NCBI RefSeq assembly: GCF_900176035.1
Contig: NZ_FWWT01000015.1
Location: 1-64,000, forward strand
Source: Desulfonispora thiosulfatigenes DSM 11270
GTDB taxonomy: Bacteria; Bacillota; Peptococcia; Peptococcales; Desulfonisporaceae
Direction of reading: 5' to 3'
Length of the DNA: 64,000 nt
Each line of letters opens with the position of its first letter. The stretch's first letter is position 1. The notes beneath the pieces were generated by a model. The model did not search any database, was not told the DNA's origin, and worked only from the letters and a program-made list of their open reading frames with translations. The translations under genes and the position numbers were made by a program. This document shows positions 1 through 64,000 of this stretch, in pieces.

Positions 1-480
1 TCTCGATTTTAGTTTTAAGAGTTCAGCTTCAAGCTGTTTAACATGCTCAGTGCTTGTATCAACAGGAGCTGAATCATCTTGGCGTTGTATATTAACAGCC
101 TTACCTGATGAATTCATTTTAGCCCTTCTCCCACGTTTCTTATCTCTTAAGGCATCAGGACCAGCCGCTCTATAATCATTTACCCACCTAGCGATAAGAG
201 CATTATTATTAATCCCTATCGAAAGAGCCAGTTCCTGATAAGATACCTCACTTGTTAAATAAGACTCTACCACACCAAGCTTAAATTCAAAAGAATAAGC
301 TTCGTTCTTTCTTGAACGTTTTAATCCATCATCACCAAGTTCTTCGTAGTAATGTACCCAATTGAGAACTTGTCTTCTGTTTTTTACTCCATATTTTTCT
401 GCTAAAAAAGTATAACCTCCTTCGCCACGTAAATATGCATCTACAACTTTCTTTTTAAACTCATAACTGTATGCAGCCAT
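1..480 (-). CDS. IS3-family transposase OrfA (partial, cut by window edge)
   Basis: 160 codons are open from ATG (480) to the window edge with no stop. The protein has two successive helix-turn-helix units: residues ~1-55 (contains AEKYGVKNRRQVLNWV) and ~60-115 (contains ALSIGINNNALIARWV), followed by a basic linker (KKRGRRAK) and the start of a coiled coil (HVKQLEAELLKLK). This is the layout of the DNA-binding OrfA subunit of IS3/IS150-type transposases, which bind the terminal repeats. OrfB, the DDE catalytic part, normally follows by -1 frameshifting and would lie outside the window. Confidence 0.88.
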   Translation of the reverse strand, partial: MAAYSYEFKKKVVDAYLRGEGGYTFLAEKYGVKNRRQVLNWVHYYEELGDDGLKRSRKNEAYSFEFKLGVVESYLTSEVSYQELALSIGINNNALIARWVNDYRAAGPDALRDKKRGRRAKMNSSGKAVNIQRQDDSAPVDTSTEHVKQLEAELLKLKSR

Positions 481-536
481 AAAAATACCGACCTCCAATT
501 GTTAGATTTTTGGTCTAACTTTTGGGGGTCGGTACA
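1..536 (-). mobile_element. IS3-family insertion sequence, 5' end only
   Basis: The element runs off the left edge of the window. Its outer end is at 536: read on the minus strand it begins TGTACCGACCCCCAAAAGTT, the 5'-TG start and C-rich inverted repeat usual for IS3-family (IS150-like) elements. An inverted repeat GTTAGA/TCTAAC (501-519) lies inside the terminus, and the transposase OrfA starts at 480. The opposite end, OrfB and the target duplication cannot be seen, so completeness is unknown. It ends 22 bp from the stop of the neighbouring lipoprotein gene. Confidence 0.85.
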
Positions 537-557
537 TTATGAGATGTTTATTTAAAC

Positions 558-1139
558 TTACTCTGTAAAAGGCTCAGATATTTCGATATGACCCATTAAG
601 GTTTCGGCTTCTTGTCCATCAATTAAAAATTGTACTTTATCTACCGTATCTAATGCAAGAAGGGTTTTAACTACTTGGTCAATCATCAAGATTTCTTGTA
701 AAGAACCTCCTGCAAGTCCTTCACCTTTAAAATTAACCATAGCTGTTTTATCTTTTACGGTTACATTATTTAATTTTACAGAATCGGGAAAAGCTGTATC
801 AAGGTCCTTTACCCCAGGCTCTGAATTTTCATCATAGTCTATATCATCATCATCCATAATAGCTCTCACTACTGCTTCCTCTAAAGGTATGTCAGTATAT
901 TCGATTACTCTTTTTAGAGGAATAACCTTTTTTAAACTTTCATCTCCTGTTTCCATGTATGTTTCATTAGCAAAATATAGGGTTACCTCTTCTTTTTTTT
1001 CATTTTTGTCTAAATCAATATCATCGTTGTCGTTTTGATCCTCAATTTCTACATCCCCTGGATCCTTATCAGCATTAGTACACGCTGTTAGGGTGAAGAT
1101 AAGCATTAAGCTTAAAAGTATTACTAAGTATTTCCTCAC
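558..1139 (-). CDS. GerMN-domain lipoprotein
   Basis: A 193-residue secreted lipoprotein. A basic, hydrophobic signal peptide ends in a lipobox (LTAC), then an Asp/Glu/Asn-rich linker (~25-50), then a GerMN domain (~50-190) with the typical ending in which a short beta segment (VQFLIDGQEAETLMGHIEISEPF) closes the fold. GerMN domains occur in sporulation and germination proteins such as GerM and in other envelope lipoproteins. The frame can be extended to a GTG at 1148, but the strong AAAGGAG sits at 1148-1154 and places the GTG at 1139 eight nt away, so 1139 is preferred. It is monocistronic, divergent from the GGDEF gene, and its 3' end nearly touches the IS element. Confidence 0.8.
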   Translation of the reverse strand: MRKYLVILLSLMLIFTLTACTNADKDPGDVEIEDQNDNDDIDLDKNEKKEEVTLYFANETYMETGDESLKKVIPLKRVIEYTDIPLEEAVVRAIMDDDDIDYDENSEPGVKDLDTAFPDSVKLNNVTVKDKTAMVNFKGEGLAGGSLQEILMIDQVVKTLLALDTVDKVQFLIDGQEAETLMGHIEISEPFTE

Positions 1140-1402
1140 AGTTACCACTCCTTTCGCATTTACTTAAAGTATACTTCAAAGTATTCCACAAATCCTGTTA
1201 AGTAAAGAAAAATATTTTTAAATATGTTTTATATTATCCCCAGTTAGGCAAATATTATTTAGAGAAACTTATTTGGACTTATGCGACAAAATAAGTTAAA
1301 ATTAACAAACATTTATCCTAAATAAATGCTAAAATTAAGTATAATTCTCATTTAAATAAAATGGTCTAAAAAATAATCATTAATAAAAAAGGAGTGTTTA
1401 AA

Positions 1403-2686
1403 ATGCCGTATACTTTCTATCATGAAATCTTAGAAAACCTCCCTATTGGCTATGCGTATAGTAAAATTTTATATAATGAAGCTGGGAAAGTATATGATTT
1501 TGAATTCTTAGAGGTAAACTCCTTATTTAAAAAGTTTTCGGGATTAGATATAGATAAAATAGAAGGTAAAAGAGCAAGTGAAGTATATAAGGAACGCACA
1601 GAAGAAATTAATTGGATTGAATTTTGCTCTGATGTAGCCTTAAATACCGGAAGTAAGACAATTGAACAATACTGGAATTTATCCCACTCTGGCTATCGGA
1701 TTAAACTGTATGTACCTAAAAAGGATTATTTAATTGCCTTTCTCACGGATATTACGAAGGAAATAGAACAAATCAGAATTCTAGATCGGTTTTTTTCTAT
1801 TAACCTTGATTTACTATGTATAAGTGATTTAGCAGGAAACTTTATCAGGCTGAATAAAGAATGGGAATGGGTCTTAGGCTACCCTCTTGAGGAGATAGAA
1901 AATAAGAATATTCTGGATTTTATCCATCCAGAAGATATAGAGCCAACCATGAATGCGTTAGAAAAATTGGGAAATAATAAACAGGTATTTAATTTTATTA
2001 ATCGTTATCGCAGGCAAGATGGAACTTATCGATATATAGAATGGCGTTCTCAGCCTGATGGTGAATTAATTTATGCAGCGGCTAGGGATATCACAGATCG
2101 CAAAAAGATGGAAGATACTTTACGTGAAAGTGAAGAAAAGCATAAAGAGTTAGTGAGAGTTTTAAATAAATCGGCAAATTATGATCAGCTAACTAATTTG
2201 CCGAATCGCAGATTATTTTTTGAAAGGCTAAAACAAGAAATCAAACAAAGTAATCGAGAAAGCATTATGTTTGCTCTAATGTTTATTGATTTAGATGGTT
2301 TTAAAGGTGTAAATGATAAGTATGGGCATGATATTGGTGATAAATTATTAATCGAGACGGCTAGTCGAATATCGGGTTGTGTACGCTCTTCTGATACTGT
2401 AGCTCGCATGGGTGGAGATGAATTTACGGTAATCCTTCGTAGTATTACTAGTAAGGAAGATATTAAAAAAGTAGCACGTAATATCCTACAAGCCCTTCAT
2501 CAACCTTTTTATCTAGATGAATATAAATGTTTAATTGGAGCCTCTATTGGAATAGCCTTATATCCGAGGCATGGTGAGGATGCTGAAATTCTTTTGGCTA
2601 ATGCAGATGAGGCCATGTATATAATTAAACATAAAGATAAAGGATCGTTTTGTTTTTATGATGAAGAAAACTGCAAAGAGAAGTAA
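1403..2686 (+). CDS. PAS-PAS-GGDEF diguanylate cyclase
   Basis: 427 residues. A variant PAS domain (~5-115) is followed by a canonical PAS/PAC (~125-235; FIHPEDIEPT, then YRYIEWRSQ...ARDITDRKK), a short coiled linker, and a GGDEF domain (~258-420). The active-site signature GGDEF (about 337-341) is intact and an RSSD inhibitory I-site lies five residues before it, so an active, product-inhibited c-di-GMP synthase is expected. No membrane segments are evident, so it is probably a cytosolic sensor. GTG at 1394 would enlarge it, but AAGGAG overlaps that codon; ATG 1403 has 8-nt spacing. The ligand of the PAS domains is unknown. A terminator follows. Confidence 0.9.
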   Translation: MPYTFYHEILENLPIGYAYSKILYNEAGKVYDFEFLEVNSLFKKFSGLDIDKIEGKRASEVYKERTEEINWIEFCSDVALNTGSKTIEQYWNLSHSGYRIKLYVPKKDYLIAFLTDITKEIEQIRILDRFFSINLDLLCISDLAGNFIRLNKEWEWVLGYPLEEIENKNILDFIHPEDIEPTMNALEKLGNNKQVFNFINRYRRQDGTYRYIEWRSQPDGELIYAAARDITDRKKMEDTLRESEEKHKELVRVLNKSANYDQLTNLPNRRLFFERLKQEIKQSNRESIMFALMFIDLDGFKGVNDKYGHDIGDKLLIETASRISGCVRSSDTVARMGGDEFTVILRSITSKEDIKKVARNILQALHQPFYLDEYKCLIGASIGIALYPRHGEDAEILLANADEAMYIIKHKDKGSFCFYDEENCKEK

Positions 2687-2688
2687 GT

Positions 2689-2725
2689 AATCCGGTTTAT
2701 GGGGGTGCCTATAAGCCGGATTTTT
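2689..2725 (+). terminator. Rho-independent terminator of the GGDEF gene
   Basis: AATCCGG(T)TTAT pairs with ATAA(G)CCGGATT around a G-rich loop and runs into a TTTTT tract, 3 nt after the stop codon. Confidence 0.85.
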
Positions 2726-2814
2726 GTGTCTAGTATTATATTTAGATGTAAATAGCTATTTATGAATAAATAATTAAGATAAGCTATTCAATGAAATAAG
2801 TAATTTAATTAAGA

Positions 2815-2828
2815 AATTCTTAAGAATT
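2815..2828. promoter_or_regulatory. perfect 14-bp palindrome upstream of response regulator
   Basis: AATTCTTAAGAATT is a perfect palindrome about 65 bp before the response-regulator start. A TATAAT-like box (CTATAAT) follows near 2859. It could be an operator for autoregulation, but AT-rich palindromes are common here, so the assignment is weak. Confidence 0.3.
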
Positions 2829-2893
2829 ATCCTTAGTTGATATTAAGATTTACCCGCTATAATTTAGTCATAGGCGATCAAGGAGGAAAATAC

Positions 2894-3586
2894 ATGAGCA
2901 AGTTTAGTGTTTTAGTAGTAGATGATGAGCCAGAAATTTCGGATGCCATTGAAATTTATTTGAAAAATGAAGGCATAAATGTAATTAAGGCTAAAGATGG
3001 TATTGAAGCAATTGAAAGGTTAAATGAGCATACTATTCATTTAATTATTTTAGATATTATGATGCCGCGCTTAGATGGAATTGCTACTACTTTTAAAATC
3101 AGAGAAAAAGAAAACATTCCTATTATTATTTTAAGTGCTAAAAGCGAAGATATGGACAAAATTCATGGGCTTCAGGTGGGGGCAGATGACTATATGACCA
3201 AGCCCTTTAATCCTTTAGAGTTAGTAGCTCGTGTGAAATCACAACTGCGTAGGTATGTATCCCTTGGAACTTATGAAGGAAAAGAAAAAATTATTAACTT
3301 AAATGGTCTTACCTTAGATCAATCGGCCAAAGAAGTAACGGTACATGGGGAAATAATTAAACTAACTCCGACAGAATACAAGATAATCGAGCTATTAATG
3401 ACTAATGCAGGAAGGGTCTTTTCAATTACCCAAATTTATGAACAGGTCTGGCAAGAGCCTGGTTATAATGTGGAAAATACCGTAGCCGTGCATATTAGAA
3501 AGATTCGCGAGAAAATTGAAATTGATCCAAAAAATCCAAGACACTTAAAGGTGGTGTGGGGAATTGGTTACAAAATTGAAAAGTAA
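2894..3586 (+). CDS. OmpR/PhoB-family response regulator
   Basis: 230 residues. An N-terminal receiver domain (~4-118) has the acidic pocket DD (10-11), the phospho-acceptor Asp54 in LIILDIMMPRLDG, and the conserved Lys in YMTKPF. The C-terminal winged helix (~135-228) contains LTPTEYKIIELL and VHIRKIREKIE, typical of OmpR/PhoB transcription factors. Start: AAGGAGG at 2880-2886 with ATG at 2894; an earlier in-frame start at 2837 has no such site. The next gene, a histidine kinase, begins inside its 3' end, so the two are translationally coupled partners. The stimulus and regulon cannot be read from the sequence. Confidence 0.93.
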   Translation: MSKFSVLVVDDEPEISDAIEIYLKNEGINVIKAKDGIEAIERLNEHTIHLIILDIMMPRLDGIATTFKIREKENIPIIILSAKSEDMDKIHGLQVGADDYMTKPFNPLELVARVKSQLRRYVSLGTYEGKEKIINLNGLTLDQSAKEVTVHGEIIKLTPTEYKIIELLMTNAGRVFSITQIYEQVWQEPGYNVENTVAVHIRKIREKIEIDPKNPRHLKVVWGIGYKIEK

Positions 3587-5792
3587 ATTACCCTTAATTG
3601 CAGTTCTTTTATTATTTACCTTTGGTCTAAATGGTTTATTCTTTTTAACATCCTCCAATCATCAATATTTTAAAGATAATTATTTTGAAACAAGGGAGTT
3701 TGCAGGCACTTATGAGGAATTTATCAATCAATTAAGTGTGTATGAATTAAACTATCAGCCTCCAGAAGAAATAAAAAAGGAAATTAAAGTGACGAGCGCA
3801 GAAATTGAGGAACATCGCTTTCGTTATGGCGATTTAGGGACGCAAGTTCAGGATCTTAAGTCTCAATATGAAGATAAAATAAGAGAGGCCACGGACAATA
3901 ATAATCCTGAACTAGTAAAGATTTATACGACAGAACGAGATGCCAAGATAAAGGATATTACCCAAAACTTCACAGATGATGAGCATGTTAGGGTAAAGGT
4001 TATTGGAGAAAAAGAAGAAAAGATAGATAAATATTATCAAGAATTAGATCAGAGAAGGGCAGAATTTAATAGTAGCAAGGAAGGTTTTACGTATTATTTA
4101 ACAGATACAGCAACGGGCGAAGTTTATACTAATCTTCCCCAAAAGGAGATCAAAGAAGTAAATAATATTTTAAGCCAGGAAAATACTATATTTGTGAAAA
4201 ACTATGTTAAAACAGGAGAAAATGTTTTAGTGGCAAAGGCAGACCATAGATTTGAATATAGTGACTTAATTAATGAATTAAAGAATCCTATGAATAAAAG
4301 ATTTAGTGGAAAGATTGCTGTAATGAAAGCTAGTGCAGAAAACAATAGCCTCGTGGCTAATTATAAAAATTATCAAAAGACACAGTATTTTGCCTATTTA
4401 TTATTAGCTTGTGCTTTACTAGCCTTAGTGAGTAGTATCTATCTAACTCGTAAATTAAAGATTATCGAAAATAGTAACAATGGACTAGAAAATCTTAGAA
4501 CTACCTACGAGCGTTTGCCCCTTGATGTAAGGGTAGTTAGCTTTATCGTCACAGGAATTATAGCCTTAGGGTACTTAAAACAAGATTATTTCTTCTACTA
4601 CTATAATTATATTTGGGAATTTATACGAGTAACCATTTTTTATCTCATTCAGGCTGGTTTTTTTGTAGGGGCAACCCTGGTCCAAGGTAAGTTATTATGG
4701 GATAAATTAAATGATTATGCCAGTTTAGAAGATGAATGGCAAGGGAGTTTAACTTTAAAAACTTATCAAGCTGTAAAGGAAGCCTTTTTAATTAGAAGTA
4801 TCGGTTTTCGAGTTATCATAATTTTAACTATAGTATTTGCTCTAGGAGTAGGGGCGATAGCTGTGCTCATGGAGCCAGAGATGATTATCATCTATTTACC
4901 TTTTTTAGTAATAGTGGGTTTACCAATGTTCATTATAATTTTTAAGCGCACAGGTTACTTTAATAAAATTCTTATTAATACAGAGGAGTTAGTAAAAGGT
5001 AATTTAGAACCAGATATCGAGGTAAAAGGAAAATCAGAATTGGCTACTTTAGCAAATAATATTAATACTTTAAAATTCGGGGTTAAAGTATCTAAAAGAG
5101 AACAAGTGAAAAGTGAACGCTTAAAGACAGAATTAATTACCAATGTCAGCCATGATTTGCGCACTCCGCTAACTTCGATTATTAATTATACAGAATTATT
5201 AAAAGATGAAAATTTAGCTGAGGAAGAAAAAAAGGCGTATGTCGAAATAATTGATCGCAAGTCGCAAAGATTAAAAGTTTTAATTGATGATTTATTTGAA
5301 GCCTCTAAAATGGCCAGTGGAAATATTGACTTAAACAAGGAAAAGGTGGATTTAGTGCAATTACTTCAGCAATCTTTAGCTGAGCATAATGAAGCAATTG
5401 GTAAATCAAGCTTAAACTTTAAAGTTAAAATGCCGGAAGTTCCATTGTATGCCCAGGTAGATGGACAAAAGTTATGGCGTGTTTTTGATAATCTAATTAC
5501 TAACATTTTAAAATATGCCCTGGAAAATACGAGAGTCTATATTACCTTAGAAAATATCCATAACAAAGTGATTATTTCCTTTAAAAACATTACAAAATAC
5601 GAGTTAAGTGAAAATATAGATGAATTATTCGAAAGATTTAAAAGAGGGGATAGCTCTAGAAATACTGAAGGATCAGGCTTAGGTTTAGCCATTAGTAAAT
5701 CTATCTTAGAACTTCATGAGGGCAATCTAGATATTGAAGTAGATGGAGATTTATTTAAAATTACCCTTACCCTGGATCCTACTTTAAACTAA
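3564..5792 (+). CDS. membrane sensor histidine kinase
   Basis: 742 residues, larger than most kinases of the class. A signal-anchor helix (~9-29) precedes a large, charged, coiled-coil-rich extracytoplasmic region (~30-270), then several membrane segments (~274-294, 322-340, 350-370, 412-434, 440-460), a HAMP-like linker, HisKA with phospho-acceptor His530 in SHDLRTPLTSI, and an HATPase_c domain (DNLITNILKYA; GSGLGLAISKSILELHEG). It overlaps the response regulator by 23 nt; TTG 3564 or TTG 3576 may be the start. It should phosphorylate the upstream regulator. The sensor region is not recognised. The multi-pass middle section is unlike simple two-TM kinases. Confidence 0.9.
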   Translation: MVTKLKSKLPLIAVLLLFTFGLNGLFFLTSSNHQYFKDNYFETREFAGTYEEFINQLSVYELNYQPPEEIKKEIKVTSAEIEEHRFRYGDLGTQVQDLKSQYEDKIREATDNNNPELVKIYTTERDAKIKDITQNFTDDEHVRVKVIGEKEEKIDKYYQELDQRRAEFNSSKEGFTYYLTDTATGEVYTNLPQKEIKEVNNILSQENTIFVKNYVKTGENVLVAKADHRFEYSDLINELKNPMNKRFSGKIAVMKASAENNSLVANYKNYQKTQYFAYLLLACALLALVSSIYLTRKLKIIENSNNGLENLRTTYERLPLDVRVVSFIVTGIIALGYLKQDYFFYYYNYIWEFIRVTIFYLIQAGFFVGATLVQGKLLWDKLNDYASLEDEWQGSLTLKTYQAVKEAFLIRSIGFRVIIILTIVFALGVGAIAVLMEPEMIIIYLPFLVIVGLPMFIIIFKRTGYFNKILINTEELVKGNLEPDIEVKGKSELATLANNINTLKFGVKVSKREQVKSERLKTELITNVSHDLRTPLTSIINYTELLKDENLAEEEKKAYVEIIDRKSQRLKVLIDDLFEASKMASGNIDLNKEKVDLVQLLQQSLAEHNEAIGKSSLNFKVKMPEVPLYAQVDGQKLWRVFDNLITNILKYALENTRVYITLENIHNKVIISFKNITKYELSENIDELFERFKRGDSSRNTEGSGLGLAISKSILELHEGNLDIEVDGDLFKITLTLDPTLN

Positions 5793-5874
5793 ATTACTAG
5801 TATAGTCATTTCCTGATACTCAATATTTATGCACTAATTTGCACTTTAAAATACTAAATCACTTACACACGTAT

Positions 5875-5916
5875 AAAAAGGTTTCTTGTTCGTTATGTGA
5901 ATAAGGAACCTTTTTT
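5875..5916 (+). terminator. terminator of the two-component operon
   Basis: AAAAAGGTT(T)CTT pairs with AAGGAACCTTTTT, ending in six T. It lies about 80 bp past the kinase stop. The rest of the 307-bp gap up to the antiporter gene is AT-rich and shows no other recognisable element. Confidence 0.85.
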
Positions 5917-6099
5917 GGGGTAAATTAAAATACAAATCAGATAATTTCAAGAAAAAGTTTAAAGTATAGAATAAAAAAATATTATCTTAGTCATAAAGCC
6001 TTTCTTTTGAATTTCTTTAATAGTAAGATTAAAGAAGAATGTTTTTTTAAAAAGCCAGTATGGTTTAAATAATGATATTTTAAAGGATGGGGGGCTTTT

Positions 6100-7545
6100 A
6101 TGAATTTATTATTTATAGCAGGAGTTATTCTGCTTCTTTGCGCACTTTCAAGTAAAGTGTTGTATCGCTATGGAATTCCAACTCTGATTGCCTTTTTAGC
6201 AATTGGAATGATTATGGGATCAGAGGGTATAGGGGGCATTCAATTTGATAACATTGAACTTACCCAATTTGTCTGTAACATTGGTTTAATTTACATCATG
6301 TTTTCTGGAGGGTTCGGAACCAGCTGGAAGACAGCAAAGCCAGTAGCTCGTGCAGCAGGAGTCCTTGCTACACTAGGGGTTGTACTTACTGCTTTTTTAA
6401 TAGGAATTTTTGCGCATTTTGCTCTTAAGCTTTCTTTTTTAGAAGGAATGCTCCTCGGTTCCATTATCTCTTCGACAGATGCTGCGTCGGTTTTTTCAAT
6501 TTTGCGTTCCAAAAGTCTAAACCTTAAAAATGGTTTAGCACCTTTATTAGAAATGGAAAGTGGCTCAAATGACCCGATGGCTTATATGCTAACTACTATT
6601 TTTATCGGTTTAATTGTGGGGCAAGGAAATAATATTTTCCTAATGCTAATTACCCAAATTGTTGTGGGTGCCTTGGTTGGAGTTATTGTGGCCAAATCAG
6701 CAGTATGGTTAATAAATAATATAAATTTAGATATTGATAGCCTGTATTCGATTATTGTGATTGCTGTGGCAATTCTATCTTTCTCGGGTGCTAGTCTTCT
6801 TTCCGGTAATGGATTTTTAGCGGTATATATTACAGGATTAATCATGGGGAATAAAAAATTAGTACATAAGGTAAGCTTAGTGCGTTACTTTGATGGTATT
6901 TCATGGTTAATGCAAATTTTACTGTTTTTCACCTTAGGTCTTTTAGTTTCGCCTTCTGCCGTGATAAATGTAATGGTACCAGGCATTGCAACTGCTATCT
7001 TCATCATTTTCATTGCTCGTCCGATAGCAATGTTAGGAATTTTATATTTTTGTAAAACACCCATTAAAGATCAATTACTCGTTTCTTGGGTCGGTTTTAG
7101 AGGAGCAGCATCGATAGTTTTTGCCACCTATCCTTTAAACGCTGGAATTGGGGTAGCGGATTATATTTTTAATATTGTATTTTTTGTGGCCTTAGTATCC
7201 GTCCTAGTACAAGGAACTTTATTAGTGCCCATCGCTAAAAAGCTCGATTTACTAAGTGAAGATGAAACAGTTCTCAAAACTTTTACGGATTATTCGGGAG
7301 AAATTCATGCGGAATTACTTGAAATTAATATTCCTGAAAAAAGCTCAATGGTTAATAAGAAAATTATGGATTTAGATATACCCATAGAGATTTTAATTGT
7401 CATGATTAAAAGAGAAGGTAAAATTATTACCCCTAAAGGTAATACCGTAATTAAATCAGGTGATACTGTAATGTTAGCTGGAAAGAATAAAGAACAATTA
7501 TTTGCAATAGATACAAAATTTAATCAGATTCATAGTTTTGCCTAG
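6100..7545 (+). CDS. K+/H+ (or Na+/H+) antiporter, CPA1 family with RCK_C domain
   Basis: 481 residues. About twelve membrane helices (~1-385) form a cation/proton antiporter domain; the conserved acidic signature is ESGSNDPMAYM near residue 152, and GFRGAASIVFATYPL lies in a late helix. The C-terminal ~395-475 region (LEINIPEKSSMVNKKIMDLD...IKSGDTVMLAG) is a TrkA_C/RCK_C domain. This combination is that of the K+/H+ antiporters annotated NhaP2/CvrA, which expel cations in exchange for protons; RCK_C often binds c-di-AMP or nucleotides. Ion specificity is not decided by sequence. Strong SD (AAAGGATGGGGGG), monocistronic. Confidence 0.85.
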   Translation: MNLLFIAGVILLLCALSSKVLYRYGIPTLIAFLAIGMIMGSEGIGGIQFDNIELTQFVCNIGLIYIMFSGGFGTSWKTAKPVARAAGVLATLGVVLTAFLIGIFAHFALKLSFLEGMLLGSIISSTDAASVFSILRSKSLNLKNGLAPLLEMESGSNDPMAYMLTTIFIGLIVGQGNNIFLMLITQIVVGALVGVIVAKSAVWLINNINLDIDSLYSIIVIAVAILSFSGASLLSGNGFLAVYITGLIMGNKKLVHKVSLVRYFDGISWLMQILLFFTLGLLVSPSAVINVMVPGIATAIFIIFIARPIAMLGILYFCKTPIKDQLLVSWVGFRGAASIVFATYPLNAGIGVADYIFNIVFFVALVSVLVQGTLLVPIAKKLDLLSEDETVLKTFTDYSGEIHAELLEINIPEKSSMVNKKIMDLDIPIEILIVMIKREGKIITPKGNTVIKSGDTVMLAGKNKEQLFAIDTKFNQIHSFA

Positions 7546-7662
7546 ATTAAAATATAAAAAAAGAGGCATTATATAAAAGGTTATTGATTTTTTTTAGATA
7601 ATTATAACATTAAGAACAAGAGTAAATTACTTCAATGTAATGAGAATAAAGGAGGAGTAAAG

Positions 7663-8175
7663 ATGATTTCCAGTAAATTATTAGATGCTTTAAACGAACA
7701 AGTAAAATTTGAGTTAGATTCGGGTCATTTATATGTAGCTATGGCAGCTTATCTAGCTGATGAAGGATTAGATGGTTTTTCTCACTTTTTCATCGTGCAA
7801 GAGCAGGAAGAAAGATTTCATGCTATGAAGTTTTTCCGTTTTATCAATGAAATGGATGGTAAAGTGGTTATCAAAGGCTTAGAAAATCCAGATAATGAAT
7901 ATGAATCTGTCTTAGATGTGTTTGAAAAGGCCTTAAACCATGAAAAAGAAGTTACAAAGAGAATTTATAATTTAATGGATTTAGCCATTGAAGAAAAAGA
8001 ACATACCACCATTAACTTCTTAAAGTGGTTTATTGATGAGCAATTAGAAGAAGAAAATACCATGAAAGATATAATTAAAAAATTAAAATTCAATCAAGGC
8101 GATACCAGAGCTATCTTTATGCTTGATACAGAAATGGCTCAAAGAGTATTCACTCCTCCGGTAAACGAAGGATAA
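7663..8175 (+). CDS. ftn: ferritin (non-heme iron storage)
   Basis: 170 residues, normal bacterial ferritin length, all-helical. Ferroxidase ligands are present at Glu17, Glu50 and His53 (QEQEERFHAMKFF), with a second EKE/EEKEH set near 94-113 and a Gln near 127 (IDEQLEEE). It oxidises Fe(II) and stores iron in a 24-mer shell, protecting against iron-driven oxidative damage. Strong AAAGGAGG start. A single-gene unit with its own terminator; the AT-rich leader (GATAATTATAACATTA) could hold a PerR/Fur-type site but no clear consensus is visible. Confidence 0.95.
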   Translation: MISSKLLDALNEQVKFELDSGHLYVAMAAYLADEGLDGFSHFFIVQEQEERFHAMKFFRFINEMDGKVVIKGLENPDNEYESVLDVFEKALNHEKEVTKRIYNLMDLAIEEKEHTTINFLKWFIDEQLEEENTMKDIIKKLKFNQGDTRAIFMLDTEMAQRVFTPPVNEG

Positions 8176-8180
8176 AAGAT

Positions 8181-8208
8181 AAAAAACCGCTAGTGTTAGC
8201 GGTTTTTT
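8181..8208 (+). terminator. ferritin terminator
   Basis: AAAAAACCGCTA / TAGCGGTTTTTT with a 4-nt loop, 6 nt after the stop codon. Confidence 0.92.
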
Positions 8209-8330
8209 ACTTATAACTTAAATTTCTCTAATGGTTTTGGTTATTTTGCCAATACAATTTGATTTATGACTTAGTTTAATAATTTGCTTTTTCGTCGTAA
8301 TATATGATATTCACATAAAATATAGAAGTG

Positions 8331-8391
8331 AAAAGAAAAACCTCCTCTGTAAGAACATTTTTAATTGTTCCACAAAGAAGGTTAAATTTAC
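8331..8391 (-). terminator. putP terminator
   Basis: On the minus strand AACCTTCTTTGTGGAACA pairs, with two mismatches and a bulge, with TGTTCTTACAGAGGAGGTT and runs into TTTTCTTTT. It lies about 90 bp after the putP stop. No gene is supported between it and the ferritin terminator. Confidence 0.75.
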
Positions 8392-8483
8392 TATAAGATG
8401 AATTTAATTTTAATAGGAATCTGCTTAAAATAAAAAACTTTATTAAAATAAGCAATATCACGAATTAATTTTAAAATTGAAAT

Positions 8484-9959
8484 TTATTGTTCTGCTTTTA
8501 ATATTCTTTCCATATCATCAAATAATTTATCTACCGAATTGTCGGGCCTTTTCGTTATTAAACTTACTATGATTACTGCAAGATAAGAGAGGAAAACGCC
8601 TGGGATCATTTCATATAAAAATGCTGATAATCCACTAGCAATCCAGATAATAACGGTTAAGCCGCCGACAACCATCCCAGCGAGTGCGCCCCATTTAGTC
8701 ATTCTCTTCCAATAAAGGCTTAACAGGAGTGCTGGTCCAAATGCTGAACCAAAACCAGCCCATGCTTGTCCTACAATATCCAGGATAGTTTTATTAGGTA
8801 AATATGCAAAAATAGTAGCTACTGCAGCCACAATTAAAACAGATAATCTACCCATAAATACCTGCTCTTTATCTGTAGCATCCTTCTTGAAAAAGGTTAC
8901 AAAAAAATCTTTCGTAATTGAACTAGAAGAAACTAAAAGTTGCGAAGAAATTGTACTCATAATAGCAGCTAGCACAGCAGCTAAGATAATTCCCGTAATG
9001 AAAGGATGAAATAAAATATCACCTAATTGTAAAAATACTGTTTCTGGATCTTGTAAAGGTGTACCTTTTTCATTAAAGTAAACTAAACCTGTTAAACCAC
9101 TGGCAACTGCTCCTAAGAGTCCAATAGCCATCCAACTAATTCCTATCCTACGAGCTGACTTTATTTCCTTAACAGATTTTATGGCCATAAAACGTACTAT
9201 TATATGTGGCTGTCCAAAATAACCAAAACCCCACGCTAAAAAGCCAAGAATTGTCGCAAGGCTCGTCCCTCTAAAAATATCAAATAAAGCAGGATCTATC
9301 GCTTGTACTTTACTAATAAAAGTACCAGGAGTAACTCCAATATTAGAGAAGGCAACGATAGGTACAGCAACTAAAGTAATAAACATTAATGTTCCTTGGA
9401 AAAAGTCCGTTAAACTTACAGCTAAAAATCCTCCAAAGTATGTATAACAGATTACAACAGATAAAGTAATAATGACCCCAGTCGTATAAGATAAACCAAA
9501 GATATTATCAAAAAGTTTACCACCAGCGACAATTCCGGAAGAAACATATAAAACAAAGAAAACTAAAATAATAACGCCCGACATCAGTCGAAGAGCTTTG
9601 GTCTTATCTTCAAAGCGATTTTCTAAATAATCAGGAATGGTTAAAGAATCATTCGCAATTTCTGTATATACCCTAAATCTTGGTGCTAATAAAAGATAGT
9701 TAAAATATGCCCCCACAGTTAATCCAATCGCAAGCCAGAGACTAGAAATACCAGTTGCATAAACAGCTCCGGGTAGACCCATCAACATCCAACCGCTCAT
9801 ATCACTAGCCCCTGCAGATAAAGCAGTTACCAAAGGACCAAGGCCCCTGCCTCCTAATAAATAGTCAGAAATATTAGTAGTTCTTTTGTAAGAATAATAC
9901 CCTATTGCTAGTAAAATACTCATATATACTAAAATAGCAATAAAATTATAATACTCCAT
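8484..9959 (-). CDS. putP: sodium/proline symporter
   Basis: 491 residues with about thirteen membrane helices; solute:sodium symporter (SSF) family. Close to PutP: N-terminal GGRGLGPLVTALSAGASDMSGW (Na+/proline-site helix), YTYFGGFLAVSLTDFFQG, and WAGFGSAFGPALLLSLYWKRMTKWGA. It imports proline with Na+ for nutrition or osmoprotection. SD GAGAGGAG precedes ATG. Single gene, divergent from purC, with its own terminator. Distinguishing proline from other substrates rests on overall similarity. Confidence 0.9.
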   Translation of the reverse strand: MEYYNFIAILVYMSILLAIGYYSYKRTTNISDYLLGGRGLGPLVTALSAGASDMSGWMLMGLPGAVYATGISSLWLAIGLTVGAYFNYLLLAPRFRVYTEIANDSLTIPDYLENRFEDKTKALRLMSGVIILVFFVLYVSSGIVAGGKLFDNIFGLSYTTGVIITLSVVICYTYFGGFLAVSLTDFFQGTLMFITLVAVPIVAFSNIGVTPGTFISKVQAIDPALFDIFRGTSLATILGFLAWGFGYFGQPHIIVRFMAIKSVKEIKSARRIGISWMAIGLLGAVASGLTGLVYFNEKGTPLQDPETVFLQLGDILFHPFITGIILAAVLAAIMSTISSQLLVSSSSITKDFFVTFFKKDATDKEQVFMGRLSVLIVAAVATIFAYLPNKTILDIVGQAWAGFGSAFGPALLLSLYWKRMTKWGALAGMVVGGLTVIIWIASGLSAFLYEMIPGVFLSYLAVIIVSLITKRPDNSVDKLFDDMERILKAEQ

Positions 9960-10077
9960 ATCATTTCTCCTCTCTTCAGTATATAACCTTAAAATAAACT
10001 AAAAATCACCATGATTATATTACCATATTAGATTAAACTCGACAATTAAAATGATTTAGTAAAATGTTAATGTGGTA

Positions 10078-10195
10078 AAGGATAATTTTTTATCATAAGT
10101 GAAGCAATAGCGAGTTCAAAGTCTTCCTATAATTGCCGTAGCTACTTTCTTTAACATTGATTGAGCGTGCGTAGCGTTGATAAAAAATTATCCTT
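10078..10195 (+). repeat. structured palindromic repeat, copy A (internally deleted)
   Basis: Perfect 18-bp inverted termini AAGGATAATTTTTTATCA / TGATAAAAAATTATCCTT enclose GAAGCAATAGCGAGTTC and GAGCGTGCGTAGCGTTGATAA, sequences shared with copies at 34.6 kb, 59.8 kb and 60.1 kb. Compared with the 174-bp copy B, it lacks the central hairpin: the left AGCGAG is joined directly to what follows the right AGCGAG. It lies between divergent putP and purC. The outermost base positions are accurate to about 1 nt. Confidence 0.8.
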
Positions 10196-10226
10196 ATTAA
10201 TTGGGTATAATAAATTGTATTACGTA

Positions 10227-10247
10227 TACACTAAATTTTTTAGTGTA
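10227..10247. promoter_or_regulatory. perfect inverted repeat before purC
   Basis: TACACTAAA / TTTAGTGTA with a 3-nt loop, between two TATAAT-like boxes (10206 and about 10263) and about 67 bp before the purC start. It may be an operator or an mRNA hairpin; no known regulator motif (PurR box) was recognised. Confidence 0.35.
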
Positions 10248-10313
10248 ATTAAAAAAACATTATTATATAATAAAGTATAGATTCGGAAATTAACGAAAGA
10301 GAGGACGATATTA

Positions 10314-11000
10314 ATGCAATTAACGTATAAGGGTAAAACAAAAGACGTATATTCTTTAGAAGATGGCAATTATTTATTAAGATTTAAAGATGATGTGACT
10401 GGTGAAAATGGTGTATTTGATCCAGGTGCAAATACCGTAGGTTTAACGATTGAAGGTGTAGGTAGGGCAGGACTTAGCTTAACTAAATTTTTCTTTGAAA
10501 AATTAAATGCTGAGGGGATACCGACTCATTATGTCGACGCTGATATTGAAAATGCTACTATGACTGTAAAACCTGCTGAACTTTTCGGTAATGGTTTAGA
10601 AGTAATTTGTCGTTACCGTGCAGTAGGAAGTTTTTTAAAACGTTATGGTATGTATGCAAAAGAAGGACAAGCATTAGATGCCTTTGTTGAAGTTACTCTT
10701 AAAGATGATGCTAAAGGTGATCCACCAATTAACGAAGATGCTCTTGATATGTTAGGTGTTTTAACTAAAGAAGAATATAAGGAATTAAAAGAACTTACCC
10801 AAAAAATTGGGGGAGTAGTTAAAGAAGAATTAGCTAAAAAAGATATTGACTTATATGATATTAAATTTGAATTTGGTCGCATCGGAGAAAACAAGCATAT
10901 AGCTCTGATTGACGAAATCTCAGGTGGTAATATGAGAGCCTACAAAAACGGTGAATATATCGAGCCTTTACAATTAGAAAAATTAATGCTTTCAAAGTAA
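10314..11000 (+). CDS. purC: SAICAR synthetase (purine biosynthesis)
   Basis: 228 residues, usual length. Phosphoribosylaminoimidazole-succinocarboxamide synthase joins CAIR and aspartate using ATP. Seen: N-terminal YKGKTKDVYSLEDGNYLLRFKDD (ATP-binding strand pair), the signature VICRYRAVGSFLKRYG, and KFEFGRIGENKHIALIDEISGG near the end, which carries catalytic and metal-binding acids. No other pur genes are adjacent and a terminator follows immediately, so it is a stand-alone purine gene here. GAGAGGAC SD precedes ATG. Confidence 0.95.
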   Translation: MQLTYKGKTKDVYSLEDGNYLLRFKDDVTGENGVFDPGANTVGLTIEGVGRAGLSLTKFFFEKLNAEGIPTHYVDADIENATMTVKPAELFGNGLEVICRYRAVGSFLKRYGMYAKEGQALDAFVEVTLKDDAKGDPPINEDALDMLGVLTKEEYKELKELTQKIGGVVKEELAKKDIDLYDIKFEFGRIGENKHIALIDEISGGNMRAYKNGEYIEPLQLEKLMLSK

Positions 11001-11006
11001 TTTTTT

Positions 11007-11034
11007 AGACCGCTGTGTAAACAGTGGTCTTTTT
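11007..11034 (+). terminator. purC terminator
   Basis: AGACCGCTGT / ACAGTGGTCT with a GTAA loop and a TTTT tail, 6 nt after the stop. Confidence 0.9.
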
Positions 11035-11077
11035 CACACATCAAAAAAACAGGAAAAACTATATTAATATAGAAAAA

Positions 11078-11086
11078 TGATATAAT
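11078..11086 (+). promoter_or_regulatory. extended -10 promoter
   Basis: TGATATAAT is a TGn-extended -10 box 71 nt before the [2Fe-2S] gene. The leader it would generate contains a perfect 8-bp hairpin AAGTAATA/TATTACTT (11093-11120). No good -35 was found, as is usual for extended -10 promoters. Confidence 0.5.
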
Positions 11087-11156
11087 AGAATAAAGTAATA
11101 TTTAAAGGAAAGTATTACTTAAACGAATCTATTATTTAAATGAAAGGATGATTAAA

Positions 11157-11447
11157 ATGAGTAGTAAAAAAATGAGCATTAAGGTTTGTGATATACCTAG
11201 TTGTCATAACGTGCCTAATAATACATTGCGTATAGCTATTAAAGAAGCTATCAAAGAATATAACCTTGAAGACAAATTGGAATATGTAAAAAATGGTTGT
11301 ACAGGTCATTGTACTCCTTTTGTTTTTATTGAAGATGGAGATGATAGATATCTTTATGCTGATCTTACCCCGGAAAAGGTAAAAAGAATCATTAAAGAGC
11401 ATGTATTAGAAGGAAAACCAGTAGCAGAATTAGGTGGTAAATTTTAA
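11157..11447 (+). CDS. thioredoxin-like [2Fe-2S] ferredoxin
   Basis: 96 residues. The four cysteines are spaced C-x4-C (VCDIPSCHN) and C-x3-C (GCTGHCTPF), the ligand pattern of thioredoxin-fold [2Fe-2S] proteins such as the NuoE/HndA C-terminal domain. The rest follows the fold: helix (RIAIKEAIKEYNLED), strand (LEYVKNG), and an acidic C-terminal helix for partner docking. It is a free-standing domain, not fused to a dehydrogenase subunit, so it is probably a small electron carrier; its partner is unknown. An upstream in-frame ATG (11148) overlaps the SD, so 11157 is chosen. Confidence 0.85.
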   Translation: MSSKKMSIKVCDIPSCHNVPNNTLRIAIKEAIKEYNLEDKLEYVKNGCTGHCTPFVFIEDGDDRYLYADLTPEKVKRIIKEHVLEGKPVAELGGKF

Positions 11448-11471
11448 CATGACTAAGAAAGAAGGATTGTA

Positions 11472-12344
11472 ATGAGAACTTCGGTAAAAAGAGTAGCAGC
11501 GATACATGACTTATCAGGGTTTGGCAGATCATCCCTTTCCCTAGTAATTCCTATTTTATCGATAATGGGAGTTCAAGCCTGTGCTGTGCCGACAGCAATC
11601 TTATCAACGCATACAGGTGATTTTGAAGGATATAGTTTTCATGACTTTACAGATCACTTAGAAGGGTATATTAATCACTGGCATCAATTAGGGATTGATT
11701 TTGATTGTATTTACAGTGGGTTTTTAGGTTCGCCGCGCCAAATAGATATTATTTCTAAAATGATTGATGATTTTTCAGGTGATAATACTTTAATAGTAGT
11801 AGATCCTGTTATGGGGGATGGGGGTGAGCTTTATTCAACGATGTGCTCTCAGATGGTTGCTAAAATGAAAACTTTAATTGAAAAAGCAGATATTATTACC
11901 CCTAATATAACAGAAGCAGCATATTTATTAGGCGAAAAATACGAAGAAGATTTATCTGAAGCACAAATAAAGGATTGGCTAATACGTTTAGCTGATATGG
12001 GTCCAAGTACAGTTATTATAACGAGTATTCCAGATACTCAGAATGATAAGAATATTTGTACAGTAGCATATGATAAGAAGATGAAACGTTTTTGGAAGGT
12101 GAGTACCTACCGTATTCCAGCTCACTTTCCAGGCACAGGGGATACTTTTACAAGTGTAATTGTAGGTAGTATTTTGCAAGGGGATAATTTACCGATGGCT
12201 TTAGATAGAGGAGTGCAATTTGTTGCTGAGGCTATGAGAGTAAGTTATGGCTATGATTATCCCAAAAGGGAAGGAATTTTGATTGAAAAGGTACTAGGAA
12301 ATTTAAAAATGCCGTTTTTAGTTAGCGGTTATGAAGAACTATGA
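11472..12344 (+). CDS. pdxY: pyridoxamine kinase (vitamin B6 salvage)
   Basis: 290 residues of the ribokinase/PfkB superfamily, PdxY/PdxK-like. Seen: IHDLSGFGRSSLS at the N-terminus, VVDPVMGDGGELY (substrate/phosphate site), DIITPNITEAAYLLG, and the anion-hole motif PGTGDTFTSV near residue 217, whose Asp is the catalytic base. It phosphorylates pyridoxal/pyridoxamine/pyridoxine for PLP salvage. It follows the [2Fe-2S] gene by 24 nt and is likely co-transcribed with it. It differs from ThiD at 26.5-27.3 kb, the other kinase of this fold in the window. Confidence 0.88.
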   Translation: MRTSVKRVAAIHDLSGFGRSSLSLVIPILSIMGVQACAVPTAILSTHTGDFEGYSFHDFTDHLEGYINHWHQLGIDFDCIYSGFLGSPRQIDIISKMIDDFSGDNTLIVVDPVMGDGGELYSTMCSQMVAKMKTLIEKADIITPNITEAAYLLGEKYEEDLSEAQIKDWLIRLADMGPSTVIITSIPDTQNDKNICTVAYDKKMKRFWKVSTYRIPAHFPGTGDTFTSVIVGSILQGDNLPMALDRGVQFVAEAMRVSYGYDYPKREGILIEKVLGNLKMPFLVSGYEEL

Positions 12345-12444
12345 GAAAATAAAAACAGGTTTTTAGTTTAAATTGTCGAATATTCTATCTCAGTATGGTA
12401 CATTTGTGACATAAATAAATTTTAAATATAAGGATGAGCTGCAT

Positions 12445-12906
12445 ATGCAAAATATTTTACTTTACTTTCTTCAATCCTTGCCAGAATGTATCGGATTAAT
12501 TTCTTTTAGTTTAGTCTTAGCCCAGGTTCCTTTAAAATGGGATAGAATATTTATTTTTGGGTTATTTTTAGCAATCTTTACCTATGTAATTAAAATACTA
12601 CCAATAGCTGCGGGAATACATCTTTTAAGTGCTATATTTTTAATTTTTATATTTATTAATCTACAAACTCATGTTTCGGCCCCGAAGAGTTTTATTGTTA
12701 GCTTTGGTAGTATAGTAGTTTTAGCCCTTTTAGAGTATGTATTTCATGAAGGAATTAGCTTAATTACTAGATTAAGTATGGAAGAATTAATGCATAATCA
12801 AACTATCTGGGCTTTAATTGGATTTTTCCAATCCTTATTGTTTATTAGTCTTGCCATCTTAATTAGCAAGGTAAGAAAACCAGATGAAGGGGCATGGAAA
12901 AGATGA
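12445..12906 (+). CDS. polytopic membrane protein of agr cassette (AgrC sensor-domain-like, no kinase)
   Basis: 153 residues with five or so hydrophobic helices (~4-24, 32-52, 55-72, 80-100, 120-142) and a short basic tail; no kinase, ATPase or DNA-binding domain. Its stop overlaps the start of agrB (ATGA), so the two are translationally coupled. Size, topology and position suggest the membrane sensor half of an AgrC-type receptor standing alone, but this is inference; sequence identity to a named family was not recognised. Alternatives are an immunity protein or a processing/export helper for the pheromone. Confidence 0.6.
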   Translation: MQNILLYFLQSLPECIGLISFSLVLAQVPLKWDRIFIFGLFLAIFTYVIKILPIAAGIHLLSAIFLIFIFINLQTHVSAPKSFIVSFGSIVVLALLEYVFHEGISLITRLSMEELMHNQTIWALIGFFQSLLFISLAILISKVRKPDEGAWKR

Positions 12907-13529
12907 GTTATCTTCCATTTAGTAAAAGAGTTGCTAGAAGTTTAGCAAGTGCAAATAATCTCTCTGCTGAGCAGGAAGAAATTATTACCTATGGCTTGGA
13001 ATTATTAGTTTTAAACTTACTTAATTTAATTGCTACTTTACTAGTGGGCTTCATGTTAGGTGTTTTTTCAGAAACTATCTTTTGTGCTTTAACTGTAATG
13101 GTTTTTAGGCAAGTAGCAGGGGGGGCTCATTCCAATTCTCCCTGGAGATGCTTGTTAGTCACAGCTAGTGTGATCCCTATTTTATCTTTAGCGGGTAAAT
13201 TTTTAGCTACGGAGGGACAAGCATTTATAAATATTCTATCTATTATGACAATTGTGATAGGTTTTTTAGTTATTATTAAATATGCACCTAGTGATACACC
13301 AGAAGCTCCTTGTTTATCACCTGCTAGAAAACGCAAAATGAAAAATTTATCTATTTTTGCGATACTAACCTTCTCGCTAATTATTGGAATATTAAGCTAT
13401 CCGTCCTTTACTTTTCTAGTAAATATTAAAGTAAGTATAGTCCTAGCAATGGTTTGGATTAGTTTTATTCTAACTCCTATTGGATATTCTTTCATGTCTC
13501 ATGTTGACATGATACATATTAAAAGGTGA
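12903..13529 (+). CDS. agrB: AgrB-family pheromone-processing membrane protease
   Basis: 208 residues with several membrane helices. The AgrB catalytic residues are present: His76 in RQVAGGAHS and Cys83 in SPWRC, matching the His/Cys pair of staphylococcal AgrB in position. AgrB removes the C-terminal tail of AgrD and forms the thiolactone/lactone ring. ATG 12903 overlaps the previous stop (ATGA) and is favoured over ATG 12894. The substrate gene agrD follows after 15 nt. Confidence 0.92.
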   Translation: MSYLPFSKRVARSLASANNLSAEQEEIITYGLELLVLNLLNLIATLLVGFMLGVFSETIFCALTVMVFRQVAGGAHSNSPWRCLLVTASVIPILSLAGKFLATEGQAFINILSIMTIVIGFLVIIKYAPSDTPEAPCLSPARKRKMKNLSIFAILTFSLIIGILSYPSFTFLVNIKVSIVLAMVWISFILTPIGYSFMSHVDMIHIKR

Positions 13530-13544
13530 AAAGGAGGGAATGTT

Positions 13545-13676
13545 ATGAAAAATTTATTTTATCGTTTTTCTGGAGTAGCAATCGCAGCTTTATTCGTAGT
13601 AGCTAAATTTGGAGCATCAACCATGTGTATGTTTGGACACTATCAACCAGAAACTCCAAAGTCTTTACAAAAGTAA
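13545..13676 (+). CDS. agrD: AgrD-type cyclic (thio)lactone autoinducer precursor
   Basis: A 43-residue peptide: amphipathic/hydrophobic leader (MKNLFYRFSGVAIAALFVVA), a core with a single Cys (STMCMFGH) and the conserved acidic/proline tail YQPETPKSLQK. Aligned on the tail with staphylococcal AgrD (DEVEVPKEL), cleavage would fall after His32, giving a five-residue ring Cys28-Met-Phe-Gly-His32 with a short N-terminal tail. Strong SD (AAGGAGGG) 6-7 nt upstream, directly after agrB and before a terminator. The mature peptide boundaries are inferred. Confidence 0.9.
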   Translation: MKNLFYRFSGVAIAALFVVAKFGASTMCMFGHYQPETPKSLQK

Positions 13677-13680
13677 CTTT

Positions 13681-13708
13681 AAGGGGTGGTTTTTTCCACC
13701 CTTTTTTT
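13681..13708 (+). terminator. terminator of the agr cassette
   Basis: AAGGGGTGG / CCACCCTTTTTTT with a T-rich loop, 4 nt after agrD. It separates agrD from the GGDEF/HD-GYP gene and shows that the next gene cannot start at 13686. Confidence 0.9.
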
Positions 13709-13730
13709 CTTAAGATTGGAGGTGAAACTC

Positions 13731-15416
13731 TTGTATATCAAAGATAATGATACCCAAAGAAAAAAAGAAATATATGAACATATAACTATGGTTAACATTT
13801 TTTCACTATTTATTGTAATGGCTACCCTCATCTTAGGAGGGGATTTTTTTCAAGAAGAATTATATACCAGTATAGATATAAAAGTAATATTTTTCTTAAT
13901 GATAAGTTTAATCAGTTTTACACTTATTCTTGCTTATTTATCTAAAAATCGTTCTACGCAAAAGAAGAAATTCATCACAAAATATGATGTTTTTTATATT
14001 CTGTTATTCACCCTAGGGGCTGTGTTCGCTTTATTGTTAGTGGGAGATAAATTTTATTTTGCTGAGGTTATTTTATTATTGCCAATTATTATCGCTGCTT
14101 CTATTTGGGGCAAAAGATGTGGCTTACTAATGGCAACAATGTGCACTTTTATTTTATTTATAAATTATTTTACGGAAAATACGCTGGGCCATTTTTGGCA
14201 GGGTATTGGAAAAAATCTGATTTTCATTAGCATTATGTATATTGTCGGTTGGTTTATTGGCGCAATTGCTGATTTAGAAGGTAATTACCGCCGTTCATTA
14301 ACCATCCTAGCCCATACAGATTCCTTAACAGGTTTATATAATCATAGGTATTTTCAAGATAAATTAGCCGAATATAGTGAAACAGCAACCAAGGAAAGTC
14401 CACTATCCTTAGTGTTAATCGATATTGATAATTTTAAACATTATAATGATAGTTTTGGACATATTGCTGGTGATGATGTGATCAAGAAAGTAGCTAATGT
14501 CTTAAAAACGACCCTAAATGACCAGGGTTTTGTAGCAAGGTATGGGGGCGAAGAGTTTGTGGTAGTTTTACCTAATTGTTCTAGTGAACAAGCAGCTCTA
14601 GTGGCGGAAGAAATGAGATATAGAGTTAGCAAATGTAAATTTATGGGACATAGGTATCAATTAGAAGAACGAATAACTATTTCTAGTGGAATTTCTAGTT
14701 ATCCTAGTCACGCTAAAGATATCAAAGAATTACTTAAATATGCTGACCAGGCTTTATATCGGGCAAAAAGCATGGAAAAGAATAAAGTAGAAATATATTT
14801 TTCTATTTTTGACAATTTAGAACTAGGTGAAAATGAGCAGGATGTCTTAAACACTATTTATACCTTGATTTCTGTGATTAATGCTAAAGATAGATATACT
14901 TATGGTCATTCAGAAAGGGTAAAAGATATCTCGATGAAATTGGCCAAAACAATTAATTTAAAAGCACAAGACCTGAAAATTTTAGCGCAAGCAGCTGCTC
15001 TTCATGATATCGGAAAAATTGAAGTAAGCCGTGGTGTTTTAAATAAAGTAGATAAACTAACAGATGAGGAATTTATCAAAATTAAAAATCATGCTGTCTG
15101 GGGTAGTGAAATAGTCAAGGAGATTGAACCACTAAGACCTGCATCTGACATTATTTTATATCATCATGAAAACTATGATGGCACAGGATACCCGGAGGGT
15201 TTAAAAGGTGAGCAAATTCCAATACTAGCCAGGATCATTCGTATAGTTGATAGCTTTGATGCGATGGTGTCCAATAGACCCTATAAAAATACCATGTCAA
15301 AGTTAGAAGCTTTAGCTGAATTAAAAAGGTGTTCTGGAACAATGTTCGATCCTGTTTTAGTAGAAGATTTTATTAATATGATTAGAGAAGAAAAAATAAA
15401 AAAATATAATATTTAA
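13731..15416 (+). CDS. membrane GGDEF / HD-GYP c-di-GMP enzyme
   Basis: 561 residues. About six membrane helices (~20-180) are followed by a GGDEF domain with active-site GGEEF at 272-276 and an HD-GYP domain (~370-555) with HD 425-426, HHE 478-480 and GYP 486-488. Both synthase and phosphodiesterase signatures look intact; no RxxD inhibitory site precedes GGEEF. It could make and degrade c-di-GMP in response to a membrane signal. Start: TTG 13731 with GGAGGTG six nt before; longer frames run into the terminator. Immediately downstream of the agr cassette, so a functional link is possible but not shown. Confidence 0.9.
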   Translation: MYIKDNDTQRKKEIYEHITMVNIFSLFIVMATLILGGDFFQEELYTSIDIKVIFFLMISLISFTLILAYLSKNRSTQKKKFITKYDVFYILLFTLGAVFALLLVGDKFYFAEVILLLPIIIAASIWGKRCGLLMATMCTFILFINYFTENTLGHFWQGIGKNLIFISIMYIVGWFIGAIADLEGNYRRSLTILAHTDSLTGLYNHRYFQDKLAEYSETATKESPLSLVLIDIDNFKHYNDSFGHIAGDDVIKKVANVLKTTLNDQGFVARYGGEEFVVVLPNCSSEQAALVAEEMRYRVSKCKFMGHRYQLEERITISSGISSYPSHAKDIKELLKYADQALYRAKSMEKNKVEIYFSIFDNLELGENEQDVLNTIYTLISVINAKDRYTYGHSERVKDISMKLAKTINLKAQDLKILAQAAALHDIGKIEVSRGVLNKVDKLTDEEFIKIKNHAVWGSEIVKEIEPLRPASDIILYHHENYDGTGYPEGLKGEQIPILARIIRIVDSFDAMVSNRPYKNTMSKLEALAELKRCSGTMFDPVLVEDFINMIREEKIKKYNI

Positions 15417-15471
15417 AATTTTGTCATAACCGTGGAACATTAAACCTCCTTTTTCGATATTATGAAAGTAT

Positions 15472-15494
15472 AGGGAAAAATATTTTCCCTTTAA
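15472..15494 (+). terminator. terminator of the GGDEF/HD-GYP gene
   Basis: AGGGAAAA / TTTTCCCT with a 3-nt loop and a TT tail, about 55 bp after the stop. The poly-T is short, so strength is uncertain. Confidence 0.6.
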
Positions 15495-15521
15495 AATAAA
15501 TTAATGGAGGATGATGAATTT

Positions 15522-16355
15522 ATGTGGCCTGAAGGCAAGCAAGCAGAATCACAGGTAGAAGTTAGCGCGATAGAGTCTAATGGTGTAGTAGTTCAGCAAA
15601 GTGATGATAGACGTCTAAACTATCCGGTTAGGCAAGGATGTGCTGATGTTACTGGTGGCACGCAAAGTGATTGTATTAATACGCCAGTAGATATAGTGGC
15701 AATCGATACGGGTGTAGTAGCAAAAATACCAGTAGTGCTGAGTGAGTTTACCGTGCAAGTAAATGCTTCTTCTCTAATTACATTACCTGAAAATGCCTTA
15801 GAGATTAAGAACATTAAGAAGAAACTTAAAATTACCCAGTGTATTCTTTTACAAGACACTAATATGCTATTTATTAAAGGATATGTGCGTAAAAATATAG
15901 ATTATTCTACTCGTAATTGTGCTAATAATGCTGCCGTGTGTGGAAATCTTCGTCACTGTACAGTTGATGTACCATTTTCTTGTACCACTCCTGTAACTTT
16001 TAATGGTATCGCTCCAGCGCCATTAATTAATGGTACCTCAAATGAGTTCCAGTTTATGAGAAAAGAAGATTTAAATGATGATCCTAGTTTTGCAGAAAAA
16101 GATGAATTATTATCTGGCGACTTTTCCGAATATAATCAAAGTAGTACTGAGTTTTATAATGAAAGACCATATTGCGAATTAATTAGTAGTAGAATCGTGG
16201 AATATGATGAATATATTAATTGGACCAGGCCTACATGTGGTAAGTATCCTTTCGAAGAAAGAGAATTTAATAAAATCGAAGAAAAAATGGTGATTTTCTT
16301 AACGTTAAAATTATTACAAAAAAGGCAAGTAGTAGTTCCAGCAACACTAGGCTAA
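15522..16355 (+). CDS. probable spore surface protein (CsxC-like)
   Basis: 277 residues, soluble, no signal peptide. The middle (~55-135) forms a beta-rich module (VAKIPVVLSEFTVQVN...LEIKNIKKKLKITQCILL...LFIKGYVRKNIDYST) and is followed by a Cys-rich stretch (CANNAAVCGNLRHCTVDVPFSC). This pattern resembles clostridial exosporium/coat proteins annotated CsxC family; the assignment is from memory of the family and moderately secure. Ten or so cysteines could cross-link the coat. Location just before ger operon 1 fits a spore role. ATG 15522 is chosen over 15504, which precedes the GGAGG. Confidence 0.6.
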   Translation: MWPEGKQAESQVEVSAIESNGVVVQQSDDRRLNYPVRQGCADVTGGTQSDCINTPVDIVAIDTGVVAKIPVVLSEFTVQVNASSLITLPENALEIKNIKKKLKITQCILLQDTNMLFIKGYVRKNIDYSTRNCANNAAVCGNLRHCTVDVPFSCTTPVTFNGIAPAPLINGTSNEFQFMRKEDLNDDPSFAEKDELLSGDFSEYNQSSTEFYNERPYCELISSRIVEYDEYINWTRPTCGKYPFEEREFNKIEEKMVIFLTLKLLQKRQVVVPATLG

Positions 16356-16381
16356 ATATAAAATAATAGAATATGAAATTT

Positions 16382-16415
16382 AGAGAGGTAGCTTTTAAAG
16401 CTATCTCTTTTTTTA
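16382..16415 (+). terminator. terminator before ger operon 1
   Basis: AGAGAGGTAGCTTT / AAAGCTATCTCT followed by seven T, about 27 bp after the stop of the spore-surface protein gene. Confidence 0.9.
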
Positions 16416-16501
16416 GCGAAAAATGAATAAATCATACTTAACTAACCAATAATGGTAGTAAATAGATATTTGAAAATTTTACGCAGAGGATTGGATAGAG
16501 A

Positions 16502-18052
16502 ATGTTTGAAAAAATTAAAAATAAGATTTTCGATAAAGAAAAAGAGGTCGTAAAAGATAATTTTAAAAAAGACCCTCAAGAATATTATTTAACTACCTCA
16601 TTAGCAGACAATATCCAAATCTTTAAAGAAATTTTCGCCAAGGATGATACCGTAAATTTTAGATCGATCGAAAATGGTAGTGGATCCGTGAAATGTTGTC
16701 TTATTTATATTGATGGTATGGTGCAAGATAAAATTATCAATACTGATATAATGCGTCCCATCATGAAATGTGATATTCAAAATGATATTATAACGAACCT
16801 AGAAAATAAAATTATAAATTCAGGTGATATAAAAAGAGTAAGTGATATTTCTGAAATGATTGCGCCCTTTTTATATGGAAAATCCATTTTATTAATCGAA
16901 GGATATGCTGAAGGTCTAGTTATTGGCACCATAGGCTGGGAGCATAGAAGTATATCAGAGCCAGTTTCAGAAAATGTAGTAAAGGGTCCAAGAGAAGGTT
17001 TTACTGAATCTATGAATGTAAATTTGACCTTAATTAGAAGAAAGATCTTAAATCCTGACTTAAAGATTGAATATAAAGAGATCGGTACACAAACTAAGAC
17101 TAAAGTTAGTATTGTCTATATTGATGATATCGCAAATCCTAAAATAGTAGAGGAAGTACATAAAAGATTAGACGAGATTGATATAGATGGAATATTAGGT
17201 AGTAATTATATTGATGAATTAATTAAGGATGCCCCATATTCTCCCTTTGATACTATTGGTAGTACGGAAAGACCTGATGTGGTTGCAGGTGAGTTATTAG
17301 AAGGAAGAATTGCTATAGTAGTTGATGGAGTAAGCTATGTACTCACATTACCATTTATCTTTGTCCAATATCTTCAGACTAATGAAGATTATTATGTTAG
17401 TTATTATTACGGTACCTTTAATAGACTATTAAGATTATTAGCCTTTTTTATCACCACGAGTGTTCCTGCAATTTATGTTGCCTTAATTACCTATCATCAA
17501 GAGTTAATACCTACTCCTCTAGTAGTTAGTATCACAGCAGCAAATGAAGGAACACCTTTTCCGAGTTTTTTTGAATGTACACTTTTGTTATTAGTCTTTG
17601 AAATTTTGCGAGAAGGTGGGGTTCGGATTCCAACACCTGTAGGACCCGCTATCAGTATTGTGGGGGCCTTAGTACTTGGGGAGGCTGCTGTAAGTGCGAG
17701 ATTTTTTAGTGCACCCATGGTAATTATCGTTGCTATTTCAGGTATTACAGGACTTATGTTACCTAAGATGTTAAGTCCATTGATATATACCAGAACTATT
17801 CTTTTAATTTTAGCAGGATTTTTAGGCTTGTATGGATATATGTTTGGAATTATTGGATTATTTATTCATCTTGCATCCATTAGATCCTTTGGCATACCAT
17901 ATTTACTACATTTAGGTTCTCTTAAAGGTCAAGACTTACAGGATACGGCTATTAGAGCCCCTTGGTGGTATATGAAGCTTAGACCAAAATTAATTGCTAA
18001 AAGAAATCAAGTAAGACAAGGTGCGCAGCAAAAGGCACAGAAAGGTAGATAA
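16502..18052 (+). CDS. gerAA: spore germinant receptor A subunit, ger operon 1
   Basis: 516 residues, GerA/GerK A-subunit family. A large hydrophilic N-terminal region (~1-290; contains VKGPREGFTESMNVN and IKDAPYSPFDTIGSTERPD, both characteristic) is followed by about five membrane helices (~300-470; PTPLVVSITAANEGTPFP) and a basic C-terminal tail. A subunits sit in the spore inner membrane and, with B and C, respond to germinant nutrients. First gene of gerA-C-D-B with 2-nt spacing to the next. The germinant cannot be predicted. Confidence 0.95.
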   Translation: MFEKIKNKIFDKEKEVVKDNFKKDPQEYYLTTSLADNIQIFKEIFAKDDTVNFRSIENGSGSVKCCLIYIDGMVQDKIINTDIMRPIMKCDIQNDIITNLENKIINSGDIKRVSDISEMIAPFLYGKSILLIEGYAEGLVIGTIGWEHRSISEPVSENVVKGPREGFTESMNVNLTLIRRKILNPDLKIEYKEIGTQTKTKVSIVYIDDIANPKIVEEVHKRLDEIDIDGILGSNYIDELIKDAPYSPFDTIGSTERPDVVAGELLEGRIAIVVDGVSYVLTLPFIFVQYLQTNEDYYVSYYYGTFNRLLRLLAFFITTSVPAIYVALITYHQELIPTPLVVSITAANEGTPFPSFFECTLLLLVFEILREGGVRIPTPVGPAISIVGALVLGEAAVSARFFSAPMVIIVAISGITGLMLPKMLSPLIYTRTILLILAGFLGLYGYMFGIIGLFIHLASIRSFGIPYLLHLGSLKGQDLQDTAIRAPWWYMKLRPKLIAKRNQVRQGAQQKAQKGR

Positions 18053-18054
18053 TT

Positions 18055-19200
18055 ATGAACAAAAAAATATTAATATCTATCTTAATTTTAAGCTTAACTT
18101 TCGTGTTAGTAGGCTGTTGGGATTACTCTGAATTAGATGAAAAAGCAATTGTTTCAGGTGCAGCTATCGATAAAGTTGGAGATGAATATGAAGTGACAAT
18201 TGAATTTATTTCTACTGAAGGAAGTGGACAGGGATTTGAACTAACTCCGATTACCTATACTTCTCGAGGCATTACTTTTTTCGATGCTGTCAGGAATTTG
18301 ATTTCTAAAGTAGGAATGAGGCTCTATTGGGCTCATGCTAAGATCATTGTAATTAGTGAAGAAATTGCCAGGGAAGGACTAGTGCCAATTTTAGATTTCA
18401 TTAGCAGGGACCCTGAGTTAAGACCTGATATTCATTTAATTGTTTCAAGGGAAAAAACGGCTCGAGAAATTTTAATGGGTGAAGATAAAGGTCATGGGAC
18501 TTTATCCTTTCATATGCGAGATATGTTAAAGGCACAAAAAAGTTTAGCCAAAATACCTAAAGCAGAAATGTGGAGATACAATCATGATTTAGGTTTTGAT
18601 GGACTAAGCCCAATTTTACCTACTGTTCATGTGGTGAAAAGTAAAGCGCAAGTGGTTCCTGATTTATATGGAACCGCACTTTTTAAAAGGGACAAAATGG
18701 TAGGCTGGATAGATGGTAATCAAACTAAATTTTTACTTTTAATTCGAGATGAGTTAGAAGGTGGGTTACTTAATATTATAGGTATAGGTGAAAAGAATAA
18801 TGCCGTAACTTTAGAAATCATTAGTTCTAAAACAAAACAAAAGCCTATTATACAGGATGGAGAATTAAGAATGACGGTAGAGGCTAAGATTGAAACAGGG
18901 ATAGCAGAATTAGATAGCACAACTAATTTCATAGATAAAGAAGGCAGAAAAATGGTCAAACAACAGGCAGAAAAGTTAGTAAAAAAGGAAATGGAGAATT
19001 TAATCAAAGATATGCAACAAGATCATCAAACTGATGTCTTTAAATTTTCCTGTAATGTCCAAAGATATTTACCAGATACTTGGAAAGAAGTAAAAGGTAA
19101 TTGGAGTGAAGTTTTTTGTAGTTTACCTGTCGAGGTCGAGGTAAAAGTAGAGATAAAAGGTAGTGCCTTAACCTCTAAACCTATTAAGGTGAGTGATTAG
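18055..19200 (+). CDS. gerAC: spore germinant receptor C subunit (lipoprotein), ger operon 1
   Basis: 381 residues, Ger(x)C family. A lipoprotein signal peptide ends in LVGC (Cys21), immediately followed by WDYSELDEKAIVSG, the family's conserved start. The C-terminal domain includes VQRYLPDTWKEVKGNW and the VEVEVKVEIKGSA strand. Anchored on the outer face of the spore inner membrane as part of the receptor. The D-subunit gene begins within 2 nt of the stop. Confidence 0.93.
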   Translation: MNKKILISILILSLTFVLVGCWDYSELDEKAIVSGAAIDKVGDEYEVTIEFISTEGSGQGFELTPITYTSRGITFFDAVRNLISKVGMRLYWAHAKIIVISEEIAREGLVPILDFISRDPELRPDIHLIVSREKTAREILMGEDKGHGTLSFHMRDMLKAQKSLAKIPKAEMWRYNHDLGFDGLSPILPTVHVVKSKAQVVPDLYGTALFKRDKMVGWIDGNQTKFLLLIRDELEGGLLNIIGIGEKNNAVTLEIISSKTKQKPIIQDGELRMTVEAKIETGIAELDSTTNFIDKEGRKMVKQQAEKLVKKEMENLIKDMQQDHQTDVFKFSCNVQRYLPDTWKEVKGNWSEVFCSLPVEVEVKVEIKGSALTSKPIKVSD

Positions 19201-19201
19201 C

Positions 19202-19411
19202 ATGGTTATTTTAATTATCTTAGCATATCTAATAATTGGTGTTTTAGAAATTTATCCTTTAATAGAACAAAAAAAGAAAAAAGAATTAATCGCTTATTCT
19301 TTAACTTTTTCGATCGCCTTTGTTATGAGTTTACTATTAAGTTTAGGAGTAGAAATTCCTAGCCCTGTTTATCCGATTGAAAATGCAGTAAAGGCTATTA
19401 TGGGTCAGTAG
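19202..19411 (+). CDS. two-TM Ger D-type subunit, operon 1
   Basis: 69 residues: helix ~2-20, a basic loop (EQKKKKELIAYS), helix ~30-48, and a C-terminal segment with PSPVYPIENAVKAIMG. Small two-TM proteins encoded inside ger operons (D subunits such as GerUD/GerKD) modulate receptor activity in Bacillus. Starts at ATG 19202 with GGTGAG upstream; a GTG at 19193 inside gerAC is also in frame. Similar in design to the 81-residue protein in ger set 2, which supports a real gene. Confidence 0.75.
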   Translation: MVILIILAYLIIGVLEIYPLIEQKKKKELIAYSLTFSIAFVMSLLLSLGVEIPSPVYPIENAVKAIMGQ

Positions 19412-19430
19412 TTAGTTTGGAGGAATAAAT

Positions 19431-20546
19431 ATGCTCAAAGAGGTTATTTCTGATCGGCAAGGGATTTCGATGATAATTCTATTTTTAGTAGGGTCCACTT
19501 CTATCTTTGGGGTAGGAATGATATCGCAAAAGGATATGTGGCTAGGAATTATTATGGCTTTAATTATGGTCTTGCCCTTAATTTTTATTTATATTCGTTT
19601 ACATAATTTATTTCCCGATCAGGATTATTATGATATTTTAGAAATTTGTTTAGGTAAAGTATTAAGTAAGATAATTTTCTTCATTAAGTTTTTATGGATT
19701 GCCTATTTTACTGCTGATATTTTTGATACCTATGGGCAATTTATCAAGACCGTAAATTTACCTAATACCCCTCAAATAATACCTATACTTGCCATGGGCT
19801 TACTATCTATTTGGGTATTAAAAGAAGGTATTGAAGTCCTTGGGAGATGGTCGGAATTCTTTGTGTATTTTCCCTTTGGTTTACTGATATTTATGGTTAT
19901 TTTATTAATTCCCCAAATAGAGATAACAAATGTAACTCCTGTTTTACAAGATGGCATTAGGCCTATTTTAAAAGGGGGATTTCAGACCTTTACCTTTCCT
20001 TTTAGTCAAATTGTAGTTTTTACGGCAGCTTTTCAGTACTTTAGGGATAAAAGGTCACCACGAAAGATTTATTTGTCAGGTTTTTTCATTTCCTTTATTT
20101 ATATTTTTCTTATTGCTACCGTAAGCTTAGCGGTTTTAGGGCCAGATTCCATGGAGAGAATGTATTTTCCTATTTATAGTGCAGCAGCTAGAATCAGTGT
20201 GGGAGAATTATTACAAAGGCTTGAGATTATCGTAGCAACTTCTTTTATTTTAGGAGGTTTTGTAAAAGTATCGATTTTGCTTTTATGCACTACTAAGGCC
20301 TTCACTAAATTATTTGGCTTTACAGAGTATCGTTTTATTGTCGTTCCAATCGCATTAATTATTCTTAATTTATCCTATTTTGCTTATGATAGTATCATGC
20401 ATTATTTTGAATTTAACTATGAGATTTGGCCAACTTTGTTATTTCCTTTTACTGTTATAATTCCCATACTTACTTGGATAATTGCAGAAATAAAGCACAG
20501 GGGTAAAAGGGGCAAAGGAAGTAAAAAGCGAACCTTAATTAACTAA
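19431..20546 (+). CDS. gerAB: spore germinant receptor B subunit (permease-like), ger operon 1
   Basis: 371 residues, ten membrane helices, endospore germination permease family (APC fold). Seen: ISMIILFLVGSTSIFG in TM1, and ETxxxRxxE-like EVLGRWSEFFVYFPFG. B subunits bind the germinant. SD TTGGAGG precedes ATG. Last gene of the ger operon; the DNA glycosylase follows after 18 nt. Confidence 0.93.
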   Translation: MLKEVISDRQGISMIILFLVGSTSIFGVGMISQKDMWLGIIMALIMVLPLIFIYIRLHNLFPDQDYYDILEICLGKVLSKIIFFIKFLWIAYFTADIFDTYGQFIKTVNLPNTPQIIPILAMGLLSIWVLKEGIEVLGRWSEFFVYFPFGLLIFMVILLIPQIEITNVTPVLQDGIRPILKGGFQTFTFPFSQIVVFTAAFQYFRDKRSPRKIYLSGFFISFIYIFLIATVSLAVLGPDSMERMYFPIYSAAARISVGELLQRLEIIVATSFILGGFVKVSILLLCTTKAFTKLFGFTEYRFIVVPIALIILNLSYFAYDSIMHYFEFNYEIWPTLLFPFTVIIPILTWIIAEIKHRGKRGKGSKKRTLIN

Positions 20547-20564
20547 TATTTGAGGATGATAAAT

Positions 20565-21173
20565 ATGAAATTAACGCGAGAATTTTATAGTAGGGATACC
20601 TTAACAGTGGCTAAGGAGCTACTAGGAAAACATCTTATTCATAAGGTAGAGGGGGTAGAAAGGATAGGAGAAATAGTTGAAGTAGAGGCCTATGGGGGGA
20701 TTATTGATAAAGCAGCACACTCTTATCAAGGAAAAAGAACCAAGAGAACCGAAGTAATGTTTGGAGAGGCTGGGCATGCCTATGTTTATTTAATTTATGG
20801 AATGTATCATTGCTTAAACATCGTTACTAGTACAATCGATAATCCAGAAGCAATTTTAATTAGAGCCTTAAAACCTATTAGTGGCATACCTCAAATTTCC
20901 CAGGACCGTTATGGAAAAATAGATTCAGACTTAACTAAAAGACAATATCTAAATTTACTAAACGGCCCTGGAAAACTAAGTAAAGGTATGGCTATAACTA
21001 AAGAGCATAATGGAATAGATTTATGTGCGGATACTTTATACCTAGTAGACCCCGGTCAGACTAAGGAGAAAATAGTAACATCTCCAAGGATCAATATCGA
21101 CTACGCTGAAGAAGCCATCGATTATCCTTGGAGATATTACTTTGCAGATAATCCGTACATATCTAAAAAATAA
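20565..21173 (+). CDS. DNA-3-methyladenine glycosylase (AAG/MPG family)
   Basis: 202 residues, usual for the bacterial AAG (MPG) family. Seen: LLGKHLIHKVEG at the start, the catalytic EVEAYGGIIDKAAHSYQGKRTKRTEVMFG (active-site Glu in VEVEAY), AYVYLIYGMYHCLNIV and LLNGPGKLSKGMAI. It removes alkylated bases such as 3-methyladenine in base-excision repair. Placed behind the ger operon with short spacing, so it may be expressed with it and protect or repair spore DNA (inference). ATG 20565 has GAGGAT upstream; the TTG at 20550 overlaps the SD. Confidence 0.92.
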   Translation: MKLTREFYSRDTLTVAKELLGKHLIHKVEGVERIGEIVEVEAYGGIIDKAAHSYQGKRTKRTEVMFGEAGHAYVYLIYGMYHCLNIVTSTIDNPEAILIRALKPISGIPQISQDRYGKIDSDLTKRQYLNLLNGPGKLSKGMAITKEHNGIDLCADTLYLVDPGQTKEKIVTSPRINIDYAEEAIDYPWRYYFADNPYISKK

Positions 21174-21177
21174 ATTA

Positions 21178-22491
21178 TTAATCATCATCTCGTAAAATAT
21201 TCACATTTTTACCATCCATGACTTTATTCATATTTCTTACGGCACACATTTTTCCACACATAGTACAAGTATGCTTATCTTCAGGCATGGATTCTTTACG
21301 ATATTTTCTAGGTTTTTCCTCATCTAGGGCTAGCTCGAACATTTTTTCCCAATCAAGGTCACGGCGAGCTTGGCTCATTTCATGATCCCACTCAATTGCT
21401 CCTGGAACTCCTTTAGCAATATCAGCTGCATGAGCGGCAATACGACTAGCAATGATTCCTTCTTTCATATCATCTAAAGTAGGAAGTCTTAAATGCTCGG
21501 CAGGTGTAACATAGCATAAGAAGTCTGCCCCATTAGCTGCTGCAATAGCACCACCAATAGCACTTGTAATATGATCATATCCTGGTGCTACATCTGTCAC
21601 GATTGGCCCAAGAACATAAAAAGGAGCACCATGGCATAATTTTTTCTCAATTAACATATTAGCCGCAATTTCATTTAAAGGAACATGGCCTGGTCCTTCA
21701 ATCATGACCTGTACATTCTTTTCCCAGGCTCTTAAAGTAAGTTCTCCAAGGGTCATTAATTCCTTGATTTGACTAGGGTCAGTAGAATCCTTTAAACTAC
21801 CTGGACGGCAAGCATCCCCTAGACTTAAAGTAACATCATACTTTTCACAAATTTCTAAAAGTTCATCATAATATTCATAAAATGGATTTTCTTGATTATT
21901 TAATTCCATCCACGCATATAGTAAAGACCCACCCCTGGAAACAAAGTTCATTAATCTAGGATTTCTTTTAAATACAGCAGCAGTTTCACGGTTAATTCCT
22001 GCATGAATGGTCATAAAATCCACGCCATCCCTAGCATGTTTTTCTACAACTTTTAAAAATTCATCCTTTGTAATATCTTTTAACTCTTTATCATAAAAGC
22101 CAACTGCATCATAAATTGGGACAGTACCTATCATTGCAGGTGAAATTTCTACTACTCTTTTTCTGAATTCTTCAGTTTTTCCAAAACAACTTAAATCCAT
22201 TATAGCTTCAGCTTTCATATTTACAGCAGTTTTCACCTTTTCCAGCTCTAATTCAATATCACGGCAATCTTTAGAAATACCTAAATTTACATTTATTTTT
22301 GTTCTTAATCCTTGTCCAACTCCCTCAGCATCTAAAGATGTATGATTTTTATTGGCAGGAATAACTATTTTACCTTCAGCAATTAATTTTCTTAAAGTAT
22401 TAACCTCCATTTGTTCTTTTTTTGCCACAATTTCCATTTCCTTAGTAATAATTCCTTTTTTGGCAGCATCCATTTGAGTCGAAAAATTCAT
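21178..22491 (-). CDS. thiC: phosphomethylpyrimidine (HMP-P) synthase
   Basis: 437 residues. A radical-SAM enzyme converting aminoimidazole ribotide to HMP-phosphate for thiamin. Seen: [55 protein letters not shown], and the C-terminal cluster motif CTMCGKMC. The last has spacing CX2CX3C; the usual description is CX2CX4C, so this is the shorter variant. Preceded by a TPP riboswitch and terminator. Only 4 nt separate its stop from the convergent glycosylase stop, with no terminator visible between them. Confidence 0.95.
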
Positions 22492-22631
22492 AATATTCAG
22501 TCTCCTTTTCTTGGTTCTAGATAAGATTACCTACGAGATTACTTATTAAATAATTATAGAAATTGCTTAAATAAAATGTTATATAAGATAATCAGGCAAG
22601 TTTACTTATACTAAATCCTTAATTATATTTA

Positions 22632-22664
22632 ATAAAATAAAAAAGCTTACCCAAGGGTAAGCTT
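22632..22664 (-). terminator. riboswitch-controlled terminator upstream of thiC
   Basis: On the minus strand AAGCTTACCC / GGGTAAGCTT with a 2-nt loop and a TTTTTTATTTT tail, 28 nt after the TPP aptamer and about 140 nt before thiC. It is the expression platform for termination when TPP is bound. The remaining 140 nt to thiC show only the ribosome-binding site. Confidence 0.88.
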
Positions 22665-22691
22665 AAAAAATAACTAAAATTAGTTTTCTTT

Positions 22692-22776
22692 TTTGCATCC
22701 CTACGGTAGTACTAACTACATCAGGTTCAAAGGGACAGGATTATTCATCCATCTCAGCCAGTGGCGCCCCTGCAAA
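22692..22776 (-). promoter_or_regulatory. TPP riboswitch (thi box) of thiC
   Basis: The minus strand carries the conserved TPP aptamer: GGGGCGCC, GCTGAGATGG, CCTTTGAACCTGAT, AGTTAGTACTACCGTAGGGA, closed by P1 TTTGCA/TGCAAA. These are the pyrimidine-binding (CTGAGA) and pyrophosphate-binding (ACCTGAT...GTAGGGA) elements. High TPP should promote the following terminator and lower thiC expression. Confidence 0.97.
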
Positions 22777-23052
22777 TATACGATATTTAATTTGTAACCA
22801 TATATTAACATGGAATTTTATAATTGTAAAGGTATATTTTTCTGCACAAATGATTAATCTTATTTAATTAATGTTATTATAATATGAAAAGGTGATTTAA
22901 TGGTATAAGCTAAAGGAAATATATTTTATATCATTAAACATTAAATAGTTTTAATAATTTATGAGATAACTTGAAAGAATAGATATAGATATGTTTTCAC
23001 GCGGGATTTTGGTTTATAATGGATGGGTAATTATTTGGAAGGTGATGATTGT

Positions 23053-24993
23053 ATGAATAATTATGGTTTCTTGAAAGTTGCAGCGGCAACTCCCAAGATC
23101 AAGGTTGCTGATACCATATATAACACACAAGAAATATTAAGATTAATGGATGAAGCTTCTGAACAGGAGTGCGCTCTTTTAGTTTTTCCTGAACTTTCTT
23201 TGACCGGATATACTTGTGGCGATTTATTTCAGCAAAGACATTTATTAGATAGCGCTGTAGAACAATTAGATTTTATTTTACAAAGTTCTAGGGATAATCA
23301 AGTATTAACTTTAATTGGGATGCCCTTATCGATTAAACAAAGACTCTACAATTGTGCAGTTGCAATTTTAAAGGGCAGAATTCTTGGGATAGTTCCAAAA
23401 ATGCATATTCCAAATAGCAAGGAATATTATGAAAAAAGATGGTTTAATTCTGGATTTGATTATGCGAAAGAATCAACTGTAATTGAACTTTTAGGACAAA
23501 AGGTTTCATTTGGAAGTTTGCTTTTTGAATGTACAGATTTGCCATTTTCCTTAGGAGTAGAAATTTGTGAGGATTTATGGTCGCCTATTCCTCCAAGCTC
23601 TTATTTATCTTTAAAAGGAGCAAGTATCATAGCTAATCTTTCAGCAAGTAATGAATATGTAGGTAAATCAGATTATCGCAAATTACTGATTTCTCAGCAA
23701 AGTTCAAGGTGCATTTGTGGTTACATTTATGCATCTGCAGGAGTACATGAATCCACCACAGACTTAGTTTTTGGGGGGGATAGTGCGATTTATGAAAATG
23801 GTACTTCATTAAAAGAGTCACAGCTATTTAATCGCGAAAGTGAATTAATAATAAGTGAAATAGACATAGAAAGATTAATTTCTGAGCGTCAAAAAAATAC
23901 AAGCTTTAGTGAAAATACGACCTTTTTAACCCAAGAGTTAAATACCGAAATCATTAATTTTAGCTATGTTAAAGATTTTAGGTTAAGCACATTATCTAGA
24001 GAAATAAACCCTTTACCATTTGTGCCAGGGGAAGAAAAAACTTTAGATAGTCATTGCCAAGAAATATTTTCTATCACAACAGCGGCTTTAGCTAAAAGAC
24101 TAGAACATACAAAAATTGATAAAGTAGTTGTGGGTATTTCTGGAGGATTAGATTCTACCTTAGCTTTATTATCAATTGTCCAAACCTTTGATCTCCTGAA
24201 TATTGAGCGAAAAAATATTTTAGCAATTACTATGCCGGGATTTGGAACATCCGATTTAACTTATAATTATGCTCGCGATTTAATGGAAAAGCTAGGTGTA
24301 ACTAGTAAAGAAATAAATATCACAGAAGCTTGCTTAACTCACTTTAAAGATATTGAACATGATAAAAAGATACTAGACACAACCTATGAAAATGTCCAAG
24401 CTAGGGAAAGAACGCAAATATTAATGGACTATGCTAATAAAAATAATGCGCTCGTAATGGGTACAGGTGATTTGTCAGAGTTAGCCCTAGGCTGGGCTAC
24501 ATATAATGGAGATCATATGTCTATGTATTCGCTTAATTCTGGTATTCCTAAAACTTTAGTACAATTCTTATTAAAATGGGCAGCAGATAATAATATGTAC
24601 GGTCTTAAAGAAACCCTTTATGGAATACTTGATATGCCGATCAGTCCAGAATTAATCCCGACGGATAAAGAAGGGGCAATAAAGCAAAAAACAGAAGACT
24701 TAGTAGGACCTTATGAATTACATGATTTTTATTTGTATTATTTCTTGCGTTATGGCATGAGCCCTAAGAAAATTCTATTCTTAGCAGAAACAGCATTTAA
24801 AGATAAATATCCTAAAGAGACCATCTTAAAATGGTTAAAAGTATTTTATCATAGATTCTTTTCGCAGCAATTTAAACGTTCTTGCATACCCGATGGTCCA
24901 AAGGTAGGCTCAGTAAGTTTATCCCCAAGAGGAGACTGGAGAATGCCAAGTGATGCAAGTAGTAGCATCTGGCTCAAGGAATTAGAGGAGTAA
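23053..24993 (+). CDS. nadE: glutamine-dependent NAD+ synthetase
   Basis: 646 residues, two domains. An N-terminal nitrilase-type glutaminase (~1-290) has triad Glu47 (FPELSLTGYTC), Lys116 (VPKMHIPN) and Cys172 (GVEICEDLW). The C-terminal NAD synthase (~340-640) has the pyrophosphatase motif SGGLDST, GTGDLSELALGW and SPELIPT. It amidates nicotinic acid adenine dinucleotide to NAD using glutamine nitrogen. ATG 23053 is preceded by GGAAGGTGA; the upstream ATG at 23023 lacks such a site. TATAAT at 23016-23021 would then be the -10 box, excluding the longer start. Confidence 0.95.
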   Translation: MNNYGFLKVAAATPKIKVADTIYNTQEILRLMDEASEQECALLVFPELSLTGYTCGDLFQQRHLLDSAVEQLDFILQSSRDNQVLTLIGMPLSIKQRLYNCAVAILKGRILGIVPKMHIPNSKEYYEKRWFNSGFDYAKESTVIELLGQKVSFGSLLFECTDLPFSLGVEICEDLWSPIPPSSYLSLKGASIIANLSASNEYVGKSDYRKLLISQQSSRCICGYIYASAGVHESTTDLVFGGDSAIYENGTSLKESQLFNRESELIISEIDIERLISERQKNTSFSENTTFLTQELNTEIINFSYVKDFRLSTLSREINPLPFVPGEEKTLDSHCQEIFSITTAALAKRLEHTKIDKVVVGISGGLDSTLALLSIVQTFDLLNIERKNILAITMPGFGTSDLTYNYARDLMEKLGVTSKEINITEACLTHFKDIEHDKKILDTTYENVQARERTQILMDYANKNNALVMGTGDLSELALGWATYNGDHMSMYSLNSGIPKTLVQFLLKWAADNNMYGLKETLYGILDMPISPELIPTDKEGAIKQKTEDLVGPYELHDFYLYYFLRYGMSPKKILFLAETAFKDKYPKETILKWLKVFYHRFFSQQFKRSCIPDGPKVGSVSLSPRGDWRMPSDASSSIWLKELEE

Positions 24994-24995
24994 TA

Positions 24996-25060
24996 TATAA
25001 TCTAGGCTACGTACGCTCATTCCTTTGAATTTGCCCGAGCATATGTAGCCTAGATAATTA
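24996..25060. repeat. structured palindromic repeat, copy E (short)
   Basis: ATCTAGGCTAC (25000-25010) pairs with GTAGCCTAGAT (25045-25055), and GCTC with GAGC inside. The 3' half (TTTGCCCGAGCATATGTAG) resembles the TTGCCCGAGCGTGCGCAG end of copy B, so it appears to be a short member of the same family. It fills the gap between convergent nadE and thiE and may also act as a bidirectional terminator, although no T-tract is present. Confidence 0.55.
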
Positions 25061-25687
25061 ATTATCTTTAAAAATTGAAAGCAATTCCTCACTAGCTTTT
25101 TTAATATCTTCTTTACCTAAAATAGCGGAGATAACTGAAACGCCTTCAATCCCTGTAGGCTTTAATTCAGAAATATTATTTTCATTAATGCCCCCAATAG
25201 CAACTACAGGAATATTAACTGCTTTTTTCACCACTCCTAATTGCTCTACGCCAATAGGTTTATCTATTTCCTTACTACCTGTTGGATAAACAGCTCCCAC
25301 TCCTAAATAATCGGCTCCTTCTTCCTGAGCTTTTAGGGCAGCTTCGACTGTATTAGCCGTAATTCCTAAAATTTTATCAGGTCCTAGCATTTTACGAGCT
25401 ACTGCGCACGGTAAGTCTTCTTGACCAATATGAGCACCCGCAGCATCTACCGCAAGGGCGATATCTAGGCGATCATTAATTAATAAAGGTACATTATATT
25501 TATCAGTTACTTTTTTGAGACTTTTGGCAATATTATAAAAATCTAAAGAAGAAATATCCTTTTCACGCAATTGCACAATAGTAGCTCCACCTAAAATAGA
25601 CTGCTCAACAGCCGTTTCTAAATCCCTATCTCCTAAAATACCTCGATCTGTAACTAGGTATAAAGCATAGTCTAGTTTATTCTTCAT
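25058..25687 (-). CDS. thiE: thiamine-phosphate synthase
   Basis: 209 residues, TIM barrel of usual size. Seen: LYLVTDRG, VQLREKD, LLINDRLDIALAVDAAGAHIGQEDLP, YLGVGAVYPTGSK and VVAIGGIN. It couples HMP-pyrophosphate with thiazole phosphate to give thiamine phosphate. It overlaps the end of thiM by 11 nt and is the last gene of thiD-thiM-thiE. Confidence 0.96.
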   Translation of the reverse strand: MKNKLDYALYLVTDRGILGDRDLETAVEQSILGGATIVQLREKDISSLDFYNIAKSLKKVTDKYNVPLLINDRLDIALAVDAAGAHIGQEDLPCAVARKMLGPDKILGITANTVEAALKAQEEGADYLGVGAVYPTGSKEIDKPIGVEQLGVVKKAVNIPVVAIGGINENNISELKPTGIEGVSVISAILGKEDIKKASEELLSIFKDN

Positions 25688-26489
25688 GGATTTTTCCCTC
25701 GCCTTCTAATATTTCTGGTGTTAAATTATAAATATTATCAAATATTCTCATTCTAAATGTGCCAACACCTTCAGAATCTTTTAAACTATTGAAAGACTTT
25801 TCACCAGCTAGTCCCATGGATAAAATCCCAGCAATAGCCGCACTATAATAATCCTCAGTGACACCAGCATATGTACCCACGAGTGATGAACACATACATC
25901 CTGTTCCCGTAACCTGAGATAATAATTTATGACCATTAGCAATAAAAGTAGTATTTGTTCCATTTGAAATAATATCAATTTTACCTGTAATTGCAACAAT
26001 AGCATTTAATTTATGGGAAAGCTCAAGAGCAATTTCTTTGCCATTTTGCATATCATCCATAGAGTCGACACCTTTAATATTACCATCTATGCCAGCTAAG
26101 ATTTTAATTTCAGACATATTTCCTCGGATAATAGTTGGATTAACTTCTGCTAAAAGTTGTTTGGCTGTTTGAGTTCTAAGTTTTGTTGCTCCCACTCCCA
26201 CAGGATCTAAAATTATGGGTATATTTCTTTCTTTTGCTGTTTTTCCTGCTATAATCATAGAATCAATTGTGCGAGTATTTAAAGTGCCAATATTTAGAAC
26301 AAGCGCCCGAGCTAGAGAAGTCATTTCTTTAACCTCTTTTTCATCATCAGCCATTACAGGGGATCCCCCAAGGGCTAGGACAATATTTGCACAATCATTT
26401 ACAGTAACATAATTAGTTATATGATGTACTAGAGGACTCTTTTCACGCACATCTATTAGTAATTTTGTGGTTTTTTGATATATTTCCAA
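25677..26489 (-). CDS. thiM: hydroxyethylthiazole kinase
   Basis: 270 residues, ribokinase-like fold. Seen: PLVHHITNYVTVNDCANIVLALGGSPVMADD at the N-terminus, ILDPVGVGAT, IIRGNMSEI and the catalytic/anion-hole region VTGTGCMCSS. It phosphorylates salvaged thiazole alcohol. Second gene of the thiD-thiM-thiE unit, 15 nt after thiD. No thiazole-synthesis genes (thiG/S/F/H) occur in the window, so salvage of the thiazole moiety may matter here. Confidence 0.96.
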   Translation of the reverse strand: MEIYQKTTKLLIDVREKSPLVHHITNYVTVNDCANIVLALGGSPVMADDEKEVKEMTSLARALVLNIGTLNTRTIDSMIIAGKTAKERNIPIILDPVGVGATKLRTQTAKQLLAEVNPTIIRGNMSEIKILAGIDGNIKGVDSMDDMQNGKEIALELSHKLNAIVAITGKIDIISNGTNTTFIANGHKLLSQVTGTGCMCSSLVGTYAGVTEDYYSAAIAGILSMGLAGEKSFNSLKDSEGVGTFRMRIFDNIYNLTPEILEGEGKIHEE

Positions 26490-26504
26490 GATGTAAATCC
26501 CCCT

Positions 26505-27308
26505 TTAATCGAGCATACCAGCCTTTTGGTATAGAGAATAAAAATGATTAGTCGGTCCATATCCTTTACCTAAAGCAAGAGAATGTCTAATAGCAGTTGT
26601 TATATATTCCTTAGCCTCTCTAACTCCCTCTTCAACATTAGCCCCTTTAGCTAAATTAGCCGTGATTGCAGAAGAAAGGGTACAGCCTGTCCCATGAGTA
26701 TTTTTTGTATTAATTCTTTCTGAGGTATAATGCGTTATTTTTTTACCATCATAAAGAACATCGATTGCATCCTCGGTGAGATGTCCACCTTTAACTAATA
26801 CTTTTTTAGGGCCCATTTTGTGAATTAATAAAGCAGCCTTTTCCATATCTTCGACAGTATCAATTTTCATTCCGACAATTACTTCAGCCTCTGGGATATT
26901 AGGTGTTACTACTTCAGCAAGAGGTAAAAGGTGGGAAATAAGGGCTTCTTTAGCTTCAGGTTGTAATAAATCAAAACCGCTTTTTGAAATCATTACAGGA
27001 TCAACTACCACATTTTGCGCCTGATATTTTTTGAGATTTTCTGCGATAGTTTTAATAATTTTAGTTTCAGAAACCATTCCAATTTTTACTGCATCTACTT
27101 CTATATCCGTAAAAATTGCTTCAATTTGTTTAGAAACCATTTCGGCACTTAAATTTTCTACTGCAGATACTCCTTGGGTATTTTGCGCAGTGATGGCAGT
27201 GATAACGCTCATTCCAAAGACACCATGGGCAGAAAAGGTTTTTAAATCGGCTTGTATTCCAGCTCCGCCACTACAATCAGAACCAGCAATAGTTAAAGCA
27301 GTTTTCAT
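26505..27308 (-). CDS. thiD: HMP/HMP-P kinase
   Basis: 267 residues. Seen: [46 protein letters not shown] and [13 protein letters not shown]. It phosphorylates hydroxymethylpyrimidine (phosphate) to the pyrophosphate used by ThiE. First gene of its operon and directly downstream of a TPP riboswitch-terminator. Confidence 0.95.
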
Positions 27309-27335
27309 GAAAATTCATCCTTTCTTTTGATAAAA

Positions 27336-27371
27336 AATAAAAAAAAGCACAAACTATAGTAGTGTGCTTTT
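27336..27371 (-). terminator. riboswitch-controlled terminator upstream of thiD
   Basis: Minus strand AAAAGCACA / TGTGCTTTT with an 11-nt loop and a T-rich tail, between the TPP aptamer and the thiD ribosome-binding site. Confidence 0.82.
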
Positions 27372-27380
27372 GAAAATAGA

Positions 27381-27474
27381 CACACTTTCCTACGCTGGTT
27401 TTATCCAGATCAGGTTTAAAGGGTTAAAGATAAAGGTCTTTTTCTCAGCTAGCCGTTCTAGCTCCCCTAGTGTA
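27381..27474 (-). promoter_or_regulatory. TPP riboswitch of thiD-thiM-thiE
   Basis: Minus strand shows ACACTAGGGGAGC, an 11-nt P3 hairpin region, GCTGAGA, ACCCTTTAAACCTGATCTGG, and CCAGCGTAGGAAAGTG, i.e. the full TPP aptamer with P1 ACACT/AGTGT. Second TPP switch of the window; both thiamine units are thus under the same ligand control. The 230 bp between it and the next gene show no further element. Confidence 0.96.
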
Positions 27475-27709
27475 GTACTAATATAATATTTAACCTTTTT
27501 ATACTATCATGTTATTATAATGGTGAGAAAAGTCAAGACTTTGGGGATAATAAGGGGAAATAAACTTACTGTCTACGATTATTATTCAGAAAATATATAT
27601 CAGCTAAAAGTTAAATCATGTTTTACCACAAAAACTATTGACAAAGGTGTATAATAATAGATAAGCATTTTTTAGCAGGGATATTAATATTTATAGAAAA
27701 AAATAAGGA

Positions 27710-28627
27710 GTGATATTTATCAACTTTAAGATGATTGAATTAAAAGATAAAGATATCTTTGATCAATTTTTCAAAAGCGATAGATACGAAGGATCGGAAT
27801 GTACCTTTACTAATCTATATATGTGGAGAAAAACTTATAATATAACGTGGACCCTTGTAGATGATTTTTTATGTGTGAAGGCAACCTTAAATGATGCTAC
27901 ATACGTTCTACCACCTTTTCCAAGGAATAAGGACGGCTTTTTTAAGGTTGTAGATAAACTAATAGATTATATTAAAGAAATTAATATACCCTTTGTTATG
28001 GGGGGAATTACGGAAGATTTAATGGCATATATGGAAAAAGAAAGGCCTAATATGTTTAACTTTACGGAAGATTTTGATACCCATGATTATGTGTATAGTG
28101 CGGAGGATTTAGTAGAATTAAAGGGCAGGAAATATTCTCGTAAAAGAAATCATATTAAGAATTTCAAAAAGCATTACTCTGATTATGAATATTTTGATAT
28201 GACTGAGGAATTAGTCCCATCCTGTATTCAAAGTGCCATTGATTGGTGTGAAAAAAAGGAAAAGGATTTTAATGATAAAAGAAGCTTAATTTGTGAGCGT
28301 GATGCTTTAATTGAAGCCTTAAAGCAGTTTACCTATTTAGGATTTAAAGGTGGAGTAATTAAAGTTAATGATAAGGTCGAGGCCTTTACTTTTGGGGAAC
28401 TTTTAAATGAAGATACCGCTGTAATTCATGTGGAAAAAGGAAATCGTGAGCTTAATGGCATTTATCCTACGATTAATCAAGATTTTTGTATTCGTAATTG
28501 GAGTGAAATTAAGTTTATAAATCGAGAAGAAGATTTAGGTTTACCCGGGTTAAAAAAGGCTAAAGAATCTTATTATCCTGTAAAATTCATTAAAAAATAT
28601 AGTGCTACTTTAAAAAATGAGGGATAG
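27710..28627 (+). CDS. DUF2156 (LPG-synthase C-terminal-like) protein
   Basis: About 300 residues. A double GNAT-like fold of the DUF2156 family, related to the C-terminal domain of phosphatidylglycerol lysyltransferases (MprF). Seen: SECTFTNLYMWRKTYN near the start, DYVYSAEDLVELKGRKYSRKRNHIKNF (conserved basic motif) and YPTINQDFCIRNW. Likely transfers an acyl/aminoacyl group; substrate unknown. It pairs with the following Eis-like acetyltransferase (2-nt gap). The start is odd: GTG 27710 overlaps AAGGAG, and the codon at ideal 8-nt spacing is ATC (27719); the first ATG is at 27731. Confidence 0.8.
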   Translation: MIFINFKMIELKDKDIFDQFFKSDRYEGSECTFTNLYMWRKTYNITWTLVDDFLCVKATLNDATYVLPPFPRNKDGFFKVVDKLIDYIKEINIPFVMGGITEDLMAYMEKERPNMFNFTEDFDTHDYVYSAEDLVELKGRKYSRKRNHIKNFKKHYSDYEYFDMTEELVPSCIQSAIDWCEKKEKDFNDKRSLICERDALIEALKQFTYLGFKGGVIKVNDKVEAFTFGELLNEDTAVIHVEKGNRELNGIYPTINQDFCIRNWSEIKFINREEDLGLPGLKKAKESYYPVKFIKKYSATLKNEG

Positions 28628-28629
28628 AT

Positions 28630-29814
28630 ATGGACTTTCATTTAATTAAAGAAGAGGATAAGCCTTCAGTGATGCGTTTGTGGGCGTACTGTTTTGAAAA
28701 TGAAGAAGATCCGTTTTATAATTGGTATTTTAATAATTTCTTCAATAGTGAAAATACCCTCGGTTCCTATTCAGAAAATAAATTAATGGCGAATTTACAA
28801 TTAAATCCGTATCAAATTTATGTACGGGGTAAGGCTTTAGATACTTCTTATATAGTCGGCATTGCCACCGATCCAGCTGCAAGAGGGCAAGGAATTGTTA
28901 GGGGCTTAATGGTGGAATCATTTAGGGAAATGAAAAGGAGAAAACACTTTGTTTCCATCTTAATGCCTTATAGGGCTCATTTTTACTACCCTTATGATTT
29001 TGAGTTTGTCTATCATCATTTAAAATATGTTATCCCTATAAGCGATTTAAAAAGGCAAGGGGCAGGGTATGGTGAATTTAGGCAAATTGACGAAAATTAT
29101 ATAAAAAATAAAAATGATTATCAGGAACTGCAAGAGGTTTATGATAAGTTTACTAAAAATAAACATGGATATGTTGTGCGTACAGAGGAAAATTGGAGGC
29201 TATTAGTAGAGGAGCATTTAACTGAAAAAGGATATATAACTCTTTTATTGGAGCAAGGCAAGCCTATAGGTTATTTGTTTTATTATTTACAGGATAATAG
29301 ATTTATCGTCAAAGAAATGGCCTTTGCAAACATAAACGCGCAGAAATCTCTTTTAAAATATATCTATAATCATAATTCTCAAGTAGAAACCTTGGAATGG
29401 AATGCTGCTGTAGATGATTTAACTTATCTTTCTTTACCTGATCCGAAACAGGGCATAACGATGTACCCTTTTATGATGGCGAGGATAATAGATGCTAAAG
29501 AGGCTTTAGAAAGTATAGATTACTCCAGGGATATTACGGGAACAATTAAAATAAGTATTTCTGATAATTTAGCCACCTGGAACGAAGGAACCTTTAAGGT
29601 AGAAATTAATGAGGGCAAAGCTAAAGTTACGAAAACATTAGAGCCTTCTGATGTAAATCTGGGGATTGGCACCTTAACAAGTTTATATTTTGGGAGATTA
29701 TCTGCGAGTGAACTTGAGTTTTTAGGTAAAATAAGTAGTGGTTCAGCTAAAAAAATGGAACTTTTAACTCAGATATTTCCGAAAATGAATAATTTCATAA
29801 ATGAATATATTTAA
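28630..29814 (+). CDS. Eis-like GNAT acetyltransferase with SCP2-like C-terminal domain
   Basis: 394 residues. An N-terminal GNAT domain has the acetyl-CoA motif VGIATDPAARGQGIVRGLM near residue 78-96, a second divergent GNAT repeat (~165-280) and a C-terminal sterol-carrier-like domain (~290-394; GTIKISISDNLATWNEGTFKVEI). This three-part build is that of the Eis family, which N-acetylates amines such as aminoglycosides or lysines. The native substrate is unknown. Apparently co-transcribed with the DUF2156 gene; a long hairpin terminator follows. Confidence 0.85.
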   Translation: MDFHLIKEEDKPSVMRLWAYCFENEEDPFYNWYFNNFFNSENTLGSYSENKLMANLQLNPYQIYVRGKALDTSYIVGIATDPAARGQGIVRGLMVESFREMKRRKHFVSILMPYRAHFYYPYDFEFVYHHLKYVIPISDLKRQGAGYGEFRQIDENYIKNKNDYQELQEVYDKFTKNKHGYVVRTEENWRLLVEEHLTEKGYITLLLEQGKPIGYLFYYLQDNRFIVKEMAFANINAQKSLLKYIYNHNSQVETLEWNAAVDDLTYLSLPDPKQGITMYPFMMARIIDAKEALESIDYSRDITGTIKISISDNLATWNEGTFKVEINEGKAKVTKTLEPSDVNLGIGTLTSLYFGRLSASELEFLGKISSGSAKKMELLTQIFPKMNNFINEYI

Positions 29815-29817
29815 AAG

Positions 29818-29917
29818 GCCGTGCATATGTCCGGATTATTACTCAGAGAAAAGACATTTAGTAAAGAAGATGTCTTTTCCTGGGTTAATTACAGGAATTA
29901 ATATGCACGGTTTTTTT
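29818..29917 (+). terminator. unusually long imperfect hairpin terminator
   Basis: CCGTGCATAT pairs with ATATGCACGG across about 75 nt and the 3' arm runs into TTTTTTT. Inside, ACTCAG/CTGGGT and AAAAGACAT/ATGTCTTTT pair further, so nearly the whole 100 nt folds into one long imperfect hairpin. It can end the DUF2156-eis transcript. No known riboswitch core was recognised on either strand. Confidence 0.7.
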
Positions 29918-30021
29918 ATGTAGAAAAATATTTCAATCTTATTCTTTAAGGTATTAATAAAAAAACCTTTTTTGGAAAAACTAATCTTAAGGTAGTAAAT
30001 ATATATGGAGGTGAGGTAGGA

Positions 30022-31110
30022 TTGAAAGAAAAGATTTCGATTATCCAATTTAATATGGTAACCTTTGGTTTTATCGTTGGGAATAGTATAATTTATTCCT
30101 TTGGTTTAAACTATGCCCAAAGAGAAACCTGGATTGCAGACCTTATAGGCCTACTAATAGGGGTAGGAGTTATATTCATGATTACATACATTGTTAATAA
30201 GTATCCTTTAGGAAGCTTTGATTTAATCTTAGAGCATTTATTTGGTTCAGTACTGGCTAAAGTATTTTTGTTTATAATTTTTATGTATGCTTTTTTTACA
30301 GCAGCCATGATTTTAAGTCATGTTGATGTTTTTATGAATAATACTATTATGCCCGAAACCCCAGGCTGGGTTTTTAATTTATCTTTAGGAGTTGTAACTG
30401 CCATAATTATTCGCTATGGCGTAGAAACAGTATCTAGGTGTTCTGAATTATTTGGGCCTATGATTTTAATCTTTATTATAATTTTAGGAGCATTAGCTAT
30501 ACCACAATTTGACTTGAAATATTTTTCTCCCCTTTTTACGGAAGATATAAGTTCGATTATGAAGGCAGTTGTTCCAATTGCTTCTTTTCCTTATTTACAA
30601 GCAGTATTACTTGTATTTTTTATGGTTTTAATAAATAAAAAAACAGAAGGAAACACCTATAAGCTAAATATATTGGGGTTGGTACTAGGAGGAATAATTT
30701 TAATAAGTAGATCGATTTATAAAATCGGTATTTTTGGAGTAAGAGAAGCTACTAAATTAACCTTTCCCTTTTATAGTATTAGTAGACAAATAGAAGTAGG
30801 AAGTTTTCTGCAAAGAACTGAAATTTTATTTTTAGGAGTTTGGTGTTTTGCTATTTTTATTAAATTAGCAGTATGTCTTTATGTCTGTGCTAAATGTATG
30901 CAAGGGATTTTTAAACTAGAAGATTATAAGATTTTAGCTTTACCGATTACACTTTTAGCGGTTCCGTTTTCTCTTAATTTATTTAACAACTTTCAGGGAG
31001 TTCAATTGTTTCTCAATGTAACCTTAATTTTCATTAATATTATTTTAATTGTAATTCCGTTTTCAATTATCTTTGGTTTTAGTTTATTTAAAAAGAAGGT
31101 AAGTGCTTAG
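30022..31110 (+). CDS. gerAB: spore germinant receptor B subunit, ger set 2
   Basis: 362 residues, ten membrane helices, endospore germination permease family, homologous to the B subunit at 19.4 kb. Seen: ISIIQFNMVTFGFIVGNSIIYS, GVETVSRCSELFGPM, and FYSISRQIEVGSFLQRTEILFLG. TTG start with GGAGGTGAGG upstream. Unlike operon 1 it is encoded alone, convergent with the A-C-D genes of the same set, and its stop codon lies in the loop of the shared bidirectional terminator. Confidence 0.92.
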   Translation: MKEKISIIQFNMVTFGFIVGNSIIYSFGLNYAQRETWIADLIGLLIGVGVIFMITYIVNKYPLGSFDLILEHLFGSVLAKVFLFIIFMYAFFTAAMILSHVDVFMNNTIMPETPGWVFNLSLGVVTAIIIRYGVETVSRCSELFGPMILIFIIILGALAIPQFDLKYFSPLFTEDISSIMKAVVPIASFPYLQAVLLVFFMVLINKKTEGNTYKLNILGLVLGGIILISRSIYKIGIFGVREATKLTFPFYSISRQIEVGSFLQRTEILFLGVWCFAIFIKLAVCLYVCAKCMQGIFKLEDYKILALPITLLAVPFSLNLFNNFQGVQLFLNVTLIFINIILIVIPFSIIFGFSLFKKKVSA

Positions 31111-31126
31111 CACTTACCTTCTTTTT
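31090..31126. terminator. bidirectional terminator between convergent ger genes
   Basis: A perfect 17-bp stem AAAAAGAAGGTAAGTGC / GCACTTACCTTCTTTTT with a 3-nt TTA loop. T-tracts exist on both strands. The loop contains part of the gerAB stop; the minus-strand gene's stop is within 2 nt of the other arm. Confidence 0.92.
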
Positions 31127-31370
31127 AGATTTCCATTAATTTATAAAAGGCTGGAAAGATAGATTTAAAGATATCATTCATGAATGCACCAATGGCTGAA
31201 ATATTTACAGTTTCATAATAAACCAGCCCTGAGGAGATAAGACTTAAAACTAAGAAACTAGCAGTAACATAAATGATTTTCTTATGATTATCCTTTTTAT
31301 TATCTTTAAAAAGAGGGACTAAATCAACCCACGCAACCAAGACGACAATAAGTATTAATAAATAAAACAT
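31125..31370 (-). CDS. two-TM Ger D-type subunit, set 2
   Basis: 81 residues: helix ~2-20, basic loop (KDNKKDNHKK), helix ~32-52, then VNISAIGAFMNDIFKSIFPAFYKLMEI. Same plan as the 69-residue protein in operon 1 (TM - basic loop - TM - short amphipathic tail). Strong SD AGGGAGG. Probably the D subunit of this germinant receptor; its effect on germination cannot be read from sequence. Confidence 0.7.
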   Translation of the reverse strand: MFYLLILIVVLVAWVDLVPLFKDNKKDNHKKIIYVTASFLVLSLISSGLVYYETVNISAIGAFMNDIFKSIFPAFYKLMEI

Positions 31371-31385
31371 TTTAACCTCCCTGTG

Positions 31386-32552
31386 TTACTTCTTTAAAAG
31401 AAGACCACTAGATATTACGTCTACATCTACTTTAACATCCAAGAGAACTTTATCTTTATAAATCCCTTTCCATTCATCTTGCTTCAGATGAACAAGGTCA
31501 GGATACTCACCAACAAAGGTTCTTCCTAAACTAAAAATATCTAAGCCTATTTCATTTTTGGATTTTTCAAAGACAGTATCAATTTCTTTTTTAATTTTGC
31601 TCGAGATTAGGGATTTTAATTTTTCTAAAGAAATTTCATCAGGATAAACATCTGCTGAGTATTCAGTGATAAGTCCTTTAACTGAAATTTTAGCCTTCAT
31701 AACATAATTGCCATTTTCTTTGGTAGGTTTTAAATATACCTTGGATTTTCTGATATCAATAGTAATATCATCCTGGCCAGTATTCCCGTAATCTACGGTT
31801 AGTACAGTAGAGTCGATATTGTTGTTTAACCAATTAACTGCTCTCGTTTCTCTGGGGCTAAGGGTAGTAATTAATTTATTTTGATAAAATACCCCAGTTC
31901 CAGATATGGCAGATCTATATTGTTGTTTGTCATCTGGAGCAGACTTCTCAACCGGAAGAGATTTAAAGTAATTCATTAAAGATACCCCAGCTAAACCTTC
32001 ACTTTCAGCTACAAAATTAATTAATGTTTGATCCACTCCAAAACCAGTTAAGGCACTGTTTTTAATTAATTTAGTAGCTTCGATGCTAGAGTTATCAGCA
32101 GCATCGGGGATATTATTTAAAATTTGCTTGCCTTCCTTATCGGATAAAACAAAATAGATAGATTGCCTTCTTTGGGCATTTCTCATGACAAAGTCAATAG
32201 CAGGGCCAATATCATCTTCAGCCATATCCCTACCAAGAGCAATGATTTGAGCATGTGGCCAGTATTGCTTCCTATCTAGCCTCGTACTGATGTTACGAGT
32301 GGCATCATAAACAGAAGTTCCTATCGCGGATAGTAGTACTTGATTTGAGGTACTTGAGCCACTGCCTTCGCCACCCTTTTCTGATTGAGCAGAAGTTTTA
32401 ACTGATTGAATTGTAACCTCATAAGTTTTAGGCTTTGGCATATCAATTGCTCCACCTGTTACTATTGATAAATCATTTAGTTCCTTACTATCCCAGCATC
32501 CAGGTAAAATGAGCATTGATATTAGAAAAAACAATAATATTTTTTTTCTCAT
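31386..32552 (-). CDS. gerAC: spore germinant receptor C subunit (lipoprotein), ger set 2
   Basis: 388 residues. The lipoprotein signal ends in LPGC (Cys19) followed by WDSKELNDLSIVTGG. A Ser/Gly-rich insert (GGEGSGSSTS) precedes the conserved RKQYWPHAQIIALGRD. The tail has LGRTFVGEYPDLVHLKQDEWKGIYKDK and a VKVDVDV strand. It overlaps the A-subunit gene by 4 nt (ATGA) and is coupled to it. Confidence 0.92.
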   Translation of the reverse strand: MRKKILLFFLISMLILPGCWDSKELNDLSIVTGGAIDMPKPKTYEVTIQSVKTSAQSEKGGEGSGSSTSNQVLLSAIGTSVYDATRNISTRLDRKQYWPHAQIIALGRDMAEDDIGPAIDFVMRNAQRRQSIYFVLSDKEGKQILNNIPDAADNSSIEATKLIKNSALTGFGVDQTLINFVAESEGLAGVSLMNYFKSLPVEKSAPDDKQQYRSAISGTGVFYQNKLITTLSPRETRAVNWLNNNIDSTVLTVDYGNTGQDDITIDIRKSKVYLKPTKENGNYVMKAKISVKGLITEYSADVYPDEISLEKLKSLISSKIKKEIDTVFEKSKNEIGLDIFSLGRTFVGEYPDLVHLKQDEWKGIYKDKVLLDVKVDVDVISSGLLLKK

Positions 32553-34132
32553 TTATCATTCTCCTTTTTTTCCTCTGGGCTTGGAGGGGTAGGTTTACCT
32601 GAATTAGGTCCTAGTCTTTGAAAGTTCTTGTTATTTAAAAAGCTAGATCTATCCCTTAAAGCCCAGCGTGGTGCTCTATAAAGTACATCATCTAAATCTT
32701 GTACCAGTAAAGGTGATAAAGGCGTAGTATAAGGAATCCCAAAAGAACGTAAGGAAACAATATGTCCAAAAACAAGTAAAATACCAATAAATATACCCCA
32801 AAAACCCAATATTCCACTTAACACAAGTAAAAACACTTGGATCGATAGAATAGGAGTATTAAATTCTATAGAAGGAATAGAAAAACTAGAAATTGCTGTC
32901 ATAGCAGTCACAATAACCATGGCAGGTGATACTAGCCCCGCCTTAACAGCCGCATCCCCAATAATCAAACCACCAACAATACCCACTGTTGACCCAATAG
33001 GTCTAGGTAACCTGGTACCTGCCTCTTGCAATATCTGAAAGGCAATAAGCATAATCAAAGCTTCTACAAAAGCAGGAAAAGGAACACCTTCCCGTTGATT
33101 AGCTAAAGTAATCAGTAAGGGGGTAGGGATCATTTCTTGATTAAAGGCGGTAAAGGCAACAAATAAAGCAGGTAAAAAAACAGCAAAGAATATACCAACA
33201 TATCTTAAATTTCTAATAAAACTTGAATACCAAAAGTTTGTACTATAATCATCCACACTCATTAAAAAGTCAGCAACTAAAGAAGGTGCTAGTAAAACAA
33301 AAGAACTATTTTCTTGCATAATAGCGACCCGACCTTCGAGCATCGCCCCTACGACCTTATCAGGTCTTTCAGTTGATTGAAGCGTTGGAAAAGGAGATAA
33401 AGGGGCATCTTTAATAAGTTCATCAAGATATTCAGCTTCTACCAAGGCATCTATAGATACATTTTTTATTCTTTCGCGAACTTCATCAACTATTTTATCA
33501 TTAACTATTGAGCTAACATAAGCTAGGACAACTGTGGTTTTAGAATATTCCCCTACAGTTAAAGTTTCAAACTTACAATCAGGGTGTAAGAGCCTTCTTC
33601 TGATTAAAGAAGTATTAACATTTAAAGTTTCTGTAAAACTTTCCTTAGAACCCTTAATAGATGGTTCATTTTCAGAAGGACCAATACCCCTTTTTTCCCA
33701 AGTAGGTAGTGTCACAACCACGGACTGGGTAATTCCTGTAAATAAAATTACAATGTTTCCGCTCACGATTTTATCCATGATAGGATTCATTTCTTTTTCT
33801 AAGCTAATTTGACCAATGGGTAGAGACTTTTTAATTTTCTCTTCTAATGGAAGGTCTGTAGTAAGTATATCCTCGTTAAATAAAAGATTAGCAATAACAT
33901 CACGGCTGAGCATATTTACATTAACCATACCATCAGCATAAATAAGATGTGTCTCCACATCCTTTAACAAAATAGTGCGAAAAACAATATCAGAACAATC
34001 TTTAAAATGTTCTTTTAGGAAATCAATATTATTGTCCATATTTGAACTTAATTCTTCTAGGACTAGGCAGCTTTCCGATGATTCAGCTTCATTTACCTTG
34101 AGGGGCTTTTTCATCTTTGTATTAGTTTCCAT
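32549..34132 (-). CDS. gerAA: spore germinant receptor A subunit, ger set 2
   Basis: 527 residues. Shares with operon 1 the motifs IKGSKESFTETLNVN, LIKDAPLSPFPTLQSTERPDKVVGAMLEGRVAI and five membrane helices (~300-475), and ends in a Pro/Glu/Lys-rich hydrophilic tail. The N-terminus has an additional ~20-residue polar extension. GGGGAGG SD. The two A subunits are clearly paralogous but divergent, suggesting recognition of different germinants. Confidence 0.94.
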   Translation of the reverse strand: METNTKMKKPLKVNEAESSESCLVLEELSSNMDNNIDFLKEHFKDCSDIVFRTILLKDVETHLIYADGMVNVNMLSRDVIANLLFNEDILTTDLPLEEKIKKSLPIGQISLEKEMNPIMDKIVSGNIVILFTGITQSVVVTLPTWEKRGIGPSENEPSIKGSKESFTETLNVNTSLIRRRLLHPDCKFETLTVGEYSKTTVVLAYVSSIVNDKIVDEVRERIKNVSIDALVEAEYLDELIKDAPLSPFPTLQSTERPDKVVGAMLEGRVAIMQENSSFVLLAPSLVADFLMSVDDYSTNFWYSSFIRNLRYVGIFFAVFLPALFVAFTAFNQEMIPTPLLITLANQREGVPFPAFVEALIMLIAFQILQEAGTRLPRPIGSTVGIVGGLIIGDAAVKAGLVSPAMVIVTAMTAISSFSIPSIEFNTPILSIQVFLLVLSGILGFWGIFIGILLVFGHIVSLRSFGIPYTTPLSPLLVQDLDDVLYRAPRWALRDRSSFLNNKNFQRLGPNSGKPTPPSPEEKKENDK

Positions 34133-34212
34133 ATGTACCTCCCCTACTACATAGTTTTTATTGTATAGTGTTTACTATTTAGCCAAAAATTATGAGGAAA
34201 AAACAAAGAAAT

Positions 34213-34234
34213 ATTATTGACATATGACAATAAT
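34213..34234. promoter_or_regulatory. operator-like palindrome 1 upstream of DUF5320 gene
   Basis: ATTATTG and CAATAAT flank a central ACATATGA, giving a near-complete dyad. The half TTATTGACATATG recurs, inverted, 20-40 bp downstream and again at 38.3 kb upstream of the NifX/MinD operon. Confidence 0.5.
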
Positions 34235-34250
34235 GAAAGATATAATAAAT

Positions 34251-34270
34251 TATGAACATATGTCAATAAC
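34251..34270. promoter_or_regulatory. operator-like motif 2 upstream of DUF5320 gene
   Basis: TATGAACATATGTCAATAA; differs from the 38.3-kb motif TATGAGCATATGTCAATTA at only two positions. It ends about 17 bp before the start codon, overlapping the region before the SD. Confidence 0.5.
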
Positions 34271-34286
34271 ACGGGAGGTGTTAAAA

Positions 34287-34478
34287 ATGCCAAGAGGTGA
34301 CGGAACAGGACCATTAGGTCAAGGAACCATGAGTGGCAAGGGTAGGGGAAACTGTATTTCAGATAATTTCAACAAAAACAAACCAGGCCGTGGCATGGGA
34401 ATGGGTAGAGGAATTTGTAAAGGGAATAAATTATGGTCAAACCAACAAAATACTAGTGAGCAAAATAAAGAAAAATAA
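34287..34478 (+). CDS. small Gly-rich DUF5320-type protein
   Basis: 63 residues beginning MPRGDGTGPLGQGTMSGKGRGNC, the characteristic start of DUF5320 proteins that accompany NifX/MinD-type Fe-S genes in anaerobes, followed by PGRGMGMGRGICKGN. Two cysteines; Gly/Arg/Lys-rich and probably unstructured. Function unknown. Start at ATG 34287 after GGGAGG; an in-frame ATG at 34224 lies within the operator region. The shared upstream motif links it to the Fe-S operon at 35.8-38.2 kb although the genes are separated by a TSUP permease. Confidence 0.75.
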   Translation: MPRGDGTGPLGQGTMSGKGRGNCISDNFNKNKPGRGMGMGRGICKGNKLWSNQQNTSEQNKEK

Positions 34479-34479
34479 G

Positions 34480-34508
34480 AAAAAACCGGACACGATGTCC
34501 GGTTTTTT
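34480..34508 (+). terminator. terminator of DUF5320 gene
   Basis: AAAAAACCGGACA / TGTCCGGTTTTTT with a CGA loop directly after the stop codon; symmetrical enough to work in both directions. Confidence 0.93.
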
Positions 34509-34579
34509 GTGTAAATTATGATAATCAATACTAAAAGGAATCCTCTACCAGCACAACAAATCTTTTAATAAACCCTAAA

Positions 34580-34753
34580 GGTAATTTGTTATCATAAACG
34601 AAGCAATAGCGAGATTAAATAAAAAGAGCGCAGGTAATTGCAGATAGGAATACTTTGCTGTTTGAGCGCTAGCGAGTTCAAAGTATTCCTGCAATTGCCG
34701 GAGCTCCTTCCAATTAATTGCCCGAGCGTGCGCAGTGTTGATAACAAATTACC
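34580..34753 (+). repeat. structured palindromic repeat, copy B (full length)
   Basis: 174 bp. Inverted termini GGTAATTTGTTATCA / TGATAACAAATTACC. Inside is a second hairpin in which GGAATACTTTG pairs with CAAAGTATTCC, and its loop carries TGTTTGAGCGCTAGCGAG. Further shared blocks are GAAGCAATAGCGAGATTAAA and GCCCGAGCGTGCG. It sits in the convergent gap before the TSUP gene, whose stop codon lies inside the right terminus. Confidence 0.85.
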
Positions 34754-35501
34754 AACCAAACAATAACTTAATCGCCATCACAGAAACCATGACAATCAAT
34801 ACTCTCTTAATCCAAACATCACCCTTATTAATCGAAAAATTACTGCCTAAATAGCCACCTATACCATTTCCCACAGCTAAAACCAAACCAAAAATCCAAT
34901 CCACATTACCACTAATAATAAAAACCACTAAAGAAGAAAGGACATAAAAAAAGGTCACAATTACCTTAATACTGTTAATACTTACTAAAGATAAAGAAGA
35001 TAGCAGAGTCAAACTAGTAATAATAATAAACCCAGTGCCTGCCTGTAAGAGTCCACCATAAATTCCCATAAAAAAGAAGGTAATTCCCAAGATAATTTTT
35101 TTCTTTTTAGTTAATTCTTCTTCAACATCTTCAGCCTTTTTCTTTGGCTTTTTAATTAATGTAAAAATAATAATAAACATAACTACGGCTAAAATTTTAT
35201 TAAAAACTTCATCGGGAATAGAAATTGCTATTCGGGATCCTACAATCGAACCTAAGACAGCTGGAATTGATAAGGTAATACCTAATTTATAATCAAAAAA
35301 TCCTTTTCGCTTAAAGTTCCAAATTGCAATGATATTTTGCATGGTGAGAGCAACCCTATTTGTTCCATTAGCTACCGCAGAAGGGAGCCCTAAGAAAATC
35401 AACATAGGTAAGGTTAAAAGCGACCCACCACCGGCTACAACATTAATAAACCCTGCAAATGTCCCTATAAATAAAATTAACAGCACATTTAATATATTCA
35501 T
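34749..35501 (-). CDS. TSUP-family (TauE/SafE) permease
   Basis: 250 residues, about eight membrane helices in two repeats. The first half has FINVVAGGGSLLTLPMLIFLGL, the family's conserved start, and ANGTNRVAL; the second half repeats GGLLQAGTGFIIITSLTL. TSUP proteins export sulfite, sulfonates or related organic anions; this substrate is not known. ATG 35501 follows AAAAGGA; a GTG/ATG frame extends to 35531 without an SD. Its last codons (LFGW-stop) fall within repeat copy B, indicating the repeat inserted at, or supplied, the gene's end. Confidence 0.85.
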   Translation of the reverse strand: MNILNVLLILFIGTFAGFINVVAGGGSLLTLPMLIFLGLPSAVANGTNRVALTMQNIIAIWNFKRKGFFDYKLGITLSIPAVLGSIVGSRIAISIPDEVFNKILAVVMFIIIFTLIKKPKKKAEDVEEELTKKKKIILGITFFFMGIYGGLLQAGTGFIIITSLTLLSSLSLVSINSIKVIVTFFYVLSSLVVFIISGNVDWIFGLVLAVGNGIGGYLGSNFSINKGDVWIKRVLIVMVSVMAIKLLFGW

Positions 35502-35656
35502 AAAATCAGTCCTTTTCTCTACGCTAACCATATATTAACATAATACGGATTATGCTTAAACATTTATTACCTATAAAGATAATCTATCTTATGTACGAAA
35601 ACTGTTTTAGACTAAATAATTTTTTTGTTTAAGTATGTTTTAAGGATAAGTCAAAC

Positions 35657-35713
35657 AAAAAAAGCACATCCTAAAGATTAGAATTATTTCCAATCTTCAG
35701 AATGTGCCTTTTT
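35657..35713 (-). terminator. terminator of the NifX/MinD operon
   Basis: Minus strand GCACAT / ATGTGC outer stem with an inner GAAGATTG/TAATCTTT stem and a seven-T tail, about 90 nt after the operon's last stop codon. Confidence 0.8.
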
Positions 35714-35801
35714 AAAATATTAATCTTTAAAAACATTATTTAAAAGTAATTTTTCTAGAAGCATTACTTGTTAAAAGCATCTTTTTTTTGATCAATATTA
35801 C

Positions 35802-36140
35802 TTAGTGATCACAAGCATTTTGACCTGTAACTAATTCTTTATTTAGGTATGCTAAAGCTATTTCTTCAGGTGTACCACTAGGTGCTCCTACTACAACTTT
35901 AATTCCTCTTTCAGCTAATAATTCTTGAGCTTTTTTGCCCATTCCGCCAGCTAGAACTAAATCAACTCCTTGATCTTTAATCCAAACCGGTAATAAACCA
36001 GGTTCATGAGGTGGAGGCGTAATCATTTCCTTACCCTTAATTTGCTTAGTTTCTTCATTTACATCTAACATAGCAAATTGCTCACAATGTCCAAAGTGCA
36101 TGCATAAAAGTTCATTTGCAACTGGAATAGCTATTTTCAT
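35802..36140 (-). CDS. NifX/NifB-type dinitrogenase cofactor-domain protein
   Basis: 112 residues. The domain starts KIAIPVANELLCMHFGHCEQFAMLDV, with the HFGHCEQF motif typical of stand-alone NifX/NafY-like proteins of anaerobes, and ends with a Cys/His pair (ACDH). In nitrogenase systems these proteins carry Fe-Mo or Fe-S cofactors. No nif genes are present, so the role is more likely general Fe-S cluster carriage with the adjacent MinD-like ATPases. Last gene of its operon. Confidence 0.85.
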   Translation of the reverse strand: MKIAIPVANELLCMHFGHCEQFAMLDVNEETKQIKGKEMITPPPHEPGLLPVWIKDQGVDLVLAGGMGKKAQELLAERGIKVVVGAPSGTPEEIALAYLNKELVTGQNACDH

Positions 36141-36160
36141 TTAAAATTCCCCCAATAATA

Positions 36161-37024
36161 TTATTTATTTAGTAAATTTAAAGTTTCAGCAAATAATAAC
36201 TTAATTTCAGAACTTATTTTAGCATCTGGAAAGCTAATTACAGGCTTTTTAGCTATTTGTGCTTTTACGACAGTTTCATCATAAGAAAGCTTAGTTAAAA
36301 AATTAAGATCATTATCTTTACAATACTTCATTATTTCATCAGACATTTCTTCATTTAAATCAAATTTATTAATTACCACAGCAGCATTAACATGGAAATG
36401 TTTGGTTAAGCCTATTACTCTTTCTAGGTCATGCTTTCCTGATAAAGTAGGTTCTACTACAATTAGTACCAAATCAGCACCTGTGATAGATGCAATAACA
36501 GGACACCCTATACCAGGAGAGCCATCAATAATTAATAAATCACGTTCATCTTTCCCGGCGATTTCTCTAGCCTTTGCTCTAATTAAACTAACTAATTTAC
36601 CAGAGTTATCCTCTGCAATGCCAAGCCTAGCATGAACCATTGGGGCATATTCTGTATCAGAAATAAACCACTGACCAGATAAACTATCCTCTAATTTAAT
36701 TGCCTTTTCAGGACAAATATAGGCACATGCCCCGCAACCTTCACATGCAAGGGAACTAATTTCAATATTTTCATTAATAGCATCAAATCTGCACACTTCC
36801 GGACATTTTCCACATTTTACACATAAATCATAATTAATAACAGCTTTTTTACCACCATAATAATCATGTGATTCCAGGACATTAGGCTTTAAAACTAAAT
36901 GTAAATCAGCTGCATCCACATCACAATCTACCATTACATGTTTTTTTGCAAGAGCTGCTAATGAAGAGGCTAAACTAGTTTTTCCAGTTCCACCTTTACC
37001 ACTGATAACAACTAATTCCTTCAT
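36161..37024 (-). CDS. MinD/Mrp-superfamily ATPase with two [4Fe-4S] motifs (1)
   Basis: 287 residues. The deviant Walker A GKGGTGKTS is at residues ~9-17; a ferredoxin insert (~62-115) holds two clusters, CVKCGKCPEVC and CEGCGACAYIC; then IIDGSPGIGCPVIASITGAD (Walker B/switch) and VINKFDLN. P-loop ATPases of this kind are thought to handle Fe-S cluster assembly or transfer. It overlaps the preceding MinD-like gene by 4 nt (ATGA). The pair is paralogous (same order of domains). Confidence 0.88.
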   Translation of the reverse strand: MKELVVISGKGGTGKTSLASSLAALAKKHVMVDCDVDAADLHLVLKPNVLESHDYYGGKKAVINYDLCVKCGKCPEVCRFDAINENIEISSLACEGCGACAYICPEKAIKLEDSLSGQWFISDTEYAPMVHARLGIAEDNSGKLVSLIRAKAREIAGKDERDLLIIDGSPGIGCPVIASITGADLVLIVVEPTLSGKHDLERVIGLTKHFHVNAAVVINKFDLNEEMSDEIMKYCKDNDLNFLTKLSYDETVVKAQIAKKPVISFPDAKISSEIKLLFAETLNLLNK

Positions 37025-37866
37025 TTTCTCAGCTCCTTTTCAATACTAGCAATAGCCTTTTTAAAATGCTCCTCAAATTCAGGCATCTCTTGTAAAATTA
37101 GTTTTCCTTTAGAATAATTCTGAGCAGCTTCTCTCTTATTAGGAAGCTCTAAAAAGATCGGAATATTTTCTTCCTTACAATACTTTTGCACTTCCTGATC
37201 CCCAATATCAGCGCGATTAATAGCTACAGCCATCGGAATATCCATTGTTCTAACCATTCCCACTGCTAAACGCAAATCATTTAAACCAAAGGGGGTAGGT
37301 TCAGTAACTAATAGTACAAAATCTGTATCTTCTATAGCTGCAATTACCGGACAAGACGTACCAGGAGGAGCATCAATAATCGTAATTCCTTCTTTAGGAG
37401 CCTTGTTTTTTACTTCTTTGATTAAAGGTGGGCTCATAGCTTCGCCGATTCGTAGCTTTCCATGAACTATTTTTATATTATCCTTTTGACCAATTTCCAC
37501 AGTCCCGATTTCTCTTTGACCTTCACTAATTGCACCCGTAGGGCAAGCTAACATACATAATCCACAACCATGACATAATTCTGGGAAAGTTAGCACCTTA
37601 TCCTTAATATTTGTGATAGCACTAAACTGACATAAATCTCCGCAAAGTCCGCAATGAATACATTTGTCTAAATCAACTTCAGGAATAGTTAAATAAGTTT
37701 TATAGTTATCATTCCACTCTGGTTTAATAAATATGTGAGCATTAGGCTCTTCGACATCACAGTCCAGGAGAGTAACTTCGTTATTTTTACTAAGAAAGTA
37801 TGCAAAGTTAGTAGCAATCGTTGTTTTTCCAGTACCGCCTTTACCACTTGCTAAAGCAATTTTCAT
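37021..37866 (-). CDS. MinD/Mrp-superfamily ATPase with two [4Fe-4S] motifs (2)
   Basis: 281 residues. Walker A GKGGTGKTT near residue 9, ferredoxin insert with CIHCGLCGDLC and CHGCGLCMLAC, then IIDAPPGTSCPVIAAIEDTD and VAINRADIGD. Partner and paralogue of the next gene, with which it probably forms a heterodimer (inference from tight coupling). 12 nt after the NifX-like gene. Confidence 0.88.
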   Translation of the reverse strand: MKIALASGKGGTGKTTIATNFAYFLSKNNEVTLLDCDVEEPNAHIFIKPEWNDNYKTYLTIPEVDLDKCIHCGLCGDLCQFSAITNIKDKVLTFPELCHGCGLCMLACPTGAISEGQREIGTVEIGQKDNIKIVHGKLRIGEAMSPPLIKEVKNKAPKEGITIIDAPPGTSCPVIAAIEDTDFVLLVTEPTPFGLNDLRLAVGMVRTMDIPMAVAINRADIGDQEVQKYCKEENIPIFLELPNKREAAQNYSKGKLILQEMPEFEEHFKKAIASIEKELRK

Positions 37867-37878
37867 TATAATACCTCC

Positions 37879-38241
37879 TTAAGACCAGTGCCCTTCTTTA
37901 TCTGGACCTTCAGCTTTAGTTAGCTTGTTATTTTTAAAATCTTCAACCAATGATTTTATTGTGCCACCTTCTGCAAAATAAATATCAATATCAGCAGAGT
38001 TTAAAGTTGTATAGGCCTTAGGTCCAACATGACCTGTTATAATAGCGCCTGCTCCACTACCTGCAATTGTTTTCCCAGCTTGAATGCCTGCTCCCTGAGG
38101 AAGATTTAGGTTTTGCGTATTATCAATTACTTCAAAAGTATCCTTCTCTAAATCATAAATCACAAACTTTTCAGCACGTCCAAAACGTTTATCTAAATCA
38201 GCCTCTAAAGTAGTTCCGCTTGTACTAATAGCAATTTTCAT
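37879..38241 (-). CDS. NifX/NifB-type dinitrogenase cofactor-domain protein, first gene of operon
   Basis: 120 residues. KIAISTSGTTLEADLDKRFGRAEKFVIYDLEKD is the typical start, and the tail is charged (KEGHWS). It lacks the HFGHCEQ motif and cysteines of its paralogue at 35.8 kb, so the two probably have distinct tasks. TAGGAGG precedes ATG. The shared operator-like motif is 55-75 bp upstream. Confidence 0.85.
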   Translation of the reverse strand: MKIAISTSGTTLEADLDKRFGRAEKFVIYDLEKDTFEVIDNTQNLNLPQGAGIQAGKTIAGSGAGAIITGHVGPKAYTTLNSADIDIYFAEGGTIKSLVEDFKNNKLTKAEGPDKEGHWS

Positions 38242-38295
38242 CTCAAGTACCTCCTAAAATAGTGGTGAAAGTTATTATATTTAAATATTATTCCT

Positions 38296-38318
38296 ATTAT
38301 GAGCATATGTCAATTAAA
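38296..38318. promoter_or_regulatory. operator-like motif upstream of NifX/MinD operon
   Basis: GAGCATATGTCAATTA preceded by TATTAT, closely matching the site at 34251-34270 (GAACATATGTCAATAA). It lies about 60 bp before the first gene of the minus-strand operon. Confidence 0.5.
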
Positions 38319-38479
38319 TTATAATCCCAAAATTTTATTTATTTATTTTTTACTTTAATTAAACTTATGATATTATGTTAAATGAACTTAAGATAAAAAA
38401 TGATTACCTTATATATAGAATAAAAATGATAGAGCAAAAATAATAACAGAGCATCAATAAGAGAAAGGCAGGAATAATA

Positions 38480-39124
38480 ATGGGTAGAATTAGAAAAAAG
38501 GTAGGTACTAAAGAAGAGCTACTAAGCTATAGTCCGCCAATTGCATTAAATCCAGAAACCAACAAAGGAAAATGGAGGGCTTATTTTGGTAATAGTAACC
38601 CAATTCATATTGAAATCGGCACAGGAAAAGGAACTTTCATCACTACTTTAGCTAGTCGTAATCCTGAAATTAATTATCTCGGATTTGAAAAAGTGGAAGA
38701 AGTCTTATTACTTGCAACTAAAAAGGCAATTAATTTAAACCTTAAAAACATGGGATTCATTTGGGGCGATGTAAGTGATATCTTAGAATATTTTGCACCT
38801 GAGGAAATAGACCGTTTATATATTAATTTTTGTGATCCTTGGCCGAAAAAAAGACATGAAAAAAGAAGATTAACCTATCGTGACTTCTTAGACTTTTATC
38901 AGCAAATTTTAAAGCCTGAAGGTGAGATTCATTATAAAACAGATAATGAAGGTTTATTTCAATCTTCTTTAAACGAATTTTGTCATCGCAAATGGAATTT
39001 AAAAAATATTTCTTTGAATTTATATAAAGATCTTCCAGAAGATAATGTAGCCACGGAGTATGAGACTAAGTTCGTGGGTAAAGGATCGAGTATCTTTAGA
39101 TTAGAAGCAAACATACCAGATTAA
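38480..39124 (+). CDS. trmB: tRNA (guanine-N7-)-methyltransferase
   Basis: 214 residues, class I SAM methyltransferase. Seen: IHIEIGTGKGTFITTLA (SAM site), NYLGFEKVEEVLLLATKKA, and the TrmB signature NFCDPWPKKRHEKRRLTYRDFL. It forms m7G46 in the variable loop of tRNAs. Monocistronic with a normal start (GAAAGGCAGG). Confidence 0.95.
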   Translation: MGRIRKKVGTKEELLSYSPPIALNPETNKGKWRAYFGNSNPIHIEIGTGKGTFITTLASRNPEINYLGFEKVEEVLLLATKKAINLNLKNMGFIWGDVSDILEYFAPEEIDRLYINFCDPWPKKRHEKRRLTYRDFLDFYQQILKPEGEIHYKTDNEGLFQSSLNEFCHRKWNLKNISLNLYKDLPEDNVATEYETKFVGKGSSIFRLEANIPD

Positions 39125-39201
39125 GAATTTAATACATAGCTAAAATATGTTAGAAATAGTATAATGGCGAGGTGAAAATATTGGGAAAGGGTTCGTACTA
39201 A

Positions 39202-40242
39202 TTGAATAATCAAAAAAATATAATTTATATGGTTTTTTTATATCTAGCGGTTGTGGCAGTTATTATTTATGTAAGTGGGTTAGATTTTCATAAGGTAGAA
39301 ATACCTAATAGTAAGATAGCAATTGAGCTGGTTCATGCTAATGACCATGTTGATAATAATCCTCATCATATAATCATGACTAAATTTATAGAATTATTAG
39401 AAAAGAATAAAAACATACAAATAGATAGAAATTCTCAACATCAAATTCATGATGAGCAACGAGTGATGCAAAATGTCATGAGCAATGTATTCCAGGTGGG
39501 GATAATTTCGACGAATAGTGCAACTGTTTTTAGTCCTACTTTAGGAATTTTAGATTTACCCTATCTATTTGAAGATGAAGAAGAATGTCGTCATGTACTG
39601 GAAGACTTAAAAGAGGAATTTACTACTCAAATGATTAATGAAAGTGGTGTTAGACCTCTTGGTTTTGCAGTTCAAGGTTTTCGTATAATTGCAAATAATG
39701 TAAAACCTATTAGAAAAATAGAAGATTTAAAGGGTCTTAAAATAAGGGTTCCAGTTAACCCTATTCAAGTAGCTACTTTTGAAGAATGGGAAGTAAATCC
39801 TGTTTCTATGGGTACGGGAGAGGCTTATATTGCCCTACAAAAAGGCCTAATTGATGGTTTAGAAATGACCTATGCAGAACTAGTAGGACAAAACATTTAC
39901 TCCATGCAAAAATACTATATGGAAATGAGATACAAATTAACTATTGATGTCATTGTGGTTCCAAATCTGTGGTATGAAGGGTTGCCAAAGGATGTACAAG
40001 CAGATCTTCAGCATGCAGCGAGGGAAGCAACTTCATACAGTAATACTAAGTTTGAAATTTTAGAGCGTGAAGGCAAAAAAACTATCCAAAAAAACGGTGG
40101 GTTACTAGCTGAAGATTTATCATGTGAAACTAATTGTAGAAAAAGACTTCAGAAAACATGGTCACAGTATGATGGTCTAATCAAAAATCCAAATTTACTA
40201 GAAAAGGTACAAAGGTCGATTAAAGAATACCGGGAAAATTAA
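39202..40242 (+). CDS. TRAP-transporter substrate-binding protein (DctP family), orphan
   Basis: 346 residues. An N-terminal signal-anchor helix (~9-25) is followed by the binding protein; the family signature is LKGLKIRVPVNPIQVATFEEW...MGTGEAYIALQKGLIDGLE with the conserved Arg that binds the carboxylate. DctP proteins feed DctQM membrane subunits, but no dctQ or dctM lies nearby; the partner must be elsewhere or it may sense rather than transport. TTG start; a TTG-initiated six-codon frame (39181-39201) behind GAGGTG ends one base before it and might couple translation. Confidence 0.85.
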   Translation: MNNQKNIIYMVFLYLAVVAVIIYVSGLDFHKVEIPNSKIAIELVHANDHVDNNPHHIIMTKFIELLEKNKNIQIDRNSQHQIHDEQRVMQNVMSNVFQVGIISTNSATVFSPTLGILDLPYLFEDEEECRHVLEDLKEEFTTQMINESGVRPLGFAVQGFRIIANNVKPIRKIEDLKGLKIRVPVNPIQVATFEEWEVNPVSMGTGEAYIALQKGLIDGLEMTYAELVGQNIYSMQKYYMEMRYKLTIDVIVVPNLWYEGLPKDVQADLQHAAREATSYSNTKFEILEREGKKTIQKNGGLLAEDLSCETNCRKRLQKTWSQYDGLIKNPNLLEKVQRSIKEYREN

Positions 40243-40335
40243 CTTTCTTATTGGAAAATTTGTATATGTTACTGAAAATAGGTTACATTATACAAAAGAG
40301 GGTAATTGGGTACTATGGCAAATGGAGGGAGTATT

Positions 40336-41577
40336 ATGGAAAAGGAACAAGAAGTAAATGAAAATAAACAAGAATTAAATGAAAATAAAAAAGAAGCACA
40401 TGAAAAGCTACAAGGTAATTTGCTAATTGGTCAGGGTGGGGGTCCTACTTCTGTAATCAACGCAAGTCTTGCGGGTATTCTAAGTAAAGCAAAGCAAAAT
40501 GAAGGCATCCATAATATTTTCGGGCTGCAAAATGGGCTAGAAGGTATTTTTGTTAAAGAATTATTTACTTTATCTAAGGAAGACGATGAATTTATCGAAA
40601 AGCTGAAATATACACCAGGTGCTATTTTAGGTAGTTCTTCTTATAAAGTAGATGATCCAGACAAAGAAGCTGAACTTATAAAGTTCTTTAAAGATAATAA
40701 TATCAAATATTTTATATACATAGGTGGTCAAGATAGCATGAAAAGTCTTGATCATATATCAAAAGTAGCAAAAAAATCCGAATATGATTTAAAAGTTATC
40801 GGTGTTCCAAAGGCCATAGATAATGATATTCCTATAACAGATCATTGTCCAGGCTATGCTAGTGCAGCTAGATTTATAGCTGAAAGTACCATTGGAGCAG
40901 GTAGAGATTTAGAGGCAACTAAAAGTTATGATGATGTTGCAATTATGGAAGTGATGGGAAGGAATTCAGGTTGGCTAGCAGCTGCTAGTTCATTAGGTAG
41001 AAAAACTGTAGATGATGCCCCGCATTTAATATATCTTCCAGAAAAAGAATTTAATGAAGAAAAGTTTTTACAAGATGTTAAAGAAATTTATGAAGAATTA
41101 CAGTTTATTTTTATTGTTATTAGTGAAGGCATCAAGGATACAGAAGGAAAATTAATTGCTGATAAGGATCCTGAAGGACCAGCAAAATATTTAACTAAAC
41201 TTCTTTATCAAGAAATGGGGCTAAAGGGTCGCGTTCATAAACTAGGTGCTATGCAAAGATCATTTGCTTTTAGCACATCACAAATAGATGTAGACGAAGC
41301 CTTCATGGTGGGTCAACAAGCAGTAACTGATTTAGAAAATGGTTGGTCAGATATAATGATTACTTTAGATAGAGCTAGCGGAAAAGATTATTATGTGGTT
41401 ACTGGTAGAACTCATCTAGCTGAAGCAATCAAAGAAACAAAGAATATGCCTAAATACCTTATAAACCCTGAAGGTAATTTTGTTACTTATGCATATTATC
41501 AGTATGCTTATCCTTTATTAGGTAAGGAGTTACCTAATTTAGCTAGATTAAGTGGTATCCCTGTTATATTAACATAA
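40336..41577 (+). CDS. pfp: 6-phosphofructokinase, probable PPi-dependent type
   Basis: 413 residues. An N-terminal ~30-residue charged extension (two NENK repeats) precedes GGGPTSVINASLAG. The phosphoryl-donor loop reads GGQDS; an Asp at this site is the mark of PPi-dependent enzymes, where ATP enzymes have Gly (GGDGS). The catalytic loop is PKAIDND, with Ala where PKTIDND has Thr. MGRNSGW is conserved. It interconverts fructose 6-phosphate and fructose 1,6-bisphosphate. PPi use is inferred. ATG 40336 follows GGAGGGAG; upstream TTG/ATG are poorer. Confidence 0.82.
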   Translation: MEKEQEVNENKQELNENKKEAHEKLQGNLLIGQGGGPTSVINASLAGILSKAKQNEGIHNIFGLQNGLEGIFVKELFTLSKEDDEFIEKLKYTPGAILGSSSYKVDDPDKEAELIKFFKDNNIKYFIYIGGQDSMKSLDHISKVAKKSEYDLKVIGVPKAIDNDIPITDHCPGYASAARFIAESTIGAGRDLEATKSYDDVAIMEVMGRNSGWLAAASSLGRKTVDDAPHLIYLPEKEFNEEKFLQDVKEIYEELQFIFIVISEGIKDTEGKLIADKDPEGPAKYLTKLLYQEMGLKGRVHKLGAMQRSFAFSTSQIDVDEAFMVGQQAVTDLENGWSDIMITLDRASGKDYYVVTGRTHLAEAIKETKNMPKYLINPEGNFVTYAYYQYAYPLLGKELPNLARLSGIPVILT

Positions 41578-41594
41578 TAAATAATGTGTACTAG

Positions 41595-41633
41595 ATAACC
41601 CTATTGTGTATAATACGTAATAGGGTTATTTTT
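41595..41633 (+). terminator. pfp terminator
   Basis: ATAACCCTATT / AATAGGGTTAT with a 13-nt loop and TTTT tail. Confidence 0.88.
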
Positions 41634-41694
41634 GTGGACAAATATAGATGAAAATTCTAACAGATAATTTTAAAGGAAAGTATGAGGAGAAATA

Positions 41695-42750
41695 ATGAAG
41701 GCTATCAAATATGTTATTTTATATTTACTAATTATTCAAATATTCTTAGGTGGATTGATACCCTTAAGCTGGGGTTATACTTATCGGATGGATTATGAAT
41801 TAGTTAAAGATAATCTTTCTAATATTGATATTATTTTAGAAAAAATATCTACAAAGATAAAAAAAGAAAATATTCAGGAATACATAGTAGTTTTAGGAGA
41901 TTCAGTTGGCTACAGTGGTCCATGTTCTGCTTATGATTCTATTGGAGCAAATCTTCAAAATATAGCACAAGAAAACGGGAGGGATAATTTAGCCATATTT
42001 AATCTTTCCATGCCTGCTATGCAAACTGGAGATATCTATACGATGATCCTAAAATTAAAAGAACACAATATCTCTACGGAAAATTTAATAGTTAATTTAA
42101 TTTATGCAGGTTTTGTGAATAGAAATCCTGATCCACCAAGTGTATTTTGGCTCAAGGATGAATTAAAAAGATTAGATCAGGAAAGCTTTACATATGTTTT
42201 ACCTAATTTAGAGGCAAATCAATATCGAGAAAATAAAAAAACGGAATTTAAAGCAAGTATTTTAAATAAAATATCTTTATTTAAATATAAAGATTTTCTA
42301 AAGAAAAAAGCAGAGGATATTTATAAAAGAGAAACGCCACATGATCCAATGGGAGATGCTAGACCTTGGAACGAAAAGGAAGGATTAGCAGAGGCTTTAC
42401 AAACTCCAGAATATTTACTAGGATTTGCTCCAGAACCTTTTGTAATGACACAGGAAAATCCACAAATATATTTTATAGATAAAATAATCGAGCAACAAAA
42501 AGATAAAAATACCCTAATATATTTAGCCGGAACAAATGAAGTCCTAATGAACGAACAAGTAAATACATTAGGATATCAAAATAATTTAAAAAGTATCGAT
42601 AATTATTTCCAGTATAAACCAATTAAACTTTTAAATCTACAGAATGAGATACCTGAAAAATATTTTACAGATCACGTCCATTTAACTCAAGAAGGTTATC
42701 AAAAATTAGCAAGTATTTTATGGAGAAATTTTAACAAGAGGAGCTTATAA
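41695..42750 (+). CDS. SGNH-hydrolase-like extracytoplasmic protein of an O-acylation pair
   Basis: 351 residues. An N-terminal signal-anchor (~4-24), then an SGNH/AlgX-like domain: the block I motif VVLGDSVGYSG (Ser in GDS), and the C-terminal DHVHLTQEGYQKLA supplying Asp and His. The Ser/Asp/His set suggests an active acyl-transfer or esterase fold. Two nt upstream of the MBOAT gene, so the two likely move an acyl (acetyl) group across the membrane onto a surface polymer. The polymer is not known; no dlt or polysaccharide genes adjoin. Confidence 0.78.
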   Translation: MKAIKYVILYLLIIQIFLGGLIPLSWGYTYRMDYELVKDNLSNIDIILEKISTKIKKENIQEYIVVLGDSVGYSGPCSAYDSIGANLQNIAQENGRDNLAIFNLSMPAMQTGDIYTMILKLKEHNISTENLIVNLIYAGFVNRNPDPPSVFWLKDELKRLDQESFTYVLPNLEANQYRENKKTEFKASILNKISLFKYKDFLKKKAEDIYKRETPHDPMGDARPWNEKEGLAEALQTPEYLLGFAPEPFVMTQENPQIYFIDKIIEQQKDKNTLIYLAGTNEVLMNEQVNTLGYQNNLKSIDNYFQYKPIKLLNLQNEIPEKYFTDHVHLTQEGYQKLASILWRNFNKRSL

Positions 42751-42752
42751 AA

Positions 42753-44180
42753 ATGTTATTTCATTCCTTTGAATTTATGATCTTTTTTGCCGTTACCTTA
42801 TGTTTATATTATGCCTTTCCAGGAAAAAGAATTTATTTATTAGCACTAGCTAATCTTTTCTTTTATAGTATAGCCGGAATAGGATATCTGGCTTTGTTTA
42901 TCGGGATAACGAGTATAACTTATTTTTGTTCTCTAAAGTTACAAGGGAAATTTAAAAAGCTATATTTTCTTTTTGCGCTAATACTAAATATCAGTAATTT
43001 AGTATTTTTCAAGTATTCTTTATTTATTTTTACTAATATTGAGCGCTTCGTACCTTTTAATTTAACTAGTGCTGAAGGGGTTTTAAGTCAAATTATTTTA
43101 CCGATAGGTATTTCTTTTTATACTTTTCAAATAATTGCTTATATAGTGGATGTCTATCAAGGAAAGCTAGAACCTTGCAGGAATTGGCTAGACTTTTGGG
43201 TATTTACCTCCCTTTTTGCTAAATTAGTAGCAGGTCCTATTATGAGAGGAAAAGACTTACTCCCCCAAATTGAAACCATTAAAGAGATTACTTTTAAAAA
43301 AGAGTATTTCAAATTAGGAATTGCTTACTTTATGCTAGGATTAATAAAAAAGATTATCTTAGCTGACCAAATAGCTCCTTATGTTGAACAATTTTATGCA
43401 AAAGGAGCAGCGATGACGGGGGCTGATTCTTGGCTAGCCACTTATTTATTTGGTTTTCAACTTTATTTTGACTTTTCAGCTTATAGTGACATGGCTGTGG
43501 GGGTAGGGTATCTTTTAGGATTAAAACTTGCCATTAATTTCAAAACACCTTATTTAAGTGGAAGTGGCACGGAATTTTGGCGTAGATGGCATATTACCTT
43601 ATCAAATTGGATTAGAGATTATGTTTATATTCCTCTAGGTGGTTCCCGTAAAGGGAAGAATAGGCAATTAGCAAATATCCTGTTAGCTATGTTTATTTCA
43701 GGGCTATGGCATGGTGCTTCATGGTCGTTCATTTTATGGGGAGTATATCATGGTGTATTACAAGTATTACATAAGATTTATCTAGATTTACGCAAAAAAT
43801 TCAATTTAGATTGGCTAGCAGAAAAAAGGATTTATCATTTCGTTAGCATATTTGTCTTTTTTAATCTGGCATCCTTAGGCTGGGTACTTTTTGGTAGGAC
43901 GGATATCAAAAGCGCCCTAGTAATAATTTCTAAAATGCTTTATTTTAATCCTCTATCTTTAGTACAAAATGGATTATTACCCTATGTAATCGTTGTTCTT
44001 GTTTTGTATGGATTACACATTATAGAGTATTTTATCTTTAAACATCTTGCACAAATATCCTTAATGTGGCATAAATATTTTCCTGCACCAATCAGAGGCT
44101 TAGCCTACACCTTATTAATTGTGGTGTTAGTAATGTCTTTAGGTACAGCCGAAAACAATTTTATTTACTTTCAATTTTAG
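42753..44180 (+). CDS. MBOAT-family O-acyltransferase (AlgI/DltB-like)
   Basis: 475 residues, about eleven membrane helices. Typical AlgI/PatA features: FHSFEFMIFFAVTLCLYY at the start, LPIGISFYTFQIIAYIVDVYQG, SAYSDMAVGVGYLLG, FWRRWHITLSNWIRDYVYIPLGGSRKG, and the catalytic His in ISGLWHGASWSFILWG. It transfers acyl groups, usually acetyl, through the membrane. Forms a unit with the upstream SGNH gene, followed by a terminator. Confidence 0.93.
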   Translation: MLFHSFEFMIFFAVTLCLYYAFPGKRIYLLALANLFFYSIAGIGYLALFIGITSITYFCSLKLQGKFKKLYFLFALILNISNLVFFKYSLFIFTNIERFVPFNLTSAEGVLSQIILPIGISFYTFQIIAYIVDVYQGKLEPCRNWLDFWVFTSLFAKLVAGPIMRGKDLLPQIETIKEITFKKEYFKLGIAYFMLGLIKKIILADQIAPYVEQFYAKGAAMTGADSWLATYLFGFQLYFDFSAYSDMAVGVGYLLGLKLAINFKTPYLSGSGTEFWRRWHITLSNWIRDYVYIPLGGSRKGKNRQLANILLAMFISGLWHGASWSFILWGVYHGVLQVLHKIYLDLRKKFNLDWLAEKRIYHFVSIFVFFNLASLGWVLFGRTDIKSALVIISKMLYFNPLSLVQNGLLPYVIVVLVLYGLHIIEYFIFKHLAQISLMWHKYFPAPIRGLAYTLLIVVLVMSLGTAENNFIYFQF

Positions 44181-44243
44181 AGAAATTTCATTTTACAATG
44201 AAACTGAAACTTCAACTGTGTGCTATATTTGTTATTTTGTAAT

Positions 44244-44268
44244 GAGGGCCTTTAAGGGTCCTTTTTTT
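44244..44268 (+). terminator. terminator of the MBOAT unit
   Basis: AGGGCC/GGTCCT-type stem (with one G-U pair) followed by seven T. A second, weaker AATGAAA hairpin lies just before it (about 44185-44202). Confidence 0.75.
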
Positions 44269-44297
44269 ATTTCAATTTGTAAATATTAGAAATTATA

Positions 44298-44326
44298 TTG
44301 ACCTAGCAGAAAGAAAGTGATATTAT
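44298..44326 (+). promoter_or_regulatory. promoter of the histidine operon
   Basis: TTGACC (44298-44303) and TATTAT (44321-44326) separated by exactly 17 bp, about 55 nt before hisZ. No T-box or other leader structure is seen. Confidence 0.75.
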
Positions 44327-44380
44327 CATATTAACAAATTCATGCTTTAATGCGATAAAGCGATAAACGGAGTTGATTAA

Positions 44381-45520
44381 ATGCCATTATATTTTGAAAA
44401 ACCAAGAGGAACAAAAGATACATTACCAGATAAGATGAAAAAACTAAACGAGATAACCGGTTCGTGGGTTAGACTAATGGGTACTTGGGGATACGAAGAA
44501 ATTCAAACCCCTGTTATAGAATTTTATGAAACAGTAGGATTATTCTCTAAAACAAAACAAGATAGTTTCTTAAAATTATTAGATGGAACAGGAAAAACAA
44601 CTATTTTAAGATCAGACTACACAACCCCTATTGCGAGACTCACTGCTTCCTTACATCAAAAGATAGAATTTCCTATTAGATATATGTATCACGGAAAAGT
44701 ATATCGTAATAAAGGGTCAAATGGAGTAGAGGAAATAAATCAATTAGGGATTGAATTAGTCGGAGTCGATAATTTAGAAGGAGATGCTGAAGTAATTTGC
44801 TTAGCTGTGAAAAGCATAAGTAATTGCACCAGTAAAAAATTCCAAATATCCATTGGACACTCACAGTTTTTACAGTTATTACTAAAACAAGTAAATTGTC
44901 CAGACAATGTTCAGAAAAGTCTATACAATTTTCTCTTAGAACAAAACTATGTCGGATATAAAAGTACAGTAAGCGAATTAAATATAGAGGATAAATATAA
45001 AACATATTTAATAGATATTTTAAAATTACGTGGAAGCATAGAGCAAATAACTAGTGCTAAGGATTGGTTTAATTCTCCAGAATGGCAAAATATCTTTGCA
45101 GCCTTCTTGGGACTTTGGAAAATATTACAGGAATATCAAATCGAAGAATATATAGGCTTTGACTTAAGTTTAGTAGGAAATCAAAATTATTATACTGGAT
45201 TAATTTATAATGGTTATTCAGAAGGCAATCCAGCCCCAATTTGCACAGGTGGAAGATATGATAATCTTTTTGAAAGTTTTGAAAGAAATGCCCCAGCTAC
45301 AGGATTTGCCATTAACATCGATGCCCTCGTAAATGTAAGCGAATTAAATATGAACGAAAAGAAAAAAACCTTAATCATATACGAAGAAAAAAATCGTCTC
45401 GAAACTATCAAAATAGCAGAACAAATGCGGAGCGAAGGTAAAATAGTAATAATAATCGATAAAAATAAAGTCACAGAAAAATACAAAGAAGAATTCGCCG
45501 AAGTATTGTTCAGCGAGTAA
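44381..45520 (+). CDS. hisZ: ATP phosphoribosyltransferase regulatory subunit
   Basis: 379 residues, a histidyl-tRNA-synthetase paralogue. Seen: EKPRGTKDTLPDKM at the start, motif 2-like ILRSDYTTPIARL, and the HisZ-type TGLIYNGYSEGN / CTGGRYDNLFESF near residue 270-300. HisZ activates the short form of HisG; the next gene is a short HisG, which confirms the pairing and argues against a real hisS. First gene of the operon. Confidence 0.92.
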   Translation: MPLYFEKPRGTKDTLPDKMKKLNEITGSWVRLMGTWGYEEIQTPVIEFYETVGLFSKTKQDSFLKLLDGTGKTTILRSDYTTPIARLTASLHQKIEFPIRYMYHGKVYRNKGSNGVEEINQLGIELVGVDNLEGDAEVICLAVKSISNCTSKKFQISIGHSQFLQLLLKQVNCPDNVQKSLYNFLLEQNYVGYKSTVSELNIEDKYKTYLIDILKLRGSIEQITSAKDWFNSPEWQNIFAAFLGLWKILQEYQIEEYIGFDLSLVGNQNYYTGLIYNGYSEGNPAPICTGGRYDNLFESFERNAPATGFAINIDALVNVSELNMNEKKKTLIIYEEKNRLETIKIAEQMRSEGKIVIIIDKNKVTEKYKEEFAEVLFSE

Positions 45521-45545
45521 AAATTCAAGGTAAGGAGTGAACTTA

Positions 45546-46166
45546 ATGTTAACCTTAGCAGTATCCAAGGGAAGAATATTAGACGAAACTAATGAATTAT
45601 TAATAAAAGCTGGAATCATAAAAGAACCCGTAATTGAAGGTAGAAAGCTTGTAATTGAAAAACCTGAAGATAATCTACGATTTATTTTAGCAAAACCAAA
45701 AGATGTCCCAACCTATGTCCAGTATGGTGTAGCTGATGCAGGTATTGTAGGAAAAGATGTACTTCATGAAAAAGGGAAAGGCTATTATGAATTAACAGAT
45801 TTAAAAATTGGCTTATGCCGACTTAGTTTATGTGGGATAAAAGATAAAAAAAATAATCAAGGTGAAATGATCCGCATCGCAACTAGTTATCCAAATGTTA
45901 CAGCTGATTACTTTCGTACCAAAGGTCAGCAAGTAGAAATTATTTATTTAAATGGATCAGTAGAGCTTGCTCCTCTTTTAGGTTTAAGTGATTATATTGT
46001 AGATATTGTTTCAACAGGCACTACTTTACGAGAAAATGGTTTAGAAGAATTAGAAAAAATTGAGGATATCACCTGTAGATTAATTGTTAATCAAGCAACT
46101 TATCACTTAAAAAATAAGTTTATTGATGAAATAGTAGAAAAGTTAGAACGAGGTTTAAGCCAATGA
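45546..46166 (+). CDS. hisG: ATP phosphoribosyltransferase, short form
   Basis: 206 residues, the short form lacking the C-terminal regulatory domain. Seen: LAVSKGRILDETNELL, VPTYVQYGVADAGIVGKDVL and the PRPP loop VDIVSTGTTLRENGL. It catalyses the first step of histidine synthesis together with HisZ. ATG 45546 lies 8 nt after AAGGAG (GTG 45537 overlaps the SD). It overlaps hisH by 4 nt. Confidence 0.95.
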   Translation: MLTLAVSKGRILDETNELLIKAGIIKEPVIEGRKLVIEKPEDNLRFILAKPKDVPTYVQYGVADAGIVGKDVLHEKGKGYYELTDLKIGLCRLSLCGIKDKKNNQGEMIRIATSYPNVTADYFRTKGQQVEIIYLNGSVELAPLLGLSDYIVDIVSTGTTLRENGLEELEKIEDITCRLIVNQATYHLKNKFIDEIVEKLERGLSQ

Positions 46167-46765
46167 TAGGAATCATTGACTATGGAATGGGCAATATTTT
46201 TAGTTTACAGGCAGCTTTAAATAGATTAAATGTGAAAAATGAATTAGTTTTTGCAGTAGATAAGCTTGATGATTATAAGGCCCTAATGTTACCAGGAGTA
46301 GGAGCCTTCAAAGACGCCATGATAAATTTGGAAAAACTAGGTTTAGACAAAGCCTTAGTAGAATGGACTACTAAAGGAAAACCTTTACTGGGTATTTGTC
46401 TAGGAATGCAACTTTTTTTTGAGATAAGTAGGGAATATGGAAATACTAAAGGGCTAGGACTAATCCCAGGAACTATCGAAAAAATTCCAGCAAGAGTTAA
46501 AATCCCCCATATCGGGTGGAATAAACTAAATATAGAAAATAATCATCCAATATTTAAAGACTTAAACCAAGGTTATGTATATTTCGTACATTCATATTTT
46601 GCAAAAATGCCAAGGGATTTAATCTTAGCCCAGGCCCCCTACGGCGTGGAAATCCCAGCAATAGTAGCTAAAAATAATATCGTAGGTATGCAATTTCATC
46701 CCGAAAAAAGTGGCCAAACCGGCCTGAAATTACTAGAAAACTGGATCCAAAGCGTAAATGCTTAA
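46163..46765 (+). CDS. hisH: imidazole glycerol phosphate synthase glutaminase subunit
   Basis: 200 residues, class I glutamine amidotransferase. Nucleophile Cys in [11 protein letters not shown], His and Glu in MQFHPEKSG; oxyanion strand [12 protein letters not shown]. It supplies ammonia to HisF, here the C-terminal half of the next protein. Starts within the hisG stop (ATGA). Confidence 0.96.
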
Positions 46766-46787
46766 CCCAATATTAGGAGGAAATCAT

Positions 46788-48311
46788 ATGAACTTCAACA
46801 TATACCCAGCCATCGATATCCGGGGCGGAAAATGCGTCCGCTTATATCAAGGCGATTATAATCAAGAAAACATATATTTTGATAATCCCGTAGATGCAGC
46901 CATGAAATGGAAAGAAAGTGGAGCTACCTGGCTACACATTGTAGATTTAGATGGAGCTAGAGAAGCTGCCCCTGTAAATCTGCCAGTAATTAAAGAAATT
47001 ATTGAAAAAACTGGCCTTAAGGTGCAAATAGGGGGAGGAATAAGAGATAGAGAAACAGCAAAATCTTATTTAGAAATTGGGGCAAAAAGAATCATTTTAG
47101 GTTCAGTTGCGCTTAATAATCCCCAAGTAGTAGCAGAAATAATTAGCATGTATGGAAGTGACAAGGTAGTAGTATCCCTTGATGGTCGTAATGGAAAAGT
47201 TTCTGGAGAAGGCTGGCTCGTAAAAACAGAAAAAGATTTGCTAGAAGTTGCAGAAGGTTTAGTTAAAATGGGCGTAAAAACCTTTATTTATACTGATATT
47301 GAGCGCGATGGAACTTTAAATGGTCCTAATATTAAAAATACTTTAGAATTAGCTAAGAAAACTGGCAGGAACATTATTGTAGCTGGGGGCGTAAGCAGCG
47401 AAGAAGACTGTTTAGAACTTTCTAAATATAAAGATCAAGGAATTGAAGGGATAATCACAGGTCGTGCTATTTACACCGGTAATATTAATTTAGAGAATTT
47501 ACTAAATAAGATGAAAGATGTTAATAGCTCAAATGATTCTCCAAGTATGCTCACGAAAAGAATTATTCCTTGCCTTGACGTTAAAGAAGGAAGGGTAGTA
47601 AAAGGTACAAGCTTTGTGGAACTTAAAGATGCCGGAGATCCTGTAGAATTAGCTTCTCTTTATGATGCAGAAGGGGCAGATGAATTAGTATTTTTAGACA
47701 TTTCAGCCAGCTTTGAAGGTCGTAAAACTATGTTAGAAATAGTTAAAAAGACAGCAGAAACAATTACCATTCCTTTTACTGTGGGTGGTGGAATAAATTC
47801 CTTAGAGGATATTAAAAATGTTTTACGAGCAGGAGCAGATAAGGTTAGTTTAAATACCGCAGCAGTCAAGAATCCTGAGTTAATTAAAGAAGCAGCGGAA
47901 AAGTTTGGAAATCAGTGTATTGTGGTGGCAATTGATGCTAAATATAATGCCCAAAAAGATATGTACGAAGTGTATACGCATGGAGGCAGAAATATTGCAG
48001 ACTTTGATGTCATCGAATGGGCAAAAAAGGTGGAAAGTTTAGGCGCGGGAGAAATATTATTAACCAGTATGGATCAAGATGGACATAAAGAAGGCTATGA
48101 TTTAAAACTTTTAGATTTAGTGTGTAGTAATGTTTCCATTCCTGTAATTGCTTCTGGGGGAGCGGGGAAAAAAGAGGATTTTTATGATGCCTTTACGAAA
48201 ACAAATACAGATGCTTGTTTAGCAGCGTCAATTTTTCATTATCAAGAAACAACGATTAAAAAAATTAAAGAGTATTTAAAAAATGAGGGGGTCATGATCA
48301 GATGGGAATAA
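46788..48311 (+). CDS. hisAF: HisA-HisF fusion: ProFAR isomerase / IGP synthase cyclase
   Basis: A single open frame of 507 codons. Residues ~1-243 are a full HisA barrel: catalytic Asp10 ([12 protein letters not shown]) and Asp170 (YTDIERDGT). After a ~10-residue polar linker ([10 protein letters not shown]), residues ~254-507 are a full HisF barrel: Asp264 (RIIPCLDV) and Asp429 (TSMDQDG). Both halves have normal length and phosphate loops (IGGGIRD; VGGGINS). HisA makes PRFAR, which HisF uses with ammonia from HisH, so the fusion joins consecutive steps. No SD precedes the internal ATG (47547). ATG 46788 follows AGGAGG; 46758 is too far upstream. It overlaps hisIE by 10 nt. Confidence 0.93.
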
Positions 48312-48895
48312 TATCAGGAGTTAAATTTGATGAAAATGGCTTGATACCAGCTATCTTACAAAATTATTTAACAGGCAAAGTATTAATGCTTGGCTATATG
48401 AATGAAGAATCCTTAAATAAAACTATTGAAACTAGAGAAGTATGGTTTTATAGCAGGTCTAGACAAGAGTTATGGCATAAAGGAGCTACATCAGGCAATA
48501 TTCATAAAGTTGTTGATATTAGTTTTGATTGTGATCAAGATGCAGTTTTAGTAGGGGTAAACCCTATGGGCCCTACCTGCCACCTAGGTATCCAAAGTTG
48601 TTTTGGTGAGAAAAGCACTCTATTTTTAGAAGAATTAGCTGAAACTATCGAGCAAAGATATAATGAAAGGCCTGAAAATTCGTATACTACATATTTATTT
48701 GAAAAAGGTATAGATAAAATATTAAAAAAAGTAGGAGAAGAAGCCTCTGAAGTAATTATTGCTGCTAAAAATGATGACAAAGAAGAATTACATTTAGAAA
48801 CAGCAGATTTATTTTACCATTTATTTGTTTTATTTAGGGAAAAAGGGACAAGTTTTGAAGAGGTGTTAAAGGTGTTAAAAGAGAGGAGGGGCTAG
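48302..48895 (+). CDS. hisIE: bifunctional PR-AMP cyclohydrolase / PR-ATP pyrophosphatase
   Basis: 197 residues. The N-terminal HisI (~1-105) has [21 protein letters not shown], the metal-binding DCDQDAVL and a Cys pair (CHLGIQSC). The C-terminal HisE (~108-195) has [24 protein letters not shown] and [11 protein letters not shown]. It catalyses steps 2 and 3 of histidine synthesis. Its start lies inside the hisAF end. Confidence 0.96.
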
Positions 48896-48896
48896 A

Positions 48897-50186
48897 GTGA
48901 ATATCTTTAAATGGGCTGAAGTTTGCCCTGAAACAAAGAATAAAATCTTAAAACGAGCCGAAGTTGATATCACAGAGCAAATGGAAATAGCCAAAGATGT
49001 AATTGCAGAAGTAAAAGAAATCGGCGATAGTGCCGTGTTTAAATATACTGAAAAATTTGACAAAGCCCTTCTTACTAAAGAAACTTTAAAAGTAACCCAG
49101 GAAGAAATAGAACAAGGCTTTAAAAATGTTGAACCTGAATTTAGAGAAACTTTAGAATTTGCAGCTAATAATATAAGGAAATTTCATGAAAAGCAGATGC
49201 CTGAAAGCTTATGGTTCACCGAAACCGTCAAAGGCGTAATGGTAGGAGAGCAAACTAATCCTATTTCAGATGTATGTATTTACGTGCCGAGGGGTAAAGG
49301 AAGTTTCCCTTCAGTTTTATTAATGCTTGCCATTCCTGCAATTGTTGCAAATGTTCCAAAGATAACAGTAATTACACCTCCTAATCCAGAAGGCAATTTA
49401 GATGATGCTGTATTAGCCGCAGCAAAAATAGCAGGGGTAACTGAAATCTATAAAGTCGGTGGAATCCAAGGGGTAGCGGCAGTAGCCTATGGAACGGAAA
49501 CCATCCCTAAATGCAGTAAAATAATTGGACCAGGGAACTCCTTTGTGACAGCAGCTAAAAGATTATTGAGCGGAATAATAGATATTGGATCGCCAGCTGG
49601 ACCAAGTGAAGCCATAATTTTATCAGATGGTAGTGTAGACCCTAAAAAAGTAGCTCTGGATTTTATGATCGAAGCCGAACACGGACCCGATTCAGCATCC
49701 TTACTTGTAACTCATGATGAAAAATTAGCTGAAGATGTAACTAAAATTGTGATCACGCAATTAGAAAAACTATCTCCTAAAAGAAGAGAATTCGTGCAAA
49801 GATCCATCAATAATTATGGGGGAATTATTTTAACTAACTCTTTAGAAGAATCCATAGATTTTGTCAATGAATATGCCCCAGAACACATGGAAGTAATGAC
49901 GAAAAACCCTTTTGATATTTTACCACAAATAAAAAATGCCGGCGAAATCCTTCTAGGAGAAAATGCACCTATAAGTTTAGCCAACTTTGTACTAGGGCCT
50001 AATGCAATTTTACCCACAGGAGCAAAAGCTAAAACATATTCCAGCGTATCCGTCTTTGACTTTTTAAAAAGAACATCCGTAGGATATGTAACCGAAGAAG
50101 GATTTGACACAGTAAGGGACAAGGTTTCTATCTTCGCCCGTAAAGAAGGATTCGAAACCCACGCCCTCGCAGTTGAAGAAAGGTAG
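48897..50186 (+). CDS. hisD: histidinol dehydrogenase
   Basis: 429 residues, usual length. Seen: VCIYVPRGKGSFPSVLLML, GGIQGVAAVAYGTETIPK, IIGPGNSFVTAAKR, the signature IDIGSPAGPSEAIILSD, EAEHGPDSAS, and EYAPEHMEV with the zinc/catalytic His and Glu. Oxidises histidinol to histidine with NAD. GTG start; one base after the hisIE stop. Confidence 0.95.
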   Translation: MNIFKWAEVCPETKNKILKRAEVDITEQMEIAKDVIAEVKEIGDSAVFKYTEKFDKALLTKETLKVTQEEIEQGFKNVEPEFRETLEFAANNIRKFHEKQMPESLWFTETVKGVMVGEQTNPISDVCIYVPRGKGSFPSVLLMLAIPAIVANVPKITVITPPNPEGNLDDAVLAAAKIAGVTEIYKVGGIQGVAAVAYGTETIPKCSKIIGPGNSFVTAAKRLLSGIIDIGSPAGPSEAIILSDGSVDPKKVALDFMIEAEHGPDSASLLVTHDEKLAEDVTKIVITQLEKLSPKRREFVQRSINNYGGIILTNSLEESIDFVNEYAPEHMEVMTKNPFDILPQIKNAGEILLGENAPISLANFVLGPNAILPTGAKAKTYSSVSVFDFLKRTSVGYVTEEGFDTVRDKVSIFARKEGFETHALAVEER

Positions 50187-50196
50187 GAGATAAATA

Positions 50197-50832
50197 ATGC
50201 TGATTAATGTAGAAAGAAAAACCCTTGAATCAAAAATGGAAGTTTATATAGATGATGGCCCACGTAATCCACAGATTAAAAAAGAAATCCAAACCCCTTT
50301 AGCCTTTTTTAATCATATGATCGAACAAATTGCCTGGCGCAGTGAATTAAATATAGGCATAAAGACAGAATTAGATGAATATTTCTTAAGTCATGTTATA
50401 TGTGAAGATGTAGGAATTACCCTGGGTAAAGCTTTTAAAGAATTAGTCGAAAACAAATTAAAAGAAGGCGCTAAGGCTTATGGATTTGCTTATGCTACCA
50501 TAGATGAATCCCTAGCTAGAGCAGTAGTTAGCTTTGAAAGTAGAGCGTATATTGACCTTAATTTAGAAAATATCGAAGTACCAGAATCTACAGAAAATAT
50601 CCAATCGGAAGATTTAATTGCCTTTTTAGAAGGTTTTGCCCAAGGAGCACAGGCAACTTTACATATTGATCTTTTAAAAGGTAGACCCCAAAATGGACAC
50701 CACCACTGGGAAAGTATTTTTAGAGCCGTAGGACAAGCCTTAAGAGATGCTATCGAAATTAGACCTTGGAGAAAAGATATGTCCGCAGGAGTAGCAGGTA
50801 AAATAGAATTTAAAACCGAAGTAACCGAGTAA
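50197..50832 (+). CDS. hisB: imidazoleglycerol-phosphate dehydratase, divergent
   Basis: 211 residues. Overall IGPD fold and length, single function (no phosphatase domain). It deviates at normally strict sites: FFNHMI instead of FFDHML, and HVICED instead of HHTVED (the second metal-ligand His is Val). The second metal motif is intact (NGHHHWESIFRA), as is TIDESLARAVV. The position at the end of the his operon supports HisB. Activity with altered metal ligands is uncertain. No hisC or histidinol-phosphatase gene is in the operon. Confidence 0.82.
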   Translation: MLINVERKTLESKMEVYIDDGPRNPQIKKEIQTPLAFFNHMIEQIAWRSELNIGIKTELDEYFLSHVICEDVGITLGKAFKELVENKLKEGAKAYGFAYATIDESLARAVVSFESRAYIDLNLENIEVPESTENIQSEDLIAFLEGFAQGAQATLHIDLLKGRPQNGHHHWESIFRAVGQALRDAIEIRPWRKDMSAGVAGKIEFKTEVTE

Positions 50833-50885
50833 TTAGTGATATAATATAAACTACACATTATATCAAAAGTTCCTGGAGGTAAATC

Positions 50886-52124
50886 ATGTTTCATTTCGTA
50901 TATGCAGATGATGAGGGTAATGCCTATAATCATCCTAATTTATTAGCGGTAGCAAGGCTGGGTGCTAGTTTTGTTGAACCTACAGAAGAAGAACTAATTC
51001 CCCTACCAGAGGGGGCTTCTTTAACCATGATTCCTAATCGGACGCCAATAGTTATGGATATTGAGGGAAATTTCAAGAAATACACTAAAACAGGCTGGGC
51101 AGTAGGTGCTCTGTTGCCACAAGGATATACTAGAACGCTGTTACCTGCTTTTGTTAATGATAATGCTAAACCTACTCTTCCTTTATTTGGGTACTCAATG
51201 GTAGCTTTTAAAGATGGAGAATTTTATGTAGCGGCAAAATTAACTGATGAGGATGATAAGTGGAATCCACGTCATTTTAATACAGCCGACTTAGCACAGC
51301 GGGTTAAAAAGTTAACTGATAAATTTCCTGATAATAGAATAATAAAGCAAATAGGTCATTGTTCATTAACTTATGGATGTTTTACTGCTCAGAATATTTT
51401 TTATAATCGCTGGGAAGGGGGTATTCCCGTATCCCCTGTGTGCAATGCAAATTGTTTAGGGTGTATTTCTCTTCAGCCAAGTGAGTGTTGCCCTTCTCCA
51501 CAGCAGCGGATTAATTTTAGACCGACAGTAAATGAAGTAGTTGAAATAGGGCTTAATCATTTAATAAGTTCAGACTCTATTATAAGTTTTGGACAAGGGT
51601 GCGAAGGGGAGCCGAGTCTCCAGGCAGATTTAATTTCGGAGGCCATTAAAAAGATCAGAGAAAAAACTTTAAGCGGTACTATTAATATGAATACCAATGC
51701 TGGGTATACTGAAGGTATCGAAAAAATCTGTAAAAGTAAAATAGATTCCTTAAGGGTTAGTTTAAATAGCGCTAATCCTAAAATGTACGATAGCTATTAC
51801 AGACCCAATAATTATGATTTTGAAAATGTGCGTAAATCTTTATTAATTGCTAATGAAAATAATGTTTATACTTATTTAAACCTTCTTTCGTTTCCAGGAA
51901 TTAATGATACCGAGGAAGAAATAGAGCATTTACTAAATTTAGTGCGTGAAACTGGAGTAAGGTCAATCCAAATTCGTAACCTAAATATTGATCCGGACTT
52001 TTTCTTAAAGCAAATACCTCTTCCAGAGTCAGAAGCCCTTGGAGTTCCGACCTTCTTAAAAATTTTAAAGGATGAATTACCAGGCGTGGAAATAGGCAAT
52101 TATACCAAGCCCACCCGAGATTAA
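50886..52124 (+). CDS. radical SAM protein of unknown function
   Basis: 412 residues. An N-terminal ~165-residue domain (MFHFVYADDEGNAYNHPNLLAVARLG...) is followed by a radical SAM core with the cluster motif CNANCLGC (CX3CX2C) near residue 188, then ECCPSP, FGQGCEGEPSL, TINMNTNAGYTEGI and SLNSANPKMYDSYYRP. The Cys pair GHCSLTYGC precedes the core. Substrate not recognised. SD CCTGGAGG. It lies 53 nt after hisB, with a GATATAAT/ATTATATC dyad between them, so linkage to the his operon is unclear. Confidence 0.8.
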   Translation: MFHFVYADDEGNAYNHPNLLAVARLGASFVEPTEEELIPLPEGASLTMIPNRTPIVMDIEGNFKKYTKTGWAVGALLPQGYTRTLLPAFVNDNAKPTLPLFGYSMVAFKDGEFYVAAKLTDEDDKWNPRHFNTADLAQRVKKLTDKFPDNRIIKQIGHCSLTYGCFTAQNIFYNRWEGGIPVSPVCNANCLGCISLQPSECCPSPQQRINFRPTVNEVVEIGLNHLISSDSIISFGQGCEGEPSLQADLISEAIKKIREKTLSGTINMNTNAGYTEGIEKICKSKIDSLRVSLNSANPKMYDSYYRPNNYDFENVRKSLLIANENNVYTYLNLLSFPGINDTEEEIEHLLNLVRETGVRSIQIRNLNIDPDFFLKQIPLPESEALGVPTFLKILKDELPGVEIGNYTKPTRD

Positions 52125-52130
52125 GCATGC

Positions 52131-52164
52131 CCTAGACTCCTAAAAACAGCTTGACTTGTCTAGG
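52131..52164. promoter_or_regulatory. inverted repeat overlapping the rpmE -35 region
   Basis: CCTAGAC / GTCTAGG, 7 bp, loop of 20 nt. It spans the TTGACT of the rpmE promoter and follows the radical SAM stop by 6 nt. It may be an operator or a weak terminator lacking a T-tract. Confidence 0.4.
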
Positions 52165-52179
52165 ATAAAATATTATAAT
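52151..52179 (+). promoter_or_regulatory. rpmE promoter
   Basis: TTGACT and TATAAT separated by exactly 17 bp, about 45 nt before rpmE. A near-consensus housekeeping-sigma promoter. Confidence 0.85.
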
Positions 52180-52223
52180 TTAGAAAGTGTTGTTATGCAT
52201 ACCGTAAGAAAGAGGTGAACCCG

Positions 52224-52427
52224 ATGAAAAAAGAAATCCATCCAAAATATGAAACTGTAAAAGTTTCTTGCGTTTGTGGTGCTACATTCGAAACTAGATC
52301 AACTAAAGATGGCGAAGTAAAAGTGGAAATTTGTTCTAAATGTCATCCTTTTTACACTGGTAAAAAGCGTATGATTGACTCTACCGGTCGGGTAGATAGA
52401 TTCAAGAAAAAATATGGTCTTAATTAA
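52224..52427 (+). CDS. rpmE: 50S ribosomal protein L31 (zinc-binding type)
   Basis: 67 residues. [26 protein letters not shown] with CVC, then [29 protein letters not shown]. The cysteine set CVC...CSKC marks the Zn-containing (C+) form. ATG 52224 follows AGAGGTG; the longer GTG frame (52215) overlaps it. Confidence 0.97.
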
Positions 52428-52432
52428 TCTTG

Positions 52433-52456
52433 GCAGGGCGTACGCTCTGCTTTTTT
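52433..52456 (+). terminator. rpmE terminator
   Basis: GCAGGGCG / CGCTCTGC hairpin followed by six T. Confidence 0.88.
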
Positions 52457-52493
52457 GCTATCAAAGTCTAAATTTTGGCAGGTGAATATTACT

Positions 52494-53375
52494 ATGGCAA
52501 GTTACGGTGGTCAGGCTCTGATTGAAGGAGTTATGATGCGAGGACAAGAGGATCTAGCAATTGCAGTAAGAAAAAGCGATAATGAAATTTCCTGCAAAAT
52601 GGAGAAAATAACAGGAATATCTGCTAAATATCCTTTCTTAAAAAAACCTTTTCTAAGGGGTACAGTAGCCTTATTTGAATCATTAATAATGGGTATAAAG
52701 GCTTTAACATATTCTGCTAATGAATCAGTAGAAGCTGAAGAAGAAGAATTAAGTAATTTAGAAATTGCTTTTTCTATTGCTTTAGCTTTAGGACTTGGGA
52801 TTTTACTATTTTTCATTGCTCCAGCAGTTTTTGCTCATTTATTACATCAATATGTTCAAGGGTCTTTTTTACAAAATGTTCTTGAAGGATTTATGAGAAT
52901 CGGGATTTTCCTCTTGTATGTATTTGGCATATCGAGGATGAAAGATATTCAAAGAGTTTTCGAGTATCATGGTGCCGAGCATAAGGTAATTCATGCGTAT
53001 GAGGCAGGAGAAGAATTAAAGGTAGAAAATTGCCGTAAATATACAACTCTTCACCCACGTTGTGGTACTAGTTTTTTATTAATTGTAATGGTAATTAGTA
53101 TTTTGATTTTTTCCCTTTTTGGTGTAGAAATTTTTTGGTGGCGCTTACTATCTAGGGTTATCTTATTACCAGTGATTGCAGGTGTTTCTTATGAGATTTT
53201 AAAGTTAGCAGGGAAATATTGTGACAATCCAATTATGAAAATTGTAAACAAACCAGGTTTAATGATGCAAAAATTAACAACAGGTGAACCTGATGACAGT
53301 CAATTAGAAGTAGCTCTTCGTGCTTTACAAGGAGTTCTAGATGCTGAAAAAGGCGAGGATACTTGCAAAATATAG
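52494..53375 (+). CDS. yqhQ: DUF1385 membrane protein (YqhQ family)
   Basis: 293 residues. Starts MASYGGQALIEGVMMRG, the DUF1385 signature, has four or so membrane helices (~97-120, 135-155, 200-222, 226-246), and FEYHGAEHKVIHAYEAGEEL, then CRKYTTLHPRCGTSFL. Function unknown; in many Firmicutes it sits between rpmE and prfA as here. ATG 52494 has AGGTGA upstream; the frame start at 52455 is in the rpmE terminator. Confidence 0.9.
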   Translation: MASYGGQALIEGVMMRGQEDLAIAVRKSDNEISCKMEKITGISAKYPFLKKPFLRGTVALFESLIMGIKALTYSANESVEAEEEELSNLEIAFSIALALGLGILLFFIAPAVFAHLLHQYVQGSFLQNVLEGFMRIGIFLLYVFGISRMKDIQRVFEYHGAEHKVIHAYEAGEELKVENCRKYTTLHPRCGTSFLLIVMVISILIFSLFGVEIFWWRLLSRVILLPVIAGVSYEILKLAGKYCDNPIMKIVNKPGLMMQKLTTGEPDDSQLEVALRALQGVLDAEKGEDTCKI

Positions 53376-53433
53376 AAAATATAGATATACTGATTATCTG
53401 ATTATTCCATTTTAACCAAGGTAGGGTGAAAAA

Positions 53434-54501
53434 ATGTTTGATAAATTACAACATATAGAAGATAAATACGAAAATTTAAATACTTTAATGAGTGATCCAG
53501 ATGTATTAAATAATCCCCAAGAATTACAAAAACATGCTAAAACTCAATCAGATTTAGCAGAAATAGTCGAAGTTTTTCGTAGATATAAAGTAGTAAACGA
53601 GCAATTAGAAGATGCTAAAGCTTTGATAGAGGATAAATTAGATCCAGAAATGAAAGAAATGGTAGAGCTAGAAATTGGTGAATTACAAGAAGAAAAAGCA
53701 AATTTAGAAAGTAAACTTAAAATCCTTCTATTACCAAAAGACCCTAATGACGAGAAAAACGTAATTGTAGAAATTAGGGGAGGGGCCGGAGGAGATGAGG
53801 CAGCTTTATTTGCTGCTGAATTATATCGGATGTATACGCGTTACGCTGAAACAAAAGGCTGGAAAACAGATATATTAAGCTCTCATTACACCGATATTGG
53901 TGGATATAAAGAAGTTTCTTTTTCTGTAGAAGGCCATGGAGCTTATAGTAAGCTTAAATATGAAAGTGGTGTACACAGAGTACAAAGAGTTCCTTCGACA
54001 GAATCAGGAGGAAGAATTCATACCTCAACAGTAACAGTAGCCGTACTACCAGAAGCAGAAGATGTAGAGGTAAATATTGATGCTAATGATTTACGGATTG
54101 ATGTATTTTGTTCTAGTGGACCAGGTGGGCAGTCTGTAAATACAACTCAATCAGCTGTAAGGGTGACACATATTCCAACAGGGCTAGTTGTATCATGCCA
54201 AGATGAAAAATCTCAGCATAAAAATAAAGATAAAGCTTTAAAGGTATTAAGAGCACGTTTATTAGAAAAATTTGAAGGTGAGCAGGCGGGTGAATTAGCT
54301 GCTACTCGTAAAACACAAGTAGGTACAGGAGATCGTAGTGAGAGAATTAGAACGTATAATTTCCCACAAGGTAGGGTTACAGATCATCGTATCGGACTTA
54401 CACTTCATAAATTAGATCAAATGCTTTTAGGAAATATTGAAGAAGTAATTGTAGCGCTTACAACTACTGATCAAGCAGAAAAATTAAAGCAGGTGGATTA
54501 A
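53434..54501 (+). CDS. prfA: peptide chain release factor 1
   Basis: 355 residues, normal length. Contains the GGQ hydrolysis motif ([15 protein letters not shown]), the anticodon-mimic region ([38 protein letters not shown] reads UAA/UAG), and [16 protein letters not shown]. Terminates translation at UAA and UAG. Its methylase PrmC is encoded one base after its stop. Confidence 0.98.
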
Positions 54502-54502
54502 T

Positions 54503-55354
54503 ATGGAACGAAATTCTAAACCGCAAACTGTAAAAGAAATATTACAGTGGGCGGTTATTTTTTTAGGTCGAGATAAAAGGCTAGAAGCAGAACTTTTACT
54601 AGCGCAGGTGCTAAATTTTTCGCGTGCAAAATTATTAGCTTATCCAGAAAAAGTTCTAAACCAAGATGAGCTTCATAAATTTGTAGAGAGAGTAAATTTA
54701 AGAAAAGATGGCGAGCCTCTTCAGTATATTTTAGGTACCGAAGACTTTATGGGATTAGATTTTAAAGTAACTGAGAACGTTCTGATTCCTCGTTCAGATA
54801 CAGAGATAATGGTAGAAAAAGTAATTGAAAATGTGGATAAAACAAAGAGTATTCGCATTTTAGATTTATGTACAGGAAGTGGCGCCATTGCAGTAAGTTT
54901 GGCTAAATATTTACCACTAAGTAAGATTACGGCTGTAGATATTTCGGCAGAAGCCCTAGATGTGGCACGATTTAATGCTCGGGCTAATGAGGTAGATGGA
55001 CAAATTAATTTTTGCCAAAGTGACCTTTTTAAAGATCTTGATCCTGAAATGAAATTTGAGATTATTGTGAGTAATCCTCCTTATATTACAAGTAGAGAAA
55101 TGACAGAGTTACCTAAAGATGTGCAAAAAGAACCACATTTAGCTTTATGGGGGGGCCTAGATGGGCTGGATTTTTATAGAAGAATAGCTAAAAATTCTCC
55201 AGAATTTATTATTCCAGGGGGAGAATTATTTTTAGAAATAGGCTATAAACAGGCTTTAGAGGTTAGTAGTTTTTTACAAACAAGTGGATTTAAAAGCATA
55301 GAAGTGATTAAAGACTGGAACCAGCTTGACCGCGTAGTGTATGGGAAATATTAG
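54503..55354 (+). CDS. prmC: release-factor glutamine methyltransferase
   Basis: 283 residues. PrmC N-terminal helical domain, then the SAM methyltransferase with PRSDTE, ILDLCTGSGAIAVSLA and the catalytic VSNPPYI. Methylates the GGQ glutamine of release factors. Operon yqhQ-prfA-prmC. Confidence 0.97.
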   Translation: MERNSKPQTVKEILQWAVIFLGRDKRLEAELLLAQVLNFSRAKLLAYPEKVLNQDELHKFVERVNLRKDGEPLQYILGTEDFMGLDFKVTENVLIPRSDTEIMVEKVIENVDKTKSIRILDLCTGSGAIAVSLAKYLPLSKITAVDISAEALDVARFNARANEVDGQINFCQSDLFKDLDPEMKFEIIVSNPPYITSREMTELPKDVQKEPHLALWGGLDGLDFYRRIAKNSPEFIIPGGELFLEIGYKQALEVSSFLQTSGFKSIEVIKDWNQLDRVVYGKY

Positions 55355-55684
55355 CAGGGAAAGTCAGCCAAAATTTTTTTAATTACTTTTTGAAATCTTG
55401 TGCTATAATCTATATTAGAAAAGGAAGTTGGCGGTTAAGATTTTTTATGAACTAGAAAATTAAAGTAAAAGCAGGAAAAACTGTTACCCTTTAGAATTAA
55501 TATTAAGAATATTAATTTAGGTGAAAATGTTACAAAAATTAGAGAAGAATAATAAGGTTATGTAAAAGTATTAAAAATATAAACAAATTAAGCAATTTAA
55601 TACCTTAATAAGGAAGTGATGCTGGGGTTTTATTCTGTGCAATTATTAATTCATAGTAAGGATAATTAAAAGGAGGAAGCTATT
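55355..55684 (+). other. long leader/intergenic region before nhaA
   Basis: 330 bp without a gene. An extended -10 box TGCTATAAT (55401-55409) would give a leader of about 270 nt. It holds an AT-rich hairpin ATTAATATT/AATATTAAT (about 55496-55517) and the nhaA SD AAGGAGG. The length suggests leader-based regulation, but no known riboswitch class (c-di-AMP, Na+) was recognised and no terminator is obvious. Confidence 0.4.
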
Positions 55685-56806
55685 TTGAATAAGTTTGTCA
55701 ATTTTTTAAGAGACTATTCCATACCTTTAATCGCTGGTGTATTTGTAGCTTTAATTTGGGCTAATACTGCACCAGAAAGTTATCACACTGTAATGGAAAC
55801 AGAATTAATACTTGGAAAGGATTTTCATTTCCTTGTAAATGATATTTTTATGGCCTTTTTCTTCTCAATTGCAGCTGTAGAGATTGTCGTAAGTGTAATG
55901 AAGGGCGGAGCCCTAAACCCTGTTAAAAAAGCTATTAACCCATTATTTGCAACATTTGGTGGAGTTCTTGGACCAGTTGCGGTTTATTTCATTTTAAACC
56001 ATTTCTTTGGTGCTCCAGAATTTGCTAGAGGTTGGGGTATTCCAACAGCGACTGATATCGCGCTTGCATGGTTAGTTGCTAGAGTAGTTTTTGGTGCAGG
56101 ACATCCAGCAGTAAAATTCTTATTACTATTAGCTATCGTTGACGATGGCCTTGGTCTTGGAATTATTGCTATATTCTATCCGGATCCATTACATCCAGTA
56201 GCACCTATTTATTTATTAGGAGTGCTTGGAGCGATGGTATTAGCATTTGCTCTTAAAAAGATGAAAGTGCAAAGCTATCTCCCATATATTTTTGGGGCAG
56301 GTACCTTAAGCTGGGTATGTTTACATTATGCTCATTTACATCCAGCTTTAGCCTTAGTATTTATCGTACCATTTTTACCACATGATCCTAGCGAGCCAGA
56401 TAGTTCATTAATGAATTTTGAACATGCCTTTAAGCCATTTGTAGACTTTGGATTATTTTTCTTTGGACTTTCAAATGCCGGTGTGGAACTTTCAGGTATT
56501 GGCGCATTAACTTGGATCGTTCTTTATGCCTTGATCTTTGGTAAAGTAATTGGAATCTGGGGAATGGCAAATATTGGAAAAATGCTAGGATTCCCTTTAC
56601 CAGATGGTATGGGTCAAAAAGAATTAATTACCGTGGGTGTAGTAGCTGCAATGGGATTAACAGTTGCTTTATTCGTATCAGGAGCAGCCTTTGTAGACCC
56701 AGTAATTCAAGGAGCAGCGAAAATGGGAGCCTTATTTAGTGGATTTGTTGCTATTTTAGCTGTAATTGTAGGTAAGGTATTTAATATTAAAAAAATAGAA
56801 GAATAG
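55685..56806 (+). CDS. nhaA: NhaA-family Na+/H+ antiporter
   Basis: 373 residues, about eleven to twelve helices. Contains the TATDIALAW motif (TM4) and AIVDDGLGLGIIAIF with the paired Asp residues that bind Na+ (TM5), hallmark of NhaA. It exports Na+ for protons and helps with sodium and pH stress. TTG start 8 nt after AAGGAGG. Followed by a terminator and a BusR-like regulator. Confidence 0.92.
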   Translation: MNKFVNFLRDYSIPLIAGVFVALIWANTAPESYHTVMETELILGKDFHFLVNDIFMAFFFSIAAVEIVVSVMKGGALNPVKKAINPLFATFGGVLGPVAVYFILNHFFGAPEFARGWGIPTATDIALAWLVARVVFGAGHPAVKFLLLLAIVDDGLGLGIIAIFYPDPLHPVAPIYLLGVLGAMVLAFALKKMKVQSYLPYIFGAGTLSWVCLHYAHLHPALALVFIVPFLPHDPSEPDSSLMNFEHAFKPFVDFGLFFFGLSNAGVELSGIGALTWIVLYALIFGKVIGIWGMANIGKMLGFPLPDGMGQKELITVGVVAAMGLTVALFVSGAAFVDPVIQGAAKMGALFSGFVAILAVIVGKVFNIKKIEE

Positions 56807-56843
56807 ATAAATTAATGAATAGATAAATTAATGAAAGCTATAA

Positions 56844-56883
56844 GCAGATACTACCTAGTAATTAGGTGGTTTCTGCCTTTTTT
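56844..56883 (+). terminator. nhaA terminator
   Basis: GCAGATACTACCTA pairs with TAGGTGGTTTCTGC (two mismatches), followed by six T. A 16-bp direct repeat (AATAGATAAATTAATG twice, about 56803-56834) spans the nhaA stop. Confidence 0.88.
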
Positions 56884-56884
56884 A

Positions 56885-56893
56885 TGCTATAAT
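56885..56893 (+). promoter_or_regulatory. extended -10 promoter of busR-like gene
   Basis: TGCTATAAT, immediately after the nhaA terminator and 43 nt before the regulator start. Confidence 0.6.
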
Positions 56894-56935
56894 TAAGAAG
56901 CTTAGGCAAATAAAAGTTCTAAGGAGAAAGTGAAA

Positions 56936-57562
56936 ATGGGAAACTATAAAGATATTAACGAAATACCACGTTATGAACAAATAGCAGTTGATTTAGCCAC
57001 AAAGGTTGCGCATCGTGATTATCCTGAAGGAACAAAGCTCTATGGTCGTTCTACCCTTGCTGGACAATATAATGTCTCACCAGAAACTATTAGAAGAGCC
57101 GTTGCTTTATTACAAACTATGAATATCGTAGAAGTAGTGACAGGTAAAGGAATAATTGTTAAAAATCATCATGCAGCTCTGCAATATATTGAGAGTTTTA
57201 AACAAAGAAGAGCATTAGCAGAAGCACAAGAGGAATTTTCAAAGCTTTTAAAAGAGCGAAGAGAAATAGATATAGCAATTGAACAGCAAATTAAAAAAAT
57301 AATGAATTTTAGCTCTCGTTTGGTTAATATTTTGCCAAAGGTAGAAGAAGTCGTTATCCCTGAAGATTCTCTTTTAGTGGGTAAAAGTTTAGTAGAAGTT
57401 GATTTTCGTAGTAAAACTGATGCTACCGTTTTATCAATTGAAAGAAATGGAGCTGAGAATTTCTCACCTGATATCAATATGCTTTTATTAGAGGGAGATG
57501 TGTTAGTGTATATTGGCCCTGAAAACTCTAAGAAAAAGGTTGAAAAGTTTGTTAATGCGTAA
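56936..57562 (+). CDS. GntR-type regulator with RCK_C (TrkA_C) domain, BusR-like
   Basis: 208 residues. A GntR winged helix (~8-72: RYEQIAVDLATKV, STLAGQYNVSPETIRRAVALLQ) is followed by a coiled coil (~80-125) and an RCK_C domain (~130-205: VVIPEDSLLVGKSLVEVDFR...LLLEGDVLVYIG). The order wHTH-coiled coil-RCK_C matches BusR of Lactococcus/Streptococcus, a c-di-AMP-binding repressor of osmolyte uptake. Ligand and targets here are inferred; adjacent nhaA is an obvious candidate. ATG 56936 (AAGGAG, 9 nt); GTG 56930 is too close. Confidence 0.8.
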   Translation: MGNYKDINEIPRYEQIAVDLATKVAHRDYPEGTKLYGRSTLAGQYNVSPETIRRAVALLQTMNIVEVVTGKGIIVKNHHAALQYIESFKQRRALAEAQEEFSKLLKERREIDIAIEQQIKKIMNFSSRLVNILPKVEEVVIPEDSLLVGKSLVEVDFRSKTDATVLSIERNGAENFSPDINMLLLEGDVLVYIGPENSKKKVEKFVNA

Positions 57563-57570
57563 AATAATTT

Positions 57571-57602
57571 ATACATCCTAAATCTTTGGGATGTATTTTT
57601 TT
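57571..57602 (+). terminator. terminator of the BusR-like gene
   Basis: ATACATCC / GGATGTAT with a 10-nt loop and seven T; it ends as the next promoter begins. Confidence 0.9.
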
Positions 57603-57603
57603 A

Positions 57604-57612
57604 TGTTATAAT
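57604..57612 (+). promoter_or_regulatory. extended -10 promoter of sua5
   Basis: TGTTATAAT begins two bases past the terminator tail. Transcription from it would start near 57619, which rules out the frame start at 57623 and supports TTG 57653. Confidence 0.6.
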
Positions 57613-57652
57613 AAATGAAAATTTGAAAAATATAATTTGGTTGGTGAAAATT

Positions 57653-58690
57653 TTGCAAACATATTACTGGAAGACATCAGTAAAGGATCCAGATGAAAGT
57701 AGTATAGAAATAGCAGCAGATTTACTAAAAAAAGGAGAAATTATCGGTTTCCCTACTGAGACTGTGTATGGCCTCGGAGCCAATGGTCTTGATGAGAAAG
57801 CTATCGAAAAAATATACAGGGCAAAAGGCAGGCCCAGTGATAATCCTTTAATCTTACATATAGATTCTGAAGAAATGTTAAAAACTTTAGTCACTACGAT
57901 TTCAGCTGAAACTAAAAAAATTATCAGGGAATTTTGGCCAGGTCCTTTAACCTTAGTATTACCAAAATCTAAAATAGTTCCTTCCATTATAACAGCAGGA
58001 TTAGACACGGTGGCGGTAAGAATGCCAGCCCATAAGGTTGCGTTAAAATTAATTAAAAAAACAGGATTACCCATAGCGGCGCCAAGTGCAAATTTGTCAG
58101 GAAAGCCTAGTCCTACAACAGCAGAGCATGTATGGCATGATTTAGCAGGAAAAATTGCAGGAATCATTGATGCAGGCCCTACGGGTATAGGTGTGGAATC
58201 AACGGTATTAGATTTAAGTGGGGAAATACCGACAATTTTAAGACCAGGAGGGGTTACTAGGGAGCAGCTCCGCTCTTTAATTGGAAGAGTAGAATATGAC
58301 CCCGCCCTAAAGAATAAAGATGAACTTCCAAGATCTCCAGGAATGAAATATACCCATTATTCTCCAGATGCAGAAGTGATTTTAGTTTCGGATATTGCGA
58401 AATTACACGATTGTGCCCAGGAAGATATATCTAAAGGGTTAAAAGTAGGCTTGATGATTTCTGAAGAAGGTCATAAGGAAATAAAGGACAATATAAGTAA
58501 AGAAGTAAAAATAGAGAAATTAGGCTCAAGGAAAAGGTTAGAAGAAGCCACAGCACAGGTTTATGGGGCACTAAGAAAATTAGATGGGGAAAAGGTAAAT
58601 ATTATTTATGTAGAAATGTTCCCAGAAGAAGGAATTGGAGTAGCCTTAATGAATAGATTAATAAAAGCTGCAGGGGAGAAACAAGTATAA
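57653..58690 (+). CDS. ywlC: threonylcarbamoyl-AMP synthase (Sua5/YwlC type)
   Basis: 345 residues: YrdC domain (~10-205) with GEIIGFPTETVYGLGANG, KGRPSDNPLILHI, PLTLVL and GPTGIGVESTVLDLS, plus the C-terminal Sua5 domain (SPGMKYTHYSPDAEVILV). It makes the threonylcarbamoyl-AMP used for t6A37 tRNA modification. First gene of the ywl-like order sua5-mntP-ywlE-rpiB-ywlG-glyA-upp. TTG 57653 after TTGGTGA. Confidence 0.94.
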   Translation: MQTYYWKTSVKDPDESSIEIAADLLKKGEIIGFPTETVYGLGANGLDEKAIEKIYRAKGRPSDNPLILHIDSEEMLKTLVTTISAETKKIIREFWPGPLTLVLPKSKIVPSIITAGLDTVAVRMPAHKVALKLIKKTGLPIAAPSANLSGKPSPTTAEHVWHDLAGKIAGIIDAGPTGIGVESTVLDLSGEIPTILRPGGVTREQLRSLIGRVEYDPALKNKDELPRSPGMKYTHYSPDAEVILVSDIAKLHDCAQEDISKGLKVGLMISEEGHKEIKDNISKEVKIEKLGSRKRLEEATAQVYGALRKLDGEKVNIIYVEMFPEEGIGVALMNRLIKAAGEKQV

Positions 58691-58745
58691 ATAATTTTGG
58701 GTTTTTAACATACACTATGCAAGAGACTATTTCTAGGAGGTAACT

Positions 58746-59294
58746 ATGGATTTACCAGCAATTTTCATCGTATCTATCGCCCTTGGAATCGATGCATTTT
58801 CTCTTTCTTTAGGAATTGGATTAAGTGGAGTAAAAAGAAAGCAAGTTTATTTAGTTTCTATTGTAGTAGCTATTTTTCATATAATTATGCCTTTAATTGG
58901 TTTATATTTAGGCATGACTTTAGGAAACTTTGTAGGGCCAATTGCAGGAAAGATTGGTGCTTTAGTTTTAATTTTTATCGGAGCCCAGGCTATCTGGAAA
59001 AAATGGCGTTCTCGTAATGAAGCTGAGAATAATAGTATAATATCTATAAATCATCCCTTAGGTTTAATCTTAATGGCGATTAGCGTATCTCTTGATGCCC
59101 TTACGGTAGGATTTGGCCTGGGTACTCTTAGGGTAGATTTAACCTTAACCGTAATAATTATGGGAGCAGTAGCAGGAATCATGACCTTTATGGGATTAAT
59201 CTTTGGGAAAAAGTTAAATCATAGCTTTGGAGAAAAGGCAGAGTTAGTAGGAAGTCTTATTTTAATTATTATTGGAATAAGGTTATTATTTTAA
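58746..59294 (+). CDS. mntP: manganese efflux pump MntP
   Basis: 182 residues, six membrane helices in two threefold repeats: IALGIDAFSLSLGIGL and ISVSLDALTVGFGLG carry the paired Asp residues of the DUF204/MntP family. Exports Mn2+. SD AGGAGG, 5 nt. Equivalent of B. subtilis ywlD, in the same order. Confidence 0.93.
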   Translation: MDLPAIFIVSIALGIDAFSLSLGIGLSGVKRKQVYLVSIVVAIFHIIMPLIGLYLGMTLGNFVGPIAGKIGALVLIFIGAQAIWKKWRSRNEAENNSIISINHPLGLILMAISVSLDALTVGFGLGTLRVDLTLTVIIMGAVAGIMTFMGLIFGKKLNHSFGEKAELVGSLILIIIGIRLLF

Positions 59295-59315
59295 TTAACG
59301 ACAGGGGGTATAAAT

Positions 59316-59774
59316 ATGAAGAAAGTTTTATTTATTTGTACAGGTAACACCTGTAGGAGCAGTATGGCAGAAGCAATTGCAAAAAAAATAATTTCAGAAA
59401 ATGCAGAATTTGAAAATATATTAGTAGCTTCTGCTGGTGTTTATGCCCTAGCAGGAGATAAGGCAAATGATCACGCGATTATAGTTGCTCATGAAAATGG
59501 AGCAAATTTAGAGAATCATATGGCCCAATTACTTAGTCACGAATTAATCAAAGAAGCAGATTTTATTTTTACAATGACAAGCTCTCATAAAGGACAAGTC
59601 CTAGCTATGTATCCTGAAGCAGAGCATAAGACGTTTTTATTAAAGGAATATGCAAATGACCCGACCCTTGAAGTAATGGATCCTTTTGGACAATCTTTAG
59701 AGGTATATCGGCAAACTTATCAGGAATTAAGTAATTTAATTTCGGAAATTCTGCCTAAGGTTCAGGGGCTTTAA
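59316..59774 (+). CDS. ywlE: protein-arginine-phosphatase-type LMW phosphatase
   Basis: 152 residues. P-loop CTGNTCRSS (Cys8, Arg14) with Thr12, the residue that favours phospho-arginine over phospho-tyrosine in YwlE (tyrosine phosphatases have Ile there), and the general-acid MDPFGQS. It likely reverses McsB-type arginine phosphorylation. Specificity is inferred from that Thr and from the ywl context. Confidence 0.9.
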   Translation: MKKVLFICTGNTCRSSMAEAIAKKIISENAEFENILVASAGVYALAGDKANDHAIIVAHENGANLENHMAQLLSHELIKEADFIFTMTSSHKGQVLAMYPEAEHKTFLLKEYANDPTLEVMDPFGQSLEVYRQTYQELSNLISEILPKVQGL

Positions 59775-59780
59775 AGGAAG

Positions 59781-59962
59781 AAAGGTGAATTTATTATAGG
59801 CGCTACGCACGCTCGGTCAAAAAAAGGAAGGAGCTCCAGTAATTGCAGGAAACCCTTAAACTCGCTATCGCTCAAACAGTAAGGGCTTCTTATCTGCAAT
59901 TACCTCCGCTCTTTTTATTTAATCTCGCTAATAGCTTCGCTTATAATAATAAATTCACCTTT
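59781..59962 (-). repeat. structured palindromic repeat, copy C (inverted orientation)
   Basis: Read on the minus strand it aligns along its length with copy B: GCGAAGCTATTAGCGAGATT, an AGAGCGGAGGTAATTGCAG block, central hairpin (CCCTTA/TAAGGG) with loop TGTTTGAGCGATAGCGAG, and GACCGAGCGTGCGTAGCG. Its own inverted termini are AAAGGTGAATTTATTATA / TATAATAATAAATTCACC, different from B's but paired with each other. 6 bp after ywlE. Confidence 0.85.
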
Positions 59963-60051
59963 TTATAATTGGAAGCTTGTTTCAAGTTCATTTTTGTATA
60001 ATAACTTAGTTTTTACAGTTTACCTTTCTAAAGGTTTCTTAGATGATTACT

Positions 60052-60230
60052 AAGACTATTTGTTATTATAAGTGGAAAAATTGCGAGTTCAAATCAAAAA
60101 GCGTAGGTAGCTTTAGATAAGAATGGATCCGCTGTTTGAGCGATAGCGAGTTCGGGCCATTCCTAAAGCTATCGGAGCTTATTCCGTTTAACTGTCCGAG
60201 CTTTTTGGAACGTTGATAACAAATTGTCTT
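60052..60230 (+). repeat. structured palindromic repeat, copy D
   Basis: Termini AAGACTATTTGTTAT / ATAACAAATTGTCTT (one mismatch). Central hairpin with GAATGG/CCATTC and TAGCTTTAG/CTAAAGCTA, whose loop is TGTTTGAGCGATAGCGAG. Opposite in orientation to copy C and 90 bp from it. Together they fill the 530-bp gap between ywlE and rpiB. Confidence 0.85.
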
Positions 60231-60305
60231 TCCTTTTATTTAAACTTAGGCAGGATAATTCGTGTTATTATGGTAATATATATAAACAATATTAGGAGTG
60301 ATAAA

Positions 60306-60745
60306 ATGAAAGTAGCTTTAGGATCAGATCATGGTGGCTTTGCTTTAAAAGAAGAAATAAAAAATACTTAGAAGAAAAAAACATAGAATATAAAGATTTT
60401 GGCACAAATAATACAGATTCATGTGATTATCCGGATATTGCCTTGCCTCTTGCAAATGAAGTTGCGGCAGGAAATTTTGACCGTGGCATTTTAATTTGTG
60501 GCACAGGTATTGGTATCGGCATAGCAGCTAATAAGGTAAAAGGTATAAGGGCAGCTTTATGTCATGACACTTTTTCGGCACATGCTAGTAGAGAACATAA
60601 TGACGCTAATATTCTAACAATGGGTGAAAGGGTAATCGGAAAAGGATTAGCTATGGATATCGTTGATATTTGGCTACAGACCGAATTCACTGCTGGACGT
60701 CATCAAAATAGAGTAGATAAAATTTCAGAAATTGAAAAGGCTTAA
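60306..60745 (+). pseudogene. rpiB: ribose-5-phosphate isomerase B with a frameshift
   Basis: The normal start MKVALGSDHGGFALKEEIK runs into TAG at 60369. The rest (EEKNIEYKDFGT..., then CGTGIGIGIAANKVKGIRAALC to the stop at 60745) continues in the -1 frame. One extra A in the A-run 60359-60364 would restore a 149-residue RpiB with Asp9/His10, the catalytic Cys and the phosphate loop intact. The run is read A AAA AAT, a classic slippery heptamer, so the gene may be frameshifted on purpose, truly broken, or mis-sequenced. SD AGGAGTG. Equivalent of B. subtilis ywlF. Confidence 0.9.
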
Positions 60746-60856
60746 AATTTACAAGTAGGGGTTATTAACGTTTAAGTATTTGAATTTTCAAGTATTTAGA
60801 TGTGTAGTTTTGGAGTTTGTTTTAAAATTAATAATTATTTTACGGGGGTGTACCAA

Positions 60857-61405
60857 ATGATTGACTTAAAGGCAATTGAGGAAAATACCAAAAATGCTGT
60901 AGAGGAATTATTAGAGGTAGCAAAATTAGAAAAAGGACAAATTTTCGTGGTGGGTTGTAGTACCAGTGAAGTGGCAGGGTCACATATTGGGTCATCAGGG
61001 AGCCTGGAAATTGGCGAGGCAATTTTTAATGGATTATATCCTCCTTTAAAGGAAAGAGGAATCCACCTAGCTGTACAGTGCTGTGAACATTTAAATAGAG
61101 CATTAGTAGTGGATAAAGAAATGGTAGAAAAGTTTAATTTAGAACAAGTAACTGTTTTCCCTCATCAAAAAGCAGGGGGATCCTTTGCCACTTATGTATT
61201 TCATAAACTAGAAAATAGCGTGATGGTTGAACATATTAAAGCTCATGCAGGAATTGATATTGGAGATGCGTTAATTGGAATGCATTTAAAACATGTAGCC
61301 GTTCCTGTAAGATTAAAAGTAAAAACAATTGGTGAGGGACATGTAACAGCAGCACGAGTACGTCCTAAATTAATTGGAGGCGAAAGAGCTAAATATTGTT
61401 TATAG
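60857..61405 (+). CDS. ywlG: UPF0340 protein (YwlG family)
   Basis: 182 residues (TIGR01440/UPF0340). Seen: VGCSTSEVAGSHIGSSGSLEIGEAIF, VQCCEHLNRALVV and AHAGIDIGDALIGMHLKHVAVPVR. Function unknown; conserved between rpiB and glyA in many Firmicutes. ATG 60857 has GGGGGTG upstream; a longer frame to 60800 lacks an SD. Confidence 0.9.
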   Translation: MIDLKAIEENTKNAVEELLEVAKLEKGQIFVVGCSTSEVAGSHIGSSGSLEIGEAIFNGLYPPLKERGIHLAVQCCEHLNRALVVDKEMVEKFNLEQVTVFPHQKAGGSFATYVFHKLENSVMVEHIKAHAGIDIGDALIGMHLKHVAVPVRLKVKTIGEGHVTAARVRPKLIGGERAKYCL

Positions 61406-61435
61406 GTGAATAATAATTTAAAAGAGGTGGATAAT

Positions 61436-62674
61436 ATGGATAGTATTAAAGAATTTATAGCTCCTTTAGATCCTGAAGTAGCTGAAGCGATCAAAAAAGA
61501 AGAAAAACGTCAGTTCGAGAAAATTGAGTTAATTGCATCAGAGAACTTTGTAAGTGATGCTGTAATGGCTGCGCAGGGGTCTGCATTAACTAATAAATAT
61601 GCAGAAGGTTATCCAGGAAAAAGATATTATGGTGGATGTGAACATGTTGATGTCGTGGAAGATTTAGCAAGAGATAGAGCTAAAAAACTATTTGGTGCTG
61701 AACATGCAAACGTTCAACCACATTCAGGGGCAAATGCTAATACAGCTGTTTATTTTGCTATGTTAAAGCCAGGGGATACAGTTTTAGGTATGAATTTAAG
61801 TCATGGCGGACATTTAACTCATGGTAGCCCTGTAAATATCTCAGGAGTATACTTTAATTTCTGTGAATATGGTGTAAGTAAAGATAATGAAACAATTGAT
61901 TATGAAGAAGTTTTAGCAAAGGCTAAAGAAGTTAAGCCTAAAATGATAGTAGCAGGAGCTAGTGCATATGCTAGAACAATTGATTTTGCTAAATTTAGAG
62001 AAATAGCTGATGAAGTAGGAGCATATTTAATGGTAGATATGGCTCATATTGCTGGTCTTGTAGCAGCTGGACTTCATCCAAACCCAGTACCTCATGCACA
62101 CTTTGTAACTACTACTACTCATAAAACCTTAAGAGGACCTCGTGGTGGTATGATTCTTTGTAAAGAAGAGTTTGCAAAGCAAATTGATAAGGCAATCTTC
62201 CCTGGAATTCAAGGTGGACCACTTATGCATATAATTGCTGCAAAGGCAGTAGCTTTTTACGAAGCTTTACAACCAGAGTTTACTAATTACCAAAAGAGAA
62301 TAATTTCAAATGCTACAGCTTTAGCTAATGCATTAAAAGATAATGGTTTTAGAATTGTTTCAGGTGGTACAGATAATCACTTAATGTTGATTGATCTTCA
62401 AGATAAAGGTTTAACCGGTAAAGAAGCCGAAAAAATGTTAGATGAAGCAGGAGTAACAGCAAATAAAAACACTATACCTTTTGATCCACAAAGTCCATTT
62501 GTAACAAGTGGTATTAGAATTGGAACCCCAGCTGTAACTACAAGAGGAATGGGACCAGAAGATATGGTGAAGATAGCTGAAATCTTTAATTTAGTTTTAA
62601 TACAAAAGGATAATGAAAAGGCTAGCAAAAAAGTACTTGAGCTTACATCAGGCTTTCCATTATTTAAATACTAA
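61436..62674 (+). CDS. glyA: serine hydroxymethyltransferase
   Basis: 412 residues. PLP enzyme converting serine to glycine with formation of methylene-THF. Seen: [43 protein letters not shown], the PLP lysine in [14 protein letters not shown], and HLMLIDL. ATG 61436 after AGAGGTGG. Confidence 0.98.
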
Positions 62675-62722
62675 TTTATAATAGACATAATCTTGGTTTT
62701 TCAAAATAGGAGGCTTTTTTTA

Positions 62723-63352
62723 ATGGCAAAAGTACATATTTTAGATCATCCCTTAATTCAACATAAACTTACATTTATTAGAGACAAAAATACAGGTTCA
62801 AAAGAATTTAGAGAACTTGTCGAAGAAGTATCTATGCTGATGGCTTATGAAGTTACACGTGATTTTGCACTTAAAGATATTGAAATCGAAACACCAGTTA
62901 CGACAACAAAAGGACAAGTAATCGCAGGACGTAAAGTAGTAATTGTACCAATTTTAAGAGCAGGAATTGGGATGGTTAGCGGAATGGTAAATCTTATTCC
63001 AGCTGCTAAAGTAGGACATATCGGTTTATATCGTGATCCAGAAACATTACAGCCTGTTGAATATTATTGCAAACTTCCATCTGATTTAAATGAAAGAGAA
63101 TTAATCGTTATTGATCCTATGCTTGCCACAGGTGGATCAGCTTCAGCTGCAATTAAATTTTTAAAAGATCGTAAAGTAAAAAATATAAAATTAGTATGCT
63201 TATTAGCAGCTCCTGAAGGAATTAAAAAGGTGCAAGAAGAACATCCAGACGTAGATATCTATTTAGCAGCAGTAGATGAAAAGCTAGACGATCACGGATA
63301 TATCGTACCAGGCTTAGGCGATGCTGGAGACAGGCTCTTTGGTACAAAGTAA
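62723..63352 (+). CDS. upp: uracil phosphoribosyltransferase
   Basis: 209 residues. PRPP loop [17 protein letters not shown]-terminal [16 protein letters not shown], and the uracil-binding [25 protein letters not shown]. Salvages uracil to UMP. ATG 62723 after AGGAGG. Confidence 0.98.
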
Positions 63353-63364
63353 GGAGAGAAGGTA

Positions 63365-63820
63365 ATGCGTCCAAGCTGGAATGAATATTTTATGGAGATT
63401 ACCGAAGTAGTAGCAAAAAGATCAACATGCCTGCGGAGAAAAGTAGGCGCAGTTTTAGTAAAAGATAAAAGAATTTTAGCAACGGGCTATAACGGAGCTC
63501 CAAAAAAACTGGAGCACTGCGAAAACCTAGGCTGCCTGAGAGAAGAAATGTCAGTACCTAGTGGACAGCGACACGAACTATGTAGAGCCATCCATGCCGA
63601 ACAAAACGCAATAATCCAAGCAGCTACTCATGGCATTCAAATTGAAGGAGCAATCCTTTATAGCACAACATTTCCCTGCGTTTTATGCAGTAAAATGCTG
63701 ATAAATGCCGGAATAACAAAAATAGTTTATCAAGGAAACTACCCCGATGAACTAGCAAAAATACTCCTAAAGGAAGCAGGAGTAGAAATCGAGCATTATG
63801 AAAAAGATCTTAAACCATAA
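63365..63820 (+). CDS. comEB: deoxycytidylate (dCMP) deaminase family protein (ComEB)
   Basis: 151 residues. Zinc motif [11 protein letters not shown] and [41 protein letters not shown] at the start; a further Cys/His-rich insert ([11 protein letters not shown]). It deaminates dCMP to dUMP in pyrimidine supply. SD AAGGAGAGAAGG; 12 nt after upp and probably co-transcribed. Confidence 0.93.
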
Positions 63821-63841
63821 ACTATAATAAACAAAAGCTAT

Positions 63842-63935
63842 ATCAAAAACGAAAAAACGAAAATAAAAACAAAAACAAAAACGAAAACAAAAACAATAAC
63901 AAAAAAAGAAAACAAAAACAAAAATGGCAACAAAC
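63842..63935 (+). repeat. A-rich low-complexity hexanucleotide tract
   Basis: After dCMP deaminase, about 90 nt consist almost entirely of A with spaced C or G, mainly AAAAAC and AAAACG units, with very few T. No gene or hairpin was found between 63821 and the window end apart from this. Confidence 0.8.
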
Positions 63936-64000
63936 AAAATAATTAATACCTACAAAATATTAAGGACAAATAGGCTTTTACCGCGCACCAGCAAAGTAAA

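Follow-up and report, generated by a model that had tools for sequence, protein, structure and literature searches.

The imperfect palindrome at positions 34,580 to 34,753 of the 64,000-nucleotide stretch of Desulfonispora thiosulfatigenes DNA analysed here (the window) almost certainly belongs to a real family of structured, dispersed DNA hairpins. Our reading, to which we assign a probability of about 0.55, is that these are non-autonomous interspersed elements, REP- and ERIC-like in habit and distributed across phyla, the apical loop of which would be read by a protein acting in trans. The main point, a loop shared word for word with other phyla on stems of unrelated sequence, was out of sight for the preliminary description of this DNA, which was made from the window alone.

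Anatomy of the element and its copies

The reference copy lies where it had been placed before (Table 1), and its terminal and inner stems are GGTAATTTGTTATCA/TGATAACAAATTACC and GGAATACTTTG/CAAAGTATTCC, respectively. The loop previously assigned to this copy, GAGCGATAGCGAG, has to be corrected to GAGCGCTAGCGAG. Its core, GAGC[GNNA]GCGAG, can fold back on itself as a mini-hairpin that contains tandem G-A pairs. A TauE/SafE-like gene (34749-35531, minus strand) has its 3' end at the element, with the stop codon within the terminal stem.

Table 1. Features of the element family in the window and loci of insertions into the loop
Feature	Position or loci	Strand	Remarks
Full element, reference copy	34580..34753 (widest bounds 34578-34755)	+	Imperfect palindrome, about 174 nt
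Terminal stem, 5' arm	34580..34594	+	Pairs with 34739-34753; fold, covariation
Left conserved island GAAGCAATAGCGAG	34600..34613	+	Mostly unpaired; alignment
Middle stem, 5' arm	34633..34642	+	Pairs with 34690-34699; fold, covariation
Conserved GATA bulge, asymmetric	34643..34646	+	5' side; fold, alignment
Inner stem, 5' arm	34647..34657	+	Pairs with 34679-34689; sequence variable among copies; fold, covariation
Apical loop CTGTTTGAGCGCTAGCGAGTT	34658..34678	+	21 nt, common to several phyla; sequence matches
Inner stem, 3' arm	34679..34689	+	Fold, covariation
Middle stem, 3' arm	34690..34699	+	Fold, covariation
Right conserved island GCCCGAGCGTGCGCAGTG	34720..34737	+	Alignment
Terminal stem, 3' arm	34739..34753	+	Fold, covariation
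Full element	59781..59962	-	7 nt past stop codon of phosphatase-like gene 59316-59774
Full element	60052..60230	+	BLAST, fold
Deletion derivative	10078..10195	+	Left half of inner hairpin lost between AGCGAG direct repeats
Remnant	24996..25060	+	Inverted duplication of right basal arm; fills gap between two convergent genes
Loop-insertion loci	L338-L347, L351, L363, L371, L372, L407		Clostridium G064 and G080

Five window elements had been described as sharing sequence blocks. Those starting at 34580, 59781 and 60052 are full copies, whereas the other two are without the full loop block, the deletion derivative because it lost half of its inner hairpin and the rebuilt remnant because it consists of basal sequence only, with a left arm that copies the right one. 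Genome-wide BLAST, with similarities far beyond chance (E=1e-87 to 1e-13), led to a total of about a dozen copies, the further ones being located on four other contigs (C7, C13, C14, C16) and farther along the contig of the window, C15. With identities of 71-83% between the own copies and the reference copy, this lineage of elements may now be inactive. Just past the window end (C15, 64074-64394), left ends of the element are arranged in tandem with a period of about 73 nt, followed by a full copy.

Paired change in the stems and a loop common to several phyla

Stems that differ between copies and yet pair each with its own partner had been reported from the window, and this was borne out by the alignment of nine full copies from the same genome, in which 92.5% of the stem cells are paired and 24 of 46 pairs show changes on both sides. 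Double-changed cells numbered 70, compared to 22.7 +/- 4.0 after shuffling (none of 500 shuffles reached 70) and to 16 at most when the arms were slid by 1-3 columns. Similarly, in 12 rows from Clostridium, of which eight represent one orthologous site and the remaining four neighbouring or different sites, 96.8% of the cells are paired and 29 of 80 pairs are double-changed, with 78 double-changed cells against 24.8 in shuffled and at most 12 in slid alignments. Aligning the copies with the genome and with relatives, as had been proposed, thus gave double changes above shuffles in both sets, and paired change around constant loops, also described earlier, was seen in the own copies, in orthologous Clostridium copies and across phyla.

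This paired change had been taken as the mark of selection on structure. The change itself is real; alone it is no proof of selection on RNA, as the arms also convert each other. Since the left arm of 24996-25060 duplicates the right one, down to the normally unpaired island GAGCGTACGTAGC, templated correction from arm to arm seems, from the sequence, to happen and could contribute to paired change; the remnant is likely a fossil of intrastrand template switching within a palindrome. Template switching alone might even generate all paired change without selection on the fold, in line with this rewritten arm and with double changes that occur in blocks. Nevertheless, arm correction by itself is insufficient because the unpaired islands, the bulge and the apical loop persist as non-complementary sequence elsewhere and across phyla, which pure correction would erase, and we consider this explanation very improbable.

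A search of a species-genome collection for the loop 20-mer TGTTTGAGCGATAGCGAGTT gave at least 113 exact loci, with a chance expectation of about 0.5. The matches listed fall into about eight phyla, by record title Bacillota, Bacteroidota, Pseudomonadota, Desulfobacterota, Cyanobacteriota (Gastranaerophilales, Hydrococcus), a genus of Deferribacterota (Mucispirillum), Aquificota and a Parcubacteria bin, where single phyla could be due to contamination as several of the loop-carrying records are metagenome bins. At nearly every locus the 20-mer forms the tip of a hairpin whose sequence is otherwise unrelated. In 50 non-redundant elements the first eight positions flanking the loop are 85% Watson-Crick paired, compared to 42% on average and never more than 49% when right arms were shuffled among the elements. 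A member of a different family within the order (locus L034, genome G003) also has a related loop, on different but pairing stems.

Two letters at the loop centre are free (TTGAGCG-NN-AGCGAGT); the motif is a mirror repeat, so a backward-pattern control is uninformative for the free-centre search. Copies fetched regardless of their loop mostly have GNNA centres (GATA, GTAA, GTCA, GACA, GAAA, GCTA) or GNA centres (GAA), with GC/GC closing and GA/GA flanking. As DNA mini-hairpins, d(cGNNAg) and d(cGNAg) have an unusual stability, tandem sheared pairs are possible for GA/GA, and the conservation of the loop may be explained by the stability of such a mini-hairpin. Copies from Pseudomonadota, Bacteroidota and Gastranaerophilales (L035, L057, L064, L038, L040, L063 and similar) carry a second short hairpin of the TTTCTTT...AAAGAAA type at a similar distance after the long one, which is absent from the own and the Clostridium copies. 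Three tandem copies were observed in a Burkholderiales bin (L057), with spacers that are CCTTCGCTGCGCTCAGG-type palindromes and have a loop, GAGCGCAGCGAAG, resembling that of the element.

The loop is also a site of insertion. Contigs of Clostridium G064 end inside the apical loop, with similar junctions in G080, and in 15 of 15 distinct junctions from these two species the loop centre is joined to the ends TAAnnTGTACCC / GGGTACAnnTTA, in both orientations. Left halves end with GAGCGNTAG and right halves begin with TAGCGAG, which, as read from separate halves, would fit a 3-bp duplication. A relative of the inserted sequence in G464 encodes rve, rve_2 and HTH_21 domains together with a HTH_Tnp_2 first frame, the organisation of the IS3 family. 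Such insertions, whose ends differ from those of the element, were the only cases of a gene between the arms in the own genome and two Clostridium genomes. Related insertion sequences in G464 and G466 are located in the loops of terminator-like hairpins. Insertion at the apex parallels the targeting of REP sequences by the IS3-family elements IS1397 and ISKpn1 (PMC1525189).

Genomic placement and the choice between DNA and RNA

Copies occur in 53 convergent vs 16 divergent gaps (p=9e-6), and their orientation to tandem neighbour genes is random (40 vs 44). The distance between a stop codon and the start of the copy ranges from a few bases to a few tens in 26 of 27 Clostridium copies, and about nine of 12 own copies lie just behind such a codon. 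Across lineages, copy number is about 10-40 and element length 170-290 nt, with outer ends of TTTTTCTT...AAGAAAAA in the Clostridium form. The loop motif had no match among phages, viral contigs and plasmids, nor in 5,426 E. coli genomes; full elements of three lineages, when compared with plasmids, matched nothing beyond a 58-nt piece of a Variovorax megaplasmid.

Twelve loci of the Clostridium clade around CF012 have a copy, intact or truncated, that adjoins the same gene, and in four of these 12 orthologous copies the apical part is gone while the basal stems remain. At another Clostridium site (L326) the element is present in one of eight genomes, with an unrelated terminator hairpin or other sequence in the seven relatives. 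These patterns indicate that copies pass down by descent, degenerate through internal deletions and appear or disappear from one species to the next. A joined-flank search led to occupied and unoccupied sites and to no base-exact empty site, and no target-site duplication is visible at the own copies. At G075:C26:3700-6450, two copies of opposite orientation enclose a segment of several genes, where the relatives G464, G461 and G466 have a single intact or truncated copy, which suggests that genes were gained or lost when elements recombined with each other.

The hairpins could form in DNA or in RNA. Mismatches with a Watson-Crick pair on either side were counted in a way that favours neither kind. 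Strict counting of 98 non-redundant elements gave 52 G-T vs 35 A-C mismatches (p=0.09), with G-T at about 0.8% of positions; loose counting gave 67:35 and 15:5 in two sets (82:40 pooled), and A-G exceeded C-T by 42 to 21. An RNA family of such divergence is expected to contain far more G-U. With G-T barely above A-C and random orientation to genes, the balance favours pairing in DNA rather than RNA, beside which a weak strand preference remains. Of the earlier term 'structured RNA/DNA element', the structure was therefore retained, whereas these two counts make its RNA side the less likely one.

A structured non-coding RNA, either a transcript of its own or a 3' UTR element, with stems held in pairing by selection on the RNA fold and a loop binding a protein or a second RNA, would nevertheless account for the strong covariation and the constant loops, and the excess of A-G over C-T together with that of loosely counted G-T hints at one folded strand. 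We regard it as unlikely, since the G-T share is low for an RNA family, orientation is random, loop centres are mostly GNYA rather than GNRA, there is no Rfam match, and the flanks of the copies are unrelated, so that they share no promoter. Position behind stop codons, the convergent excess and random orientation could likewise reflect bidirectional 3'-end elements of benefit to the host (terminators or protection of mRNA 3' ends), which would be kept without being mobile. Balanced G-T and A-C would then result from transcription of both strands between convergent genes, and at one orthologous site several relatives indeed have an ordinary terminator hairpin instead. However, a terminator needs neither a 20-nt loop conserved across phyla nor internal islands, the apex-less orthologous copies mentioned above persist, and the Clostridium ends are unlike a stem followed by a U-tract, which leaves this proposal with somewhat poorer prospects than an RNA.

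Relation to known families and proposed mechanism

Rfam searches at gathering score of the window and 18 loci returned only TPP riboswitches, T-boxes and tRNAs, and no family that matches the element; two of the TPP riboswitches (RF00059) are in the window at 22680-22781 and 27370-27478, minus strand. Likewise, the family was not found described in the open-access literature, searched by motif and topic. The statement that the element could not be matched to a named family still holds within these sources, and a REP/MITE-like dispersed element, as suggested at first, is the best class for these repeats.

ERIC sequences (IRU) are enterobacterial and about 127 bp in length. They resemble the element as long intergenic imperfect palindromes with internal deletions and no known mobiliser, but the element is cross-phylum and its loop motif is absent from the E. 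coli genomes; this distinction is drawn from descriptions and a search with the loop motif. MITEs derived from insertion sequences are similarly short and non-autonomous with inverted terminal arms, whereas here no target-site duplication was seen, no parent insertion sequence with the same ends was found, and the whole element folds and covaries. The attC sites of integrons are hairpins recognised by structure, with variable stems and extrahelical bases, a type to which the element is similar; compared by these traits only, it differs in that neither cassette arrays nor a replication-strand bias were seen. Orientation to replication was 34:30 in Bacillota carriers (10-16 kb GC-skew windows), where a weak 65:45 preference of a first set was not repeated, and lagging-strand single-stranded transposition of the IS200/IS605 type is thus unsupported.

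REP sequences are hairpins of 20-40 bp, one end of which carries GTAG or CGTC in unpaired form (PMC3733652), and the REP/PU/BIME families with RAYT transposases are tagged in this way (PMC3733652, PMC2817692). Common to both are interspersed intergenic chromosomal palindromes with variable stems and a short constant motif, occurrence in several phyla and targeting by IS3-family elements. Such resemblance, in particular the insertions into the loop (PMC1525189), could point to a REP/REPIN family moved by a RAYT (Y1 HUH) transposase. Yet the aligned element ends are without GTAG or CGTC, the constant motif is a 20-nt apical loop instead of a tagged foot, the elements have several stems and conserved internal islands, are 4-10 times longer than REP, and occur in tens of copies at most (about 10-40) and not in hundreds. 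Moreover, a REP/RAYT family implies a RAYT (Y1_Tnp) gene in the genome, as a rule with the repeats at its sides. Y1_Tnp is absent from the own genome and from seven of 24 carriers, all of 30 Y1_Tnp loci of carriers lacked the motif within 1.5 kb, and no mobile-element family was among the top 25 in a neighbour-gene enrichment of 150 proteins, flanking genes being ordinary. A RAYT/Y1 transposase was therefore rejected as the mover and a REP/RAYT origin is hardly credible; the elements are REP- and ERIC-like in habit, yet outside the REP definition. Clostridium G064, G074, G075 and G080 have several Y1_Tnp proteins per genome (about 305-330 aa), and at least one Y1_Tnp locus (L169) is flanked by GGGACGGTTAAC palindromes unrelated to the loop-conserved element.

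A loop that stays identical across about eight phyla while its stems are rewritten points to a recogniser that acts in trans. In our preferred reading of the family as interspersed DNA hairpins, the loop strand of each copy would fold into a multi-stem hairpin with a GAGC[GNNA]GCGA mini-hairpin at its tip, and a trans-acting protein, which may be a mobiliser or else a DNA-binding protein widespread among hosts, would recognise the folded apex by its tetraloop and bulges and not by the sequence of the stems. Behind genes, new copies would be tolerated because they do little harm there, and both selection on the fold and templated arm-to-arm correction would have a part in keeping the stems paired. 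We give this mechanism, a loop-reading protein and mobility in trans, about even odds. More tentatively, the copies might represent a new cross-phylum superfamily of mobile DNA hairpins, whose GNNA-tipped loop is read by shape and sequence and which an enzyme other than a Y1 HUH transposase moves in trans, whatever the stem sequence; we hold this to be possible but rather doubtful.

For decades, to our knowledge, no mechanism of movement has been known for ERIC and similar interspersed palindromes, and the results suggest a widespread family of mobile DNA hairpins that we did not find described in the open-access literature. Its elements are precise landing sites for insertion sequences and also break genome assemblies, and their stems are a natural record of the co-evolution of palindrome arms.
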